A DNA stretch of 64,000 nucleotides from positions 2,947,001 through 3,011,000 of the forward strand of contig NZ_CP081153.1 of the NCBI RefSeq assembly GCF_025140835.1. Direction: 5' to 3'. This stretch comes from Aliiroseovarius sp. M344 (GTDB lineage: Bacteria; Pseudomonadota; Alphaproteobacteria; Rhodobacterales; Rhodobacteraceae). The notes beneath the pieces are model-generated. The model saw nothing but the letters and a program-made list of their open reading frames with translations. It ran no database searches and was not told the origin of the DNA. Each line of letters opens with the position of its first letter. The stretch's first letter is position 1. The position numbers and the translations under genes are program-made. Shown piece by piece: positions 1 to 64,000 of this stretch.

Positions 1-1212
1 ATCAGCGCGATAGTTTGGCATGATCCGCAGTCCTTCGGGGCCGAACCAGCTGACCTCAATGCCGGGAAGGCGCAAGGCATCCAGATCAACCTGAACATCC
101 GGGTGCCGACCCAAAGCGTCGCGCACCTGTTCTTCGCCCTCGTCAATCAACAGACTACAGGTGCAAAAGACCAGTCGCCCGCCCGACTTCAGCAAGCCAA
201 GCGCCCGGTCAATCATGTATTCCTGCAGCTCAAACAGGCCCGGAAACTCGCTGCCATCCTTGGCATGCGGCAGATCCGGGTGCCGTCGGATCGTCCCGGT
301 CGCCGAGCACGGCGCATCCAACAAGATCGCATCAAACTGCGGCACATCGAATTCCAGCGCGTCGCCCACGACCATCTCCGCAGACAATCCTGTGCGCGTA
401 AGGTTCTCAGCCACCCGCTTCATCCTCACCTCGGACACATCCAGAGCCGTGACATCAGCGCCCATTGCCGCCAACTGCATGGTCTTCCCGCCCGGAGCGG
501 CGCACATATCCAGCACGCGATCACCTGTCTGAGGCGCCAGAATCTTCGCAGGCAGCGCCGCCGATGCATCCTGAACCCACCAATCACCGCCGTCATACCC
601 GTCCAGTCCGGTCACTTGCCCGGCATCCTGCAATCGCACCGAACCGGTCGGCAAAAGCACTCCACCAAGCCGCTTAGCCAGCTCCTCGGGGCTGCCTTTG
701 GCGGTCAGATCAAGCGGTGGGGTTTGCGCTTGCAGCGCTTCAATCTCTTCGACCTGCGCTTTGCCATAATCGGCAATCAACGGTTTACGCAGCCATTTCG
801 GCAGGCGCGGTACCGGCAAACCGCCCCATTTTTCCGCTTCATCCGTGATTTTGCGCAGAACCGCATTGACCAATCCTGCCAACCGCTCAGTTTCGCGATT
901 GGCACGCGCCACGCCCACCAGTTCATTCACGACGCCATGTGCGGCGCCGCCGGTGCAGAGCTCTGCCACACCCAAGCGCAGAATATTCAGGATCCGCGCA
1001 GGTGGTCGTTTTTTCAGATGTGGGCCCAGCATGCGATCTGACCGATCCATGTTCCGCAGCGCCAAAAGGGTCAGCCGTTGGGCGCGCGCGCGATCTTCTG
1101 GCGAAACTTTCGCCAGTCGCTTCGGCAATGCTTCGGACAGCAAACGATGCTCGTCCAGCACATCCCCCAACAGATCCACCGCGATGTGTCGCGGGTCTAC
1201 AGCCTTGATCAT
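1..1212 (-). CDS. rsmB: 16S rRNA (cytosine-967-C5)-methyltransferase RsmB, C-terminus cut by window edge
   Basis: An open frame runs from the ATG at 1212 to the left edge (404 codons, no stop). The N-terminal third is a NusB-like RNA-binding domain. The rest is a Rossmann SAM-dependent methyltransferase: motif I VLDMCAAPGGKT, motif IV DAPCSATG and motif VI FCTCSLL are all readable, and the Cys in the last two are the catalytic pair of m5C methyltransferases. The family member methylates C967 of 16S rRNA during 30S assembly in the cytoplasm. Family length is about 420-430 residues, so roughly 20-25 C-terminal residues lie outside the window. It is divergent from the DUF1674 gene, with 69 bp between the start codons. 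Function is assigned from motifs and is well supported. Confidence 0.95.
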   Translation of the reverse strand, partial: MIKAVDPRHIAVDLLGDVLDEHRLLSEALPKRLAKVSPEDRARAQRLTLLALRNMDRSDRMLGPHLKKRPPARILNILRLGVAELCTGGAAHGVVNELVGVARANRETERLAGLVNAVLRKITDEAEKWGGLPVPRLPKWLRKPLIADYGKAQVEEIEALQAQTPPLDLTAKGSPEELAKRLGGVLLPTGSVRLQDAGQVTGLDGYDGGDWWVQDASAALPAKILAPQTGDRVLDMCAAPGGKTMQLAAMGADVTALDVSEVRMKRVAENLTRTGLSAEMVVGDALEFDVPQFDAILLDAPCSATGTIRRHPDLPHAKDGSEFPGLFELQEYMIDRALGLLKSGGRLVFCTCSLLIDEGEEQVRDALGRHPDVQVDLDALRLPGIEVSWFGPEGLRIMPNYRAD

Positions 1213-1281
1213 CGCTGTCCCTTTGCGTTTCGTCTTCGCGCGACCTATATCATGGCACAGAAAGCCACAAGGATCAGGGTC

Positions 1282-1497
1282 ATGTCAGACACACCAGCAA
1301 AACCTGAAACCAGCCCATCCCAAAAGAAGCGGGAACTTCCCCCGGCTGCGCAACGCGCTTTGGCTGAAGCCGCTGAACGCCGAAAGAAGTTTGAGGCAGA
1401 GGCCAAATCCCGCCCCACGGAACTGGGTGGTCGCGACGGCCCGGAACCAGTGCGCTATGGCGATTGGGAAAAGAAGGGCATCGCAATCGACTTCTGA
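1282..1497 (+). CDS. DUF1674 / SDHAF4-like small protein
   Basis: A 71-residue protein. It has a low-complexity Ala/Glu/Arg-rich N-terminal half and the conserved C-terminal block ELGGRDGPEPVRYGDWEKKG, which is diagnostic of DUF1674. This family includes the mitochondrial succinate dehydrogenase assembly factor SDHAF4 (Sdh8), which helps assemble the flavinylated SdhA subunit. A role in Complex II assembly is therefore plausible here but inferred. I chose ATG 1282 because an AAGGAT-type ribosome site sits just before it; an in-frame ATG at 1252 is possible but has no clear RBS. It lies divergent from rsmB and convergent with dapB. Confidence 0.85.
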   Translation: MSDTPAKPETSPSQKKRELPPAAQRALAEAAERRKKFEAEAKSRPTELGGRDGPEPVRYGDWEKKGIAIDF

Positions 1498-1539
1498 TCG
1501 CATGGATGCCCTTTAGAGCCGGCTAGTCAGTCGGGTGGT

Positions 1540-2349
1540 TTACAGTCCCAGAACGTCCATCATGTCGTATTCGCCGGGCTTTTTGCCTTGTCCCCACAGT
1601 GCGGCCTTCACAGCCCCACGGGCGAAAATCGCACGATCCGTTGCCAGATGACGCAAAACAATGCGCTCGCCCGGCGCTGCAAACATCACATCATGTTCGC
1701 CCACAATGTCGCCGCCGCGTACGGCGTGAAATCCGATGTCGCCCCGCTTGCGCGCGCCGGTCATGCCATCCCGCCCGCGGTCTGAAACGTCGGCCAGATT
1801 GACACCGCGCCCATCAGCGGCAGCTTCGCCCAGCATCAACGCGGTGCCCGATGGGGCGTCCACCTTGTGGTGGTGGTGGGCTTCAACAATCTCGATATCG
1901 AAATCTTCGTCCAACGCCTGGGCCACCTTGCGAGTCAGCTGCACCAGAAGGTTTACCCCAAGGCTCATGTTGCCCGCACGTACGATGGTGGCGTGGCGTC
2001 CGGCAAGCGCAAGTTTCGCCAGATCATCTTCGCTCAACCCAGTTGTGCCGATGACATGAACTGCACGCGCCTGCGCAGCGATCTCGGCCATGGCGACCGT
2101 TGCCGCCGGTGCTGTGAAATCGATGACCGCCTGTGCCTTCGCCATAACCTCCAATGGATCGTCAGAAACAGTGACGCCCAGCGCCTGCCTGCCCATGCAC
2201 GTCCCAATATCCTTGCCGACCCAATCGTGGCCCGAACGCTCCAGTGCGCCGACAAGCCGTGCCCCTTCGTTCGCGTCTATTTCTCGGATCAGCATCTGGC
2301 CCATGCGGCCTGATGCACCCATCACCACTATGCCCGGCAAATCGCTCAT
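1540..2349 (-). CDS. dapB: 4-hydroxy-tetrahydrodipicolinate reductase
   Basis: A 269-residue protein that reduces the dipicolinate precursor with NAD(P)H in the diaminopimelate/lysine pathway, in the cytoplasm. The N-terminal nucleotide-binding loop GASGRMGQ is at residues 11-18. The substrate/catalytic signature [13 protein letters not shown] is at residues 158-170. Length matches the family. The start at 2349 follows a GAAGGAGACGAAG ribosome site; the frame stays open for another 25 codons upstream without family similarity, so that extension was left out. It is divergent from rbfA and shares a promoter region of about 95 bp with it. Confidence 0.97.
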
Positions 2350-2443
2350 CTTCGTCTCCTTCACTTCACCGCTGTCTAGCGCGCTTGCCCCATCTTGGCA
2401 AAGCCCTGTTGCGAAGCCGCGCAATCGGGCATAAATGGCCCCT

Positions 2444-2875
2444 ATGGCAAAGAACCGTTTTCATGACACAGCCGGCCCAACGCAGCGACAGTTGCGCATC
2501 GCCGAGCTTATCCGCCGGACCCTGTCCGAAGCCCTGATGCGTGGCGATGTGCACGACCCCGATCTGGGCCGCATGTCGATCACAATTGGCGAGGTGCGCG
2601 TGACACCCGACCTAAGCATCGCCACCGTTTTCGCGTTGCCGCTGGGCGGCAAGGATGGCGACCTTGCGATTAAGGCATTGGCGCGCAACAAAGGTGAGCT
2701 GCGCCGCATTCTGGGCAAAGCGCTGAAGATCAAGCACACCCCAGATTTGCGGTTCATGGTCGACGAGACCTTCGACCAGATGGACCAAACCCACCGCCTG
2801 TTGTCTCAGGAAAGCGTTCAGCGCGACCTGAAGCCGAAAGACAATGATGACGAGGACGGGTCGGAGGACATCTGA
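2444..2875 (+). CDS. rbfA: 30S ribosome-binding factor RbfA
   Basis: A 143-residue protein (146 if the ATG at 2435 is used). The sequence shows the RbfA KH-like fold: an [17 protein letters not shown] helix, the [19 protein letters not shown] strand region, and [19 protein letters not shown] followed by an acidic tail. RbfA binds the pre-30S subunit and assists 16S rRNA 5' processing and cold adaptation. Its stop codon overlaps the truB start (TGATG), so the two are translationally coupled, the common rbfA-truB arrangement. The start at MAKNRF is preferred because it matches the usual family N-terminus; neither start has a strong RBS. Confidence 0.95.
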
Positions 2876-3780
2876 TGGGACGTCGCAAAAAGGGACGGGA
2901 CATCCACGGCTGGCTGGTCGTGGATAAGCCTGCCGGTGTCAGCTCGAACGCTGTGGTCAACAAGGTGCGTTGGGCGATGGACGCCAAAAAGGCGGGCCAT
3001 GCGGGCACGTTGGATCCGGAAGCCACCGGCGTTCTGGCCGTGGCGTTGGGCGAGGCCACAAAGACCGTGCCCTATATCACCGACGCGCTGAAGGCCTATG
3101 TCTTCACGGTTCGCCTGGGTCAGGCGACCAACACGGATGACACCGAAGGCGAGGTCATCGCTGAAAGCGATGCGCGTCCGACAGACGACGAAATTGAAGC
3201 CGCTTTGGGGCAATTCACCGGGCAGATCATGCAAGTTCCCCCCAAGTTTTCCGCCGTGAAGATCGACGGCGAGCGGGCCTATAAACTCGCCCGCGACGGC
3301 GAGGATGTCGAGATCGCCGCCCGCCCCCTTTGGGTCGAGGAACTGGTGATGTTGGAGCGGCCAGATGCTGATCACGTCACCCTTGAAATGACCTGTGGTA
3401 AAGGCGGTTATGTGCGGTCCATCGCCCGCGATCTGGGCGAAGCGCTGAGCTGCCACGGCCATGTGCGCGAACTTCGCCGTATTTGGTCGGGCCCCTTTGA
3501 TTGCGAAGATGGTGTCAGTCTTGAGCAGGTCGAGAAGCTGGCAAAAACTACCGAGCTTGACGGTTTTCTTCAGCCACTTGAGATTGGCTTGACGGATCTG
3601 CCGGAACTGAAGGCAACCGACGAAGGGGCCGCCCGCCTGCGCCACGGCAACCCCGGCATGGTGATTGCATCAGACGTTGAATATGGTGACGAAGCATGGG
3701 CATCCCATGGCGGTAAAGCTGTTGCCGTCGGCATCTATCGCGCGGGCGAATTGCACCCGTCACGGGTGTTCAACCAATAA
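2875..3780 (+). CDS. truB: tRNA pseudouridine-55 synthase TruB
   Basis: A 301-residue protein that makes the universal pseudouridine at U55 of the tRNA T-loop. The pseudouridine synthase motif [13 protein letters not shown] contains the catalytic Asp (residue 47). The N-terminal [14 protein letters not shown] block and the [19 protein letters not shown] block are typical of TruB. The start overlaps the rbfA stop by one base. The gene is convergent with deoA, 18 bp away. In many bacteria truB is followed directly by rpsO and pnp; here those genes are 3.9 and 5.2 kb downstream. Confidence 0.97.
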
Positions 3781-3798
3781 TCGTGACCTGCGATACCC

Positions 3799-5106
3799 TC
3801 AGTCGATAATATCTCGCAGGACAGGTGCCGCAGCGGGATTGTCACCGATCGTATAGGCGGCCAACACCTGCGACTGCGCCATATCAGCGGCCTGTTCACT
3901 TCGGGCATGAACCAGTGCGATAGGATCGCCTTTTTCGACCTTGGCACCCAAAGGTAAAAGCCCGGTCAAACCAACTACCGGATCAACTTCGTCACTGGAC
4001 ACGCGGCGGCCGCCGCCCAGTTCAACCACTGCCAACCCGACATCTCGCGTTGAAATGGCGCTGACATGACCCGCATCAGGCGCAGGTATTTCACGCTGCA
4101 GGGGCGCAGTTGGCAGATGGGCCGCATAGTTTTCGACAAAATCTGATGGGCCACCCAAGGCCGCAACCATCTTGCCAAACAACTCAGCTGCCCGCCCATC
4201 GTCGAGCGCTGCTTGCGCCAGTTGACGTGCGCGGGTGCGGTCGGCCTCTATGCCTGCCGTCACCAGCATTTCGCCACACAGTCCAATTACCACCTCAAGC
4301 AGCCGAGCGTCACGACGCGCGCCAGTCAAAAACTCAATTGCATTGATCACCTCAACCGCGTTTCCAGCCGCGTCCGCAAGCGGTTGGTTCATATCTGTCA
4401 AAAGCGCATGGCACGGCAAACCAGCCGCGCGTGCGACGCCCGTGATCGACACCGCCAGGTCGCGCGCTTTATCAAAGTCCGACATAAATGCCCCATTGCC
4501 GAACTTCACGTCCATCACCAGCGATCCCAACCCGGCAGCAAGCTTCTTTGACAGGATCGAGGCCGTGATCAGCGGGATGCTTTCAACCGTCGCGGTCACA
4601 TCGCGAATGCCATAGAACCGCTTATCGGCTGGTGCCAAGTGCGCCGTCTGTCCGATGATCGCACAACCCACCTCATTCACGACTTTTGAGAACAGATCAT
4701 TGTCGGGTGTGGCCACATATCCGGGGATCGATTCCATTTTGTCCAATGTACCGCCTGTGTGCCCAAGCCCACGCCCTGAGATCATTGGAACATATGCGCC
4801 GCACGCCGCGACGATTGGCGCCAACATCAAGCTGACATTGTCTCCAACACCCCCAGTCGAGTGCTTGTCGACCACGGGACCCGGCAGATCAGACCAGTCA
4901 AATACATCGCCGCTGTCGCGCATTGCCAATGTCAGCGCCGCAGCTTCTTGCCGCTCCATGCCGTTCAGAAGCACGGCCATGGCAAAAGCCGCGATTTGCG
5001 CGTCGCTGGCGCTGCTGTCAGAAATACCGCGCACCATCTGGGCAATCTCATCAGAGCTCAGAACCAGCGCGTCGCGTTTTTTGCGGATGATCTCGGCTAT
5101 CAGCAT
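3799..5106 (-). CDS. deoA: Thymidine phosphorylase
   Basis: A 435-residue protein that cleaves thymidine with phosphate to thymine and 2-deoxyribose-1-phosphate in pyrimidine salvage. The phosphate-binding loop KHSTGGVGDNVSL is at residues 81-93. The GRGLGHTGGTLDKMES stretch at 111-126 is characteristic of the thymidine/pyrimidine phosphorylase family. Length matches DeoA (about 440). No other deo gene is adjacent; it stands alone between truB and a DUF1643 gene. Discrimination from pyrimidine-nucleoside phosphorylase (Pdp) rests on overall length and pattern, so the substrate range is inferred. Confidence 0.94.
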   Translation of the reverse strand: MLIAEIIRKKRDALVLSSDEIAQMVRGISDSSASDAQIAAFAMAVLLNGMERQEAAALTLAMRDSGDVFDWSDLPGPVVDKHSTGGVGDNVSLMLAPIVAACGAYVPMISGRGLGHTGGTLDKMESIPGYVATPDNDLFSKVVNEVGCAIIGQTAHLAPADKRFYGIRDVTATVESIPLITASILSKKLAAGLGSLVMDVKFGNGAFMSDFDKARDLAVSITGVARAAGLPCHALLTDMNQPLADAAGNAVEVINAIEFLTGARRDARLLEVVIGLCGEMLVTAGIEADRTRARQLAQAALDDGRAAELFGKMVAALGGPSDFVENYAAHLPTAPLQREIPAPDAGHVSAISTRDVGLAVVELGGGRRVSSDEVDPVVGLTGLLPLGAKVEKGDPIALVHARSEQAADMAQSQVLAAYTIGDNPAAAPVLRDIID

Positions 5107-5198
5107 GGTGTGACCTTTCGTTGAAGGTCTAGTGTCCGACCAAATGCCACGCGGCGCAAGGGCTTGCTAATTCGACGCTCCACGTTCAGAACGCACCC

Positions 5199-5705
5199 AT
5201 GATTACGCGCGAGTTTCAGAAGGGCGATGCCCATTCCGTTGCGGTCTATTCGGACTGCGAACAATACCGCTACCAGCTGACCCGTGTCTGGGAACCGGCG
5301 GGGCGCAAAGCGCTTTTCATTATGCTCAACCCGTCCACAGCAACCGAGGTGCAGAATGACCCGACCGTCGAGCGGTGCGAGCGACGCGCGCGGACTTTGG
5401 GGTTCGGCGCTTTTCGCGTCACCAACATTTTTGCCTGGCGCGACACGGATCCTCGAAACATGCGCGCCGCGTCAGACCCGGTTGGTCCGGCAAATGATGC
5501 AGCGATTGTTGACAGCTGCCCTTGGGCAGATCAGATCATTTGCGGTTGGGGCACGCATGGCGCTCACCTTGCCCGCGGCGCCCAGGTCGAAGTCTTGCTG
5601 CGCCACACCGGCAAGCCTGCCTATCATCTTGGCCTGACCAAAGATGGCCACCCCAAACATCCGCTTTACATTGCCTATGCCCAGCAACCAGAGCCTTGGT
5701 TCTGA
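5199..5705 (+). CDS. DUF1643 domain-containing protein
   Basis: A 168-residue soluble protein of the DUF1643 family. The block MLNPSTATEVQNDPTVERC and the later ICGWGTHGAH and GLTKDGHPKHPLY stretches are the conserved parts of this family. No biochemical role is established. There is no signal peptide or membrane segment. The start at 5199 begins the conserved region with a sensible N-terminus, but no strong ribosome site is visible in front of it. It is divergent from deoA and convergent with the RTX gene, 9 bp away, and is probably a single-gene transcript. Confidence 0.85.
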   Translation: MITREFQKGDAHSVAVYSDCEQYRYQLTRVWEPAGRKALFIMLNPSTATEVQNDPTVERCERRARTLGFGAFRVTNIFAWRDTDPRNMRAASDPVGPANDAAIVDSCPWADQIICGWGTHGAHLARGAQVEVLLRHTGKPAYHLGLTKDGHPKHPLYIAYAQQPEPWF

Positions 5706-5714
5706 CGTGACTGT

Positions 5715-7025
5715 TTAGCTGTAAATTACCGGTGTCACTTCGACATAAACGTCTTGCGTTGTGGCACCAGGTGCACCCTTCAGGATGGCGACGATTTCGC
5801 CGTTGACCGTGACGATCCCATCCTCGCCTGTTTCAGACGGGTGGACATCATAATCCAAGGTGCCAGTATCCTGAGCGGGGTCCAAAGACACCCGAAGAAA
5901 GTCCTGACCGGGAACGAAATCCGTGACCTCGGCGTAGTCGTCGCCCGCATCTGCATCGGAATAGATCCAGAACACATCTTCGCCTTCGCCACCGGTTGCG
6001 ATGTCGGAGCGATCCAATATCAAGGTGTCGTTACCGATGCCACCGTCCAACCGATCCTGATCACCATCTATGTGCCAGTCGAAATCATGTTGTTCCGCAC
6101 TGCTGCGTTCCATCGCATGGCCCAGATGATTGATCGTGTCGTCGCCGTCGCCGCCCGACAAAACATCTGCTCCATAACCACCAAACAATTCGTCATTACC
6201 TGCACCGCCAACTAGAATATCGTCGTCAGTCGCGGGGTTTTCCATGTCGGCCGGATCTTCATGCTGGCCACCAAACAGCTGATCGTCGCCGTCGCCGCCC
6301 AGCAACATGTCATTGCCCGTCCCACCATCCAGAAAGCCATCAAGGCTTTTCGTGCCATCCAGCGTATCTTCCCCGCCACCGCCAAAAGCCGCCATCGCGC
6401 CTTCACCTGCGGTGATTGTGTCATCGCCATCATTTCCGAACAGGTATGATGCAGCGTCGCCCGCGGTCAGGATGTCATCGCCATCACCGCCATCAAGCAC
6501 CTCGACGTCTGATCCATCGTCCGTGCTGACCACTGGCGTTCCATGAAAATCTGTGATTGTACCCGCCCCAGTGCCGTCAATACTGTCGTCGGAAAGCTCT
6601 GCGCGGTCATCTGACTCTGTCAGGATCGTCTCATCCACATCGTCAAGGAAATTGCCGATATCTTCGCGGCCATAATGCGAATCTGTCTCGGTACTCAAAA
6701 GTCGATCCAGCAATGAGCCGTCCTGATGAGGGCTGGCCCCATCACCCAAGCCGTTATTGGGTTCCAGCACATCGGTCGGCTCACCGATGCTGTTGCCAGC
6801 AATCAGTTGGCCGCCCGTGTTCGGCAACAACACCTCGTCATCCTCTGAAACACCGCTAACGCCGGGCGCATCAACAGCGATAAAATCACCGTACCCTGAT
6901 GGCGGTGGTGGTTCGGTGCCGTAGCCCGCATCCTCATCATCGATGTCCTCAGGCGGCCCCTCTGCAAAGCTGTCCGCCATAAAGGCGACCGGTAGGAGGC
7001 CGAGAAATAGTAACGAAAACAACAT
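5715..7025 (-). CDS. RTX-type calcium-binding repeat protein with N-terminal membrane segment
   Basis: A 436-residue, very acidic protein. Residues 1-19 form a hydrophobic segment (signal anchor or signal peptide). A long Asp/Glu/Gly/Pro-rich linker follows to about residue 175. From about 178 to 345 there are nonapeptide-like RTX repeats of the GGDGDDxLxG kind, which form calcium-binding beta-rolls in haemolysin-type proteins. The C-terminal 90 residues resemble the domain after RTX repeats in Rhodobacteraceae proteins. An N-terminal hydrophobic segment is unusual for classical type I secretion, so it may stay anchored or leave by another route. Function unknown. CtrA-like boxes lie in the divergent region upstream. 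Confidence 0.85.
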   Translation of the reverse strand: MLFSLLFLGLLPVAFMADSFAEGPPEDIDDEDAGYGTEPPPPSGYGDFIAVDAPGVSGVSEDDEVLLPNTGGQLIAGNSIGEPTDVLEPNNGLGDGASPHQDGSLLDRLLSTETDSHYGREDIGNFLDDVDETILTESDDRAELSDDSIDGTGAGTITDFHGTPVVSTDDGSDVEVLDGGDGDDILTAGDAASYLFGNDGDDTITAGEGAMAAFGGGGEDTLDGTKSLDGFLDGGTGNDMLLGGDGDDQLFGGQHEDPADMENPATDDDILVGGAGNDELFGGYGADVLSGGDGDDTINHLGHAMERSSAEQHDFDWHIDGDQDRLDGGIGNDTLILDRSDIATGGEGEDVFWIYSDADAGDDYAEVTDFVPGQDFLRVSLDPAQDTGTLDYDVHPSETGEDGIVTVNGEIVAILKGAPGATTQDVYVEVTPVIYS

Positions 7026-7154
7026 ATAACAGCTCGCTTCCCAAAAAAGCGCGATTGTGTTGGCCGGAAAACAACGGCCAAAGGCAGTGACTACTGCTTG
7101 CGATTGTAGCCGTCTGACACCAAACTCCTAGGAAATAGTAATTACAAACTTAAG

Positions 7155-7180
7155 TTAATGCTTGGTTAACAAATGGTTAA
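7155..7180. promoter_or_regulatory. Triple phased CtrA-like box
   Basis: Three TTAA tetramers (7155-7158, 7166-7169, 7177-7180) are each separated by exactly 7 bases, giving TTAA-N7-TTAA-N7-TTAA. The last one reads ATGGTTAA, the complement of the CtrA half-site TTAACCAT. CtrA is the alphaproteobacterial response regulator whose full site is TTAA-N7-TTAA. The site lies 36 bp before the DUF5665 start and about 130 bp before the divergent RTX start. Regulation by CtrA is inferred from motif match only. Confidence 0.6.
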
Positions 7181-7215
7181 CGACACCACGGCATCAAGTT
7201 GCAAAGGCTAAGGAC

Positions 7216-7503
7216 ATGGCAGAAAGCAAACTGGCAGAGCGTGAGAAAGCACTGTCTTTGGAGGTCCGCGCGCTTCGGGCCGAAGTCGAGCGCATGAACA
7301 ATCACCGTTTCATAAAACTACACGACAGCCTTTGGAAACTTGGCCTGTTTCAGCTGTACCGCGGGCTTGCTTTCGGCCTTGGCTCCGTGCTCGGTGCGAC
7401 TCTTCTGGTTTCGTTGCTTGCGTTTATGCTCGCGTCAGTGGATTTCGTTCCTGTCATTGGCGATTGGGCCAAGCAGATCCTCGAAGAGATACAGAACCAA
7501 TAG
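7216..7503 (+). CDS. DUF5665 small membrane protein
   Basis: A 95-residue protein. A charged heptad-like coiled coil occupies about residues 5-30 (AEREKALSLEVRALRAEVER). The HRFIKLHDSLWKLGLFQLYRGLAFGLG stretch typical of DUF5665 follows. One transmembrane helix lies near residues 52-72, and there is a short C-terminal amphipathic end. Start 7216 has an AAGGCTAAGGAC ribosome site; the frame extends 18 codons upstream, but that would place the start inside the CtrA-like boxes. Function unknown; it is probably an inner-membrane protein with a cytoplasmic coiled coil. Confidence 0.8.
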   Translation: MAESKLAEREKALSLEVRALRAEVERMNNHRFIKLHDSLWKLGLFQLYRGLAFGLGSVLGATLLVSLLAFMLASVDFVPVIGDWAKQILEEIQNQ

Positions 7504-7659
7504 CCCAACGCGTTATTTTGTACTTTTTCCTTTGCGTTTGCGGGAGAATCTTCTTATACGCGCCCATCTGCTCGCATCATGCGCGCGGATACCTCCATGG
7601 GCCTTGCTGGACGACATCCCGGCCTGCGCCATCAACACTAACCTTTAAAGGAGACCCCG

Positions 7660-7929
7660 ATGTCGATTACGCCTGAAGAAAAAGCACGTCTGATCAAAGA
7701 GTTCGGAACCAAGGAAGGCGACACTGGTTCGCCCGAAGTACAGGTTGCAATCCTGTCCTCGCGCATCGCGACCCTGACCGAGCACTTCAAAACGCACAAG
7801 AAAGACAACCACGGTCGCCGTGGCCTTCTGAAAATGGTTGCTCTGCGTCGTAAACTTTTGGATTACGCCCGCGCGAAAGATGAGGCCCGTTACCAGGACC
7901 TGATCCAACGCCTCGGCCTGCGCCGCTAA
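7660..7929 (+). CDS. rpsO: 30S ribosomal protein S15
   Basis: An 89-residue protein, exactly the standard S15 length. It includes [19 protein letters not shown] and the [23 protein letters not shown] helix that binds 16S rRNA and the S6/S18 complex. An AAAGGAGA ribosome site precedes the ATG. A strong intrinsic terminator follows. rpsO is usually adjacent to pnp, but here a membrane hydroxylase-family gene lies between them. Confidence 0.98.
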
Positions 7930-7953
7930 GCGTCTTTCCAATATCGAGATGAA

Positions 7954-7977
7954 GGGGCTGTTTCGCAGCCCCTTTTT
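7954..7977 (+). terminator. rpsO intrinsic terminator
   Basis: A 7-bp stem GGGGCTG / CAGCCCC (7954-7960 with 7966-7972), a TTTCG loop and a T run directly after form a canonical rho-independent terminator 24 bp after the rpsO stop. Confidence 0.9.
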
Positions 7978-8075
7978 CTTTGACAGCATGCTCGCCACCT
8001 TTCTGCTTACGTCACGTCCCACTTGATCTGGTTTTGCATGTGGCGCCATGATCTTTGGATCAAGGGAGAACGACC

Positions 8076-8816
8076 ATGCAAGCGACACTGGCAATTCTGA
8101 TCAATATGGGCACGCTACACCGGCTGTTTCCGTTCTGGCTGGCCGGTATCGTGGCGCTGATCTACTGGTTCTCGCCATGGCTTCTGTTGGCAATCTGCTA
8201 TGGGGTTTTGGCCCAGTTCTTCGTTGAATACGCCATGCACCGTTTCTTGCTGCATCGCGAACCCCCAACAGATCAGGGCGTCTTTAACGAGCTCTATCGA
8301 AGCCATATCGGCCATCATGAGTTTCCCAATGACGCCGAGTTCTTCACCGGCGGCGACCATTGGTATCCGCTTCGCTTTGGTACGATCTCGTTCATCGCGC
8401 ACAGCCTGATCCTGTGGCCATTTCTTGGGCTTGGCCCGGCAGCATTGACCGCCTATGTCGCACTCTATGTTGGGTCAGTCAGCGCCTATACGTTCTATGA
8501 ATACTGCCACACGCTTGCCCATGTGAATGTGCCCAAAGGATGGTTCGGCCAACGCATCACGCGTACCCATCTTGCCCACCACTTTCAGGATCACGAAGCG
8601 ACCTATCACGTCAGTTTCGGGATGAACTGGATCGACCGCCTGTTCGGCACCAAGCACGACGCCCAGAAGGCACGCGCGCGCTATGACCGCGACACTATCT
8701 TATCGATGGGTATGGATCCAGAAGACCTGCGACTTGTAACAGCGCGCAAAGCCTTTGGCATAACCAAGGTTCCACGCGGGAAGTTGACCCGGACACAAGC
8801 CCCGCAGTCACAATAA
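8076..8816 (+). CDS. Fatty acid hydroxylase / sterol desaturase superfamily membrane protein
   Basis: A 246-residue integral membrane protein with several hydrophobic helices. It carries the histidine clusters of the membrane di-iron hydroxylase superfamily: HRFLLH (55-60), HIGHH (77-81), HTLAH (145-149) and HLAHHFQDH (165-173). Family members hydroxylate or desaturate lipids, carotenoids or sphingolipid-like substrates using O2 at a di-iron centre. The substrate here cannot be read from sequence. The start at 8076 follows AGGGAGAA; seven upstream in-frame codons were excluded. It sits between rpsO and pnp, separated from rpsO by a terminator, so it probably has its own promoter. Confidence 0.85.
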   Translation: MQATLAILINMGTLHRLFPFWLAGIVALIYWFSPWLLLAICYGVLAQFFVEYAMHRFLLHREPPTDQGVFNELYRSHIGHHEFPNDAEFFTGGDHWYPLRFGTISFIAHSLILWPFLGLGPAALTAYVALYVGSVSAYTFYEYCHTLAHVNVPKGWFGQRITRTHLAHHFQDHEATYHVSFGMNWIDRLFGTKHDAQKARARYDRDTILSMGMDPEDLRLVTARKAFGITKVPRGKLTRTQAPQSQ

Positions 8817-8898
8817 GCGCTGGGGTGTGTGCGCAAACAATCCTGTTTCCAAACCCCTGCTTTTCCTATATGGACCGCCCATCTGAGACGTGACGCTT

Positions 8899-8984
8899 CG
8901 ACCCCGGCGCATGACAAGGTAGAGGGGTCGGTGGCAATGGGGCCACCATGACAACGGAAGACCCGGAGGGCCGGGAGTGCTTCC
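8899..8984 (+). promoter_or_regulatory. Structured pnp 5' leader with three consecutive stem-loops
   Basis: Three inverted repeats lie in a row just before pnp. The first is CGACCCC (8899-8905) with GGGGTCG (8924-8930). The second is GGTGGC (8930-8935) with GCCACC (8942-8947). The third is GGAAG-A-CCCGG with CCGGG-AGTG-CTTCC (8956-8984). In Escherichia coli the pnp leader forms an RNase III-cleaved stem-loop used for PNPase autoregulation. A similar role here is inference. Confidence 0.55.
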
Positions 8985-8999
8985 AGCTAGGAAAACATA

Positions 9000-11147
9000 A
9001 TGTTTGACGTAACTAAAAAATCGATGGAGTGGGGCGAAGAAACCCTCACTCTGGAAACGGGCAAAGTTGCCCGTCAGGCCGACGGCACCGTGATCGCCAC
9101 ACTGGGCGAAACATCCGTCATGGCCAACGTGACCTTCGCGAAGTCGCAGAAGCCCGGTCAGGACTTCTTCCCGCTGACAGTTCACTACAACGAGAAATAC
9201 TATGCCGCAGGTAAAATCCCCGGTGGCTTTTTCAAACGCGAAGCGCGTCCGACCGAAAAAGAGACGCTGACATCGCGTCTGATCGACCGTCCGATCCGCC
9301 CGCTGTTTGTCCCCGGCTTCAAAAACGAAGTGCTGGTGATTTGCACCGTGCTGAGCCACGACCTTGTTAATGATCCTGACATCGTTGCCATGATCGCCGC
9401 CTCGGCCGCATTGACCATTTCGGGCGCGCCCTTCATGGGTCCGATTGCCGCGGCACGTGTTGGCTTTGAAGACGGTGAATACGTTCTGAACCCGACTTGC
9501 GACGACATGCACCAGCTGCGCAACAACCCAGACCAGCGTCTGGACCTTGTTGTGGCCGGTACAAAAGACGCCGTGATGATGGTTGAATCGGAAGCTTACG
9601 AACTGACAGAAGCTGAAATGCTGGGTGCCGTGAACTTCGCGCACAAAGAAATTCAGCCGGTGATCGACCTGATCATTGATCTGGCCGAAGACGCTGCGAA
9701 AGAACCTTTCGATTATCAGCCTGCTGACTACTCGGACCTTTATGCCGCTGTTAAAGCCGTTGGCGAAGACAAGATCCGTACAGCTTACGGCAACACTGAC
9801 AAACAGGAACGCGTTGCGGCCCTGTCGGTTGCCAAAGAGGAAATCGTTGCCGCTCTGACTGAAGAGCAGCAGGAAGACGAGAACCTTGGTTCGGCTCTGA
9901 AGAAACTGGAAAGCTCGGTTGTCCGCGGTGACGTGGTGAAAACCGGCAAACGCATCGACGGCCGTGCGCTGGACACAGTGCGCCCGATCGTTTCGGAAGC
10001 AGGCATCCTGCCCCGTACGCACGGTTCGGCTTTGTTCACACGTGGCGAAACTCAGGGTCTGGTTGTGACCACTCTGGGCACCGGCGACGACGAACAGATG
10101 ATCGACGCGCTGACCGGCACCTACAAGTCGAACTTCATGCTGCACTACAACTTCCCGCCCTACTCGGTCGGTGAAGTTGGCCGCTTCGGCTTCACAGGAC
10201 GTCGCGAAATCGGTCACGGCAAGCTGGCTTGGCGTGCGTTGCAGGCGGTTCTGCCATCGGCCACCGACTTCCCTTACACGATCCGCGTTGTGTCCGAGAT
10301 CACCGAGTCGAACGGCTCGTCCTCGATGGCATCGGTCTGTGGTGGTTCGCTGTCCATGATGGACGCGGCTGTTCCGCTGAAAGCACCGGTTGCTGGTGTG
10401 GCCATGGGTCTGATCCTGGAAGAGGACGGCTCTTACGCTGTTCTGACCGACATTCTGGGTGACGAAGATCACCTGGGTGACATGGACTTCAAAGTGGCTG
10501 GTACCGAAGACGGCATCACGTCCTTGCAGATGGACATCAAGGTCGCAGGCATCACGCCCGAGATCATGGAGAAGGCCTTGGCTCAAGCCAAAGAAGGCCG
10601 TCTTCATATCCTTGGCGAGATGAACAAGGCGCTGTCCGCTGGCCGCGAAGAGTTCTCGGCACATGCGCCGCGCATCGAAACGATGAACGTTCCAACCGAC
10701 AAGATCCGTGAAGTGATCGGCTCGGGCGGCAAGGTCATCCGCGAGATCGTGGAAGTGTCGGGCGCGAAGGTCGACATCAACGATGACGGCGTTATCAAGA
10801 TCGCATCGCCCAACGGCGACGCCATCCAGAAGGCCTATGACATGATCCACGCGATCGTGGCAGAGCCGGAAGAAGGCGCGATCTACACCGGTAAAGTCGT
10901 GAAGATCGTCGATTTCGGCGCCTTCGTGAACTTCTTCGGCAAGCGCGACGGCCTTGTGCATGTCAGCCAGATCGAAAACCGTCGCCTGAACCATCCCTCG
11001 GACGTCCTGAAGGAAGGCCAGGAAGTGAAAGTCAAACTGCTTGGCTTTGACGATCGCGGCAAGGTACGCCTGTCGATGAAAATCGTTGATCAGGAAACCG
11101 GCGAAGAGATCGCTCCTGAGCAGAAGAAAAAAGACGAAGACGCGTAA
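9000..11147 (+). CDS. pnp: Polyribonucleotide nucleotidyltransferase (PNPase)
   Basis: A 715-residue phosphorolytic 3'-5' exoribonuclease that degrades mRNA and adds heteropolymeric tails. Domain order is complete: the first RNase PH-like core (about 10-145), a helical domain, the second RNase PH core (about 315-540, including [10 protein letters not shown] and [14 protein letters not shown]), a KH domain with the IGSGGKVI loop, and a C-terminal S1 domain ([21 protein letters not shown]). An AGGAAAA ribosome site precedes the start, and a terminator follows. The 728-codon open frame on the opposite strand is a shadow produced by codon bias. Confidence 0.98.
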
Positions 11148-11170
11148 TTCGCTGAACGTTTATTAAAGAA

Positions 11171-11199
11171 AGCCCCGGTGTTTCCACCGGGGCTTTTTT
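11171..11199 (+). terminator. pnp intrinsic terminator
   Basis: A 10-bp perfect stem AGCCCCGGTG / CACCGGGGCT with a TTTC loop and a six-base T run lies 23 bp after the pnp stop. Confidence 0.93.
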
Positions 11200-11247
11200 G
11201 TCAATGCTGGAAGAGCGACGCCGCAAAGGCTATCGGCACCAGACTTA

Positions 11248-11793
11248 CTAGGCCACTTTTTTGCGGCGACGTGTCAAAGCCATACCACCAAGCGCTGTCA
11301 GCAGCAGTACGCCACCGGCCGGTACAGGAACAGGTGATGGCGTTTCACCGCCTGGCGTTGTTGTCACGTGGCTGAGACGACATTCCACTTCGCAGCCCGA
11401 AAGCAGCGAATTTGTTTGCAGATCAGTCCAGACCAGTTTGGTCAGGTCAGCGATGTTCTGGAAGAAATAGTGCGACACAGCCGCAGTTCCGCCAACTCCG
11501 AACTTCAAGATGAAATATCCGGGAGTATTCGGGCTAACATCAACGAAGTAATTCCCGACGTCATCACGCGAGAAATCCCCCGTTTCAATTTTGCTCTGAA
11601 CAGAAAGCGTATTGACATCAACATTTGCGATTGATGCCAATGCGGCAAGTTCCGATGCATCCCCGGAATTGACGCTCGCTGCGCCAAGCAGCGTATCGGG
11701 CGTATAAGTCGCAGCGCTAGCTGCACCCACCATACTGAAAATTGACAGTACAGAGGTAACCGCAACACCCTTTAATGTGGTTGCTAGAGACAT
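11248..11793 (-). CDS. VPLPA-CTERM-type sorted exported protein
   Basis: A 181-residue protein. It has an N-terminal signal peptide (about 1-28, ending GAASA) and a secreted domain of about 120 residues with one CEVEC cysteine pair. The C-terminal tail has the three-part sorting architecture: PSPVPVPAGG motif, hydrophobic helix VLLLTALGGMAL, basic TRRRKK. This matches the VPLPA-CTERM variant of PEP-CTERM signals, which exosortase/archaeosortase-type enzymes process in bacteria that make exopolysaccharide. The domain itself resembles no family I can name. The start at 11793 has a GGAGGGG ribosome site. No exosortase gene is in the window. Confidence 0.75.
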   Translation of the reverse strand: MSLATTLKGVAVTSVLSIFSMVGAASAATYTPDTLLGAASVNSGDASELAALASIANVDVNTLSVQSKIETGDFSRDDVGNYFVDVSPNTPGYFILKFGVGGTAAVSHYFFQNIADLTKLVWTDLQTNSLLSGCEVECRLSHVTTTPGGETPSPVPVPAGGVLLLTALGGMALTRRRKKVA

Positions 11794-12114
11794 GGTCCCC
11801 TCCTTCAAATTTTAGGTATGTTGATCATAGCGCGCCACATTCTCGCCACAAACAACAATTTAACAAAAGGACCATTCATTGGAGATCGCGGGATACTAAT
11901 ACAATTTTAACAAGTAAAGTTGGGCCCTCAGCGCAAACAAGAGGTGAAATAAGGTAGTTTGCACATCTATGGAGAGCCTTCGCCCCCGCCGACGTCGAGT
12001 GATTCGCGCCGACACGGGACATCCAAACCGCATTTCATAAGCACCAGATTTGGGCGACTATTTGCTTCATGTTGAGGCAAGGCCCCGAGGTCGGGACCCT
12101 GCATTGTCGTTTGC
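11794..12114. other. Intergenic region without a supported gene
   Basis: This 321-bp region lies between the VPLPA-CTERM gene (start at 11793) and the end of the PotC-like permease gene. It must contain the VPLPA-CTERM promoter and the 3' end of the ABC operon. An imperfect GC-rich inverted repeat near 12082-12100 could be a weak terminator. No ORF with family similarity and no RNA gene were seen. Confidence 0.5.
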
Positions 12115-13380
12115 TTAGTTGCTTCCGCCTTCGATATTGGACGGCGCGAACACTCCACCGAAGCCGGAGTTGTTCGACGTACCGTCATCAGACGGGACTG
12201 AACTTTCCTCTTCGTTTTGCAGCGTACCAGGTGCAAACACACCGCCAAAACCGGAGTTGTTCGAAGGCTTCGGGGCACCAGTTGCTCCACCATCAGCACC
12301 TTCCGCTGCTGCCTTGGCCGCAGCGTCTTTGGCACGTTGATCCCGCAATTCCTGAATGCGCTTCTGTGTCTCAAGACGCTTTTCTTCTTGCACGTTGGCG
12401 ATGCACTGCTTGGGGCTATAGACGGTCGCCGTGCCGATCACTGCAATCGTCGCAATGGCGACCACAGCGAGGGTAACAGCCGCCGCATTGCCGGTGAAAA
12501 AGCCGGGAAGCTTTACGCCTCCGGTCACATCGCCAACCGTTGCACCTTCCTTGCGAGCCGCGGCAATCACCTCTTTGCGTTTGATGTTTGCCTCGTTGAA
12601 AAGGGCTGCAAAGACAGTCAGCACGACGATCATAAACGCCAAGGCCGAAATCGCTGGCGTAATGCCATATCGGACCTTTTGTGCCAGCTCGATGGTCAGC
12701 GTGGGATACTCACCGAAGGTAAAGGTTGTGGTGTTGTAGTTCTCGAACGACGCCAAGAACGCCAGCACCGCCGCAGACGCAAGTGCTGGACGCATGAACG
12801 GCAGCAAGATCTTGCGGAAGGCTTGGGCATGTGTCGCGCCCAAATCCAGCGCGGCCTCGGTCAGCGCCAAGTCGTAACGCTGCAAACGGGCCACCAGTAC
12901 CAGCATGCAGTAGCTGGCGATGAAGGTGGATTGACCAATGATGGTCAGAAACAGCCCGTTTGACAGGAAGCTGTCGGCACCCAACCCCAGCATCCTGTTG
13001 ATGCGATCCCAGAACACGAGCGTCGAGATACCAAGCACAACACCAGGGATCAGGATCGGCGCAATGATGATCGTATAATAGGTCGCGCGCAGCTTCGGCC
13101 AGATTTGCGTCAACATAAGCGCGCCCGCCAGTCCCATCGACACTGACAGGATGATCGTGCCAATCCCAACGAGGATCGAGTTCTTGATCCCGTTCAGAAT
13201 ACGCTCGTCCTGAAACAGGGCCGAGAACCATTCGAATGTCAGGCATTCCCACGGCGTTGCCCGCGGAAAGCTGGGCGAGTTGAACGCCGTGATCGACATG
13301 ATCACAAGTGGGCCCAGAAGGTAGATAAAGAAGATCGCCAAATAGACCCAGATCGAGATACGTATGACAGAATTGTTCAT
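12115..13380 (-). CDS. Polyamine-type ABC transporter permease with long C-terminal extension
   Basis: A 421-residue protein. Residues 1-265 are a complete PotC-like inner-membrane permease with six helices and the EAA loop EAALDLGATHAQAFRKILLP (175-194) that contacts the ATPase. Family members are usually about 260-290 residues. Here an extra 155 residues follow: a basic linker, a seventh hydrophobic helix (about 298-320), a charged Lys/Glu/Ala-rich coiled-coil-like stretch (330-360), then a low-complexity tail carrying SNNSGFGGVFAP twice (373-384 and 402-413). The stop and downstream region give no sign of a frameshift. It overlaps the upstream permease gene by 4 bp. Substrate (polyamine or other cationic solute) is inferred from family only. 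Confidence 0.85.
   Translation of the reverse strand: MNNSVIRISIWVYLAIFFIYLLGPLVIMSITAFNSPSFPRATPWECLTFEWFSALFQDERILNGIKNSILVGIGTIILSVSMGLAGALMLTQIWPKLRATYYTIIIAPILIPGVVLGISTLVFWDRINRMLGLGADSFLSNGLFLTIIGQSTFIASYCMLVLVARLQRYDLALTEAALDLGATHAQAFRKILLPFMRPALASAAVLAFLASFENYNTTTFTFGEYPTLTIELAQKVRYGITPAISALAFMIVVLTVFAALFNEANIKRKEVIAAARKEGATVGDVTGGVKLPGFFTGNAAAVTLAVVAIATIAVIGTATVYSPKQCIANVQEEKRLETQKRIQELRDQRAKDAAAKAAAEGADGGATGAPKPSNNSGFGGVFAPGTLQNEEESSVPSDDGTSNNSGFGGVFAPSNIEGGSN
12146..12263. repeat. Duplicated 31-bp segment in the permease tail
   Basis: Two 31-bp direct copies (12146-12176 and 12233-12263) encode the repeated NSGFGGVFA peptide. They differ at a few positions, mostly silent, suggesting an old duplication kept under protein-level selection. 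Confidence 0.7.
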
Positions 13381-14306
13381 TTGCCAACATCCCCCATGTT
13401 CACCTTGAACACCCGCATGACTGCCAGAACCAGCAGGATACAGGTCACAAGAAGAACAACCGCATAGGCGGCTCCTTGCGGCCAGTCGCTGTTGTCATTG
13501 AACTGCTGATAAATCAGCTGGGTGAACCACAGGCTCGACGGACCCCCAAGAATCTGTGGGGCGGCCAATGCACCGGCAGACAACATGAAGACCATCGTGC
13601 AACCGGAACTGATGCCCGGTTTCGCGTAAGGGATTACAACCCGTTTATGGATACGCCACCACGGCGCCCCAAGGTCGCGCGCCGCCTCGATCTGATTGTG
13701 ATCCAGACTTTCGATCACGTTATAGATCGGGAAGATCATCAGCAGGATGTAGGCATATCCAAGACCCGCATAAAGCGCGATGTCGTTTCGAATGAAGTCA
13801 AAGGGTGTGTCGAATATCCCTGATCCGACCAGCATGGTATTCAGGACCCCGCTTTCCCCGAAAATGATCCTAAGGGCAAAGGCACGCAGAATTTCGTTGA
13901 TCCAGTAGGGAATGATCAACATCAGCGCGAGTATGCGAATGTGATTGCCCTTGGTTTGGCCCAGATAATAAGCGATGGGGTAGCACAGGATAAGATTGAA
14001 GATGGTCACACAAACCGCCGCAACCAAAGTGCGGAAAAAGACCTTCAGATCAACCGCGTTATAATCCTGACCGCCGCCTTCCGGCCCGAAGATCAGGTAT
14101 TTGTAGTTCTCAAGCGTATAAACGTCTTTCGGTCCGCCGATTTCGGGAGGCGGCAAGTTGGGACGGAAAGAGAAATCGAGCATCGACAGCTGCGGCAGAA
14201 TGATCAGGCCAACAGTCCAGAACAGGACCAAGCCAAGCATCAGTGACCCCATCAGCGTGCCGTTCCGATTGAAGAATTCCTTCAGGAAACTGGGCATCTG
14301 GTTCAC
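13377..14306 (-). CDS. Polyamine-type ABC transporter permease (PotB-like)
   Basis: A 309-residue inner-membrane protein with an N-terminal helix, a periplasmic segment and the binding-protein-dependent transport domain. The EAA motif EAARDLGAPWWRIHKRVVIP marks the ATPase coupling loop. It forms the heteromeric channel with the following permease, whose start overlaps its stop by 4 bp. It lies 2 bp after the ATPase gene, so ATPase-PotB-PotC is one transcription unit. Substrate is inferred from the spermidine/putrescine family and not proven. Confidence 0.9.
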   Translation of the reverse strand: MNQMPSFLKEFFNRNGTLMGSLMLGLVLFWTVGLIILPQLSMLDFSFRPNLPPPEIGGPKDVYTLENYKYLIFGPEGGGQDYNAVDLKVFFRTLVAAVCVTIFNLILCYPIAYYLGQTKGNHIRILALMLIIPYWINEILRAFALRIIFGESGVLNTMLVGSGIFDTPFDFIRNDIALYAGLGYAYILLMIFPIYNVIESLDHNQIEAARDLGAPWWRIHKRVVIPYAKPGISSGCTMVFMLSAGALAAPQILGGPSSLWFTQLIYQQFNDNSDWPQGAAYAVVLLVTCILLVLAVMRVFKVNMGDVGK

Positions 14307-14308
14307 TC

Positions 14309-15421
14309 CTATTCCGCAGCAAGCTCGCCGGCGGGGACCACAACAGCGTTGTCGACCTCATATTCCAGCGTCATGGCTTGTCCGGTATGATCGTCGAAAG
14401 ATTGACCAAGATTGGGGATCGCGACCTTGATTTCCTTGCCACCATCACCGGCCATGAAGATGTTGAACGTGTTGCCTTCAAATTCCTCATGGGTCACTTG
14501 TGCAGTGACAAAATTCGGACCTTTTGAGCCTTTCGGCGCGAGGTCGAGCGCTTCAGGACGAATGAACATCATCGCGTCGTCGCCAACCTTCATTTTCCCC
14601 TGATTCGCTGTCGAAATGCGCGACCGCAGATCACCCGACCGGTTAGTGCGGATTAACGCTTCGTTGCCGTTCACCTCAAGAATCTTGCCGCGAAACACGT
14701 TGTTCTCGCCAACAAATGAGGCCGCAAACGCAGTTGCAGGATCATTATAGATCGCCTTCCCGTCGCCGATTTGGTCGATCACGCCAGCCCGCATGACCGC
14801 GATATCGTCTGACATGGTCAGCGCTTCGCCCTGATCGTGCGTGATATAAATGAATGTAATGCCAACCCGCTTTTGAATTTCCCTAAGCTCGGTGCGCATG
14901 TGCTGGCGCAGCTTCAAGTCCAACGCGGACAATGGCTCATCCAACAACAGGACATGCGGCTCGGCGCACAGCGCACGCGCGATCGCCACACGTTGACGTT
15001 GACCGCCTGACAGTTCGCTGGGCAACTTGTCACCCTGATCCGGCAGCGCGATCATATCCAGTAATTCGTCGGCGCGTTTGCGGCGTTCTTTCGCAGAAGC
15101 GCCTGCAATTTCCATCGAAAATGTAATATTCTCCCAAACCTTCATCAGCGGGAACAGCGCGAGGTTCTGGAAGATCAGGGCCGTCGGCCGCTTGTTCGGC
15201 CCGATGCCCTTCATGTTTTTGCCACCGATCAGCACGTTGCCTTCGCTGGGCTCAAGAAACCCCGATACGGCGCGCAAGATCGTCGTCTTGCCACAGCCAG
15301 AAGGCCCAAGAAACGAAAAGAAATCGCCCCCATTGATGTGCACATTCGCGTCGCGCACCGCGACGAAATCCCCAAAGCGAATCCACAGATTCTCGAGATC
15401 AACGCCAACTCCGGCACTCAT
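14309..15421 (-). CDS. Polyamine-type ABC transporter ATP-binding protein (PotA-like)
   Basis: A 370-residue cytoplasmic ATPase. The Walker A loop GPSGCGKTT is at 39-47, the signature LSGGQ at 137-141 and the Walker B-adjacent DEP at 161-163. A C-terminal TOBE-type regulatory domain follows, as in PotA and FbpC. The start at 15421 is preceded by GGGGAGAAACC; ten more in-frame codons upstream were excluded. It lies downstream of the binding-protein gene, with a strong stem-loop between them, and upstream of the two permeases. Confidence 0.92.
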   Translation of the reverse strand: MSAGVGVDLENLWIRFGDFVAVRDANVHINGGDFFSFLGPSGCGKTTILRAVSGFLEPSEGNVLIGGKNMKGIGPNKRPTALIFQNLALFPLMKVWENITFSMEIAGASAKERRKRADELLDMIALPDQGDKLPSELSGGQRQRVAIARALCAEPHVLLLDEPLSALDLKLRQHMRTELREIQKRVGITFIYITHDQGEALTMSDDIAVMRAGVIDQIGDGKAIYNDPATAFAASFVGENNVFRGKILEVNGNEALIRTNRSGDLRSRISTANQGKMKVGDDAMMFIRPEALDLAPKGSKGPNFVTAQVTHEEFEGNTFNIFMAGDGGKEIKVAIPNLGQSFDDHTGQAMTLEYEVDNAVVVPAGELAAE

Positions 15422-15504
15422 ATGGTTTCTCCCCGTGCACGGTTTCATCACACCCTTCCATCCGGGTGTGGCACCGTGTTTTTTGTTTCAATCGGTATAA
15501 GGTC

Positions 15505-15530
15505 GCTCCCCCACCAGCAGGTGGGGGAGC
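15505..15530 (-). promoter_or_regulatory. Intercistronic stem-loop between binding-protein and ATPase genes
   Basis: An 11-bp perfect stem GCTCCCCCACC / GGTGGGGGAGC with an AGCA loop lies between the binding-protein stop and the ATPase start. On the coding strand it is not followed by a T run. It therefore probably acts as an mRNA stabiliser or partial attenuator, as is common after binding-protein genes that need higher expression than the membrane subunits. Confidence 0.7.
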
Positions 15531-15545
15531 GTTAACTCAAGGCGT

Positions 15546-16679
15546 TTATGCGCTCTTGAACTTGTTGACGAACTCGGTCCGCACGTCCGCATACCAAGGT
15601 GCTTCAGCAGGCCATGGGTTCAGATTGGCCAGGCTTTCACCCGGATAAGCTTCCGAGAAGTTCTTCTTGTAGGTGTCACCCGAATAGGTGTCTGCCCCAA
15701 GAACCGGCGAGTTATAGCCGTGGCTGTCAATCGCGACGCCGGCAGGTTCCTGACGATAGGCATACTCGATGAACGCATAGATCTGGTCCATGTTCTCGGC
15801 GCCCACTGGCATCGACATGCCGTCAACCCAGGCCATCGCGCCTTCAACCGGTGCCTGATAGTGCACAGGCTCGCCCGCAGACTTCAGTGCCAGCGGTGGG
15901 CCGTCCCAAGTCTGACCAACCACAACGCCTTCGTTTAGAAGTCCATTCTTCTGGGTGTCGGCGTCGTTCCAGATCAACTTGATCCGATCCTTGCGCGCCA
16001 CACACCAATCGGTAACCTGACCCCATACGTTACGCATGGTTTCTTCGTCCTCATATGCCGACCAGATCGAGCCCGGCTCCATCTCGCCCGACGCTTCCAT
16101 GTAAAGACCGGCACCCAGCATCATCGAATGGGCACGGCCCATGGTCTTACCAGCGTTTTCTTCCGACCATACGTCACCGTAGCTTGGTGCGTCACCGGCA
16201 GGCAGCCACAGATCGGTACGATAGGCGATACCCTCAGTACCCCAGATATGCGGCAGCCAATGGGCGCCTGCTTCACCGAAGTTCCACGCATCTGTGCCGA
16301 TCTTAGCCATTGCTGGGTTCACGGCATCAATGTTGACTTTTGACAAATCAAAGGGCTGCAGAAGCTCAAGCGGGCCCCACTGAAGCGACCGGTTATTGGT
16401 CGGCGAAATAATATCGAAGCCTTGACCCTTGGTGGCCTTCATCTTGTTGATGATCTCTTCGTTCGAGCCGATGCCGGTATAGTTCACCTTGATCCCGGTC
16501 TCTGCTTCGAAGCCGGCGATGAATTCGGGCGGCAGATAGTCCGACCACATAAGAATATTAACTTCGCCCGACGACGCCAGTGCGCGTTTTACATAAAGCG
16601 GCGTTGCAAGGGCAGCAGCGCCCATGGTGGTTGCCCCTTTCAGCACCGACCGGCGGCTGAACTTGGTATCAGTTGTCAT
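15546..16679 (-). CDS. Polyamine-type ABC transporter substrate-binding protein, Tat-exported
   Basis: A 377-residue periplasmic binding protein of the PotD/PotF family. The N-terminus carries a twin-arginine signal SRRSVLKG followed by a hydrophobic segment and an Ala-rich cleavage region near residue 35. The mature protein begins with VNILMWSDYLPPEFIAGFE, the typical first strand and helix of spermidine/putrescine-type binding proteins. It is the first gene of the importer operon. The 540-bp divergent region upstream, with palindromic operators, probably holds its promoter. Exact ligand unknown. Confidence 0.9.
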   Translation of the reverse strand: MTTDTKFSRRSVLKGATTMGAAALATPLYVKRALASSGEVNILMWSDYLPPEFIAGFEAETGIKVNYTGIGSNEEIINKMKATKGQGFDIISPTNNRSLQWGPLELLQPFDLSKVNIDAVNPAMAKIGTDAWNFGEAGAHWLPHIWGTEGIAYRTDLWLPAGDAPSYGDVWSEENAGKTMGRAHSMMLGAGLYMEASGEMEPGSIWSAYEDEETMRNVWGQVTDWCVARKDRIKLIWNDADTQKNGLLNEGVVVGQTWDGPPLALKSAGEPVHYQAPVEGAMAWVDGMSMPVGAENMDQIYAFIEYAYRQEPAGVAIDSHGYNSPVLGADTYSGDTYKKNFSEAYPGESLANLNPWPAEAPWYADVRTEFVNKFKSA

Positions 16680-17223
16680 GTTGTTCTCCCGTTGAGTTTA
16701 TTTTCTATTTCTTTTTTTGTGCCGCCAGTCTTTGTTATTCTCCCCAGATGAAATAGCGCCAGCTGGTGTCGCCCAATCAGTCCAGTTTGATACAAAACGC
16801 TGTTGGCATGGCTCAGGTAGCAGACAGCTCCCCGCAAGATATGCTTGGTTTTTCTGTTCGCCCCCACTCCTCTGCGTCCCAGTATTGGGGCGCCCTTCCC
16901 GGCGCGCATGCGCATCATTTATCAAGAAAGAATCGTTTTCATGACATGCGTGTCAGAGATGTAAGACAAGTGTCATGCGCCATGGCACGTTCTGTCAACA
17001 CCTTGCCAATCAACTCTTTTTTGGCGATCCGCGCATCGACAGCCAGTTCGCAGCGACGATTTTCATCTACAACTCACCAGAAACCTCCAAGAAAATTCTT
17101 GCTGGTTCGCTGGTTTTACCCGAACGTCCACAAAGATGGTTGGGGCAACCATCGCGACGACTGCGCGGTAAAAAACAGCTTAATGCGGATCAATCGCCAG
17201 GGATGCAAATCGGGAATAACGGC
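16680..17223. other. Divergent regulatory region between ABC importer and sulfatase
   Basis: This 544-bp region separates the divergently transcribed binding-protein and sulfatase genes. It contains a pair of palindromic operator-like sequences (listed separately) and an AT-richer stretch next to the binding-protein gene. The sulfatase frame remains open back to 16975, but without conserved sulfatase residues. No small gene or RNA gene is supported. Confidence 0.5.
16942..16974. promoter_or_regulatory. Two tandem palindromic operator candidates
   Basis: TGACA-TGCG-TGTCA (16942-16955) and GACA-AG-TGTC (16965-16974) share the TGACA/TGTCA half-site. Their centres are 21 bp apart, two helical turns, so dimers would bind the same face of the DNA. 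The regulator is not adjacent and is not identified. Confidence 0.45.
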
Positions 17224-18741
17224 ATGAATGCGCAGCGAAATGTTCTATTCATCATCATCGACCAACTGCGCGCTGACTGCTTGCACGGCGCCCTGGCAGA
17301 ATATGTTGATTTGCCCAATATGCGCGCCTTGATGTCTGAGGCCGTCACCTTCAAACGTCATTTCTCGGTCACCAACCCATGTGGGCCTTCGCGCGCGTCG
17401 ATCCTGACCGGGCAATATGCGATGAACCATCGGTCGGTCCGCAACGGCACACCATTGCGCCACGACACACCGACCGTTGCCAGCGAAATGCGCAAAGCTG
17501 GCTATTTGCCGATGCTGTTTGGCTACACCGATACCTCTCATGACCCACGCGTTCATTCGCCGGATGATCCCGCAATGCACACCTATGAGTTCCCCATGGC
17601 AGGATTTTCCGAGCAGGTCGAAATGCGGCTTGAGATGTCTTACCCTTGGCGTTCCTATCTGCTGCGCAAAGGGTATCAGTTCGACAACTACTGGCAGCTC
17701 TATATACCCGGTGGCGATGGGGCCCGCCTAAACGCCCCTGCCGTTTATAGAGCCGACGACAGCGATACGGCCTTCTTGACGAACCGGTTTCTGGAGACCA
17801 TGCCCGCCTATGCTGATGAAAGCTGGTTTGCCCACCTGACCTATATCCGCCCACACCCGCCGCTGGTCGCACCCGCGCCCTATAACGATATGTATGACCC
17901 CGAAACCCTGCCGCTGCCGACCCGCATCGGTGATCGCGCGGACGAAGCTGCCGTCCATCCATTCTTTGAGGCTGCGCTTGCGAATACTGCTGCCGCAAGC
18001 TTCGTGATCGGTTGTCCTAAAGTCACCCCCACCGATGAAACCATCCAGACCCTGCGCTCGGTCTATCTGGGTCTGGCGACCGAGGTGGATCACCACATCG
18101 GCCGGGTGATCGACTTTCTGAAAGACAGCGGACAATGGGACAATACCCTGTTGGTGGTGACCGCAGACCATGGCGAGATGCTGGGCGATCACCATGCATG
18201 GGGCAAGCACAACGTCTATGATGCCGCCTATCACACGCCGTTGATCGTGCGGGCGCCGGGTTGCGCCGCCGGACACAAAGTTGATGCCCCGACAGAGTCA
18301 ATCGACCTGACCCCCACGATTTTGGATTGGGTGGGGCAAGCGGTGCCAAACTCGATGGACGGGCGCTCCCTGCTGCCCTTCCTTCAAGGTAGTACGCCCG
18401 ATGATTGGCGCGATTATTCCTTCTCGGAACTGGATTTTGCAGAGCCAGAGGCTCCTTCACTTTGGCAAAAAAACCTTAGGACCGATCTCAGCAATTCATG
18501 CCTCGACATCCTGCGCGATGACCGCTTCACGCTGGTGCAATTTGCCGCCGATCTGCCACCGCTGTTGTTTGACCACCACGCCAAAGGCGAGATGGCGAAT
18601 ATCGCCGACGATCCCAGCTATGCCGCCGATCTTGCGCGACTAGCCCGACAGATGCTGCGCCATAGGATGCGGAATATGGACCACACACTGTCTCTGGATA
18701 CGATCACCAGCGACGGCCCAAAAAGGCAACATCGGCATTAG
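17224..18741 (+). CDS. Sulfatase family hydrolase (formylglycine-dependent)
   Basis: A 505-residue alkaline-phosphatase-superfamily enzyme. The metal-binding FIIIDQLRADC start is at residues 9-19. The sulfatase signature C-G-P-S-R (Cys 53) is the site converted to formylglycine by an anaerobic or FGE-type maturase. VVTADHGEMLGDH carries further metal ligands. No signal peptide is seen, so it is probably cytoplasmic, which fits the choline-sulfatase / phosphonate monoester hydrolase branch more than secreted polysaccharide sulfatases. The start at 17224 begins directly before the conserved core. It is divergent from the ABC importer, which might supply its substrate, and its stop overlaps the convergent HAD gene by 4 bp. 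Substrate unknown. Confidence 0.88.
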   Translation: MNAQRNVLFIIIDQLRADCLHGALAEYVDLPNMRALMSEAVTFKRHFSVTNPCGPSRASILTGQYAMNHRSVRNGTPLRHDTPTVASEMRKAGYLPMLFGYTDTSHDPRVHSPDDPAMHTYEFPMAGFSEQVEMRLEMSYPWRSYLLRKGYQFDNYWQLYIPGGDGARLNAPAVYRADDSDTAFLTNRFLETMPAYADESWFAHLTYIRPHPPLVAPAPYNDMYDPETLPLPTRIGDRADEAAVHPFFEAALANTAAASFVIGCPKVTPTDETIQTLRSVYLGLATEVDHHIGRVIDFLKDSGQWDNTLLVVTADHGEMLGDHHAWGKHNVYDAAYHTPLIVRAPGCAAGHKVDAPTESIDLTPTILDWVGQAVPNSMDGRSLLPFLQGSTPDDWRDYSFSELDFAEPEAPSLWQKNLRTDLSNSCLDILRDDRFTLVQFAADLPPLLFDHHAKGEMANIADDPSYAADLARLARQMLRHRMRNMDHTLSLDTITSDGPKRQHRH

Positions 18742-19409
18742 CCCAAGGCGTAATCTGCCACATCCGTTAGACTTTTGCCGCGCGCATGCGGCTCGACGCC
18801 CAACCGTTCCATCGGTTGCTCATACCGGTTCAGCCAAATCGTGTGATACCCAAACCAAGTCGCCCCGCAGATGTCCCAGCAGTTCGAGGATACGAACAGG
18901 ATGTCGCTGGCCGCGCAGCCAAAAGCGTCCGGCCCCATTTGATAGACTTCAGGCGCGGTCTTGAACTTGCCCACGCTGTCGACGCTTAGAACATGATCAA
19001 AGAACCCATCCAGTTTCGACGCCCCAAGCGCCGCCTTGATCATCGCGTCACTTCCATTGGTCAGTACACCCATCGGCAGCCCCGCCTCCTGAAGGCGCGT
19101 CAGTGTCGCTTGGTTCTCGGGAAACGCTGACAACTCTTCATATTCTGCCATCAGTGCGGTCCGGGCAGCGGCTGTCAGATCAACGCCCTGCGCTTCACAC
19201 GCATAATCCAGCGCATCACCCGTCACCTGCCAGAAATCCACAAACCTGTCGCAAAGGGTGCGCAGCCGAGTATATTCGATTTGCTTGTCGCGCCACATGA
19301 CCGCAATGGCCGCGCCTTTGCCGGGAAACAAGCGCTCAGCCAGCGCGCCGACGGAATAAACATCCAATAACGTGCCATACGCATCGAAAATAATGGCTTT
19401 GACGGTCAT
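18738..19409 (-). CDS. Haloacid dehalogenase type II-like HAD hydrolase
   Basis: A 223-residue cytoplasmic HAD protein. Motif I is FDAYGTLLD, with the nucleophile Asp followed by Ala-Tyr instead of a second Asp, as in L-2-haloacid dehalogenases. Motif II (LTNGS) and the SSNCWDICGATWFGY block near residue 175 are also characteristic of that family. Its members hydrolyse 2-haloacids to 2-hydroxyacids; the true physiological substrate is unknown. The start at 19409 has a GGAGGTC ribosome site. It lies downstream of the AtuA/DUF4387 genes on the same strand, but a hairpin cluster separates them. Confidence 0.88.
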   Translation of the reverse strand: MTVKAIIFDAYGTLLDVYSVGALAERLFPGKGAAIAVMWRDKQIEYTRLRTLCDRFVDFWQVTGDALDYACEAQGVDLTAAARTALMAEYEELSAFPENQATLTRLQEAGLPMGVLTNGSDAMIKAALGASKLDGFFDHVLSVDSVGKFKTAPEVYQMGPDAFGCAASDILFVSSNCWDICGATWFGYHTIWLNRYEQPMERLGVEPHARGKSLTDVADYALG

Positions 19410-19488
19410 CTGACCTCCAGATTGTTTCAAGACTGGAGTTCATGAAACCACCTTGGGCTTCTTCTGGCCAGAAATATCCTGGGGTGAA

Positions 19489-19537
19489 TGCGCAAAGCGC
19501 AGAGGGGCAACGCCCCTCAAAGGCTCACAACGTGAGC
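19489..19537. repeat. Cluster of three tri-loop hairpins, possible dispersed repeat
   Basis: Three consecutive perfect hairpins with three-base loops occur here: TGCGC-AAA-GCGCA (19489-19501), GAGGGGC-AAC-GCCCCTC (19502-19518) and GCTCAC-AAC-GTGAGC (19523-19537). They lie between the DUF4387 stop and the HAD gene start on the minus strand and may end the tct operon transcript. The neighbouring CTGGCCAG palindrome and this hairpin style look like an intergenic repeat seen in roseobacters; that part is recollection, not tested. Confidence 0.55.
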
Positions 19538-19550
19538 TGCCGACATCAGA

Positions 19551-19853
19551 TCAGTCGATTTGGACATCACTCAAAAGCACCGCAAAACTCGCGCCATGCA
19601 TGTCCCTGTCTTCCCGCGTGCCCTGGATCGCTGGTCGCGGCAGGCTGAACTTCACAACGTACAGATCCTGTATGTCAAATCGTTTCAACGCGGCCGGGTC
19701 AGCCTTGAACAACTGCGCCACCTTCGCCGTGTCCAACCCTTCCGAAATTCGGCTGAACGCAGCCTCTGACCCACAGAAAATATCCACCGTCAGCCAAAAC
19801 GGACCCGCGTTCTTTGACCGAACTTTCTCGGCGATGTCTTTCAGGGCGGTCAT
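19551..19853 (-). CDS. DUF4387 domain-containing protein
   Basis: A 100-residue protein of the DUF4387 family, small soluble proteins of unknown function almost always encoded next to AtuA-like (DUF1446) proteins. Conserved parts visible are the N-terminal IRSKNAGPFWLT-like stretch (here VRSKNAGPFWLTVDIF) and the C-terminal DVQID end. The start overlaps the AtuA-like stop by 4 bp, so the two are co-translated and may form a complex. It is the last gene of the tctCBA-atuA transcription unit. Confidence 0.85.
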   Translation of the reverse strand: MTALKDIAEKVRSKNAGPFWLTVDIFCGSEAAFSRISEGLDTAKVAQLFKADPAALKRFDIQDLYVVKFSLPRPAIQGTREDRDMHGASFAVLLSDVQID

Positions 19854-21199
19854 TGTCCGACCTCCTCGGTCGTCAGGCGAAAGGCGTCCATGGGGTCCGC
19901 CAAGGCAAGAACATGGTTCAGGCAGAACTCATATACCGCACCCCGCGGCATTTCCGGCGGCGAGAACGGAAAGGCGAAGGTCGGCATCTCTTCCTGCTCG
20001 GTCAGCGGGTGGTGCAACAGATAGGGGTTCAGCATCTTGGCGACTTCACGCGACAGCGCCTCTGTCTCGGCGGTGACGATGCCCATAACGCCAAGTTCGC
20101 TTCCGGGGCGCGCATGGGTGTCCAACGCCCCAAGCGTGGCATCCGCTCCGATGATCCGCAGCTCTATCTGGAAATCGCCGTCGACCCGCGCCGACGCCTT
20201 GGCGGTGCATTTGGCGTGAATGTCATCGATCCACTTTCGGATATTTTCGACATAGTGCGCGTCACGCACAAAAACGAGCGACACGGTCTGAAACCCGACC
20301 CGCCGTGCGCCTTCTAACTTGACGGTGTAGGGTTGGGTTTGCACCCACTGGCTCCCCGTCACCCGCACGCGACGATCATCAAGCGCTTCGTATTGTGCGC
20401 CAGTGACGTCCAGATACCCGCCGGGCTCATACAGCCGGTAAGGGTCGCTGTTCTCATACAACATGTGCGCCGACACCGTGTGGGGCGTGGCGCGCGCATC
20501 CTTGCCCATGGGCGTGATGGTGAACCCATCCGCATCGAACTCGATCAAGATCGTGCCGGTGTTGGGACTGGTCGTCGCCAAAGCCCCACATTCGCCAATC
20601 TTCGCCCCGTGCCAGACGCCGCCCGCGTGGCATCCGCGCGCCAGCGGCAACGCCGAGATGATGGCGGTGTCCGTGGTCCGCCCCGCAATTACGATATCCG
20701 CGCCGGTCTCAAGCGCGGCCTGTATTTGCTCAGCCCCCGCCAGCGCCACGATATTCGTGCAGTCGCAGAGCAGGTCCGCTGCGATTTCGGGCGCTGGGGT
20801 CAGTGGTGTTATCCGCCCTTCTTCAAGTGCTTTTGCCATAGCATCGCCATCCTGCCCGCTTTTCAGCACCGCCAAAGACAAACGTTCACCACGCTCGGCG
20901 GCGATCTCGCGGGTGATCTCGACCAGCCAATCGACCGCATCATCCGCTCCACAGGTGCCTGCTGTGCCGATGACAAGTGGCACACCTGCCTCGGCCCGCG
21001 CGGCCATCAAATCAGCCCATTCGGCCTTTGTGGAATTGCGCGAATATTTCGACGTTCCGGTACCAAGGTAATGGGGCCCCGAGTCGGTCGAGCCCCCATC
21101 TATTGCAATAATGTCCGGTTGCGACGCAATCCCTCGGGCCAGAGCTTCCCGGTCATATCCCAGACCCAGCGCACCCGAGGGGATAAGCACTTTCACCAT
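19850..21199 (-). CDS. AtuA-like (DUF1446) acyclic terpene utilisation family protein
   Basis: A 449-residue cytoplasmic protein of the family named after AtuA of the Pseudomonas acyclic terpene utilisation cluster. Visible features are the N-terminal IPSGALGLGYDREALARG, the AIDGGSTDSGPHYLG stretch and a Gly-rich VIGTAGTCGADD segment. The biochemical activity of the family is not established. The start at 21199 overlaps the tctA stop by one base (TGATG); the longer open frame inside tctA was rejected. Coupling to a tricarboxylate-type transporter suggests it handles the imported carboxylate. Confidence 0.85.
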   Translation of the reverse strand: MVKVLIPSGALGLGYDREALARGIASQPDIIAIDGGSTDSGPHYLGTGTSKYSRNSTKAEWADLMAARAEAGVPLVIGTAGTCGADDAVDWLVEITREIAAERGERLSLAVLKSGQDGDAMAKALEEGRITPLTPAPEIAADLLCDCTNIVALAGAEQIQAALETGADIVIAGRTTDTAIISALPLARGCHAGGVWHGAKIGECGALATTSPNTGTILIEFDADGFTITPMGKDARATPHTVSAHMLYENSDPYRLYEPGGYLDVTGAQYEALDDRRVRVTGSQWVQTQPYTVKLEGARRVGFQTVSLVFVRDAHYVENIRKWIDDIHAKCTAKASARVDGDFQIELRIIGADATLGALDTHARPGSELGVMGIVTAETEALSREVAKMLNPYLLHHPLTEQEEMPTFAFPFSPPEMPRGAVYEFCLNHVLALADPMDAFRLTTEEVGQ

Positions 21200-22704
21200 C
21201 AGTCCGTGACCCGCTGCGGTTTTTTCAGAACATTGCGCAGGAACATCGGAGCGACGAACCCAAGGAAGGCGACGACCCAAAGCCCGATGGAAATGTTCGA
21301 CGAGAACAGGAATTTCCAATCCCCGCTCGACAGCACCATGGCGCGACGCAAGGCATCTTCCATATGGCCGCCCAGAAGGATGCCGAGGATAACCGGCACC
21401 GTGGGCACATCCAGTTTGCGCAGGACATATCCAAGCACGCCAAAGGCAACCATCAATACCAAGTCGAAATAGCTGCCCGAAAGGGAATAGATGCCAACAA
21501 AACTGATCATCGTGACGCCTGGCAGCAGCACCCAAGGTGGCACTGACAGGATTTTCACGAAAATCTTCACCATCGGCACGTTCATCAAAAGAAGTACGAA
21601 GTTCGCGATCAGAAGCGATGCGATCAGGCCCCAGACAACCTCGGGCCGTTCGGTGAACAGCATCGGGCCGGGGGTGATGTTAAGCGTCATCAACAGCGCA
21701 AGCAAAACCGCAGTCGTGCCGGACCCCGGAACACCCAACGTCAGCATGGGCACCAGCGCGCCACCAGCCGCAGCATTGTTGCCCGCCTCAGGTGCTGCGA
21801 CGCCTTTTGGAACACCGGTGCCGAAGCCTCCGTTTTCACCGGCAATGGATTTCTCGGACATATAGGCCAGAAAGCTGCCCAAGGACGCGCCAGCCCCCGG
21901 CAGCACACCCGCGATGAAACCTACGACAGAGGACCGTAGCATGGTCCAACCAGACTCCATGATGTCCTTAACCGGGATCGTAACTTTTTCAAGCTTCACA
22001 CCGATCGAGGTGTTCTTGCCGTGGCTTTCGATGAAGAAGAACACTTCGGCAATGGCAAACAGACCGACAATGGCGACCAAGAAGTCAATGCCGTCAAATA
22101 GGTGCATGTTGCCGCCGGTCAGGCGCGGCAGGCCGGAGTTGTTGTCCACCCCGATCATCGCGATGCCCAAACCGATACAGGACGCAATTGCAGCCTTGGC
22201 TTGGTTGTTCGACGCCATGCCGCCCAGCGTTGCGAAGGCCAACAGGTAAAGTGCGAAATATTCAGCAGGACCAAACAGGAACGCCACCCGCGCCAGCAAA
22301 GGGGCCAGCAGCATAAGCCCGATGGTTGCCAGAAACGCGCCAACGAACGAGGCAACACCGGACAGGACCAGCGCGTCACCAGCCCGGCCAGCTTTGGCCA
22401 TTGGATAACCATCCAGCGTGGTCATCAACGCAGGCTCGTCGCCGGGAATGTTCAGAAGGATCGAACTGATCCGCCCACCATACATCGCGCCGTAGTAAAC
22501 GGACGTCATCAGGACCAGCGCAGAGGTCGCATCCAGCCCCATGGTGAAGGTCAGCGGGATCAGGATCGCCACACCATTCGACGGGCCAAGACCCGGAAGC
22601 GCACCAATGATCGTGCCGATGAAGCAGCCGACCACCGCCAGCATCAAGGTGAACGGCGACAGCGCGATGTCAAAGCCGATCGCGAGATTAGAAAGCAGTT
22701 CCAT
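21199..22704 (-). CDS. tctA: Tripartite tricarboxylate transporter large membrane subunit
   Basis: A 501-residue integral membrane protein with about 12 helices. It carries the TctA signature glycine/proline motifs (GALPGLGPSNGVAILIPLTF near residue 40, GVLPGAGASLGSFLAY and GVPGSGTTAVLLALLM). It forms the transport channel of the TTT system, driven by ion gradients and fed by the periplasmic TctC protein. It is preceded by tctB (10 bp gap) and followed, with a one-base overlap, by the AtuA-like gene. Substrate unknown; carboxylates are typical of the family. Confidence 0.93.
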   Translation of the reverse strand: MELLSNLAIGFDIALSPFTLMLAVVGCFIGTIIGALPGLGPSNGVAILIPLTFTMGLDATSALVLMTSVYYGAMYGGRISSILLNIPGDEPALMTTLDGYPMAKAGRAGDALVLSGVASFVGAFLATIGLMLLAPLLARVAFLFGPAEYFALYLLAFATLGGMASNNQAKAAIASCIGLGIAMIGVDNNSGLPRLTGGNMHLFDGIDFLVAIVGLFAIAEVFFFIESHGKNTSIGVKLEKVTIPVKDIMESGWTMLRSSVVGFIAGVLPGAGASLGSFLAYMSEKSIAGENGGFGTGVPKGVAAPEAGNNAAAGGALVPMLTLGVPGSGTTAVLLALLMTLNITPGPMLFTERPEVVWGLIASLLIANFVLLLMNVPMVKIFVKILSVPPWVLLPGVTMISFVGIYSLSGSYFDLVLMVAFGVLGYVLRKLDVPTVPVILGILLGGHMEDALRRAMVLSSGDWKFLFSSNISIGLWVVAFLGFVAPMFLRNVLKKPQRVTD

Positions 22705-22714
22705 GGGAATATCC

Positions 22715-23155
22715 TCAGCCGGTCAGGGACTTGGGAAAGGGCACAAGGCCAAGACCCAGCGCGAATTTGAAGATTATGAACAGGCCGATCGACAGGCCGA
22801 TCCCGGCAAGCACAGCGCGGCTTGCGCGCGGCTCGATCTGATAGCTTAAGATGGCGGCAGTGATCGCGGTTGGAACGATGAAACCAAGCGGTTTCAGCGC
22901 ATACGCGTATCCAACCAGCACAACGACAGCCAATCCAAGGGATCCGAACGTCGCCAAAGTCGGCCATTCAGGGTCGGGGTCCGGCTTGAAAACCAGAATG
23001 ATCCCACACAGGGCCGCGACACATCCAACCAGGATCGGGAAGGTTCTCGGGCCTACCGGATCCGCCATGAAGCTGGACTGGATCTGAGTGGCGCTGGCAA
23101 CATAAGCCAGCGCCACCAGGGTCACGACCGCTCCGAAGATACGGTCAGAGGCCAT
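22715..23155 (-). CDS. tctB: Tripartite tricarboxylate transporter small membrane subunit
   Basis: A 146-residue protein with four predicted helices and the TctB-like pattern (a first helix, a PRTFPILVG loop, then three helices). It is the small membrane partner of TctA. The start overlaps the tctC stop by one base (TAATG), fixing the order tctC-tctB-tctA. Sequence conservation in this family is low, so assignment leans on topology and position. Confidence 0.88.
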   Translation of the reverse strand: MASDRIFGAVVTLVALAYVASATQIQSSFMADPVGPRTFPILVGCVAALCGIILVFKPDPDPEWPTLATFGSLGLAVVVLVGYAYALKPLGFIVPTAITAAILSYQIEPRASRAVLAGIGLSIGLFIIFKFALGLGLVPFPKSLTG

Positions 23156-24123
23156 TACTGGATCACTCCGATCTCTTTCGACAGGGTGCGGATTTCAGCC
23201 ACGACACCATCGACATAGGATTGGAAATCACCACCAACTTTGGTGAAGGGGGCCAGACCATTTGCGACCATGGCTTCCTGCCATTCGGCGCTGTCAGCAA
23301 CCTTCTGTAGACGATCGGCCCACATGTTGAAGTCATCATCGCTGATGCCTTTGGGCACATAAAGACCGCGCCAGTTCACGGCAACAACATCGATGCCTTG
23401 TTCTTTCGCAGTCGGGATGTCGTCAAAACCCGGCACGCGTTCTTCGGTCAGAACAGCAATCGCGCGCACGTCGCCGGATTTCAGGAAACCCACAACCTCG
23501 GACATGTCGCCCGACATGGCTTGGGTGAACCCACCAACGGTTTGCGTGATCGCATCCGCACCACCATCGACGCCGATGTACTTCACGGCAGTTACATCTG
23601 TGACGCCAGCGCGCTGCAGAATCATCAATGGCTTCAAGTGGTCAAACCCACCAACAGCAGAGCCGCCTGCAAAGGCGATTGTGCCGGGCTCGGCCTTGAT
23701 GGCGTCAACCAGATCGGTGAGGGACTGATAGGGGCTGTCTGCAGCGACAACAATCACACCCGGGTCAGCACCGATAGCTCCCACAAAACGAACCTGATCT
23801 GCCGTCATACCGGCATAGGCGTTCTGGGCCAGACGGGTCGAGGTCGCAGAAGACGCAGCAACAATCAGTTCGGCGTCGTCATTGCGTTCTGACACAACAT
23901 GGTTGAAGGCAAGTCCGCCACCGGCACCTGCCATGTTGGTGACCTGAACAGGTTTGTCCACCGCCCCGATGTCATACATGATTTTGCCGATCTGACGGCA
24001 TGTAAAGTCCCAGCCACCGCCGGGGTTGGCCGGTGCAATACACTCAGCAGCGGTTGCCGCCGTTGTGGCCCCAAGACCCAAAACAGCACTGGTCGCCAGC
24101 GCCTTGAAAAGACGTTTTGTCAT
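23155..24123 (-). CDS. tctC: Tripartite tricarboxylate transporter substrate-binding protein
   Basis: A 322-residue periplasmic protein of the TctC/Bug family. A signal peptide covers about residues 1-26 (ATTAATAA cleavage region). The mature part begins with CIAPANPGGGWDFTCRQIGKIM, the usual first ligand-binding loop of the family. Family members bind carboxylated ligands. The start at 24123 has a GGGAGGAAACA ribosome site; an upstream 13-codon in-frame extension was excluded. It is the first gene of the operon, facing a divergent two-component system that probably controls it. Confidence 0.92.
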   Translation of the reverse strand: MTKRLFKALATSAVLGLGATTAATAAECIAPANPGGGWDFTCRQIGKIMYDIGAVDKPVQVTNMAGAGGGLAFNHVVSERNDDAELIVAASSATSTRLAQNAYAGMTADQVRFVGAIGADPGVIVVAADSPYQSLTDLVDAIKAEPGTIAFAGGSAVGGFDHLKPLMILQRAGVTDVTAVKYIGVDGGADAITQTVGGFTQAMSGDMSEVVGFLKSGDVRAIAVLTEERVPGFDDIPTAKEQGIDVVAVNWRGLYVPKGISDDDFNMWADRLQKVADSAEWQEAMVANGLAPFTKVGGDFQSYVDGVVAEIRTLSKEIGVIQ

Positions 24124-24182
24124 TGTTTCCTCCCATTTGACACGGGCGTGTTGCCCGCTCATGCTCTAGCCAAACGCCCCAA

Positions 24183-24201
24183 CCTGACACCAACCTGTCA
24201 C
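24183..24201. promoter_or_regulatory. Direct-repeat response-regulator box between tctC and the tctD-like gene
   Basis: CCTGACAC (24183-24190) and CCTGTCAC (24194-24201) are tandem copies spaced 11 bp, about one helical turn. This is the usual spacing of paired half-sites for OmpR-family regulators. The same bases also form TGACA-N6-TGTCA. The box lies in the short divergent region (100 bp) between tctC and the response-regulator gene. Confidence 0.5.
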
Positions 24202-24223
24202 GCACCGAAAAAGGCCCCCGCTC

Positions 24224-24889
24224 ATGCGCTTCCTTCTGATCGAGGACAATTTGAAGCTTGCCGGCGTGATCGTGGAGCGTCTGCAACTTGATGGCCACGC
24301 GGTCGATCACGCGGGCACATTGGAAGATGCGGGCGACCTGTCTGCCGTGGCCGATTACGACTTGATATTACTTGATATTATGCTTCCCGATGGGGATGGC
24401 CGTGACTTTCTTGAACGTCAAAGGCAGGCTGAAAAACGCACCCCGGTGATTGTCATAACAGCGCGCTCTGCGGTGTCTGATCGGGTCGGGTTGCTCGATT
24501 TGGGTGCCGACGATTATATTGTCAAACCCTTCGATTTTTCCGAACTTGAGGCCCGGGTTCGGGCTGTTCTCAGACGTCAGGGGGGCGCGGCTGACAACGC
24601 AACCACCTTTGCAGAAACCACACTTGATTCGACGTCGGGCGAGCTTCGCTTCGACGGTCAGACCGTTCCGCTTCGCAATCGTGAACTCCGGCTTTTGGAG
24701 GTTTTCTTCGCTGCTCCGGGGCAGGTTTTTTCAAAAACCCACCTGATTGATCGGTTGTTCTCGCTTTCCGATGAAGCGTCGGAAAATGCGATCGAAGTCT
24801 ATGTCGGGCGGCTTCGCAAACGGTTGGAGGGGTCCGGCGCACGGATCGAAACCGTGCGCGGACTGGGTTATCGGATGGTCGCACAGTGA
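24224..24889 (+). CDS. OmpR-family response regulator (TctD-like)
   Basis: A 221-residue DNA-binding regulator. The receiver domain (1-115) has the acidic pair E7-D8, phosphoacceptor D51 in LILLDIMLPDGDG, and the conserved Lys in VKPFDFSELEARV. The C-terminal winged-helix domain (about 125-219) ends with ENAIEVYVGRLRKRL and RGLGYR. Divergent orientation from tctCBA is the classic tctD arrangement for substrate-induced TTT transporters. Its stop overlaps the kinase GTG start by 3 bp (GTGA). Confidence 0.93.
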   Translation: MRFLLIEDNLKLAGVIVERLQLDGHAVDHAGTLEDAGDLSAVADYDLILLDIMLPDGDGRDFLERQRQAEKRTPVIVITARSAVSDRVGLLDLGADDYIVKPFDFSELEARVRAVLRRQGGAADNATTFAETTLDSTSGELRFDGQTVPLRNRELRLLEVFFAAPGQVFSKTHLIDRLFSLSDEASENAIEVYVGRLRKRLEGSGARIETVRGLGYRMVAQ

Positions 24890-26259
24890 GGTTACTGGGA
24901 TCCATCCGCAGACGGCTTTTCATCCAGCTTGCGCTGGTCGCAGCGGTGCTGTCGCTGGCCTTCTTTCTGGTCGTGCGGGGTGTTGCCGAGCGGGCCGCCG
25001 AAGGCACGCAGGACGACATTCTTTCTGCATCCGCTACAGCCATCGCTGACAGTTTGCGCAGTGAAGGCGGGATCGTCACGCTTGACCTGCCCTATTCTGC
25101 ACTGTCCATGCTGGGGTCAATCAACGAAGACCGGGTGTTCTATCGTGTTGTCTCTGAGGGAAATACGCTAACCGGCTATGCCGATCTGCCACAGCCAGAG
25201 GTGCCGCCCCGGCTGAGTTTGCCAAGTTTCGAGACGCTCGACTATCGCGGGGACGAGATACGTGCGGCCTCAGTCATTAGACCCGTTGGCACCGGCGCGC
25301 AGGCGGCACAGGTTGTCGTTACGGTTGCACAGACCCGTCAGGGCTTAGCTGCCATTTCCCGTCAGATCACCTCGACCGCCACCGGTATTGGCGTGGGATT
25401 CTTCCTGCTTGCCACGGCGCTTAGCCTTTGGGCGGCGGGGTCTGCGCTGGCCCCGATAACCCGCATCACGGGCTCGGTCACCCGGCGGGGTCCCAATGAC
25501 CTGCGCCCGGTCAACGCCAATGCGCCGGATGAACTGGAGCCCCTGATCGACGCACTGAATTCCTTCATGGCGCGGCTCAGGTCATCGCTGTCACGAACCG
25601 AAGATTTCATCGCCGAGGCCGCACATCGGGTGCGCACGCCGCTTGCAACCGTTCGCGCGCAAGCCGAAATCACGCACCGCAAGCTGAACAAGCCCGAACA
25701 CAAGCAAGCCATCCGCGAAATGATCCGTGCGATCGACGAAAGCTCACGCTCTGCCGGGCAGATGCTGGACCACGCGATGGTGACGTTCCGAGCCGACAGT
25801 CTGGCGCAGGATACACTCGATCTGCGAGCCTTGATGGTTGAGACCTGCGACCGGCTCGGTCCAACCGCCGACTTGAAGGACATCGCCATCCTGCGCGACA
25901 TTGGCGCTGGTCCTGTGCCCTTCACGGGCGACGGTATCTTGTTGCAGGCCGCACTTCAGAACATCCTCGACAATGCGATCAAGTATTCGCCCGATGACAG
26001 CAACATTACCGCCCGCGTGGTGCTTGATGATGCCATCACCTTGTCATTCACTGATCAGGGGCGGGGATTTGGCGAAACGGATCTTACCGGCTTGACCACT
26101 CGCTATACACGCGGCGCCAATGTGGGCGATATCGTGGGGTCGGGCCTTGGGCTGACCATCGCCGACGAGGTCGCAAAAGCCCATGGCGGGCGGCTTGAAA
26201 TATCCACCAATAAGAAGGGGGAAGGCGCATGTGTTTCGCTGGTATTCCCACGCGACTGA
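24886..26259 (+). CDS. Sensor histidine kinase (TctE-like)
   Basis: A 457-residue inner-membrane kinase. Helix 1 is at about 11-31, followed by a periplasmic sensor domain of about 130 residues, helix 2 (about 165-185), HAMP-like and dimerisation segments with phospho-His 247 in AEAAHRVRTPLATVRAQAE, then the ATPase domain with N-box LQNILDNAIKYSP, DQGRGFG and GSGLGLTI. It starts with GTG overlapping the regulator stop. The 3' end overlaps the next gene by 31 bp, so kinase and binding protein are tightly co-expressed. It probably senses the carboxylate carried by TctCBA. Confidence 0.92.
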   Translation: MRLLGSIRRRLFIQLALVAAVLSLAFFLVVRGVAERAAEGTQDDILSASATAIADSLRSEGGIVTLDLPYSALSMLGSINEDRVFYRVVSEGNTLTGYADLPQPEVPPRLSLPSFETLDYRGDEIRAASVIRPVGTGAQAAQVVVTVAQTRQGLAAISRQITSTATGIGVGFFLLATALSLWAAGSALAPITRITGSVTRRGPNDLRPVNANAPDELEPLIDALNSFMARLRSSLSRTEDFIAEAAHRVRTPLATVRAQAEITHRKLNKPEHKQAIREMIRAIDESSRSAGQMLDHAMVTFRADSLAQDTLDLRALMVETCDRLGPTADLKDIAILRDIGAGPVPFTGDGILLQAALQNILDNAIKYSPDDSNITARVVLDDAITLSFTDQGRGFGETDLTGLTTRYTRGANVGDIVGSGLGLTIADEVAKAHGGRLEISTNKKGEGACVSLVFPRD

Positions 26260-27278
26260 TCGCTGCTTTTGTTACCTTCGCCATATCGGCAAGCGCAGCC
26301 CTAAGCTTCGAAATTGAAGACCGACGGCTTTATGAGGCAACGGCGGAGCGCACGCGCCTCAACGTCATCTCCACCGCGGATCTGGACGTTTTCGATCCAA
26401 TCATCCGTGCGTTTCAAACCAGCTGGCCGGGGGTGTCGGTGGACTATACGGTGACCGGCACGTCCGACCTTATGATAGCCCTTTATGATGAAGGTGCTGC
26501 GTTCGATCTGGCGATTTCATCTGCGATGGACTTGCAGACGAAACTTGCGAATGACGGTTTCGCACAGAACCACACACCGGGTACATCAACCAACTTACCG
26601 GCCTGGGCCAGTTGGCGCGACCAGTTGTTCGCGTTCACTCAGGAACCGGCTGTGCTGGTCGTGTCCGACAAGTTTTTCGGCGAAGATGACGCCCCACAAA
26701 GTCGGGATGAGCTAATTGCCATCCTTCGCGCCGACCCGGATCGCTTTCAAGGCAAGATCGGCACATATGACGTGCGCAGCTCGGGCTTCGGCTACCTGAT
26801 GGCCACGCAAGACAGCAGAAACTCTGACGCGTTCTGGCGTCTGATGGAGGTGATGGGTCGGTTGGATGCGGAACTCTATTGCTGTTCCAGTGACATGATC
26901 CGCGACGTCGCTTCTGGCAAGCTGGCATTGGCCTATAATGTTCTGGGCAGCTATGCAGCGGCACAACTCAAAAGCACCGGCGGTTTTCAGATCATTGAGA
27001 TGAGCGATTATGTGAACGTTATGTCACGCACCGTCCTGATCCCGCAAACCGCTGAGAATGTCGAGGATGCCCGCATAATGCTGGACTTTCTTCTGGGATT
27101 GAAGGCGCGCAAAGATCTGGTCGACGCATCCGGTTTGCCCGCAATTGACGCGGCAGCGTTACGTGCAAACCCGTCTCTCAGACCCATCCGTTACGGGCCC
27201 GGATTGCTGGTGTTTCTTGATAATCTGAAACGCCAAAGCTTTCTTAGAAACTGGGAAAATTCGCTGCTTCAGAATTGA
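26229..27278 (+). CDS. Periplasmic binding protein coupled to the two-component system
   Basis: A 349-residue protein with an N-terminal signal peptide (about 1-25) and an ABC-type extracellular binding fold. Visible strands include RLNVISTADLDVFDPIIRAFQ, YTVTGTSDLMIALYDEG and KIGTYDVRSSGFGYLM, resembling class II ferric-iron/sulfate-type binding proteins. No permease or ATPase gene is adjacent. Its 31-bp overlap with the kinase gene suggests it works as an accessory ligand sensor for the kinase, not as a transporter subunit; this is inference. A terminator follows directly. Confidence 0.8.
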   Translation: MCFAGIPTRLIAAFVTFAISASAALSFEIEDRRLYEATAERTRLNVISTADLDVFDPIIRAFQTSWPGVSVDYTVTGTSDLMIALYDEGAAFDLAISSAMDLQTKLANDGFAQNHTPGTSTNLPAWASWRDQLFAFTQEPAVLVVSDKFFGEDDAPQSRDELIAILRADPDRFQGKIGTYDVRSSGFGYLMATQDSRNSDAFWRLMEVMGRLDAELYCCSSDMIRDVASGKLALAYNVLGSYAAAQLKSTGGFQIIEMSDYVNVMSRTVLIPQTAENVEDARIMLDFLLGLKARKDLVDASGLPAIDAAALRANPSLRPIRYGPGLLVFLDNLKRQSFLRNWENSLLQN

Positions 27279-27280
27279 AA

Positions 27281-27306
27281 AAGGGCAGAGGTTTCCCCCT
27301 GCCCTT
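27281..27306. terminator. Terminator between binding-protein gene and ilvD
   Basis: AAGGGCAG (27281-27288) and CTGCCCTT (27299-27306) form an 8-bp stem around a 10-base loop, directly after the stop at 27278. The A and T runs at its borders suit termination from either side of this convergent pair. Confidence 0.75.
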
Positions 27307-27327
27307 GGTGCTTCATTCCGGCATGGA

Positions 27328-29163
27328 TCAGTCGATTACGCGGACGGCCCCTTTGGCAGCAGACGACGCCAGCAGCGCATAGGCCTTCAATGCCTTCGAC
27401 ACCTTGCGCTTGCGCGGTTCGGCAGGATGCCAGCCTTTTTCGTCCTGCGCAGCGCGACGGGCGGCCAGTTCGTCGTCGGACAAGGCCAAATGGATGGTGC
27501 GGTTGGGGATGTCGATCTCGATCTTGTCGCCTTGCTGAACCAGCCCGATCGCGCCCCCTTCGGCGGCTTCTGGCGAAACGTGACCGATCGACAGCCCCGA
27601 GGTGCCGCCGGAAAAACGCCCGTCGGTTAAAAGCGCACAGGCTTTGCCCAGCCCTTTGGATTTCAGATAGCTGGTCGGATACAGCATTTCCTGCATCCCC
27701 GGCCCCCCGCGCGGCCCTTCGTAGCGGATGACGACCACATCGCCTTCCTTCACTTTGCCGGTTAGAATGTCACTGACCGCCGCGTCCTGACTTTCGCAGA
27801 CATGCGCGGTGCCGGTGAATTTTAGGATGCTAGCATCCACGCCCGCCGTTTTCACGATGCAACCGTCCAGCGCGATGTTGCCGAACAGAACGGCCAGACC
27901 GCCGTCCTGACTAAACGCATGTTCCTTCGAGCGGATCACGCCGCCTTCACGGTCCGTGTCAAGTTCCTTGTAACGGTTCGACTGGCTGAACGCCTGCGTG
28001 GTGCGCACGCCACCAGGGGCGGCTTTGAACAGGCTTTCAGCGTCGGGGTTGTTGGCGACCTTGATGTCCCATTTGGCAATCGCCTCGCCCATCGTCGAGG
28101 AATGCACAGTTGAGCAATCATTGTGCAAAAGCCCAGCGCGGCTGAGCTCACCAAGGATCGAAAAGATGCCGCCAGCACGGTGCACATCTTCCATATGCAC
28201 ATTGGCTATGTTGGGCGCGACCTTGCACAGGCACGGCACATGGCGGCTGAGCCGGTCCATGTCTTTCATGGTGAAATCGACCTCGCCCTCATGCGCGATA
28301 GCCAGCAGGTGGAGAACCGTGTTGGTCGAACCGCCCATGGCAATGTCCAGTGACATGGCGTTTTCAAACGCGTCAAAGGTTGCAATCTCGCGCGGCAGAA
28401 AACCTTTTTCTTCGTTCACATAGTGGCGCTTGGTGATCTCGACGATCTTGCGCCCGGCTTCCAGAAACAGGTTCTTACGGTCCGAATGCGTGGCAAGGGT
28501 CGAGCCATTGCCGGGCAGCGCGAGACCCAGCGCCTCGGCCAGACAGTTCATCGAATTCGCGGTGAACATGCCCGAACACGACCCGCAGGTCGGGCAGGCG
28601 TTTTCTTCGATATGCTGGACCTGTTCATCCGTCAGGTCCTCGCTTGCGGCAGCAACCATTGCATCAACAAGGTCGATCTTGGTCATATCAAGATCGGCGA
28701 TGTCGATCTTACCCGCTTCCATCGGGCCGCCCGAAACAAAGATCACTGGAATATTCAAGCGCATTGCCGCCATCAACATCCCCGGCGTGATCTTGTCGCA
28801 GTTCGAGATGCACACCATCGCATCCGCACAATGCGCGTTAACCATATATTCAACGCTATCGGCAATCACTTCGCGCGACGGCAGCGAATAGAGCATGCCG
28901 TCATGGCCCATCGCGATCCCGTCATCTACGGCAATGGTGTTGAATTCCTTGGCCACACCGCCGGCCGCCTCGACCTCGCGCGCGACCATCTGGCCCAGAT
29001 CTTTCAGGTGAACGTGGCCCGGCACAAACTGGGTGAAGCTGTTCACGATAGCGATGATCGGCTTACCGAAATCGTCATCGGTCATGCCGGTCGCGCGCCA
29101 AAGGCCGCGGGCACCGGCCATATTGCGGCCATGGGTCGAAGTTCTGGAGCGATAAGCAGGCAT
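27328..29163 (-). CDS. ilvD: Dihydroxy-acid dehydratase
   Basis: A 611-residue iron-sulfur enzyme that converts 2,3-dihydroxy acids to 2-keto acids in isoleucine/valine biosynthesis. [12 protein letters not shown] and [18 protein letters not shown] hold the cluster-ligand cysteines; the C-terminal [20 protein letters not shown] block is also typical. Length matches E. coli IlvD (616). The start at 29163 fits the family N-terminus ([20 protein letters not shown]); the frame stays open for another 399 codons upstream, antisense to the epimerase gene, and that extension is spurious. Confidence 0.97.
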
Positions 29164-29319
29164 AGGGTCCCCACCTTGTCTGGAAATTGGGTTCAGAAAG
29201 CGGATTACCATTCCACGCGCAATGACACCAGCGCAGATTGGCGCGGCACGATCTAGCTTGGCGCTGCCCGATCTCCACGTTAGAAGCGACCAGAACGACA
29301 CCCTGAAAGGCACTATCCC

Positions 29320-30339
29320 ATGGCGCAGCGCAAAGTTTTGGTCACCGGGTCCGCCGGTTTTATCGGCTATCACCTGTCCAAACTTCTGCTGGCTGAAGGA
29401 TTCCGGGTCCACGGCTACGACGGGATGACAGACTACTATGACGTCACCCTGAAACAGCGCCGCCATCAGATGTTGCTGCAAGACCCCGGTTTCTCCATGA
29501 CCGAAGGGATGCTGGAAGATCAGGCGTTGTTTGACACGGTGGCGGACGACTTTGCGCCTGATGTGATCGTGCATCTGGCGGCCCAAGCTGGCGTGCGCTA
29601 CAGCCTTGAAAACCCCCGCGCCTATCTGGACAGCAACGTGATTGGCACCTTCAACGTGATGGAGGCCGCCCGGCGGCATAAGGTCGATCACCTGCTGATG
29701 GCCTCGACCAGTTCGGTGTACGGCGCAAACACCGACATGCCGTTCACCGAGACCGATAAAGCCGACACTCAGCTCACAATCTATGCCGCCACCAAGAAGG
29801 CAAACGAAAGCATGGCGCACAGCTATGCCCATTTGTGGGATTTGCCGACAACGATGTTCCGGTTTTTTACCGTCTATGGCCCGTGGGGACGCCCCGACAT
29901 GGCGCTGTTCAAATTCACCAAAGGCATCATCGACGGCACCCCCATCGACATCTACAACAATGGCGAGATGTTCCGCGATTTCACTTATGTCGAGGATCTG
30001 GTGCGTGGCATCCGCCTGTTGATCGACGCCGTGCCCGTGCGACCCGACAGCCCCGATGACATCGAAGATGGCGACAGCCTGTCGCCCGCCGCACCCTATC
30101 GCGTGGTGAACCTTGGCAATTCCGACAAGGTGCGCCTGTTGGATTTCGTCGATGCGATCGAGGATGCCTTGGGTCGAAAAGCCCAGCGCAACTATATGGA
30201 AATGCAGATGGGCGATGTTCCGGCCACATGGGCGGATGCAACGCTGTTGAAGCGGCTGACAGGCTATCGCCCCGCCACCGATTTTCGCGAAGGGGTCAAC
30301 AGCTTCGTCGCGTGGTATCGAGACTATTACAAGGTCTGA
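29320..30339 (+). CDS. NAD-dependent UDP-sugar epimerase (UDP-glucuronate 4-epimerase-like)
   Basis: A 339-residue extended short-chain dehydrogenase/reductase. The NAD-binding loop GSAGFIG is at 10-16, with STSSVYG (catalytic Ser) and YAATKK (catalytic Tyr/Lys). The [15 protein letters not shown] and [14 protein letters not shown] segments are characteristic of UDP-GlcA to UDP-GalA epimerases. It probably supplies an acidic sugar for the polysaccharide assembled by the following genes. It is divergent from ilvD and 143 bp upstream of the UDP-HexNAc dehydrogenase, with a CtrA-like box in between. Confidence 0.88.
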
Positions 30340-30401
30340 TACCCCGTGTGTGCGGAGCAAGAATACATGCCTTGTCGCATTTTACCTCTCTAGGTTGAGT
30401 T

Positions 30402-30416
30402 TTAACTTTCTTTTAA
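30402..30416. promoter_or_regulatory. CtrA-like box upstream of the polysaccharide operon
   Basis: TTAA (30402-30405), seven bases, TTAA (30413-30416) is an exact TTAA-N7-TTAA full CtrA motif. It lies in an AT-rich intergenic stretch 67 bp before the tviB-like start. CtrA control is inferred from the motif. Confidence 0.55.
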
Positions 30417-30482
30417 CGGAATTTTACGCAATGTTACACCCGCAATGGTTGTGTTGTGGTTGGATAACGGACGCATTAGGCG

Positions 30483-31763
30483 ATGAAAGACTTTCCGGAC
30501 GTGGGACAGATCGCGGTGATCGGGTTGGGCTATGTCGGCCTACCGTTGGCGGTCGAGTTCGGCAAGAAGCGGCCAGTTATCGGATTTGACATCGACGCTG
30601 CCCGCGTTTGTGACTTGCAATCCGGCATCGACCGCACGGAAGAAGTAACAACGAACGACCTGTCCTATGCGCGCCATCTGACTTTCAGTAACAACCCGGA
30701 CGCGCTGGCGAAGGCCAACATCTTCATCGTAACCGTGCCCACCCCCATCGACGCCCATAACCGACCCGACCTTACACCCCTGCGACGCGCCAGCGAAACC
30801 GTAGCGCGCGCGTTGTCAGCAGGCGACACCGTCATCTATGAAAGCACCGTGTATCCCGGCGCGACGGAAGAGGTTTGCGTTCCGATCCTCAAAGCCCTCT
30901 CGGGCTTGACCTTCAACCGCGATTTCTTCGTGGGCTACAGCCCCGAACGTATCAATCCCGGCGACCGCGACCACCGTCTGCCGACGATTGTGAAAGTGAC
31001 CTCTGGCTCGACGCCGGAAGCCGCCGACTGCATCGACGCGCTTTATGCCCAGATCATCACGGCGGGCACCTACAAGGCAGAAAGCATCCGCGTGGCCGAG
31101 GCCGCAAAGGTGATCGAAAATACACAACGCGATCTGAACATCAGTCTGGTGAACGAGCTTGCGATCATTTTCAACCGGTTGGGCATCGACACCGGCGCGG
31201 TGTTGAAGGCCGCGGGCACCAAATGGAATTTCCTGCCCTTTCAGCCGGGGCTGGTCGGCGGTCACTGCATCGGCGTCGACCCCTATTACCTGACCCACAA
31301 GGCCGAGGAAATCGGCTATCACCCGCAGGTGATCCTGTCAGGTCGGCGGATCAACGACGGCATGGGGGCCTATGTCGCCGGGCAGATGATCAAGTCAATG
31401 ATGCGCAAGGGGATCAACGTCGCGAAGTCGCGCGTGCTGATCCTCGGCCTGACCTTCAAGGAAAACTGTCCCGATCTGCGCAACACGCGCGTCGTCGATA
31501 TTCTGGAGGAACTTCGCGATTATGGCGTTCAAGTGGATATCCACGATCCCTATGCCGACCCAGTCACGGCCTGTGCAGAATACGGGATCGACCTGACCGA
31601 CACGCCCCAATCGCACCGTTATGACGGCGTGATTCTGGCGGTGCCGCACCGTGCTTATCTGGATCGCCCGGCGGGGTGGATCAATGGCTATGCCAAAAAT
31701 CTGTCGGTGATCTATGACGTGAAATCCGCCCTGCCGCGGGAAATGGCGGATCTGCGGCTGTGA
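30483..31763 (+). CDS. tviB: UDP-N-acetyl-D-hexosamine 6-dehydrogenase (TviB/WbpA-like)
   Basis: A 426-residue UDP-sugar dehydrogenase that oxidises UDP-GlcNAc or UDP-GalNAc to the uronic acid with two NAD. The N-terminal Rossmann loop GLGYVGLP is at 14-21. The catalytic Cys lies in [11 protein letters not shown] (about 255-270). [13 protein letters not shown] marks the C-terminal UDP-binding domain. The pattern fits the HexNAc (TviB/WbpA/Cap5L-like) branch over UDP-glucose dehydrogenases. It starts a tightly packed run of polysaccharide genes, and its stop overlaps the flippase start. Confidence 0.9.
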
Positions 31764-33562
31764 TGATGCGAACCCTTGGCAAACTCTGGTCGCTTTTGAC
31801 CCCGCGCGAACGGCGGCGCGGCACGCTGGTGCTGAGCCTTGCACTGGTCATGGCGGTGTTCGAGGTGATCGGCGTCGCCTCGGTCTTTCCGTTTTTTCTG
31901 GCCCTGTCAGACCCCAGCCTTGTTCAGACGAACTCCTACCTGTCCGCCGCCTATCAATGGGGCGGGTTCACCGATCACCACAGTTTCCTGCTCGCACTGG
32001 CGCTTGTCACCTTCACCCTTCTTGTCAGCGGCGCGCTGATCCGCAGTGCTGGCGAATACGCGATGACGCGGTTCGTCCAGATGCGCCGCCACAGTCTTGG
32101 AACACGGCTGATCGAACGTTATCTTCGCCAACCCTATGCGTTCTTTCTGGGCCGCCACACAGGCGAAATGGCCAAGAACATCCTGTCCGAAGTCGAGCAG
32201 GTCACGATGTTCGCGCTGGCGCCGGTGTTGCGGTTGACCACCTCAATGGTGACGCTTCTGGCGATGCTGGGTTTTCTTTTCGTCGTGGACCCGATCATCG
32301 CCTTCACCGCGATGACCATTCTGGGCACAGCCTACGCGATTATCTTTCTAACGATCCGGCGCCTTGTCACGCGCAACAGCGCCCGCCGTGTCACCGCCGA
32401 TGAGGCCCGCTTCACCATCGCGCGCGAAGTGCTGGGCGGGATCAAAGACATTCGCGTATTGGGCAAAGAAGACGCCTATCTTGACCACTTCCGCGCCCCG
32501 TCGATAGAGGTTTCGCGGATGCAGGCCGCGAACCTCGTTCTGGGCCAGGTACCGAAATATCTGGTTGAGGCGATCGGCTTTGGCGGCATGCTGCTCTTGT
32601 GCGTGGCATTGCTGGCGACCCTTGGCCCGAATGCAAGTTCCGCGGCCATTCTGCCAAAACTTGGTGTTTATGCCTTCGCGGGCTATCGGATGCTGCCCTC
32701 GGTTCAAGGCATCTATCGCGCGATGGTCGAACTTCGCTTTGGCGCGGGTGCGGTGGATGTGCTGTTTGAGGACATGACCAGCTTGTCTGATGGTTTGCCA
32801 CACTTCACTGGCCGACAACCGATGGGCCTGCGATCCCAGTTGGCGCTGAACCATGTCAGCTATTCCTACGACGGTGTGAGCCGCAGTCTTCACAATCTGT
32901 CTTTGCGCATCCCGGCAGGCGCGTCTGTCGGGATCGTCGGCGGCACAGGGGCTGGAAAAACCACGCTTATCGACCTGCTTTTGGGTCTTCTGGCGCCGCA
33001 AACAGGACAGCTTAGTGTCGATGGCGAGCCGGTAACCGAGGCAAATGTCAAAGACTGGCAGGCGTCGATTGGTTACGTGCCGCAGTCTATCTTTCTGGCC
33101 GACACAAGCGTTGCCGAGAACATCGCCCTTGGCGTACCCCGCACGCAGATCGACCGGCATCGCATCAAAGAATGCGCCCGAATGGCGCAACTGGATCGCT
33201 TCATCGAAACACAATTACCCGATGGATATGACACCAGGGTCGGAGAAAACGGCGTGCGGCTGTCGGGTGGTCAGCGCCAGCGCATCGGCATCGCGCGCGC
33301 GCTGTATCGCGACCCCGACGTGCTGGTCTTTGATGAGGCAACAAGTGCGCTCGACACTCAAACAGAACGGGAGTTGATGGCGGCGATTTCCGGACTGCAG
33401 GGCACAAAGACCATCGTGATGATCGCCCATCGAATTTCCACAGTCGAAGCCTGTGACCAGATCATTGTTCTTGAGGCCGGGCGCATCGTGGCGAGCGGCA
33501 GTTACGTCGAACTGATCGACCGGCATGACGGGTTTCGCGCCTTGGCCGGGGTGGCAGCATGA
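31763..33562 (+). CDS. ABC-type lipid-linked oligosaccharide flippase (PglK-like)
   Basis: A roughly 599-residue ABC half-transporter with six transmembrane helices (about 20-330) and a C-terminal ATPase domain. Walker A is VGGTGAGKTTLIDLLLG; the signature and Walker B are in LSGGQRQRIGIARAL and VLVFDEATSALD. The N-terminal FEVIGVASVFPFFLALSDPSL stretch is typical of PglK/WlaB-type flippases, which move undecaprenyl-linked glycans across the inner membrane. Start codons at 31760 (GTG), 31763 and 31766 are all possible; 31763 overlaps the upstream stop by one base. With no Wzx in the window, this is the probable flippase of the locus. Confidence 0.88.
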   Translation: MMRTLGKLWSLLTPRERRRGTLVLSLALVMAVFEVIGVASVFPFFLALSDPSLVQTNSYLSAAYQWGGFTDHHSFLLALALVTFTLLVSGALIRSAGEYAMTRFVQMRRHSLGTRLIERYLRQPYAFFLGRHTGEMAKNILSEVEQVTMFALAPVLRLTTSMVTLLAMLGFLFVVDPIIAFTAMTILGTAYAIIFLTIRRLVTRNSARRVTADEARFTIAREVLGGIKDIRVLGKEDAYLDHFRAPSIEVSRMQAANLVLGQVPKYLVEAIGFGGMLLLCVALLATLGPNASSAAILPKLGVYAFAGYRMLPSVQGIYRAMVELRFGAGAVDVLFEDMTSLSDGLPHFTGRQPMGLRSQLALNHVSYSYDGVSRSLHNLSLRIPAGASVGIVGGTGAGKTTLIDLLLGLLAPQTGQLSVDGEPVTEANVKDWQASIGYVPQSIFLADTSVAENIALGVPRTQIDRHRIKECARMAQLDRFIETQLPDGYDTRVGENGVRLSGGQRQRIGIARALYRDPDVLVFDEATSALDTQTERELMAAISGLQGTKTIVMIAHRISTVEACDQIIVLEAGRIVASGSYVELIDRHDGFRALAGVAA

Positions 33563-34704
33563 AACACGCACAAGCCTTCGCGCCCGCCCCGCAAACCGCG
33601 CCGAAACTGGCGTTCCTGTTGCCAGACCTACGCGGTGGCGGCGCGGAAAATGTGATGCTCACCCTCGCAACGGAAATGAAAAAACTTGGCTTCGCACCGC
33701 ACTTTCTGTTGGCACAGGCCAACGGTGTTTTGCTGGCGGACGCCAAGCGCAGAGGCATCCCCATAACCGACCTCAATGCCGGCCGGTTGCGGGCTGTTGC
33801 CACACCTTTACGCCGCTGGTTGCAGCTCAACACGCCATTCGCATTGGTGCCTGCCATGTGGCCGCTGACCAGTATCGCAATCTGGGCCGCTCACGGCACA
33901 CAGGTGCCTGTCATAACAACCGATCACGCCACCTTGTCAGACCAATACGCAGGCAAGGGCACGCTGCATCGCCTTGCGTTGCGCGCCAGCATTCGCGTGA
34001 CCTATCCGAGAGCGCTGCAAAATGTCTCGGTCTCTGCCGGGTCGGCCCGCGATCTGGAGCGGTTGGGTCGGTTGCCCACCGGGTCGGTCACGGTGATCCA
34101 CAATCCAGTTCCCAAACCTGATGTCCAAACGGGTCACGCAGATTGGCCCGCACAGGCCCAGCATCGGATTCTCGCCGTTGGTAATCTGCGTTGGCAGAAA
34201 GACTTTCCGACCCTGCTTCGCGCCTTTCGACTCCTTCTGGATAAGGGGTGCGATGCGGAACTGGTGATCCTTGGCGAAGGACCGGATCGCGCGTTGCTGA
34301 CCGAGATCGTTCAGTCACTAGATCTGACGCGACGGGTTACAATGCCCGGGTTCACACCTAACACCGCAGCCTATTACGCCACCGCCAATTTTTTTGCCGT
34401 GAGTTCGCGCAGCGAAGGCTTCGCCAATGTGATCGTCGAGGCCTTGTCGCACGGGCTGCCTGTCATTTCGACCAACTGCCCCCATGGCCCAGCCGAGATC
34501 TTGAACACCGACGAAATTGGTTCTTTGGTCCCGGTAGGTGACGCTGTTGCCATGGGCGCCGCGTTGGGCGCCGCGCTGCATGCCCAACACAATCCAGACG
34601 CCGCACGCCGACGTGCCGCGGATTTCGCACCGGAAATTGCTGCCGGAAAACTCATTTCACTCCTCCCGAAACCACAATTTATTAGCACAAAGAGAGCTGT
34701 ATGA
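33559..34704 (+). CDS. Glycosyltransferase family 4 protein
   Basis: A 381-residue cytoplasmic GT-B glycosyltransferase. The N-terminal LLPDLRGGGAENVMLTLATE block and the C-terminal donor-binding region (GNLRWQKDFPTLLRAF, then SSRSEGFANVIVEALSHGLPVISTNCPHGPAEIL) are typical of GT4 retaining enzymes. The EGF and EAL residues place the nucleotide-sugar-binding Glu. Donor and acceptor are unknown. It overlaps both neighbours by 4 bp in the polysaccharide operon. Confidence 0.88.
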   Translation: MKHAQAFAPAPQTAPKLAFLLPDLRGGGAENVMLTLATEMKKLGFAPHFLLAQANGVLLADAKRRGIPITDLNAGRLRAVATPLRRWLQLNTPFALVPAMWPLTSIAIWAAHGTQVPVITTDHATLSDQYAGKGTLHRLALRASIRVTYPRALQNVSVSAGSARDLERLGRLPTGSVTVIHNPVPKPDVQTGHADWPAQAQHRILAVGNLRWQKDFPTLLRAFRLLLDKGCDAELVILGEGPDRALLTEIVQSLDLTRRVTMPGFTPNTAAYYATANFFAVSSRSEGFANVIVEALSHGLPVISTNCPHGPAEILNTDEIGSLVPVGDAVAMGAALGAALHAQHNPDAARRRAADFAPEIAAGKLISLLPKPQFISTKRAV

Positions 34705-35942
34705 GCGCTATTCGTTCGATCTTCATTACCAACAACGGACTGTCCGACCACATCGGAACGGCACAGATTCTGCCCTATCTGGAAGGACTGGCGGCGCGCG
34801 GCAATCAAATTGCCTGCCTTTCCGTTGAACACCCGTCCCGGCAGACCGAATACAACACGATGATTGCGCCGCGGTTGGAAAGCGCGGGGATCATCCACAG
34901 TCCGATCCTGCGTCGCAGTTTGCCATTGGCGGGAAAGCTCGAACGCTTCGCCATGCCCGGACTGATGCAAAGCCGCTTGGATAAGCTTGTCGAAACTTTT
35001 CGACCCGACCTGATCCACTGTCGCAGCTATATGCCTTTGGGCGCAGTGCTGCCCGTCAGCCAAAGACGCGGGCTGCCATTTGTGTTCGACATGCGGGGCT
35101 TCTGGGTGGACGAGCGTTGCGAAGCCGGTATCTGGCAAGGCCCGATGGGCCGAAGCCTTGCCCGTCACTTTCGCAAACTGGAAACGCGGGCAATCAACGG
35201 TGCATCAGCGATTGTCACGCTGACCAATGATGCGAAATCCGTGGTGGCGACGCGACGCCCGGTGGCCGGGTCGATAACCAGCGTTATCCCTTGCAGCGTT
35301 GATCAGAGCCGCTTTCGTGCCGACAAAGCTATGCGGGCGCAGGCGCGCCAGAACCTTGGCTTTTCGGCGAAAGATGTCGTGTTGACGCATCTAGGTTCGG
35401 CAGGGCCGCTGTATCAGATGGGCACGACTTATCGTTTGCTCGCGGCGCTTCAGGCACGGGGGATGTGGGCCCGGCTGCTGCTGATCGGCGACCACAACGT
35501 CAAGCATCATGTCACCGAAGCATCAAAGCTGGGCGTCACGCTGGACCCAAAGGATCTGACCTGTCGCAGCGTGCCGCATGATGAGGTGCCTGCCCTTCTG
35601 AACGCCGCTGATATTGGACTGTCCTTCCGGATCGCGAGCAAATCGAGCCTTGGGGTTTCCGCCACCAAAGTCGGTGAGTACCAGTCCTGTGGATTGCCCG
35701 TCATCAGCAACACGGGGATTGGAGACATCAACGACATCTTGCCGGACCGTCGTTTCGGTCTGGTGTTGGCGCACCACGACAGCGCCGCGATTGACCACGC
35801 TGCGCACACCATCGCATCCGCCCCTTTCGCACCGCGCACTGTCATCCGCACCCATGCCGCCGAGCGGTTTTCGCTTGAGCGGGCTTGCGATCAGTATGAC
35901 GCGATCTACCGAATGTTTCTGGCTGAAAGGCAAGCCGCATGA
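34701..35942 (+). CDS. Glycosyltransferase (GT4-like)
   Basis: A 413-residue GT-B-fold protein. The N-terminal domain starts FITNNGLSDHIGTAQILPYLEGLAARG and contains the FDMRGFWVDERCEAG segment found in a subset of capsule glycosyltransferases. The C-terminal domain has the weaker donor motif FRIASKSSLGVSATKVGEYQSCGLPVISN in place of the standard ExxxxxE, so the donor site is divergent. Specificity unknown. It overlaps both neighbouring genes by 4 bp. Confidence 0.8.
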   Translation: MSAIRSIFITNNGLSDHIGTAQILPYLEGLAARGNQIACLSVEHPSRQTEYNTMIAPRLESAGIIHSPILRRSLPLAGKLERFAMPGLMQSRLDKLVETFRPDLIHCRSYMPLGAVLPVSQRRGLPFVFDMRGFWVDERCEAGIWQGPMGRSLARHFRKLETRAINGASAIVTLTNDAKSVVATRRPVAGSITSVIPCSVDQSRFRADKAMRAQARQNLGFSAKDVVLTHLGSAGPLYQMGTTYRLLAALQARGMWARLLLIGDHNVKHHVTEASKLGVTLDPKDLTCRSVPHDEVPALLNAADIGLSFRIASKSSLGVSATKVGEYQSCGLPVISNTGIGDINDILPDRRFGLVLAHHDSAAIDHAAHTIASAPFAPRTVIRTHAAERFSLERACDQYDAIYRMFLAERQAA

Positions 35943-36604
35943 CGGAGAAACCCGGCATTCTGGCCGTAGATGTCTGCGGCACGCTTTATAGCACCAACAC
36001 AACCGCTGGATTGATGATTTTTCATCACGCCCGTCGGGGTCACCGTTGGCGACATGCCGCGCTGACGGCTATGTCGCGATCCGGCCCGCTGCGTCTTGGG
36101 CTGGTTGTCGTTGCAAAACTGTCTGGCTTTGATCCCCATCGCGCCCTTGTGCTGGCAAGCCTCAGGGGGGAAAGACTGACCGCACTGCAAGCATCGGCCA
36201 CGCGGTATGTCGCCGACCATCTGCCACAACACCTCATACCCTCGACACATGCCCGCGTGGCGCAGATGCGCGCCGCGGGGTGGCAACCGGTGTTGGTCTC
36301 AAACGCAATTGCGCCAGTGGTTGAGGAGATCGCCCGCCAGCTCGATCTGCCTTGCATTGCCTCACGCCCACAGCTGCGCGACGCCAAACTGACCGGGCGG
36401 CTGTCACAAGACCTTACCGGGCAGAAACGCAAAGCGGTCGAGGCATATCTGAACAGCTCTCTGAAAGATGTGAACTTCGCGGTGATTACCGACAACCGAT
36501 CGGACGGAGATCTGTTGGCGGCTGCGGACCCAGCAATGCTGGTGGCTGCGGGCACGCCGCGAAAATGGATGAAGGATTGGGATGCCGAAACCCTGTGCCA
36601 CTAG
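35939..36604 (+). CDS. HAD-superfamily protein with altered motif I
   Basis: A 221-residue cytoplasmic HAD fold. Motif I is LAVDVCGTLYS: the nucleophile Asp 11 is kept, but the second Asp (general acid/base in HAD phosphatases) is Cys 13. Motif II is VLVSNA and motif IV VITDNRSDGD. A phosphatase lacking the second Asp is usually weak or has changed chemistry. It overlaps the next gene by 23 bp; together they mirror fused HAD-UbiA proteins found in some genomes. Real substrate unknown. Confidence 0.75.
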   Translation: MTEKPGILAVDVCGTLYSTNTTAGLMIFHHARRGHRWRHAALTAMSRSGPLRLGLVVVAKLSGFDPHRALVLASLRGERLTALQASATRYVADHLPQHLIPSTHARVAQMRAAGWQPVLVSNAIAPVVEEIARQLDLPCIASRPQLRDAKLTGRLSQDLTGQKRKAVEAYLNSSLKDVNFAVITDNRSDGDLLAAADPAMLVAAGTPRKWMKDWDAETLCH

Positions 36605-37400
36605 GCCATCACCTTTGATCCTACTTATGCCCTTTGGCTATGCATTCGTGTCCCGCTATCATTGGCCACGCGATTTTGTCGTAAACGCTTTGACGGCGTG
36701 GGTGCCGGGGCTCATCCTTGTGGCGCATCTGGGTGACCTGACATACGGCGTTGCCGCGATGACGTATCTGCTGGGATATCTCGCGTTCATCAGCATCTAC
36801 GAGGTGGGATATCTGGCCAATGACACTTATGGGTTGCGCCACGACCCCACGCCCCGGCAACGCGTAGAGCTTATCCCATCGGCTGCCTTCACCCTCGCGT
36901 TTGTCGCCATTCGACTTACGGTGGTTCTGGCTGCCGCTGCAGCCTTGGGCGTCGCGATGGTGGGCCTATACTGGGCTTTCATTGCGGCCCTCGTTGCTGC
37001 GTTGATCGCCCATAACAGCCTGCGCGCTGTAGAGATGAAATTCTATACTTTCCTGCAATTGTCCCTGCTCAGATTCTCGCTTCCTGTCCTGCCGTTGCTG
37101 ATTATCGCCGGGGATACGGTCGCCATACTGATCGTGTTTGCAACTGCACTTTTGCTGTTCAGCTTGCCGCGGTTCCTGACGTATCTGGACGCAAAGGGCC
37201 GGCTGTCTTTACCCGAGCGCAAGGCGCGTAGCTATCATCTTAGAACGCATATCGCTGTCTTCCCACTGATCACACTGTTGACCATTCTAACCGCCGAGCC
37301 TGCTCCAATGATCTGCTTGGTATGGGGGCTGGTCGTCCAAAGCATCTATGTGGCACGCGGCGCGGTGCCTTGGCGCGGGCAGGATGTGGCGCAACCGTGA
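36582..37400 (+). CDS. Polytopic membrane protein, possibly a divergent UbiA-type prenyltransferase
   Basis: A 272-residue protein with about 8-9 transmembrane helices. The cytoplasmic loop YEVGYLANDTYGLRHDPTPR resembles the first Asp-rich polyprenyl-phosphate site of UbiA transferases (NDxxDxxxD-like), but the Asp spacing is degenerate and no clear second Asp site is seen. Genomic pairing with a HAD protein supports the UbiA idea, since decaprenyl-phosphate phosphoribosyltransferase-like proteins are often linked to HAD domains. The start could also be at the Met at 36627. Moderate to low certainty about function; membrane topology is clear. Confidence 0.6.
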   Translation: MPKPCATRPSPLILLMPFGYAFVSRYHWPRDFVVNALTAWVPGLILVAHLGDLTYGVAAMTYLLGYLAFISIYEVGYLANDTYGLRHDPTPRQRVELIPSAAFTLAFVAIRLTVVLAAAAALGVAMVGLYWAFIAALVAALIAHNSLRAVEMKFYTFLQLSLLRFSLPVLPLLIIAGDTVAILIVFATALLLFSLPRFLTYLDAKGRLSLPERKARSYHLRTHIAVFPLITLLTILTAEPAPMICLVWGLVVQSIYVARGAVPWRGQDVAQP

Positions 37401-38467
37401 TATATGTCGCCATCTTCCTTGCATTGATTGCGCTTCGGCTTGCCACGGCCCGCCATCCCCGGCTGCGTGATCAAACCTATCCCATCCTATTGGCCACCTT
37501 GTTCGTTTTCGCGGCGTTCCGGCTTGAGGTTGGCTGCGACTGGAACGGGTATTACCGCCACTTTCTGATCCAACTCGACCTCGGCTTTACCGACGCCCTA
37601 AACAACCGCGAGCCAATATGGTGGGCGCTGGTGCAACTCATCGGGCAGTTGGGTTTAGGGTATCCATGGCTCAATGTCGCGTCGGCAGCGATTTTTTTCG
37701 CGGGCGTGCATGTCCTTGCGCGCCAGCAGCTCGATCGGCTGGGCTTCTTGATCCTTCTGTTTCCTGTCCTCACCCTCAACATGCCAATGTCCGGTATCCG
37801 GCAAGCAGCTTCGATTGGCATGATGTGCATGGCATTTGCGGCCTTCAATCAGGGTCGAACAGTGCGGTTCACCATTCACACCCTGATCGCCACCGGCATT
37901 CATGCGGGCGCAGGCGTTTTCTTGTTGATGGCCCCGTTGGTGGGGCGTGGCTGGATCAAAGCGCGGGTGTTTTCATCGTTGGTTCTGGCCGTGCCGGGTG
38001 TGTTCTTACTGGCTTCCGGCGACAGTGCTCAGCTTGCCATATCACGTTATGTCAATACAGGGGTCGACGCGCATGGTGCATTATATCGTGCGGGGCTGCT
38101 GGCACTGACGGCAGCGTTGTTTTTCATCATTCTGCGCCCCGCATGGCACGCGCGGTTTGGGTTTGACTACCGGCTATCGGTGCTGGGCGGATTGCTGATG
38201 CTGGCCACACTTCCGCTGGTTGGAGTCTCCAGCGTGATCGCCGACCGAATCGCCTATTTTCTTGTGCCGCTACAGGCCGTTGTTCTGGCGCGCATTCCAT
38301 ATCTTGGTCTCGGCACGGCGGGTGCCATCCTATCCGCAGCGTCTTACGCGGTGTTGTTGGTGATGCTGGCTGTCTGGGCGATTTACTCGACCCATTTTCA
38401 TTACTGCTATCTGCCCTATGACACCTGGCTTTTTGCTTTGCCCGAGATCTATCAACTTCCAAACTGA
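37397..38467 (+). CDS. EpsG-family / Wzy-like polysaccharide polymerase
   Basis: A 356-residue integral membrane protein with about ten helices. FAAFRLEVGCDWNGYYRHF (near residue 40) and the later LNMPMSGIRQAASIGMMCMAF stretch are the signature regions of EpsG-family polymerases, in which the RxxGxDW-type and SGxRQ motifs recur. These proteins polymerise lipid-linked repeat units in the periplasm. Translation probably starts at GTG 37397, overlapping the previous stop (GTGA); the 25 upstream codons are out of character. Confidence 0.82.
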   Translation: MIYVAIFLALIALRLATARHPRLRDQTYPILLATLFVFAAFRLEVGCDWNGYYRHFLIQLDLGFTDALNNREPIWWALVQLIGQLGLGYPWLNVASAAIFFAGVHVLARQQLDRLGFLILLFPVLTLNMPMSGIRQAASIGMMCMAFAAFNQGRTVRFTIHTLIATGIHAGAGVFLLMAPLVGRGWIKARVFSSLVLAVPGVFLLASGDSAQLAISRYVNTGVDAHGALYRAGLLALTAALFFIILRPAWHARFGFDYRLSVLGGLLMLATLPLVGVSSVIADRIAYFLVPLQAVVLARIPYLGLGTAGAILSAASYAVLLVMLAVWAIYSTHFHYCYLPYDTWLFALPEIYQLPN

Positions 38468-38476
38468 GGTTATCCG

Positions 38477-39628
38477 ATGCGAGTCCTATTGACCGTAAAC
38501 GCTTCTTGGAATGCCCTGAATTTTCGGCGCCCGGTTATCGAGGCACTGCTGAAACAAGGTCACCACGTCACTGTTTTAGCGCCCCTTGACAACGCGGCGC
38601 ACGCTTTGCGGGCGTTGGGGTGCGAGGTGGTGGACCTAAGCATGGACGTGCAAGGCTTGTCACCGCGCCAAGACGCCAAGTTGGTGGGGCGATTTACCCG
38701 GCATTTTGCGACCCTCAGGCCAGATGTAATCCTCAGCTATACGGTAAAGAACAACATTTTTGGTGCCGTCGCTGCGAAGCGGATGGGTATACCTTTCTTG
38801 CCTAATATTTCGGGCCTTGGGACGGGGTTTTTATCAGGCGGCGCGCTCAGGTTGGTGGTCGAAACGCTGTACCGCTTTGCTTTCCGAGGCCTGCCAGTCC
38901 TGTTCTTTCAGAACCCGGACGACCGGGATCTGTTCTTGAACCGAAAGCTGATAACGTCAAATCAACCGCGCCTTTTGCCCGGGTCCGGGGTTGATCTGAG
39001 CCATTTCGCGCCCGCGCCGCTACCGCGTAGCCGGGATACCGTCTTTTTGATGATTTCGCGGTTGCTGCGTGACAAGGGTGTAGGCGAGTATGTCGAGGCC
39101 GCGCGTCGTATCCGGGCCACCCGCAATGATCTGCGGTTTCAGATCCTAGGCTCGGTCGATGCGGCCAATCGATCTGCACTTTGTGTCACAGATCTGAACC
39201 GCTGGATAAAAGATGGCACTATCGAGCACTTGGGCGAACACTCCGATGTCCGACCCCATATCGCACAGGCGGATTGCGTGGTTCTGCCATCTTACCGTGA
39301 GGGGGCGCCACGCACATTGCTGGAAGCCGCAAGCATGGCTCGCCCCGTGATCACCACCGATGTGCCGGGCTGTCGGCATGTGGTAGACGATCAGGTCACA
39401 GGCCTTTTATGCGCCGTGCGTGATGTTGAAAGCCTGAGGCAAAGGGTCGAGTTGTTTGCTGACATGCCGACCCATGCCCGCCTTATGATGGGCGCTGCGG
39501 GTCGAGAGAAGATGTTGCGAGAATTTGACCAATCCATCGTCGTCGAGGCCTACTTAACGGCCATCGCGGATCTGACATCTGGCTCAGTTGGAACCACGCG
39601 CCAGACTGCGTCCCAATTGCGCGCATGA
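38477..39628 (+). CDS. Glycosyltransferase family 4 protein (PglA/CapM-like)
   Basis: A 383-residue GT-B glycosyltransferase. The N-terminal LLTVNASWNALNFRRPVIEAL and the PNISGLGTGF loop are typical of the branch with PglA, which adds GalNAc to a lipid-linked sugar. The C-terminal donor region reads SRLLRDKGVGEYVEAARR and LPSYREGAPRTLLEAASMARPVITTDVPG. It is the last gene of the run beginning at the UDP-HexNAc dehydrogenase, with a short 9-bp gap from the polymerase gene. Sugar specificity unknown. Confidence 0.88.
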   Translation: MRVLLTVNASWNALNFRRPVIEALLKQGHHVTVLAPLDNAAHALRALGCEVVDLSMDVQGLSPRQDAKLVGRFTRHFATLRPDVILSYTVKNNIFGAVAAKRMGIPFLPNISGLGTGFLSGGALRLVVETLYRFAFRGLPVLFFQNPDDRDLFLNRKLITSNQPRLLPGSGVDLSHFAPAPLPRSRDTVFLMISRLLRDKGVGEYVEAARRIRATRNDLRFQILGSVDAANRSALCVTDLNRWIKDGTIEHLGEHSDVRPHIAQADCVVLPSYREGAPRTLLEAASMARPVITTDVPGCRHVVDDQVTGLLCAVRDVESLRQRVELFADMPTHARLMMGAAGREKMLREFDQSIVVEAYLTAIADLTSGSVGTTRQTASQLRA

Positions 39629-39817
39629 ACCCTTGCCTACTCGATTACTGACGCGCCGCAATTCGGCAACACAATCGGCCGACCACACTTTCTATCAAAA
39701 CAACCTATGGTTTTTTTAATGCCAATCTTTTGCAATCTTGATATGTATAGACCAAACACACAATCCCTGCTTGCCGGGACAGATTTCAGTCCTTGGCTCT
39801 GATCAACAGAGGAACCC

Positions 39818-41185
39818 ATGCCCCATAACGGACTGCGCGCTTTTCTTCTGGGCACAAGCCTTCTTTTGATGGGATGCGGTGTGACCTATCACAGCCCGAC
39901 GGTACAAAGTCAGGCCGCTGGTTTGAACGTGCAAGTGGTGCAGATCACCGCAAGCTCGGTCAAGCAAGCAAACCGCGCACCTTACAGCCCCATAGACCTG
40001 CCCGACGCGTTTCATTCGGTTGCCAGTGGATCCGGCATGCGCGGGATGGGCGCAATGCCCGACATCCCGCAAGGCCCTGGTCAATCGCGCCAAAAAATCG
40101 CCACCAATCTTCCCGCACAGGTGACCGCGCCTCGATACAAAATCGGAGTTGGCGACGTCGTGGTTATGGTGACCAAAAACTCCGCCAGTACAATCGAAGA
40201 GCTGGGCGGACTCCTCACCGCGCAGACTCAACGGCAGGGGTTTACAGTGCGCGACAACGGGATGATCTCGCTTCCCGACATCGGCCAGGTCAATATCGCC
40301 GGCAAAACTCTGGAAGACGCAGAAGACGCCCTATTCCAAGCCCTCGTTGCGAAAAAGATCGATCCGGCCTTCAGCTTGGAAATCACCGAGTTCAACTCGC
40401 AGCACGTCGCAGTTGGCGGGAAAGTTGCACGGACAGGTCTTGTGCCAGTCGCCTTGAAACCCCTGCGATTGGCCGACGCACTGGCGCAGGCAGGCGGCGT
40501 TACGGCGACCGACGTGGACACCACTCTGGTTCGGCTCTATCGCAACGGAACACTATATCAAGTGCCCGCCAGCGCTCTTCGTTCAGATGCGCGTGCCCGC
40601 GATCTGACCCTGCTGCCCGGCGACGCGATCTATGTTGATGAGAACTACAACTTTGACCGCGCGATGGCCTTTTACGAGACGCAGATTGCCGCGATAAGCA
40701 TGAAACGCAGCGCACGCCTTCAAGCCATTTCGGAACTAGAAGCCGAGATGGCCGTGCAGCGCAGCGCCCTTGACGAACGACGCTCCAGCTTCTCTGCCCG
40801 CCGCGAGTTGGGGGCAGAGAAGCGTGACTATGTTTATCTTGCTGGCGAGGTCGCACAGCAGGGTCGCGTCGCCTTGCCTTATGGGCGTCAAGCAAGTCTG
40901 GCAGATGTGCTTTATGACGAGGGTGGATTTGATACGCGAACTGGTGACCCGGCTCAGATTTATGTGATCCGCCCCGGATCTGGCGCGGATGAAACCAAAG
41001 TCACCGCTTGGCATCTGGATGCCACCAACGTGATCAACCTGACGCTGGCCACCCGGATGCAAATGCGCCCCAATGACATCGTTTTCATCGAAGAACAGCC
41101 GATCACCAAGTGGTCGCGCGCCTTCGAACAAGCCTTCCCGATCCTGATCAACAAGTCAGTGAATGGCGACAGCGGCATCCCTTAA
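39818..41185 (+). CDS. Polysaccharide export outer-membrane lipoprotein (Wza-type)
   Basis: A 455-residue protein with a lipoprotein signal (lipobox LMGC, Cys near residue 20). A polysaccharide export domain (YKIGVGDVVVMVTKN, about 105-200) and two SLBB-type domains (VAVGGKVARTGLVPV and VYLAGEVAQQGRVALPYG) follow. It forms the outer-membrane and periplasmic channel for exopolysaccharide or capsule export and works with the Wzc-type kinase encoded convergently next to it. A 189-bp gap with a T-rich stretch precedes it, so it may have its own promoter. Confidence 0.92.
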   Translation: MPHNGLRAFLLGTSLLLMGCGVTYHSPTVQSQAAGLNVQVVQITASSVKQANRAPYSPIDLPDAFHSVASGSGMRGMGAMPDIPQGPGQSRQKIATNLPAQVTAPRYKIGVGDVVVMVTKNSASTIEELGGLLTAQTQRQGFTVRDNGMISLPDIGQVNIAGKTLEDAEDALFQALVAKKIDPAFSLEITEFNSQHVAVGGKVARTGLVPVALKPLRLADALAQAGGVTATDVDTTLVRLYRNGTLYQVPASALRSDARARDLTLLPGDAIYVDENYNFDRAMAFYETQIAAISMKRSARLQAISELEAEMAVQRSALDERRSSFSARRELGAEKRDYVYLAGEVAQQGRVALPYGRQASLADVLYDEGGFDTRTGDPAQIYVIRPGSGADETKVTAWHLDATNVINLTLATRMQMRPNDIVFIEEQPITKWSRAFEQAFPILINKSVNGDSGIP

Positions 41186-41237
41186 GGCGTTTCGTGCGTT
41201 TTGCCAAAAACTGGTGTCGCAGTTTTCTCGAAACGCT
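41186..41237. terminator. Nested palindrome between convergent export genes
   Basis: An outer stem GGCGTTTCG (41186-41194) with CGAAACGCT (41229-41237) encloses an inner hairpin AAAACTG (41207-41213) with CAGTTTT (41220-41226). It fills the whole space between the two convergent stops and is suited to bidirectional termination. Its layout also resembles a dispersed intergenic palindrome. Confidence 0.6.
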
Positions 41238-43349
41238 TTAGGTTGCGGAGTAATAGCCTTCAGCCACCCTGGAATATGCCGGGTTGGTTTCCCCGTATCC
41301 ATACCGCGCCAATTCGACCGGCTTGACCTGAGACAAGACCATCCCTGTCACGCCACAGTGCGCCAACTCAAACTGCCGCAACCCTTCGGCTACCTGACGG
41401 CCTGTTGTCTTGTCCCAACCCACCATGAAAAGAACCGCATCGGCGTGGCGCGCGATCACTCTTGCGTCTGGCACTACAAGCACAGGCGGGCTGTCGATGA
41501 CAATGATGTCATAGCTCGCGCGCGCCGTTTTCATCAGTTCTTCGAACCGACGCGAGGCAAAAATATCTGCGGCACTGGATTGCGACGTTTCCCCTAACAG
41601 CACATCGGCGACCAAGGCTGGAACGTGCTGCACGGCGTCTGATAGGGACACCTCGCCCGCCAATACGGAAACGATCCCACCTTTTGAGGTCGAAGGAAAA
41701 TACCGCGCCAGTGTCCGGCGGCGAATGTCACCTTCGATCAACAAAACGCGCTTGCCCAGACCAGCCAGATTCTGCGCCAAAGCAACTGCGTGCGTGGTCT
41801 TCCCTTCACCTGGCAATGCTGAGGCCGTCAAGATGACTTGGGGCGGCTGGTCGATGTTCGACATCAAAAGCGAGGTGCGCAGGTTGCGAATGGCTTCGAC
41901 GGAGGCGGCGGTGGGGTGTTGGGCCAGGAACTGCACCAGTTCACTACGATCATCGACGGGAAAGACAGGGATTTGCCCCATAACAGGCCTGCCGGTCGCT
42001 TCCTCCAATTCGTCCGCAGTCCGAAACCCGGAATGAATGAATTGCTTAGACAAAACATAAATACTCGCCACGGTCATCCCAACCAGCATCGACAGCAACA
42101 TGATCCATGCCTTCCGGGGCGATTGATAAGTGCCCGCCGCCGCCGCCGAAAGCACACGCGCATCCGCCTGCTGCAATCCCCGAAGCGTACTGGCCTCTTT
42201 TAGCCGCGACAAAAGCGTTTCATATAGGACACGTGTCGCTTGGGCTTCACGTTCCAGCTGATGCAACTGGGCTAGGCCGTCGCCTTGTGTCGCGACGGTT
42301 GCCTCTAGCTCGTCAACTGACCGTTCAAGCGCTGACAGCTGCAACACCAACCGCTGCCGCGCTGTATGGAACTGGGCTTCGATCTGACCCAAGCGCACGT
42401 CAATCTGGGAAGCGTTTGCCAGGATTTTCTGGTCCGTAAGAAGGTTGGAAAGCTCTGCGTCGCTTGTCAGGGCTGCGATGGCGGCAATATCTCCAGACTG
42501 CCGAAACTGGTCAAATTGCTGCGCGTTGCTTTCAGCCTGTCGCGCCTTTTGGCTCAGGTCCGCCAGCCGCGCTCGCGCATCTTTCAGTCTTGCGTTGGTT
42601 AATGCCAGCGCTTCGACCGAGGTCAGCTCCATTCGCGCCTTGAGGCCAGAAATTGCGTCTTCACTCGCAGCCAAATCTTGTTGCAAGCTACCGACGCGCT
42701 GAGACAGCCACCTGACCGCATCCTCGGCTGCTGCAAATTTCGTATCCACCTGATCCTGAAGGTAAAGACGGGCCAGGCCATTGGCCATTTGAGCGGCCTT
42801 CTCGCGATCCTCAGACGTTATCGAAATCGAAAAAATGTGGGTGTTTCGTTGCACCCTTGCCGAGATGGCATCCCGCACATTTCGCACCACCTGATCCAGT
42901 TGCTCTGCTTCTAAAGCAACAGCAGTTGGACGCAGCGACGATGAAGTCGAGCCAGCGCTGCGCCGCAATACGGGATTGAATTCCGGATCACCAGCCAGCG
43001 CAAGCTCGTCAATCAGATCCAGTACCAGCCCTCGCGATTCAATAATGTGGAGTTCAGTGTTCATGTCGGTTTGATCTGCAGGCAAATCTTGAATGCCAAC
43101 CGTCTGTCTGGTCACCGGATCGCTTGGTTGTTTTAGAACCAGCAAAGTCGTCGCCGCGTATTTGGGTCGTGCGACACCGAAACTGTAAATGCCACTTAAC
43201 ACCAGACTGAGCACGCCAACAGCAGCAATCAGTCTGCGCCCGCGCCAAAGGGCACGCGCAATGCGAACGAGATCCAGATCGTGGGTGCCAGGCTGGTCAT
43301 GCTGCGCTACGGCACCATAAGGGCCCGCAAAGCCGTGCTGTATGTTCAT
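41238..43349 (-). CDS. Polysaccharide co-polymerase / tyrosine autokinase (Wzc-type)
   Basis: A 703-residue inner-membrane protein. The Wzz-type domain is at about 25-130 with a first helix near 40. A periplasmic coiled-coil region covers about 165-410 and a second helix WIMLLSMLVGMTVASIYVLS. The cytoplasmic BY-kinase domain has Walker A ASALPGEGKTT, Walker A' VLLIEGDIRR and Walker B IIVIDSPP. The C-terminal tail is Tyr-rich (YGYGE, NPAY, EGYY), the usual autophosphorylated cluster. It controls chain length and export with the Wza-type protein. It is followed 43 bp upstream in transcription order by the initiating sugar transferase gene. Confidence 0.92.
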   Translation of the reverse strand: MNIQHGFAGPYGAVAQHDQPGTHDLDLVRIARALWRGRRLIAAVGVLSLVLSGIYSFGVARPKYAATTLLVLKQPSDPVTRQTVGIQDLPADQTDMNTELHIIESRGLVLDLIDELALAGDPEFNPVLRRSAGSTSSSLRPTAVALEAEQLDQVVRNVRDAISARVQRNTHIFSISITSEDREKAAQMANGLARLYLQDQVDTKFAAAEDAVRWLSQRVGSLQQDLAASEDAISGLKARMELTSVEALALTNARLKDARARLADLSQKARQAESNAQQFDQFRQSGDIAAIAALTSDAELSNLLTDQKILANASQIDVRLGQIEAQFHTARQRLVLQLSALERSVDELEATVATQGDGLAQLHQLEREAQATRVLYETLLSRLKEASTLRGLQQADARVLSAAAAGTYQSPRKAWIMLLSMLVGMTVASIYVLSKQFIHSGFRTADELEEATGRPVMGQIPVFPVDDRSELVQFLAQHPTAASVEAIRNLRTSLLMSNIDQPPQVILTASALPGEGKTTHAVALAQNLAGLGKRVLLIEGDIRRRTLARYFPSTSKGGIVSVLAGEVSLSDAVQHVPALVADVLLGETSQSSAADIFASRRFEELMKTARASYDIIVIDSPPVLVVPDARVIARHADAVLFMVGWDKTTGRQVAEGLRQFELAHCGVTGMVLSQVKPVELARYGYGETNPAYSRVAEGYYSAT

Positions 43350-43392
43350 TCAAGGACCCTCGTGAATTTTGTGACTATGGACGCGCACGCCG

Positions 43393-44052
43393 CTATCGTC
43401 CCTTAAGGCCGGTGACCGTCAGAAGCGTCCGCCAGAAGATCCAAGCTTCGAACCCTAGACTGCGATTGGCGATATAGTGGAGGTCAGCCTCAACCTTCTT
43501 AACCGTCGCCTCGGTGCCTTCTGCATAACCTATTTCGGTCTGCGCGAAGCCACTGATGCCCGGCAGCACAGCATGGCGGTCCCTGTAACCGGGAATGTTG
43601 TTTAAAAAAGTAATTGCGTGATCATAACAATCGGGCCGCGGGCCGATCAGGCTCATCTCCCCTCGCAAGACATTAATGATCTGGGGAAGTTCATCCAGCC
43701 GGCTCTGGCGCAACATCGCGCCCAAAAGGGTGATCCGCTCTTTTTCAAGCGGATCGTTCGCACCACGGCTGCGGCGGGATGGCGTCATCGAACGAAACTT
43801 CAACGCCATAAATGGAACGCAGTTCCGGCCCATCCGCGGCTGCATGAACAGGACTGGTCCAGGATTGACAGCCCAGTTCGCCAGCAAAAGAAAGGCCGCG
43901 ACTACACATAGAATAGGAAGAAGAAGCAGGCTGAAACCGAGATCGAAAGCGCGTTTGCAAATGGCGAACCCTAACGGCGTACCAACGACAGGTTTCGCCT
44001 GTGTGGGATCCAAGCATCTTAATTGGCTCGGGGTTGTGCCGAAATCGTACAT
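43393..44052 (-). CDS. Undecaprenyl-phosphate sugar phosphotransferase (ExoY-like)
   Basis: A 219-residue bacterial sugar transferase with one N-terminal membrane-associated helix (LGFSLLLLPILCVVAAFLLL). Conserved segments are GPVLFMQPRMGRNCVPFMALKFRSM, LRQSRLDELPQIINVLRGEMSLIGPRP and LPGISGFAQ, the core of the polyprenyl-phosphate hexose-1-phosphate transferase family. It starts the lipid-linked repeat unit. Length matches monotopic ExoY-type enzymes, not the long WcaJ type. It is transcribed with the Wzc-type gene. Confidence 0.93.
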   Translation of the reverse strand: MYDFGTTPSQLRCLDPTQAKPVVGTPLGFAICKRAFDLGFSLLLLPILCVVAAFLLLANWAVNPGPVLFMQPRMGRNCVPFMALKFRSMTPSRRSRGANDPLEKERITLLGAMLRQSRLDELPQIINVLRGEMSLIGPRPDCYDHAITFLNNIPGYRDRHAVLPGISGFAQTEIGYAEGTEATVKKVEADLHYIANRSLGFEAWIFWRTLLTVTGLKGR

Positions 44053-44155
44053 GAACTTTCTTATGGTTGTATTTTCTGTCTAAATGATCTCCTTTAGGTT
44101 GTTAGCACGATTTTAGTAAACTGCAAAACAATTTGATCTTCGCCAGACAAGCTGA

Positions 44156-44183
44156 GCTTTCTGCCGCAAACACGGCAGAAAGC
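44156..44183 (-). terminator. Hairpin after the spike operon
   Basis: An 11-bp perfect stem GCTTTCTGCCG / CGGCAGAAAGC with a 6-base loop begins 6 bp after the last spike-operon stop. No T run follows on that strand, so it may act as a weak terminator or a 3'-end stabiliser. Confidence 0.6.
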
Positions 44184-44188
44184 GGCAA

Positions 44189-44581
44189 TTAGTCCTCTGT
44201 CGGCACCGGGGACAGGCCAAGCAAGGGTATAGCCAACGCGGCATCAAGCCCGATGACGGCAACCAACAGATCAGCGCTCAGACTGGGAAAGCTGCCCGGG
44301 GACAGGGGCGACCAAATTTGCAGTGCGGCCTGAGCAATCGAAGCTGCAACAACATCCGCGTGTTGTGAATGGTCTGGTGCCCGCAATGGCTCTGCGGCCA
44401 CTTGCGGAAAATGTGACCCGGCAAGCAGGGACGCCAACGCAAAGCGCTCGCCCTGACCATCTTCCCATGTTGCACTGCCAAAAGTCTTGGCATCCGCTGG
44501 AGTGTTGCCCACACACAAAGCGAACTGATTTGCCTCGGCAATCAAGTCTACGGGGCAAGCAATGGTGATACGAATGCTCAT
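44189..44581 (-). CDS. Hypothetical protein, third gene of the spike-like operon
   Basis: A 130-residue protein without signal peptide or membrane helix. It is Ala-rich in the middle with a hydrophobic C-terminal part (LSADLLVAVIGLDAALAIPLL). I do not recognise a named family; similar short proteins occur beside phage-like or GTA-like fibre genes in Rhodobacteraceae (recollection). Its ATG overlaps the stop of the LamG-like gene by 4 bp, so it is translationally coupled and probably works with it, for example as a fibre chaperone or tip component (inference). Confidence 0.65.
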   Translation of the reverse strand: MSIRITIACPVDLIAEANQFALCVGNTPADAKTFGSATWEDGQGERFALASLLAGSHFPQVAAEPLRAPDHSQHADVVAASIAQAALQIWSPLSPGSFPSLSADLLVAVIGLDAALAIPLLGLSPVPTED

Positions 44582-45390
44582 AGTGGTCCTTCCATCTGGG
44601 TTGCCAGCCACGCTTCAAGTTCAGCAATTTGCGCCAGATCGGGTTGCGTCGCTGCCGCAGTCCACACCTGCAATCCAAACAGGCGAAACGCGCCGGGGAT
44701 ACTGCCTGTTACAACGCCCAGCCCAACGCGAAGGGGGTGCAATCCAATGGACTGGGTAGTCAGATTTTGACTTGTGTTGATGACAACCACGCCATTCAGG
44801 CGCGCAGCAATATGACCAGCCGTTGCCTGAACCGTCACCACATTCCGTTCGTGATTTCCCCAAACCGACGGTGACGCAACATTGGTGGCCGACACACCCT
44901 GCTGTGCCATGCGGGAGTAATATTGAAAGCGGTCAATGTTTGGTCGAACGCCTGCTGACATGCCGTTTGTGCTTGAATGGCTGATCTCAGCAATATTCAC
45001 GCGGGCTGTGCCCGACGTCGACAGCATTTGATATCCCAACACCATAGTTACCGGGTTTTTCACATCAAATGCAGCAGCGGTCAGAAGCCCATCATCGACG
45101 CCATCGGCCTCGACCCAATGGGTGGTGCCGTCCGTTCGATAGGTTGGTCGCGCTGCGCTGATCGCCTGTGACAGATCATGCCCGTTTGACGACAAATCTT
45201 TCCAAAGACCAACCGGCTGACTGTCAGCCGTAACAGCCAACGTGCCAGCCTGATCCTGAAACAATCCGTCAATCCGTGACGGGTCGAAAAAAACAGACGG
45301 AGAGAAGTCCAAGGGTGAAAACGGCGTCGGCGTGGACCCCGAAGGCCGGCGCAGTGCAAGCGCCGGAATATCATAGCCCAATCCCATCAT
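44578..45390 (-). CDS. LamG-like fibre protein, GTA head-spike (GhsB-like) candidate
   Basis: A 270-residue protein. The segment FFDPSRIDGLFQDQAGT, then VGLWKDLSSNGHDLSQ and TTHWVEADGVDDGL, is the typical start of concanavalin/LamG-type jelly-roll domains on phage-like adhesins. The rest continues as beta-rich sequence to a C-terminal QIAELEAWLATQ helix. Position directly after a spike-base gene matches the rcc01079-rcc01080 pair of Rhodobacter capsulatus, whose products form capsule-binding spikes on gene transfer agent heads. Homology to rcc01080 is inferred from position and fold, not from alignment. It overlaps both neighbouring genes. Confidence 0.7.
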   Translation of the reverse strand: MMGLGYDIPALALRRPSGSTPTPFSPLDFSPSVFFDPSRIDGLFQDQAGTLAVTADSQPVGLWKDLSSNGHDLSQAISAARPTYRTDGTTHWVEADGVDDGLLTAAAFDVKNPVTMVLGYQMLSTSGTARVNIAEISHSSTNGMSAGVRPNIDRFQYYSRMAQQGVSATNVASPSVWGNHERNVVTVQATAGHIAARLNGVVVINTSQNLTTQSIGLHPLRVGLGVVTGSIPGAFRLFGLQVWTAAATQPDLAQIAELEAWLATQMEGPL

Positions 45391-45656
45391 CAGACGAGTA
45401 CAAAGGCATGGATGCCAGAGGCAGTCGTCCCGGTGGCCAAAACCCGACTGACACCAACCGGCAGTATGGCATTGTCGCCGACAGCGACCACTCGATTGTG
45501 CCCGGCGACTGTTACGAAGGCGACTGCGCCGCCCGTTTCGACATAAAGTGCAACGGCAACATTGCTAAGATCTAAGGCATCAGAGGGCGTGACTGGCGCC
45601 ATGTCGGTTGCGGGTCCACGTAAGGAAAGCGATCGGTTCTCGAAGGGGTTGGTCAT
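45390..45656 (-). CDS. Spike base protein, RCAP_rcc01079-like
   Basis: An 88-residue protein beginning MTNPFENRSLSLRGPATDMA, then VTPSDALDLSNVAVALYVETGGAVAFV and VSRVLATGTTASGI. This pattern (TxPF, PSD, ALYVxxxG, VxATGTTA) matches small spike-base proteins of the RCAP_rcc01079 family found with gene transfer agents and related prophages. They attach adhesin fibres to the capsid. It starts an operon of three overlapping genes. A Met one codon upstream (45659) is equally possible. No capsid or tail genes are in the window, as in R. capsulatus where the spike genes are unlinked from the main cluster. Confidence 0.75.
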   Translation of the reverse strand: MTNPFENRSLSLRGPATDMAPVTPSDALDLSNVAVALYVETGGAVAFVTVAGHNRVVAVGDNAILPVGVSRVLATGTTASGIHAFVLV

Positions 45657-45778
45657 CATATGCTCCTGACAATTTCGCACTTAGCTGCCCGCCATGCCGG
45701 AAAGACCGGCGGCGGTTTCGGATCGTCAGAGTCCTATGGCGAGAGTATTGAGGCGGTCTAACACGCCGGGGCGGGCGC

Positions 45779-45793
45779 TTTACGAACCGTTAA
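45779..45793. promoter_or_regulatory. Degenerate CtrA-like box upstream of the spike operon
   Basis: TTTA (45779-45782), seven bases, TTAA (45790-45793) matches TTAA-N7-TTAA at 7 of 8 positions, about 120 bp before the spike-base start. The same bases form an imperfect hairpin that could end the LysR transcript, so the regulatory reading is uncertain. Confidence 0.3.
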
Positions 45794-45802
45794 GCAACGA
45801 CA

Positions 45803-46753
45803 TCACAATTGAGCCTTTGTGATCGGTGGAATGACAGTCCGTGACGTTAGGTCGTGGCACAGTTGCGTCCACAATCCGTCCAACGTGCCCTTTCGGTTCT
45901 TCGGGTCGCGATAAATGCGCACCTCAAGATCGGTTGCCAGTCGTTCATCAACGATCGCCAACTGACCGACATCCAGCTCGTTTTTGCACAAACTCAGCGG
46001 AAGCCAACCCATGCCGAACCCTTCAAGAATCATTGCTTTGACGCTGTTGGCCAGTGCGTTTTGGTTCACAACAAGCAACTTTTGCGGTGTGATCGCCTGC
46101 TCTACAATAAAATCCTGAACAGCCCGCAACGCAGACACGGCTCCGTAGGACAGCAGCGGCATCGCATCCTTGCTTCCCGTTTTGAACTGGAATTCCGGTT
46201 CACCGCTCGTCTTGGTGCGGCACACCGGGACGAAGCGATCAACCGAAAGGGTCACGTGCTCGAAATTCGCCACTTCCAGCGGACCAAGAAAATCCATCGA
46301 GGGATGCCAATACGTCAAAATGACATCGCAATAGCTTTGCTGAAGCGCACTCACAAACTGGTCAGCGGCCCACGAGGTTGAATTCAGGTCCGTATCCACC
46401 CCACCCTTGCGAACCAAAGGCGCGATGAGGTTCTTGTAATGGGTCATGTAAAGAGACTGCGAGGTCGCAAACCGAATGACATTTTCGCTGGCTGCATCAA
46501 TCGTCTGGCACCGTTCGATCGTCTCTTCAAATGTGCGCAGCATAATGCGCGCTTGGGACAGGAAAACCTCTCCTGCGGGTGTCAAAGCCAATGGCAGGGT
46601 TTCGCGGTTAATCAGCCGCACGCCAATCTCGTTTTCCAACGCACGAATACGTCGTGAGAAGGCAGGCTGGCTGACATTCCGTTCTTCCGCCGCGCGCGAG
46701 AAATTCTTGCACGCCACCAAAGCTTCAAAATCTCTGAGCCAAATAATATCCAA
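45803..46753 (-). CDS. LysR family transcriptional regulator
   Basis: A 316-residue protein. The N-terminal winged HTH (about 4-62: FEALVACKNFSRAAEERNVSQPAFSRRIRALENEIG) is canonical. The effector domain has a two-lobed periplasmic-binding-like fold. It lies 26 bp downstream of the peptide-transporter ATPase gene on the same strand, so it is probably the last gene of that operon and may control it. No conserved activity-defining ligand residues can be read. Confidence 0.92.
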   Translation of the reverse strand: MDIIWLRDFEALVACKNFSRAAEERNVSQPAFSRRIRALENEIGVRLINRETLPLALTPAGEVFLSQARIMLRTFEETIERCQTIDAASENVIRFATSQSLYMTHYKNLIAPLVRKGGVDTDLNSTSWAADQFVSALQQSYCDVILTYWHPSMDFLGPLEVANFEHVTLSVDRFVPVCRTKTSGEPEFQFKTGSKDAMPLLSYGAVSALRAVQDFIVEQAITPQKLLVVNQNALANSVKAMILEGFGMGWLPLSLCKNELDVGQLAIVDERLATDLEVRIYRDPKNRKGTLDGLWTQLCHDLTSRTVIPPITKAQL

Positions 46754-46779
46754 CGACGCGGGTCCGTATCAGGCGCCGA

Positions 46780-47814
46780 TCACCCCTCATCCAACCGGTT
46801 TTCTTCGACGGCGTGGCAAGCCACAAGACTGCCGTCGGGCTGGTGAATGGCTTTCGGCTTTTCACTACTACATCTGTTATTCGCAAACGCACAGCGGCTT
46901 TGGAAGGGACAACCTTGCGGCAAGTTGATCGGCGTCGGTATCTCGCCTTTCAAGCGGATATGGTTCGGCCGGTCATCCTTTAGCTGCGGCACTGCGGACA
47001 ACAAAGCCCGAGTATAGGGGTGTTTTGGATTGGAAAACAGGGTGGCTGTCTCGGCGACCTCGCAGACCGACCCAAGATACAACACAGCAACCCGCGTGCC
47101 GAAGTGCTCCACAACGCTCAGATCGTGGGTGATGAACAGATAGGTAAGGCCCCGGCTTTCTTTGGCCTCAAGCATCAAATTCAGTACCTGCGCCTGAATG
47201 GACACGTCCAAAGCGCTGATCGGCTCATCCGCAATGATGAACTCGGGATCAACGGTCAACGCCCGCGAAATAGCGATCCTTTGCCTCTGCCCGCCAGAAA
47301 ACTCGTGCGGATATCGCTTGGCCCAGGTTGGGTCGACACCGACGGACATCATCACCTCAACGACCTTGTCACGCACTTCGGCGGCCGAGAAAGACGGGTT
47401 ATGGTGGCGAACTGGTTCTTCCAAAGCTTGGCGAATGGTCATGCGTGGGTTCAGCGATGCATACGGGTTCTGAAAGATCATCTGGATCTTGTTGCGCAAC
47501 GGCTGCATCTGAGCGCGCGACAGATCGTCGATGCGCGACCCGTCGTAGTGGATCTCGCCTTTGGTTGGGGTCAACAAGCCCGCCACCAACCGCGCAACGG
47601 TGGATTTCCCACAGCCGCTTTCACCGACCACACACAGCGCCTCGCCCCGGTTCACATCCAATGTGACGTTGTTTACCGCATGCACGGCGCGCTTCTCGCG
47701 CGTGAACCGCCCATTGCGGAATTTGATCGTTTCAAGCCAGCCCTGATCTAGATCGAACTGTTTTTCGAGCGATTTGATTTCAACCAGCGGCGTTTGAACG
47801 TTCATGTCTTTCAT
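46780..47814 (-). CDS. dppF: Peptide ABC transporter ATP-binding protein (DppF-like)
   Basis: A 344-residue ATPase of the Opp/Dpp family. Walker A is VVGESGCGKST, the signature FSGGQRQRIAISRAL and Walker B FIIADEPISALD. The C-terminal oligopeptide extension contains the cysteine-rich segment GCPFQSRCAFANNRC, a probable iron-sulfur site typical of the family. Its start overlaps the DppD stop by 4 bp. It pairs with DppD to drive the DppB/DppC channel. Confidence 0.92.
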   Translation of the reverse strand: MKDMNVQTPLVEIKSLEKQFDLDQGWLETIKFRNGRFTREKRAVHAVNNVTLDVNRGEALCVVGESGCGKSTVARLVAGLLTPTKGEIHYDGSRIDDLSRAQMQPLRNKIQMIFQNPYASLNPRMTIRQALEEPVRHHNPSFSAAEVRDKVVEVMMSVGVDPTWAKRYPHEFSGGQRQRIAISRALTVDPEFIIADEPISALDVSIQAQVLNLMLEAKESRGLTYLFITHDLSVVEHFGTRVAVLYLGSVCEVAETATLFSNPKHPYTRALLSAVPQLKDDRPNHIRLKGEIPTPINLPQGCPFQSRCAFANNRCSSEKPKAIHQPDGSLVACHAVEENRLDEG

Positions 47815-48806
47815 GCGTTCTGCTCCTGTCGCTCACTGTCGGCCTGAAGGCGTTGAACTTCGTGGCAGGCCACCTGAACTTCGCCGTATTGCGCGATTTC
47901 AGGCAGGCGCGTGCGGCAAAGGTCAGTTGCATATTCGCAACGCGGATTGAAGGGGCAACCCGGCGGAATGTTCGTCAAAGACGGCATGTTGCCGGGTATC
48001 TGCCGTAACTTTTGTCCGGGCAACGTTTGTTGCGGCAGAGCGTTTATCAGACCCTGTGTATACGGGTGCTGCGGATCGTTGATGATCTCGCGCGTCCGTC
48101 CAGCCTCAATAATCCGGCCTGCATACATGACAAGCGTCCGCTCGGTCATCTGGCTGACAACGCCAAGGTCGTGAGTGATCAGGATCAGGCCGACTTTGTT
48201 GGACTGACACAGCTCCAGCAGAAGCTCCATGATGTCCGCCTGAATGGTCACATCCAACGCCGTTGTCGGCTCGTCTGCGATTATCAGCTGGGGATCAAGC
48301 AAAAGCGCGATTGCAATGATGATCCGCTGGCGCATGCCGCCCGACAATTCATGTGGGTATTGGTCCAGCCGCTCCTCGGGCGACGGTATGTAGACTTCGC
48401 GCAGTTTGACGATGGCAATCTGGCTTGCCTCTTCGCGGCTTAACTTGCGGTGGGCAAGCAAGGTTTCAATCATCTGCTGGCCGATGGTCAGAACCGGATT
48501 CAGCGTGACCATCGGGTCTTGAAAGATCATGGACATTTTGTCGCCGCGCAACTCACGCAGACGCTTGTCGCTCATCTTCACTACGTCTTCGCCGTCAAGC
48601 AAGATCTCGCCACGATCCACATAGCCGGGGCGGCTTATCAGGTTCATCAGCGAAAAGCCAGTGATAGACTTACCCGCGCCACTTTCACCAACGATGCCCA
48701 GACGCTCGCCCTTGGCCACATCGAACGAAATGCCGTTCAAGGCAGTTACGGTTTCGTCGCGCATGGCGAATTTGACGGTTAGGTCGCGAACTGAAAGCAA
48801 TGACAT
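47811..48806 (-). CDS. dppD: Peptide ABC transporter ATP-binding protein (DppD-like)
   Basis: A 331-residue ATPase: Walker [12 protein letters not shown], signature [15 protein letters not shown], Walker [13 protein letters not shown], and the C-terminal [15 protein letters not shown] cysteine cluster. It forms the heterodimeric motor with the DppF-like protein. It lies 4 bp after the DppC stop. Substrate class (di/oligopeptides, possibly modified amino acids or nickel) is a family inference. Confidence 0.92.
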
Positions 48807-48810
48807 CGCG

Positions 48811-49761
48811 TTACCCCTTATAAAGTTTCGGGTTCAGGACATCACGCATCCAGTCGCCCAGCAGGTTGATAACCAGCACAAGAATGACCAGCACAACACC
48901 GGGGATCACTGTAATCCACCAGCTGCCTGAAAAGATGTAGTCAAACCCGGATGAGATCAGCGACCCAAGCGACGGCTGGCTGGGCGGCATACCCAAACCA
49001 AGAAAGCTGAGAGAGGCCTCAGAAATGATCGCGTTGGCCACCTGAACGGTCGAAATGACAAAGATCGGCGACAGGGAATTGGGAAGAATGTGACGCACCA
49101 TGATCCGTCCGGGCCCGAAGCCCAGCACACGGGCGCTGTCGACATATTCCTTCTTCTTCTCGGCCAGAACCGTGGCACGCACGGTCCGTGCATATTGCGG
49201 CCATTCAGCCACGCCAATCACCGCAATCAGGAAGAACACGGCGTAACGGTTGAACGTTTCTGTCCCGAACATCGCTTGCGTGACCGCCAGAAAGATGATG
49301 GCAACCATAAGCGTTGAAAACGAGAGCTGAATGTCAGCCATCCGCATCAACAGGTTATCCAACCGCCCGCCAATATAGCCTGCGATCAGGCCGATCGAGA
49401 TGCCAAGGAAGGCTTGGAGCGCAACGGCGCAGATCCCGATCAACAAGGAAAGACGTGTGCCATACAAGATCGTTGACCAAAGGTCGCGCCCCTGGTCATC
49501 AGTGCCCAGAATGAATTCGGGCAGCGCCCCATTGACCCATGCCGGCGGATATTCCGAGTTCATGATGTCAATTTGTGCCGGGTCATATGGATCATAGGGT
49601 GCAATCAAGGGCGCAAAGAACGCTGCAATCGCGATCAATGCAAAGATGATCAGGCTAACCACAGCCACCGGGTTTCGCCGGAAACTGTACGCCATGTTCG
49701 AGTTCACGATTTTTGACCAACGCGAAGGCTCTGTGTTCGGGGAAATCGTCTCGGTGCTCAT
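48811..49761 (-). CDS. dppC: Peptide ABC transporter permease (DppC-like)
   Basis: A 316-residue inner-membrane permease. An N-terminal cytoplasmic segment is followed by helix 1 (VVSLIIFALIAIAAFFAPLIAPYDPYDP), the DppC signature LGTDDQGRDLWS and five more helices. The ATPase-contacting loop reads DSARVLGFGPGRIMVRHILPN. It overlaps the DppB stop by 4 bp and forms the channel with DppB. Confidence 0.93.
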   Translation of the reverse strand: MSTETISPNTEPSRWSKIVNSNMAYSFRRNPVAVVSLIIFALIAIAAFFAPLIAPYDPYDPAQIDIMNSEYPPAWVNGALPEFILGTDDQGRDLWSTILYGTRLSLLIGICAVALQAFLGISIGLIAGYIGGRLDNLLMRMADIQLSFSTLMVAIIFLAVTQAMFGTETFNRYAVFFLIAVIGVAEWPQYARTVRATVLAEKKKEYVDSARVLGFGPGRIMVRHILPNSLSPIFVISTVQVANAIISEASLSFLGLGMPPSQPSLGSLISSGFDYIFSGSWWITVIPGVVLVILVLVINLLGDWMRDVLNPKLYKG

Positions 49762-50738
49762 GCGCCCATCCTCGCCAGATTAACGGTTGGGTTGACCAGT
49801 CCATAGATCAGGTCGACGATCGTGTTGGTTACAACGAAGATGAACCCGACGACGATCAGATAAGCAACGATCAGCGGGGTATCGACGCGGTTCACAGCCT
49901 CAAGAAACATAAAGCCCATGCCCGGCCACTGGAACACGGTCTCGGTCAGGATGGTATAGGCCACCATGGTGCCGATCTGCACACCGCCAACGGTGATCAC
50001 CGGCAACAACGTGTTTTTCAACGCATGCACGAAATAGATGCGCCATGGCCTAATGCCCTTGGCAACCGCGTATTTCACATACTCTGATTGAAGCACCTCC
50101 ATCATTTCCGCACGGATCAGGCGGACAAAAAGCGGCAGCATGATCGATGCCAGCGCGATAGAAGGCAAAATGATGTGCATCCACCCGTCTGCAGTTGCGA
50201 AGTTGGTCTCCCAGTACCCCCACACCTGCACGACATCACCGCGCCCGAAGGACGGAAACCAGCCATAGTTCACTGAGAATACGAAGATCATTAGAATGGC
50301 GGTCAGAAATACTGGCACCGAAATGCCGATGATCGACAGGCCCATGATGATGCGGCTCAAGATCGTATCGGGTTTGATAGCGGTATAGACGCCAAGTGGG
50401 ATCGAAAGCCCGATGATGATGATCGTGGCACCCAGAACCAATTCCAACGTCGCAGGTAATTTCTTCATGATCACATCAAGCGCCGGTTCTTTAAAGAAAT
50501 AGGATGTGCCCAGATCCCCCTGAAGCGCATTTCCGGCAAAGCGCAGGTACTGCGTCATGAAACTGTCGTTCAGGCCGAGTTCATCGCGCAGCTGCTGACG
50601 AACTTCTTCGGATACAGACTGGCCAACCAACTCGCGCAGCGGGTCGCCAAGATTGCCCTGGATGGCAAAGGCAATCAGCGAGATGACGAACATCACGGCA
50701 ATCGCCTGAAAAACTCGCTTCACGAGATAGGCAAACAT
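49758..50738 (-). CDS. dppB: Peptide ABC transporter permease (DppB-like)
   Basis: A 326-residue inner-membrane permease with six helices. It starts with the typical DppB N-terminus (a single helix, then a periplasmic domain with GDPLRELVGQ and LGLNDSFMTQYLRF). The loop YVKYAVAKGIRPWRIYFVHALKN contacts the ATPases. It lies 125 bp after the binding-protein gene, with a hairpin between, consistent with lower expression than the binding protein. Confidence 0.93.
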   Translation of the reverse strand: MFAYLVKRVFQAIAVMFVISLIAFAIQGNLGDPLRELVGQSVSEEVRQQLRDELGLNDSFMTQYLRFAGNALQGDLGTSYFFKEPALDVIMKKLPATLELVLGATIIIIGLSIPLGVYTAIKPDTILSRIIMGLSIIGISVPVFLTAILMIFVFSVNYGWFPSFGRGDVVQVWGYWETNFATADGWMHIILPSIALASIMLPLFVRLIRAEMMEVLQSEYVKYAVAKGIRPWRIYFVHALKNTLLPVITVGGVQIGTMVAYTILTETVFQWPGMGFMFLEAVNRVDTPLIVAYLIVVGFIFVVTNTIVDLIYGLVNPTVNLARMGA

Positions 50739-50822
50739 GAGAACTACCTTATTCGATAGAGTTTGTGTTGCGTTGATCCAGCCAACAACTCGGAAATTAG
50801 GCCGTCACGCAACCAAAGCGCA

Positions 50823-50853
50823 AACCGGGCCAGTGTCACGCACCAGCCCGGTT
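50823..50853 (-). promoter_or_regulatory. Intercistronic hairpin after the peptide-binding-protein gene
   Basis: AACCGGGC (50823-50830) and GCCCGGTT (50846-50853) form an 8-bp stem with a 15-base loop, 10 bp after the dppA-like stop. A weak T run follows, so partial termination or mRNA stabilisation between dppA and dppB is likely. Confidence 0.6.
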
Positions 50854-50863
50854 GCTGTTTGTC

Positions 50864-52420
50864 TTATTCGACGACCATGTCACCGAAGTAAGGGAAGTTC
50901 AGGGCATTCACGATATCACCCGAGTTCATACCCGACTTTGAACCCCAAGCCAGATCCTGCCAATGCAGCGGGATAAAGGCGGCTTCTTCGTACAGAATGC
51001 CTTCCAGCTTTTGCAGCATCTCAGCACGTTTCGCCGGGTCAGTCTCGGTATTCGAGGCTTTCATCAGCTCGTCTGCTTCGGTGTTGCAGTAAGCACCCGA
51101 ATTATACTGGCCGTTACCAGTCGCTTCGTCGGGACATGCCGACAGGAACTGGTGGAAGTTAGCCGAATCTTCCGTATCTGCATGCCAGCCAATCATCATC
51201 ATATCAGCGGCGCGCTCATCGAACGCGGGCCAGTATTGCGCTTTCGGCATTGTTTGCAGGTCAACCTTGATATTGATCTGCGCCAGCATCGACGCAACAG
51301 CCTGTGCAATTTTGTCGTCGTTCACATAGCGGTTGTTCGGCGCCATCATGGTGATCGAGAAACCATCAGCAAAACCTGCATCCGCCATCAGCGCCTTGGC
51401 TTTTTCCACGTCGAAACGTGGGGTCAAAGCGGGGTCATGGCCCAGATAACCGGCCGGGCTCGCTTGTGCGCCAACAGTGCCAAAGCCACGCATGATGCGG
51501 TCAACGATACCTGCGTTGTTCACAGCATAGTCAATGGCTTGACGAACGCGTGCGTCTTTGAAGGCTTCTACGCGGTTCTGGTTCATTTGGAAGGTGATGA
51601 TCCGGGTTCCCGGCATGGTGATCAGGTCAACGCCTTCGGCATCTGCCACACGTTGCAGATCGGTCGGCGGAACAGGCGCAATAAAGTCAACGTCACCCGA
51701 CAGAAGCGCGGCCACACGGGTCGGGTCTTCTTTAATCGGGGTCAGGACGATCGTGTCCACGTTGCCTTTGCTGTCCGCATCCCAGTAGTCGGCGAAACGG
51801 TTGAACACGACTTTCACGCCCTGCTCGCGTTCGCTGATGGTGTAAGGACCTGTGCCCGAAACATTGCGCGATGCAAAGCTATCGCCATGCTTGACGATCT
51901 CGCCTTTGTCTTTGCCGTCGTCGGTCATACCGGTGTAATACGCGCTGTCCATCGGGAAGATGTACGTCGCGGTGTGCAGCACCAGTGGATAGGGCTCTGA
52001 GGTTTTCAGATCGAACGTCATATCGTCGATCACTTCAACATCAGTGAATTGTGCAAAGATGCCTTTGAAGTCGTCACTTGACTTCAAGCGATCAAAGGTC
52101 CAATCGACATCTTTTGCGGTCAACATGTTGCCCGAGTGGAACTTAACACCGCTCTTCAACTTAAAGCGCATGGTGGTGTCGTCGATCTGCTCCCAGCTTT
52201 CGGCAAGGCGCGGTTCGAACTGAAGGTCCTGTGTCCAGCGCACCAGCGGGTCAAAGACCATGTGCGACAATTGCAACGTGCCGCCCGAAAGCTGCTCGTG
52301 CGGGTCCAGCGAGACCGGGTCAGCGTCATAGGCGACGCGGACGGTGTTTTCGGCATAAGCTGCCGACGCCATTGTCGCCACAACGGCTGCAGCCGTCAGG
52401 CTTCTGACAAATTTCGTCAT
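50864..52420 (-). CDS. dppA: Peptide ABC transporter substrate-binding protein (DppA-like)
   Basis: A 518-residue periplasmic protein of the family-5 solute-binding type. The signal peptide is about 1-23 (ending ASAAYA). The DPHEQLSGGTLQLSHMVFDPLVRW block near the N-terminus and the later TGPYTISEREQGVKVVFNRFADYW segment are family signatures. It is the first gene of the dppABCDF-lysR operon. Ligand not predictable; peptides are most common. Confidence 0.93.
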   Translation of the reverse strand: MTKFVRSLTAAAVVATMASAAYAENTVRVAYDADPVSLDPHEQLSGGTLQLSHMVFDPLVRWTQDLQFEPRLAESWEQIDDTTMRFKLKSGVKFHSGNMLTAKDVDWTFDRLKSSDDFKGIFAQFTDVEVIDDMTFDLKTSEPYPLVLHTATYIFPMDSAYYTGMTDDGKDKGEIVKHGDSFASRNVSGTGPYTISEREQGVKVVFNRFADYWDADSKGNVDTIVLTPIKEDPTRVAALLSGDVDFIAPVPPTDLQRVADAEGVDLITMPGTRIITFQMNQNRVEAFKDARVRQAIDYAVNNAGIVDRIMRGFGTVGAQASPAGYLGHDPALTPRFDVEKAKALMADAGFADGFSITMMAPNNRYVNDDKIAQAVASMLAQINIKVDLQTMPKAQYWPAFDERAADMMMIGWHADTEDSANFHQFLSACPDEATGNGQYNSGAYCNTEADELMKASNTETDPAKRAEMLQKLEGILYEEAAFIPLHWQDLAWGSKSGMNSGDIVNALNFPYFGDMVVE

Positions 52421-52573
52421 TGAGTTACTCCCCTGTGTTTGTGACCGCGACGCTAGCGCTCAGGCAGTGACAAGCGCAAATGCCGATAACGAATAGCCGA
52501 TGCAAGGGACGCATGAGGCGCCTCAACTGCCTTCGACAGCAGACGGTTCGACCTCAATCTTTACGGAGAGGTC

Positions 52574-52615
52574 TTGAAACCTTTTACGGCTACGTGTAGT
52601 TATAGAGCTATAACT
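52574..52615 (+). promoter_or_regulatory. Efflux operon promoter with overlapping TetR-type operator
   Basis: A -35 TTGAAA (52574-52579), 17-bp spacer and -10-like TAGTTA (52597-52602) are overlapped by an 18-bp palindrome AGTTATAG-AG-CTATAACT (52598-52615). The operon downstream includes a TetR gene, so autorepression through this operator is likely. Confidence 0.65.
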
Positions 52616-52634
52616 TTAGTGCGTGAGGCGCGCG

Positions 52635-53036
52635 ATGAAGACGCATCTTTCCAAATCCGCCCGCTGGACCAAACCGATTGCGGTGATCGCTCTCATCTTT
52701 GGTGTCTTGACCGTCATTTCCGGTGGCAACGTGTTATTTGGCCCAGCCCAGGCACGGGAAATGGCGGGAAACTATCTGCCATTTGTCGTTTGGTTCAATT
52801 TCTTGGCAGGCTTTGCATATATAACTGCGGCAATCGGCTTGTGGATGGGCAAGGGCTGGGCAGTCTGGCTTGCCGGATTCATTGCGGCAGCGACCGCCGT
52901 CATCATCCTTGGGTTTGCCATCGCAATCATTCGCGGCAGTGCTTTTGAGATGCGCACGGTTGGTGCTCTTGCCTTCCGATTCTTATTCTGGACCTTGATT
53001 GCCGCCGCGATGCGACCACGGGCGACAGCGCAATGA
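52635..53036 (+). CDS. Small four-helix membrane protein of the efflux operon
   Basis: A 133-residue protein with four predicted transmembrane helices (IAVIALIFGVLTVISGG, LPFVVWFNFLAGFAYITAAIGLWMG, WLAGFIAAATAVIILGFAIAII and FRFLFWTLIAAAM). I do not recognise a characterised family. Its stop overlaps the TetR start by 4 bp, and the palindromic operator lies just upstream, so it is the first gene of the TetR-RND operon. The start at 52635 is preferred over the Met four codons upstream, but both are possible. Role in the efflux system unknown. Confidence 0.75.
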   Translation: MKTHLSKSARWTKPIAVIALIFGVLTVISGGNVLFGPAQAREMAGNYLPFVVWFNFLAGFAYITAAIGLWMGKGWAVWLAGFIAAATAVIILGFAIAIIRGSAFEMRTVGALAFRFLFWTLIAAAMRPRATAQ

Positions 53037-53629
53037 GGGCGCGAAAGCCATCCGGGGACCGCAAGGCCGAAATCCTTGATGCGACCCTAAAGCTGGCTTT
53101 TGAGGTCGGTCCCGATCACGTGACAACGGGCAAAATCGCTGCGCAACTTGGATTGACGCAGCCGGCAATTTACAAACACTTCCCCAGGAAAGAAGACATA
53201 TGGCAGGCCGCCACCGAAAAACTGTGTGCTGGTATCTCTGAAAACACCAGAATCGGCACCCAGCCTGACAGGCCACCGCTGGATTGCCTCCGGGGTCTGG
53301 TTCTGGGTCATCTGCGTCTGGTCACAGAATTCCCCGCCCTACCGGAAATAATGGTTACCCGTGACCCAACCGGAAGGCTGACTGACGCACGCCGTCGTAT
53401 ACAGGCCGCGATGAACGATCTTCGCGCGGCAATGACCCTTTGCTTGGAAAAGCTTCGTCCGGTTGGCGGGTTGCGCACCGAAGACTGCGTGACGCTGCTG
53501 TTTGGCGTTATCCAAAGCCTCGTGTTGCGGCTCATTGTGTCCCGCGACCCCAGCCAGCTCGTCGATCAGGGCGAACGCCTTCTTGACCTGCAATTATCGC
53601 TCTTGAAGCTCGAAGGAGACCCTCAATGA
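53033..53629 (+). CDS. TetR family transcriptional regulator
   Basis: A 198-residue protein. The N-terminal HTH (about 14-60) reads ILDATLKLAFEVGPDHVTTGKIAAQLGLTQPAIYKHFPRKEDIW. The C-terminal ligand domain is helical and not family-specific. It is translationally coupled (4-bp overlaps) to the membrane protein before it and the adaptor after it. It probably represses the operon from the palindrome at 52598-52615 and is released by an efflux substrate. Confidence 0.92.
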   Translation: MRARKPSGDRKAEILDATLKLAFEVGPDHVTTGKIAAQLGLTQPAIYKHFPRKEDIWQAATEKLCAGISENTRIGTQPDRPPLDCLRGLVLGHLRLVTEFPALPEIMVTRDPTGRLTDARRRIQAAMNDLRAAMTLCLEKLRPVGGLRTEDCVTLLFGVIQSLVLRLIVSRDPSQLVDQGERLLDLQLSLLKLEGDPQ

Positions 53630-54984
53630 GAAACGGTCTTAAATTGGTCCTGATCACCCTTCCTATCGCGATGGTCGGGGCTGGCATACTGGCCTTTGTC
53701 ATATCAAACAGTGCGCCTCCGAAGCAGATAGAGCTTGCCGAGCGCGCCAGCGCAGTGCGTGTGATCACCGCCGAAACACGGGTAATTTCACCAAAACTTG
53801 TCGGTTTCGGTGTCGTCTCCCCTGCCCGCACCTTTGATGCAATTGCCGAGGTCGGTGGCAAGATTGAATATGTAAACCCTGCGCTGCGCGACGGGCAGAT
53901 CCTACCTGCCGGTTCTGTGTTGCTACGGCTATCGCCCACTGATTTTAATCTTGCTATCGCGCAGGCCAACGCGAATATCCGCGCCGCCGAAGCGCGTCTT
54001 GCTGAATTTGAGGTGTCAGAAGCGAACCAGCGCGCCGCCCTTGAAATTGAACGCGAGGCGTTGGCGTTGAAGGCATCCGAACTGGCCCGTGCTGATACAT
54101 TGTTCAAGGCAGGGACCATGACACAAACGGCCCGCGACGGCGCTCGTTCAGCACATCTGGCGCAGCGGCAAAAGGTGCAAGGTATCGAAGGCACGCTTGC
54201 GCTTCTTCCGACCCAGCGTGCGGTGCAAACCGAACAGATCGCGCTTTATCGAACTAACTTGGAAACTGCGCAACTGAACCTTGAACGCAGTGAAATGACG
54301 CTGCCCTTTATCGCACGCGTGGCCACACACTCGGTCGAAGTTGGGCAATTCCTGAAAGTCGGTCAGTCCGCCGCCACTTTGGACGGTGTCAATCAAGCCG
54401 AGGTCGTCGTTCAGGTTTCCTTGGACAGCTTTCGCCGCCTGGTAACGTCGCGCCAATCCGGGACCGCCAACTTGCCACTGGATCCTGCGCAGATGACCGA
54501 AACGCTGCATGGGTTGGGGTTGACCGCGCGGGTGCGATTGCGTCTGGGCGACGAAGTGGTGAGTTGGAACGCAACCGTGGACCGGATCAGCGATGGCATT
54601 GATCCAAAAACCGGTACGGTCGGCGTGGTTGTGCAGGTCAACAACGCCTATGGCCAGTCCGGGAGCGGCAACCGTCCACCGCTCACCAAGGGCATGTTTG
54701 TCGACGTTACGCTAAGTTCTGCGCCGGTCACGGGCATTGTTCTACCGCGCAGCGCTCTGCGTGACGGACAAGTATTTATCGCCGACCCCGACAACCGACT
54801 GCGCATTGTCCCGGTTAAGCCGCTGCTGGTGCAAGGCGGGATCGCCATCTTTAACAACGATATTACTGAAGGCAGCAAAGTTGTCCTGACCCCACCCATC
54901 CCAGTGATCAAGGGCGCTTTGCTGGATCCGCACCCAGACACCGAATTGATGCGCATCCTTCTCGAAAAGGATTTGTCAGAATGA
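53626..54984 (+). CDS. RND efflux periplasmic adaptor (membrane fusion protein)
   Basis: A 452-residue protein anchored by one N-terminal helix (LVLITLPIAMVGAGILAFVIS). Lipoyl/barrel-sandwich halves flank a coiled-coil hairpin (about 110-205: NIRAAEARLAEFEVSEANQRAALEIEREAL). Beta-barrel and membrane-proximal domains follow. It bridges the RND pump to an outer-membrane channel not encoded here. Overlaps of 4 bp on both sides show co-translation. Confidence 0.92.
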   Translation: MRNGLKLVLITLPIAMVGAGILAFVISNSAPPKQIELAERASAVRVITAETRVISPKLVGFGVVSPARTFDAIAEVGGKIEYVNPALRDGQILPAGSVLLRLSPTDFNLAIAQANANIRAAEARLAEFEVSEANQRAALEIEREALALKASELARADTLFKAGTMTQTARDGARSAHLAQRQKVQGIEGTLALLPTQRAVQTEQIALYRTNLETAQLNLERSEMTLPFIARVATHSVEVGQFLKVGQSAATLDGVNQAEVVVQVSLDSFRRLVTSRQSGTANLPLDPAQMTETLHGLGLTARVRLRLGDEVVSWNATVDRISDGIDPKTGTVGVVVQVNNAYGQSGSGNRPPLTKGMFVDVTLSSAPVTGIVLPRSALRDGQVFIADPDNRLRIVPVKPLLVQGGIAIFNNDITEGSKVVLTPPIPVIKGALLDPHPDTELMRILLEKDLSE

Positions 54985-57900
54985 TCCGTTTTTTCGCGGC
55001 TCACCCGACAATCGCCAATCTACTGATGATCCTGTTCCTGGCAGCTGGTCTGTTCGTCAGCCCAACGCTGCTGCGTGAAACGTTTCCACGCGCGACCCCG
55101 AGCGAAGTCGAGATCAGCGTACCCTATCCCGGCGCCCGGCCCGAGGAGGTCGAGACCGCCATTTGTGAGCGGATTGAAAACGCGATGAGTGCGGTGACAG
55201 GCATCAATCAACAGGCCTGTGAAGCGCGCGAGAACTCCGCGCGCGCGGTGGTTAAGATGCGCGAAGGCGATGACTTTCAAGCCTTTGTCGCCGACGTGAA
55301 ATCAGAGGTCGACGCGATCACCGACTTCCCAGACCGCGCCGAGGCCGCCACGATTAGACCATTGGGACAGACCGACTTCGTCGCCTCCGTTGCGATCACT
55401 GGCCCCAAAAACCGCACCGACCTCAAGGACTACGCCGAGCAAGTGCGCACCGACATGCTGCGCTGGGGCGGCATCCCAAAGGTTGACATCCGCGGCTTTT
55501 CCACTCGTGAACTGCAAATCAATTTGCACCCCGGCGACTTACAGAAATTCGGTGTTTCTGTCTCAGATATCGCACGGGCCATTCAGGCCAGCAGCTTGGA
55601 TCTGCCGGCTGGAAGCCTAGAAGCCATTAATGAAACACTTCTGGTCCGTGTGGCCGAGGAGCGGCGCGATACCGCCACTCTGGCCGCGTTGATCGTCCGG
55701 TCGTCTGAACAGGGCGGGCAAGTGCGCTTGGGTGACATCGCCGATATCACCGAAGGGTTCGCGCTGGATGATGATACGATCCTGTTCGACGGCGAACCTG
55801 CCGCGATCCTTGATATCACCAAAACGCGCGCCGAAGACAGCCTGCGCACAATGGACGCGTTAAAATCCTATCTAGACGCCGAACGCGCACAGGCACCGCC
55901 CGGCGTGACGCTTGAGATCACGGCTGACGGTGTTTCTGTTGTGCGGGACCGGCTTACCTTGGTGGTGGTCAACGGACTACAGGGGCTTGCGTTAGTATTC
56001 CTTGTACTTTGGCTCTTCTTCGGGTTCCGGTTTTCCTTCTGGGTCGCGATGGGTCTGCCTGTGTCATTCATGGGCGGCGTCGCTTTGATGGGCTTGGTCG
56101 GATACTCGCTGAACCTCATGACAACGCTGGGCCTGCTGATCGTGATCGGACTTCTGATGGACGACGCCATCGTGATCGCTGAAAATATCGCCCGTTTGCG
56201 TGAAAAGGGTCGAAGCGCACTGGACGCCGCTGTTGAAGGCGCTGCACAGGTATTTCCCAACGTGGTCGCCTCGTTCGGCACGACGGCAATGATTTTCGGG
56301 TCACTTGCTTTTCTGTCCGGTGACCTCGGCGCGGTGCTGCGCGTTGTCCCCGTAGTGATGCTGTTTGTCCTGATGGTATCACTGGTCGAGGCATTCTTGA
56401 TCTTGCCGCACCACCTGATCCACAGTTTGGAGGTGTCCAGTCACACCACCGGTGTTCGGGTGCATGTCGAAAATGCGGTGACGTGGACGCGCGACCGGGT
56501 TGTCGGTCCATTGGTCGATCTGACAATCCGCTGGCGATATGCTGTTGCGGGCGCAAGCTTCGCGGTGCTGCTCATTGCAGCCAGTATGTTGGCAGGCGGG
56601 TATCTGAAGTTCACCGCTTTCCCAGAACTGGATGGCGATACCATCGTGGCGCGTGTGCTGCTGCCTCAAGGCACTCCCATCTCGCGCACAGAGCAGATCG
56701 TAGCTCAGTTAGAAGACGGTCTGAACGACGTAAATGCCACCCTGACACCCGAACAACCCGAAGGCGCGACCCTGATCCGTCATGTCACGGTCTTTTATGG
56801 CTTCAATCGGGATGCCTTTGAAACTGGCGCCCATGTGGTGACGCTCAGCGTTGATCTGCTGCCGTCTGCCAAGCGGGTCAGCACGCCAGACGAAATCATG
56901 GAGCTTTGGCGCGACACGGTCGGACCAGTGCCCGACGTGATCAGCTTGAAATATGCAGAATCCACCATAGGCCCCGCCGGGATCGCAATCGACTTGCATC
57001 TGAAGGGCGATGATCTGGGTGCACTCAAAGCCGCCTCGGTCGAGCTGCAAAACTGGCTTTGGCAATACCAAGGCGTGACGTCCATCTTGGATGACCTTCG
57101 TCCGGGCAAGCGCGAATTGCGCGTCACGCTTAAAGATGCCGCCGGACCGATGGGAATCACCGCTGCGACGGTCGCGGATCAATTGCGAGCGGCCTATCTG
57201 GGCACCACAATCAGCGAAATGCAGATCGCAGGCAGCCTTGTTGAAGTAACCGCTCAATTCGGCACGCAAGAACGTGGCAGTCACGATGTTTTTGACAATT
57301 TCAACATCACCCGCGCTGACGGCTCTTATGTGCCGCTGTCGGTCGTGGCTCAGGTCGAGATTGGTCAGGGTTACAGCCGCATCAACCGCGAGGACGGTGT
57401 CCGCAGTGTTACCGTTCAGGGCTCAATCGACACGCGCACCGCAAATGCCAATGCCATCGTTAGCGATACGATGACCCGGTTTGCCCCCGGCCTGTTGGAG
57501 CGCCACCCCGGCGTAACCCTTGATGTCGAAGGTCAGAATGCCGAAGCAGGGAAAACACAGCAATCCATGCTCAAAGGCTTTGTGATCGGGCTTTTGGGTG
57601 TATTCCTGCTGCTTAGTTTCCTGTTCCGATCTTACCTTGAGCCGATCGTGGTGATGCTGGTCATTCCACTTTCCCTGCCCGGCGCGATCTTTGGCCATAT
57701 GGTGATGGGATTGGATTTCTCGATGCCCAGCATGTTGGGGTTCGTCGCGCTTGCTGGGGTTGTTGTGAACAACTCGATTCTGTTGGTGGATTTTATCAAA
57801 CACGAACACGAAGGCGCACAAAACGTATCTCAGGCTGCGGCCCGTGCGGCACGAGCACGTTTCAGAGCAATTTTTCTCACCACCACCACCACGACTGCAG

Positions 57901-58079
57901 GACTATTGCCCATCCTGACGGAAACGAGTCTGCAAGCACAGATTCTTATCCCATTGGTGGCCAGCCTAGTCTTCGGCCTGCTCAGCGCCAGCCTTGTGGT
58001 CCTGTTCGTTCTTCCCGCCATTTACGCCATACTGGATGACCTTCACCTCAGCACACTGGCAAAAATGAAAACGGCTTGA
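54981..58079 (+). CDS. RND efflux transporter permease
   Basis: A 1032-residue inner-membrane pump of the AcrB superfamily with 12 helices and two large periplasmic loops. The N-terminal FAAHPTIANLLMILFLAAGLFV and the TM4 proton-relay region GLLMDDAIVIAENIARLREKG are visible, as is the TM10 region GFVALAGVVVNNSILLVDFIK. Similarity is to the HAE1/uncharacterised proteobacterial branch; substrates cannot be assigned. The transposon end begins about 65 bp after its stop. Confidence 0.93.
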   Translation: MIRFFAAHPTIANLLMILFLAAGLFVSPTLLRETFPRATPSEVEISVPYPGARPEEVETAICERIENAMSAVTGINQQACEARENSARAVVKMREGDDFQAFVADVKSEVDAITDFPDRAEAATIRPLGQTDFVASVAITGPKNRTDLKDYAEQVRTDMLRWGGIPKVDIRGFSTRELQINLHPGDLQKFGVSVSDIARAIQASSLDLPAGSLEAINETLLVRVAEERRDTATLAALIVRSSEQGGQVRLGDIADITEGFALDDDTILFDGEPAAILDITKTRAEDSLRTMDALKSYLDAERAQAPPGVTLEITADGVSVVRDRLTLVVVNGLQGLALVFLVLWLFFGFRFSFWVAMGLPVSFMGGVALMGLVGYSLNLMTTLGLLIVIGLLMDDAIVIAENIARLREKGRSALDAAVEGAAQVFPNVVASFGTTAMIFGSLAFLSGDLGAVLRVVPVVMLFVLMVSLVEAFLILPHHLIHSLEVSSHTTGVRVHVENAVTWTRDRVVGPLVDLTIRWRYAVAGASFAVLLIAASMLAGGYLKFTAFPELDGDTIVARVLLPQGTPISRTEQIVAQLEDGLNDVNATLTPEQPEGATLIRHVTVFYGFNRDAFETGAHVVTLSVDLLPSAKRVSTPDEIMELWRDTVGPVPDVISLKYAESTIGPAGIAIDLHLKGDDLGALKAASVELQNWLWQYQGVTSILDDLRPGKRELRVTLKDAAGPMGITAATVADQLRAAYLGTTISEMQIAGSLVEVTAQFGTQERGSHDVFDNFNITRADGSYVPLSVVAQVEIGQGYSRINREDGVRSVTVQGSIDTRTANANAIVSDTMTRFAPGLLERHPGVTLDVEGQNAEAGKTQQSMLKGFVIGLLGVFLLLSFLFRSYLEPIVVMLVIPLSLPGAIFGHMVMGLDFSMPSMLGFVALAGVVVNNSILLVDFIKHEHEGAQNVSQAAARAARARFRAIFLTTTTTTAGLLPILTETSLQAQILIPLVASLVFGLLSASLVVLFVLPAIYAILDDLHLSTLAKMKTA

Positions 58080-58144
58080 GGCAGGAATATCCGATGCGCG
58101 CGCGACACCGATCAAAACCGGCAGCATCTTCATTGCTTTTTTGG

Positions 58145-58254
58145 TGTAAGATGACACGTGGTTTGTCTCCTAAAAATCGACCAAGCACCTGATTTCAAAC
58201 ATTTACCATAGGAATCTTTGACATCAAATCTGCGCTTTTTTGACAGTTCGTTTG
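58145..58254 (+). repeat. Candidate transposon end: terminal TGT and three TnsB-type sites
   Basis: TGTAAGATGACA begins at 58145. Three direct repeats of the form TGACA-N5-TYTG follow: 58152-58165, 58219-58232 and 58241-58254, the last two 22 bp apart and both followed by a GCGCTTT-like tail. Terminal TGT followed a few bases later by TGACA-type repeats is the organisation of Tn7-like and Tn5053-like ends. The 5 bases just outside (58140-58144, TTTGG) would be the target duplication if correct. Confidence 0.6.
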
Positions 58255-58319
58255 GCGCTTTGATCAGAATACTCTGAAGTAGACCGGCTATGTACCGCCC
58301 CTAATTTTGCACGTCATAC

Positions 58320-58347
58320 AAAAAAGCCCGCAGGGGAACCTGCGGGC
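58320..58347 (-). terminator. Intrinsic terminator of the transposition operon
   Basis: On the minus strand a 9-bp perfect stem GCCCGCAGG / CCTGCGGGC with a 4-base loop is followed by a six-base T run, 68 bp after the tniQ stop. Confidence 0.9.
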
Positions 58348-58414
58348 GAAAGACTCGGAAAGTCCAAATTGAAGCTAGCGTAAGCTCTTTGTCTCGGCTC
58401 GAGAGTTCTTCGAG

Positions 58415-60241
58415 TTAGGTTATGCGCCCCGGTGGAAACAGATTTTCGAGCTCAGCGCTGCGACGATAAATCTTGCTGAACCGATCTCCCAACGGCAGAG
58501 GCTCAATTCCGGCCTTTTCTAGTCTGGTGGCGACGTGCTTTGCCTGCGTGTTGGCCGCATAAGCCATCATACCCAGCGTTGCGTATTCGTTCAAAAACGC
58601 GGACAACGCCTTTGAACTGATCAACCCCATCGGGCGACGTGACCGTGGATGCCGAACCATGCGGGCCGGAAGCAACGACTTTCGGACAAGCAAAGTCACC
58701 GTGGGGTCGTTGACGCGGAGCATCCGTTTTGCTTCCTGCTTTGTATGACCTTTGTGCGTCGGACCTTCGAGCTGATCTCGGAGATCTTCAAGATCGGCAA
58801 AGCAATCATGAATACTCCGTGCGCCGGCTGACCGACAAAGAGACCTCAACTTACCCGACTGTGCAATACGGATCACCTCCTCAAAATGGCATTTTGCATG
58901 TTGGCACAACCGAAAAAGCGGAATGCAGTTGGTCGAAACCTCTGGGACCACTTCAGCGTTCTCGAAGATCGACTGCTTAAATCGATCAAGGTCATCCGGG
59001 TGATAGACTGGTGCCATTGCTGGCAAGTCAAACCTCGGCTGCAGTAACGTCGCCTTCGCAAGACGCTGGAGCGCCTCTACTCTAATACCCAGCGATTTTG
59101 CGGCGGGCTTAGGACGCATACATTGTGCGAATTGCTCGAGCATTGGGTCATACTTTTGCGCCGGGAACTCGATGCGCTTCTGACGATCTTCGGTGCCGAT
59201 ACCCAACCCAACCGCCAAACTTGCCATTCTGGAGTAATTCAGATGGTGTTGTTTGGCCGCTGTCGTGAGATTGTGGACGTGGCGTTGATGACATTTCCTG
59301 CCAAAGAGCTCGTCCCCTTTTCCAAACGGATAATTCTCGAAAGCGAATTGGACGACGCAATCCAAAAGGTCAGCATATCTAGGACTGATATTGTCCAGAC
59401 GATTCAACCACCTCGCCAGTGCGCCAAAGTCGGCATGAAATCCTGGTGTCGGGCTTGTGGATGCCATCCGCACATTTCGGAAGGCCTCATCCAAAGCGTC
59501 AGTCCCCTTTGCTATCACCGCGAAAGCCTTGGCAGTAGCGCTAGATTTCTCTTCCGGCGTAAGTCCAGATGGGTTTTTTGAGGAGCCGAATTTCATGACT
59601 GTTCCAAGAGACACAGCCAAGTGGCATGTGAGGTCGAGATCGAACCGGTCACACCAAACATGCGTTGGTTCGCCTCTAATGCGGTTTGCCAAATATGTCT
59701 CCCAGGCGACGTCGCCCACGACCAAACCATCTAATTTGGCCGTTTCCACTATGTGTCGCCAATGATCTCGGACCCGTTGATAGAAATCATGAGCGCATCG
59801 TGGGAACCTGGCATCAGGTACTGCAGCCAAAGGTTTTTTGTGGATGTGGCAGACCTGATAAGAATTGAGAAGCCATTCCACACGGCAATGCCGATCTAGA
59901 TCGCCGCCTCTCTCAACATCTTCGATCAAACATGACGGGCACACCCTCAACGCCCGTCGGTCCAACGTCTTTGCTGTCAGGTATTGGTCGTTCAGATTGT
60001 AAATGTGATGCCCGCGATCTTGCACAGCAAAACGGCTGAGTTCCGCAAACGAAATGCCGACGAAGGCCGCCATTTCGGTGAGCGCTAGCCGCTCCCCATT
60101 TGCAATCTTGCGCCAAGATGCGTTCATATCCGCGCAGAAATCTTGCGCAAAACTGGCTCCGTTTCGGGCGGCAACTCTGCCAACAACTGAATTGGCCGGT
60201 TCGCCAGGAAAGGGGACAACCGATAATCGCAATCGCATCAT
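58415..60241 (-). CDS. tniQ: TniQ family target-selection protein (TnsD-like length)
   Basis: A 608-residue protein. The N-terminal TniQ domain is clear: FPGEPANSVVGRVAARNG, then a zinc-ribbon pattern CPSCLIED with HCRVEWLLNSYQVCHIHKKPL, where Cys/His pairs bind zinc. The C-terminal half is long, with helix-turn-helix-like segments (AKSLGIRVEALQRLAKATLLQPRF, TKQEAKRMLRVNDPTVTLLVRKSLLPARM). Length is nearer to TnsD-type attachment-site binders than to short CRISPR-associated TniQ. It probably recognises a fixed chromosomal site and recruits the ATPase. Its start overlaps the ATPase stop by 4 bp. Confidence 0.88.
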   Translation of the reverse strand: MMRLRLSVVPFPGEPANSVVGRVAARNGASFAQDFCADMNASWRKIANGERLALTEMAAFVGISFAELSRFAVQDRGHHIYNLNDQYLTAKTLDRRALRVCPSCLIEDVERGGDLDRHCRVEWLLNSYQVCHIHKKPLAAVPDARFPRCAHDFYQRVRDHWRHIVETAKLDGLVVGDVAWETYLANRIRGEPTHVWCDRFDLDLTCHLAVSLGTVMKFGSSKNPSGLTPEEKSSATAKAFAVIAKGTDALDEAFRNVRMASTSPTPGFHADFGALARWLNRLDNISPRYADLLDCVVQFAFENYPFGKGDELFGRKCHQRHVHNLTTAAKQHHLNYSRMASLAVGLGIGTEDRQKRIEFPAQKYDPMLEQFAQCMRPKPAAKSLGIRVEALQRLAKATLLQPRFDLPAMAPVYHPDDLDRFKQSIFENAEVVPEVSTNCIPLFRLCQHAKCHFEEVIRIAQSGKLRSLCRSAGARSIHDCFADLEDLRDQLEGPTHKGHTKQEAKRMLRVNDPTVTLLVRKSLLPARMVRHPRSRRPMGLISSKALSAFLNEYATLGMMAYAANTQAKHVATRLEKAGIEPLPLGDRFSKIYRRSAELENLFPPGRIT

Positions 60242-61242
60242 TTCTTTTTCCGCGGCTTGCGAGGTGGAACGACGTCTGGTGACACGTCCTTGCTGCTTGG
60301 TAGGAGCCGCCTTGGATTGATAGCGGAGTAGTTCTTGCGGACAAAGGGGTTCAGGTCGTTGGCACAGCCAGTACGTCGTAAGAACTCAGCGACGAAATGA
60401 TGCTTACCAAGTGTGGTCTCTTCTCGACGGAGGCAAATCTCGATCGCTCCAATTACAATTTCGATCAAGATCCCAAATTCACTTGCCGCAGAGTGTATCA
60501 AGCGTGCGATGAAGTCGTCAGACCTGAGCTCAGGCTCAAGGTCGATGCTGATTGCGGAACAATACTGTTCAAGCAAAGAACGTATCTGGCGACCGTCATC
60601 AATCTCATCGAGTTGGTCAAACTGGATGGGAGTGAACCGTCGCCCAAGCTGCGGGTCCAAGTTCAATAGTGTCAGGAGATCTGGTAGTCCGCTCAATATG
60701 ATACTGACGGGCCAATGCCGATTTTGCATCACCGACTTGAGCGTGTTCACAACCGCCAGCATCTCACGTTCGCTTTGAGAACCCATCAGATCTTGCGCTT
60801 CATCGAGGTGAAGAAATATCACTTTGAGCTCGCGTAGATGGCTTTGCACAAGTTCCCAGATAATCCCGGCCGTTCGATCCCGCATTAGGGGATAACCGAG
60901 ACCGCTCAGACACGAGATTCCAACACCTTTCAAAGTCGCGGGGGATGGAACAAGAAAACTGGCAACATCGGCTGTGTCGTTGCCATCTGCAAGAAGAGAC
61001 AAAGTCTCACTCTTTCGGAAGAAATGTGCCACGCCAGTCGATTTTCCACTGCCTGAGTTTCCAATCACAGCAAGACCCCTGGCCTCTGGATGAAGGCCTT
61101 GCGATATCTCTGCCCGCCTCCGATCTTCGAGATTGCAGATTGCGTCAGACATATCGACAAAACACTTTCGCGGCATGAAACGCCCTCGAAGCTTGGCCAG
61201 TTTCACATGAATTTCCGGTGATAATCTTGTGTGTTTGGTCAT
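60238..61242 (-). CDS. tniB: Transposition AAA+ ATPase (TnsC/TniB)
   Basis: A 334-residue ATPase. Walker A GNSGSGKS is at 61-68; Walker B is LHLDEAQD with D147-E148. The SIILSGLPDLLTLLNLDPQLGRRF stretch holds sensor-1 and arginine-finger-type residues. The N-terminal HTRLSPEIHVKLAKLRGRFMPR segment is typical of TniB. It forms filaments or rings on target DNA and links TniQ to the transposase. The C-terminus ends in a basic tail (PPRKPRKKK). Start 61242 has a GGAGGACTAACC site, 2 bp after the transposase stop. Confidence 0.92.
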   Translation of the reverse strand: MTKHTRLSPEIHVKLAKLRGRFMPRKCFVDMSDAICNLEDRRRAEISQGLHPEARGLAVIGNSGSGKSTGVAHFFRKSETLSLLADGNDTADVASFLVPSPATLKGVGISCLSGLGYPLMRDRTAGIIWELVQSHLRELKVIFLHLDEAQDLMGSQSEREMLAVVNTLKSVMQNRHWPVSIILSGLPDLLTLLNLDPQLGRRFTPIQFDQLDEIDDGRQIRSLLEQYCSAISIDLEPELRSDDFIARLIHSAASEFGILIEIVIGAIEICLRREETTLGKHHFVAEFLRRTGCANDLNPFVRKNYSAINPRRLLPSSKDVSPDVVPPRKPRKKK

Positions 61243-61244
61243 GG

Positions 61245-63377
61245 TTAGTCCTCCAATGTCCACTCCGGCTCATCGCCGTCAGTGGGTTTGTTTTGCTTGG
61301 ATTGTTGGGTGGTGTTTTCCGGTCCTGTAGGGTGCAGCGGCTCTATTTTTTTACCAAAGGGCACGTCACCATCGCCGATAGGCGGTGTCTCCGGATGATG
61401 GAAAAGCATGCCGGCGCACAGGTTGTCTTCGAGGTATTCAAGCCGCGCAGCCGTGTATTCGGGATCAATCAAGCCACCAAGTTCGCGGGCCTCATCGACG
61501 AGTTTGCGAATTTTCTGGATCGCTCGGTTTCTTTGCGGCAGCGTGAGCTCCGCCTCAGCCGCATACTTTTGCCGCAGCTCACGCATGACGCGGCTCCAAT
61601 GAGCCATCGAAAGTCCCTCTAGCTCCTCACCGTTCAATGCTGGTGCATCATACCAAACGCGATCAATTTCGACGGAAACGGCACCAATGTTGTCCGGGTC
61701 AATTCGAATGCGAACCGGCTTTCCTTTATTGCTTCGGCGAAACTTCATCAGTTCTTTGCAATCATAATGATTGGAGAAAAGCACAACGCCTTGCTTTGAC
61801 GGCGTGCGAACGTATTCGTAACCGAGCGCAACCCTGCGCGTATGTAGATCAGGCGGCTCGCTGACGTCGTAGGCCTCGACTAACTCTTTCCATCGGCTGG
61901 CGGGAGACTGGCCGCCGGGGAGACCACGATGTGGTTGATGGTGATAATGATCGACAACCCAAACAGTCAGGATTCGTGTCAGATCTTCATCGGTAAGAAC
62001 CGTGCGCTCCTCTGACGGATAGTCGCCCCTCACTATTGGACTATTGAATGTTCGCCCTGGGAGGAGTGGCATAATCTTCCGCGCCATCGTTCCGAACGCG
62101 CGTTCGATCCTGCTCCGCAGCTCAGGGATCTTCACCGGTGGGAACAGCATTATCGCGCCAAGTGTATTCACCGATAGGATGAACATATTTGAGCTGAAAG
62201 CAGAGCCAGTATCGGTACAGATCAGATGTGGGCTGCCGAAGAAATCCCAAGAGCCTTCCGCCCCGGCAGCGCGCGCAAGCTCAGTTTTGTCAGTTAGAAT
62301 TTGCGCCAGAATGCGCCTTGCGGCATCACTGTTTGGTTGCGAACAAACTGACAAACCCAAAATGCAACGCGATGCACAGTCGATGGCGACATAGATCCAG
62401 CGACGCCCATCGACAGGCATGTCTTTACGAATGTCTTCAGGAAGTTCGTTCCAAATCCCCAGTTGTTGGAATTTTACGCGAACATCGCCTTCCCATTCAT
62501 CGATTTCGACCCGTTCTAAGGCGTAGAGCAGGTCAAGGCCGCCCGATGAGACTGAATGTTTGTTGCGTGCATGATCGATGCCATCACGCAGAACAGACAC
62601 TTCGAATGGATCAAGTAGACCTATACGCCGGATAATCGTGCGCTCACATGGAACGCCCAAAAGCTTCTCGCCATTCCTGGCGCGCAGCTTATTTTCCTCA
62701 ATCAACGCGTCGCGTGTATCTTTTGCGATAACGTTATCTTTGGGGTCTTCTAGATTGATCGACGCTCTGACAAATTTCCGAATGAACTGTTCAGTATCGG
62801 CGCAAAAGCCCAAGCTCTTTTCTTTGCCTGTTCGGTACTTTGGAACCAAAACACCGGGATCATATTTGTTTTTTCGCAGCTTCTTATAGAGCTTAAGTAG
62901 GGTCTCTGGTGCATGCGGTTTCCTCTGTTGCGGCAATTTGCTACCACCGCGACGGGGGCCACCATCGATGTTTCTAACCGCCTCTTGCGCAAGAAAGACG
63001 CCAAGAATGTCGTTCCAGTTTTCCTTGAGGCTGGTGGGCGTCAGGACGATGGCACCAGCGTTTCGAAAGAACTCAAGGTTCATGCATTCCATATAGGTAA
63101 AGATTGCCGCATCGCGATCGTTTGGATGCGCATCTCGTAGTGCTTTGCTTCCTGACTTGACCGCCCTATTCAAACGTTCTCGAGCTCTTGGACCGGGTAG
63201 GTAGCGCCAGTTGTTGCTGCCCCTCAAGAAATTGATTTCTTTGCGCGTAAGCGTCTTTGGAGGTCCAGAACCCTTCTCCTTGGGTTCGAAAATACAGAGT
63301 TTGTCATTCTGAAAGGAGCACCAATGAGCCACACCGAATATGATGAATGTGTCCGCTGGATCGTAGTTGAAGATCAT
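61245..63377 (-). CDS. tniA: DDE transposase (TnsB/TniA, Mu-type integrase core)
   Basis: A 710-residue RNase H-fold transposase. The N-terminal DNA-binding region (about 1-270) is followed by the catalytic core with D293 (VEIDEWEGDV), D389 (ICTDTGSAF) and E425 (RSRIERAFGTM), a DDE triad with 35 residues between D2 and E. A Mu-transposase C-terminal beta-barrel (about 520-600) and a tail that would contact the ATPase follow. It cleaves the 3' ends and carries out strand transfer. It overlaps the TnsA-like gene by 4 bp. Confidence 0.93.
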   Translation of the reverse strand: MIFNYDPADTFIIFGVAHWCSFQNDKLCIFEPKEKGSGPPKTLTRKEINFLRGSNNWRYLPGPRARERLNRAVKSGSKALRDAHPNDRDAAIFTYMECMNLEFFRNAGAIVLTPTSLKENWNDILGVFLAQEAVRNIDGGPRRGGSKLPQQRKPHAPETLLKLYKKLRKNKYDPGVLVPKYRTGKEKSLGFCADTEQFIRKFVRASINLEDPKDNVIAKDTRDALIEENKLRARNGEKLLGVPCERTIIRRIGLLDPFEVSVLRDGIDHARNKHSVSSGGLDLLYALERVEIDEWEGDVRVKFQQLGIWNELPEDIRKDMPVDGRRWIYVAIDCASRCILGLSVCSQPNSDAARRILAQILTDKTELARAAGAEGSWDFFGSPHLICTDTGSAFSSNMFILSVNTLGAIMLFPPVKIPELRSRIERAFGTMARKIMPLLPGRTFNSPIVRGDYPSEERTVLTDEDLTRILTVWVVDHYHHQPHRGLPGGQSPASRWKELVEAYDVSEPPDLHTRRVALGYEYVRTPSKQGVVLFSNHYDCKELMKFRRSNKGKPVRIRIDPDNIGAVSVEIDRVWYDAPALNGEELEGLSMAHWSRVMRELRQKYAAEAELTLPQRNRAIQKIRKLVDEARELGGLIDPEYTAARLEYLEDNLCAGMLFHHPETPPIGDGDVPFGKKIEPLHPTGPENTTQQSKQNKPTDGDEPEWTLED

Positions 63378-64000
63378 GCCGGCACCTCAACAGATACTAC
63401 CGTCTGCAGGCCAATCTTGCCAATTGTTAACGCCTTCAATCGACCCTCGACGACCGCACGGAAGGCTGCTCGGAACCCTCGGCGGCCAAGGCCACTTGCT
63501 GCGATTAAATTTGCCAGTGTCGTCGGAGCGGCCTGATGCTTGGCAGCACGAATAATGTCTTCGTCTGCTTCGTCATCCGTCTTCTTTGAAAACTCATGAT
63601 ATCGCTGAGCATTAAGAGCTTGTGCCCTCGTGAAATCCGCTTCACTCATCAGAATGACATCGTCAGCGAAATGGCCTGGCAATGCAGCGCGCACGTAAGC
63701 AAGCCTGACATCAAAGTCGTATTTCTCGACATGATCAATCGGCTTGACCGCGATGGCATAGCAACGCTCGTCAGCCAACGTCACCTGGTAGTCGAAAGTG
63801 TGCTCGTGTAGGCTGCCATCTGGGAGGAAGAACGGAACTGGCGCCGGCTGATCCCATACATCAACTACATCACCGCGTGAGCTGATCAGCAGAATGCACA
63901 TCAATTCCAGCAAGCTTTCGTAGACGACAATCTTCTGGCGGCCGTTCAGTCTGAGGACCAGCGTTCCTCGGCAACTGGCGCGGGAGCGCCAGTTGATCTT
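63374..64000 (-). CDS. tnsA: TnsA-type endonuclease, N-terminus cut by window edge
   Basis: The frame stays open to the right edge (208 codons visible plus stop), reading from the edge through VVYESLLELMCILLIS, VWDQPAPVPF, HTFDYQVTLADERCYAIAVKP and on to a C-terminal winged-helix-like part. The order Glu (YES / LLE), QP, Asp (FDY), then Lys (VKP) 16 residues later is that of TnsA, which cuts the 5' transposon ends so that movement is cut-and-paste. The usual Glu or Gln two residues before the Lys is Ala. The true start lies outside the window. Confidence 0.75.
   Translation of the reverse strand, partial: KINWRSRASCRGTLVLRLNGRQKIVVYESLLELMCILLISSRGDVVDVWDQPAPVPFFLPDGSLHEHTFDYQVTLADERCYAIAVKPIDHVEKYDFDVRLAYVRAALPGHFADDVILMSEADFTRAQALNAQRYHEFSKKTDDEADEDIIRAAKHQAAPTTLANLIAASGLGRRGFRAAFRAVVEGRLKALTIGKIGLQTVVSVEVPA

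Follow-up and report, generated by a model that had tools for sequence, protein, structure and literature searches.

A chromosomal, probably mobile Tn7-like transposon beside tRNA-Lys(TTT) in Aliiroseovarius, and the tRNA genes used by its relatives in Rhodobacterales

We describe a chromosomal Tn7-like transposon that is probably mobile and that, judged from its sequence (probability about 0.83), moves by cut-and-paste and homes to tRNA-Lys(TTT) by protein guidance. The element is Tn7-like and encodes a long TniQ together with a nuclease of the TnsA type. It reaches into the right-hand part of the analysed window, a 64,000-bp stretch of DNA (G000:C1:2947001-3011000) that is part of a 3.21-Mb contig.

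Extent, ends and target site of the element

A Tn7-like transposon is expected to have paired ends and a 5-bp target duplication, and both were found for an element of 18,073 bp that extends from 58145 to window-equivalent position 76217. Its left 5.9 kb (58145..64000, minus strand) lie inside the window, and its right terminus lies 12.2 kb outside. The left terminal inverted repeat, TGTAAGATGACACGTGGTTTGTCT (58145..58168), agrees at 22 of 24 positions with the right-end repeat, which as its reverse complement reads TATAAGATGACACGTAGTTTGTCT. The flanking duplication TTTGG is exact, with its left copy at 58140..58144 and its right copy at window-equivalent 76218-76222. The sequence-only reading had begun the element at 58145, the exact left terminus, and had named a missing second end or duplication as grounds for abandoning it; both are present. 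In an end search made without tRNA information, the pair 58145/76217 was the best match. When up to three mismatches were allowed, the end sequence was found with none at both ends and at one further genomic site with three.

The right terminus is 10 bp from the 3' end of a tRNA-Lys(TTT) gene on the minus strand (window-equivalent 76303-76228). The end opposite tniQ faces this gene, and the gene block sits at the far end. Insertion just 3' of tRNA-Lys(TTT) bears out the site-specific targeting foreseen from the window, in the version that invoked an attachment site. An empty-site comparison was made with 17 congener loci, 15 of which match the right flank only and are therefore uninformative. 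In the other two (G016 and G009), the efflux gene of the left flank is followed by tRNA-Lys with no element.

Putative TnsB sites were scanned for with a weight matrix made from the terminal sites, including the site at +9 of the left end (58153-58172), which is thus among those that built the matrix. A site at +98 (58242-58261) scores 21.1, against a best score of 16.9 in the 58-kb flank, and one at +76 (58220-58239) scores a weak 5.1. The right end has another putative site at about +30, which gives a weak score of 4.2 and is visible by eye with a one-base shift.

Transposition genes, cargo and the search for guide components

The genes tnsA, tnsB, tnsC and tniQ are all open, overlapping and on the minus strand. 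The TniA-like DDE transposase TnsB (61245..63377, 710 aa) matches Mu-transpos_C PF09299 at 26.4 bits (cut-off 21.7) and TnsB of Tn6677 at E 5e-22; D293 and D389 are kept in 25 of 26 alignment rows and E425 in all 26. TnsC (60238..61263, 341 aa), a TniB-like AAA+ ATPase, matches TniB PF05621 at 63 bits (cut-off 22.4), AAA_22, and TnsC of Tn6677 at E 1.6e-6, with the Walker A and B residues kept in 25/25 rows. TniQ (58415..60241, 608 aa), a TnsD-like target selector, matches PF06527 at 57 bits (cut-off 27). In its AlphaFold model (pLDDT 90), residues 1-316 resemble TniQ/TnsD and residues 373-424 resemble a MerR/excisionase winged helix, and more segments are helix-turn-helix (HTH)-like.

The endonuclease TnsA (63374..64132, cut by the window end at 64000) was assigned from its homologues and its fold. 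A Pfam scan of TnsA itself gave no match, and its NCBIfam score of 20.5 bits is far under the cut-off of 110 bits. Two of the three homologues scanned pass PF08722 (TnsA_N); homologues are mostly 227 aa long. With a model of modest quality (pLDDT 65), the best three Foldseek matches are Tn7 TnsA (E 1e-4 to 5e-4), and the 50 matches listed by VIA-align include no TnsA and are mostly winged-helix matches to the C-terminal part. E72/E76 and D114 are kept in 19/19 rows, and K130 in 18/19. Together, the family matches, the TnsA fold match, the ends and the duplication substantiate the four-gene tnsA-tnsB-tnsC-tniQ core recognized from the window. Tn7-like elements have TnsB and TnsC plus TnsA and/or TniQ in the working definition given in PMC11406308, and all four are present here. 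The same source associates TnsA with cut-and-paste transposition. A TniR resolvase was not found in the element (best match E 0.6 over 12 residues), and the presence of TnsA in a transposon apparently lacking a Tn402-type resolvase suggests cut-and-paste movement here.

Extending the sequence past 64000, as had been advised, yielded the right end at 76217 and the cargo; a genome-wide PF06527 search gave one match and no second tniQ. The cargo (all positions window-equivalent) begins with a small HTH gene (64322-64606), a NOV_C-domain gene with a PADLOC PDC-S36 match (65112-65942), vsr (66085-66516) and a cytosine methyltransferase gene with DrmMII among its matches (66548-67732). These are followed by a 1092-aa ORF, the N-terminal piece of drmA, without a PADLOC match (68073-71351), the transposase ORFs of an insertion sequence (71395-72746), the C-terminal drmA piece (72725-73351; DrmA, 83 bits) and drmB (73293-75212; DrmB, 247 bits). 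The insertion sequence breaks drmA, and a search gave no clear exact ends or duplication for it. The last gene (75478-76032) encodes a 184-aa protein, judged phosphoesterase-like by eye and without a Pfam match; the relatedness of the 184-aa genes in this and the Pelagimonas element was likewise read by eye. DISARM comprises the drmA helicase, drmB, drmC and a methyltransferase. By family match, the drm genes of the cargo appear to be of DISARM type, with no DrmC among the nine cargo ORFs scanned, and the passenger genes look like phage-defence genes.

Guide components beyond 64000, the other option raised for targeting, did not turn up in the searches made: PADLOC on nine cargo ORFs and Pfam on eight, the shortest ORFs excepted, gave no cas match, and the element has no direct repeats of at least 20 bp at CRISPR spacing. 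The longest stretch shared by the element and the tRNA is 12 bp, which is at chance level (random pieces share 11.5 bp on average, and 42 of 100 share as much). Thus, the cas genes and the CRISPR array or guide that define a CRISPR-associated transposon (CAST) were not found in these searches.

Relatives and their tRNA genes

Related elements are common in Rhodobacterales. A TniQ profile at E 1e-10 has matches in 80 of 394 genomes sampled from the family, and, at 1e-40, a broader profile matches 112 of 390 genomes sampled from the order. Named relatives in Loktanella, Pelagimonas, Paracoccus, Roseobacter and Celeribacter place the elements in this order; one further relative, the MAG Robiginitomaculum, presumably falls outside it. 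The exploratory set comprises 37 loci, including the element described here, and is a subset, mostly best-scoring, of the places found by profile search. G006, G019 and G012 entered it via TnsB, and G006 was chosen with prior knowledge of a tRNA-Lys on its contig.

A tRNA was assigned in 22 of the 37 loci (nine Lys(TTT), eight Arg(ACG), three Ala(GGC), one Pro(CGG) and one Arg(CCT)), leaving 15 unassigned. The labelled loci include G441, a broken element with no end-like sequence at its tRNA-Lys, and G171, which has two stops in TniQ and was left out of the trees; G425, G371a and G442 carry tRNAs and were unlabelled in the analysis. When Lys-clade loci were extended, tRNA-Lys(TTT) was reached in G440 and G107 and none was seen within 80 kb in G409, a prediction that had not been fixed beforehand. 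Unlike in the others, the tRNA flanks the tniQ end of the element in G171b and in G292 and G643, both of the Lys clade. The gene order of G370 differs.

In many of the relatives, insertion is 9-17 bp past the tRNA. Of 17 elements tested from their tRNA outwards, 10 (five Lys(TTT), four Arg(ACG), one Pro(CGG)) give inverted repeats of at least 17/24 with an exact 5-bp duplication, 9-14 bp past CCA. The remaining seven are without a clear second end: G062 (Ala) and G274 (Arg) reach 15/24, a score equalled by 2.4% of random anchors, and five have none. Among 3400 random anchors, three score at least 17, every one on a true end (twice that of the element described here and once that of G006), and the rest score 16 at most. 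Several relatives have a far end 5-9 kb from tniQ, so that a search within 1.5-4 kb missed many; in G342, two sequences could be the far end.

On the TniQ tree (21 rows, five tRNA states), tRNA identity changes four times, the minimum, and 0 of 500 shuffles were as low. Four changes are also obtained without the weak row G441 and after addition of the held-out rows described below (31 rows, five states), each with 0 of 1000 shuffles as low; a strict 12-row set gives three, which 2 of 1000 shuffles equal. The trees of TnsB (15 rows) and TnsC (16 rows) are likewise at their minimum, with three changes each, and the TnsA tree is one change above it. TnsB and TnsC thus track the tRNA too, and the trees alone are no proof that TniQ is the reader; an attempt to assign specificity to TniQ alone via gene trees failed for this reason. 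When HTH modules were compared within and between tRNA groups, no module stood out. The TnsC proteins of G062 and G182 are close (end branches 0.075 and 0.12) but their TniQ proteins are far apart (0.78 and 0.87), which indicates that the transposon genes sometimes evolve out of step.

The rule that the nearest TniQ gives the tRNA was fixed before inspection of 20 held-out loci, which are high-scoring order-wide profile matches, mostly on long contigs. Eleven lie beside a tRNA, and the predicted tRNA was right in all 11 (five Lys, four Arg(ACG), two Ala), or in 10/10 without G539 (Ala), whose element end is unclear. The other nine have no tRNA in the stretch and are unscorable by the rule; when one of them, G449a, is scored as a miss, the result is 11/12. 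Permuted reference labels gave a mean of 3.7/11 right and reached 11 once in 100,000. End-like tRNA flanks were called by eye in this set, and a far end of at least 15/24 with an exact duplication was found in four loci only (G586, G575, G510 and G449b). G586 is 17 bp from its tRNA, outside the 8-15 bp noted previously, and a second tRNA (Arg CCT) in its stretch points away from the element and was not counted. In most of the relatives that could be checked, the tRNA gene used thus correlates with the TniQ clade and is predicted by it, though not in every case.

Two relatives do not follow the rule. G409 has a TniQ in the Lys clade, yet it lies inside an OmpA-like ORF (35,400 bp, ends 24/24, duplication TTCAC), and the held-out G449a, predicted Arg(ACG), is away from tRNA genes (19,560 bp, ends 22/24, CGTAC). 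G115, on another TniQ branch, is also away from tRNA genes (31,073 bp, ends 20/24, TCAGA). The ends of all three are off tRNA genes, so such elements can insert elsewhere.

Targeting mechanism and comparison with known elements

In the mechanism that we infer, TniQ would read the tRNA gene, and would do so by binding it through its C-terminal winged-helix domains. The N-terminal domain, which has the TniQ/TnsD fold, would then load TnsC on one side of the gene, and TnsB, attached to its sites at the two ends, would excise the element together with TnsA. The observed product is an element joined roughly 10 bp beyond the CCA of an intact tRNA gene, flanked by a duplication of 5 bp; the reaction leading to it would be the one proposed. 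A broader reading, which we hold tentatively and at slightly under even odds, is that the C-terminal winged-helix array of TniQ may be an evolvable tRNA-gene reader that, in a single alphaproteobacterial transposon family, has been switched among at least four tRNAs (Lys, Arg, Ala, Pro) and whose target is predictable, and perhaps re-settable, from protein sequence. G067 (Pro), which has the Arg elements G272 and G449b as neighbours, would be a likely case of such a target switch.

Specificity for the tRNA could also come from the whole element lineage, from TnsB/TnsC or from a host factor, with TniQ merely travelling along. The minimal numbers of changes on the TnsB and TnsC trees fit this, and common descent of the entire element could be the cause, given that both proteins track the tRNA as well as TniQ does. 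However, TniQ here has a DNA-binding part (by model), it is far apart in G062 and G182 where TnsC is close, and TniQ/TnsD is described as the established target selector of Tn7-like elements in PMC11406308; we regard this explanation as unlikely. That the element is a relic that has lost movement is about equally improbable: it is present as a single copy in the genome and its drmA cargo gene is broken, but the four transposition genes are open with conserved residues, and the element has kept exact ends and an exact duplication.

Transfer RNA genes are safe insertion sites, and near-random insertion after which mainly the copies in this harmless position survive would account for G409, G449a and G115. 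This is quite improbable in view of the mostly fixed orientation, the narrow distance of 9-17 bp and the use of one tRNA per clade; survival alone would not make one clade settle at Lys(TTT) and another at Arg(ACG). Least credible of all is RNA-guided homing as in CASTs, although the architecture is related and I-F3 proteins are nearest to TnsB and TnsC among solved structures: the searches for cas matches in the cargo ORFs scanned, for CRISPR-spaced repeats and for an above-chance tRNA match were negative, and TniQ is long, with a winged-helix part of its own.

With Tn7 (reference: the R721 copy, TnsABC+D+E), the element shares a TnsA-type nuclease, a DDE transposase, an AAA+ regulator, a 5-bp duplication, a TGT-type left end and, by N-terminal fold match, a TnsD-like selector. 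According to PMC11406308, the end whose TnsB sites overlap appears to face the attachment site; TnsB sites that adjoin each other on that side are perhaps common to Tn7 and the element, although weak here. In contrast, the site of prototypic Tn7 is glmS and not tRNA-Lys, and the gene block here sits at the end away from the attachment site. A Pfam scan of eight cargo ORFs gave no TnsE match. TnsB is distant (family profile 60 bits, against 225 for Tn402 TniA), and TnsC has 341 aa versus 555 aa in Tn7.

Compared with the Tn7 reference, Tn402/Tn5053 (Tn402 reference: R751) is nearer in both TnsB (29% identity, E 1e-33) and TnsC (E 3e-7). However, those elements are without TnsA and have TniR, the reverse of what was found here, and they combine a TniQ of 405 aa with res sites where this element combines one of 608 aa with a tRNA site. 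Placement against Tn7 and Tn402 by tree was unsafe because of long branches.

Tn7-like elements that home to tRNA genes are already known from published accounts (PMC10293859, PMC11406308, PMC8649781), so that the kind of system is not new. I-B2 and I-D CASTs and their cyanobacterial kin have tRNA-targeting TnsD (PMC11406308) and show TniQ/TnsD-led insertion downstream of varying tRNAs (PMC11406308, PMC10293859). The position of the present element downstream of a tRNA gene fits this, and its direction by TniQ would be a further likeness. TnsD proteins are reported to carry several HTH domains (PMC10293859). The element differs in having tnsA and tnsB as separate ORFs, which are fused there (PMC11406308), in having one TniQ and no CRISPR found, and in its distance of 9-17 bp across the family, compared with 30-33 nt past tRNA-Leu for the CyCAST TnsD (PMC10293859). 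A separate TnsA is shared with Tn6022 and I-F3 (Tn6677), the latter holding the nearest solved structures of TnsB/TnsC, but the tRNA-gene target and the lack of a cas match in the ORFs scanned set the element apart from both. Tn7-like elements downstream of tRNAs, and defence cargo, are described in PMC8649781, the main text of which does not contain the word DISARM, and the sole Tn7-like mention in the text of a paper on marine islands concerns Anabaena (PMC3478194). A full-text literature search, covering titles and abstract openings with few subscription journals and no supplementary tables, returned nothing on this Rhodobacterales transposon family or connecting the clades of its TniQ with tRNA genes.

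Beyond routine annotation, the analysis adds a link between TniQ sequence and tRNA gene across the family, which was upheld on new loci with two known exceptions. For DNA insertion without guides, it matters how TniQ/TnsD proteins recognize attachment sites. This family offers a natural series of TniQ proteins, most with one tRNA gene per clade and with near-neighbours that have different targets, so that the TniQ residues responsible for the choice of tRNA are open to direct test. In marine Rhodobacteraceae, the tRNA-Lys site is seen here as a port for genes that look like phage defence.

Cargo genes of the transposon and its relatives

Within the DISARM-type cargo of the 18,073-bp Tn7-like transposon, drmA is split by an insertion sequence carrying two transposase ORFs. 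This insertion lies beyond the window, with approximate boundaries at about 71321-72831 in window-equivalent numbering, which continues past 64000 into the adjoining contig sequence (about 3018321-3019831 of the contig, G000:C1). A 184-aa gene that appears phosphoesterase-like by eye adjoins the right end of the transposon (window-equivalent 75478-76032), and the related element of genome G439 has a 184-aa gene of similar appearance, likewise judged by eye, at 28837-29391. For the related element of Loktanella sp. D2R18 (entries L074-L076 and L159), content was read from the ORF sequences; it holds putative TIR- or caspase-like genes, and a predicted serine recombinase gene together with ParB-like genes is located on the far side of tniQ.

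Near-identical elements behind tRNA-Arg(ACG)

Because TniQ and TnsC are almost identical between genomes G352 (L063-L064) and G301 (L065-L066), which represent two genera, comparison of these proteins suggests recent horizontal transfer of their elements, both of which sit behind tRNA-Arg(ACG).

The tRNA-Lys region in congeners

Partial copies of the 3' part of tRNA-Lys are observed 8-18 kb from the full gene in congeners G001, G002, G004, G007, G014 and G015. These copies resemble the traces that integrase-type islands leave behind, and mobile elements of two different kinds may both use this tRNA gene as an entry point.
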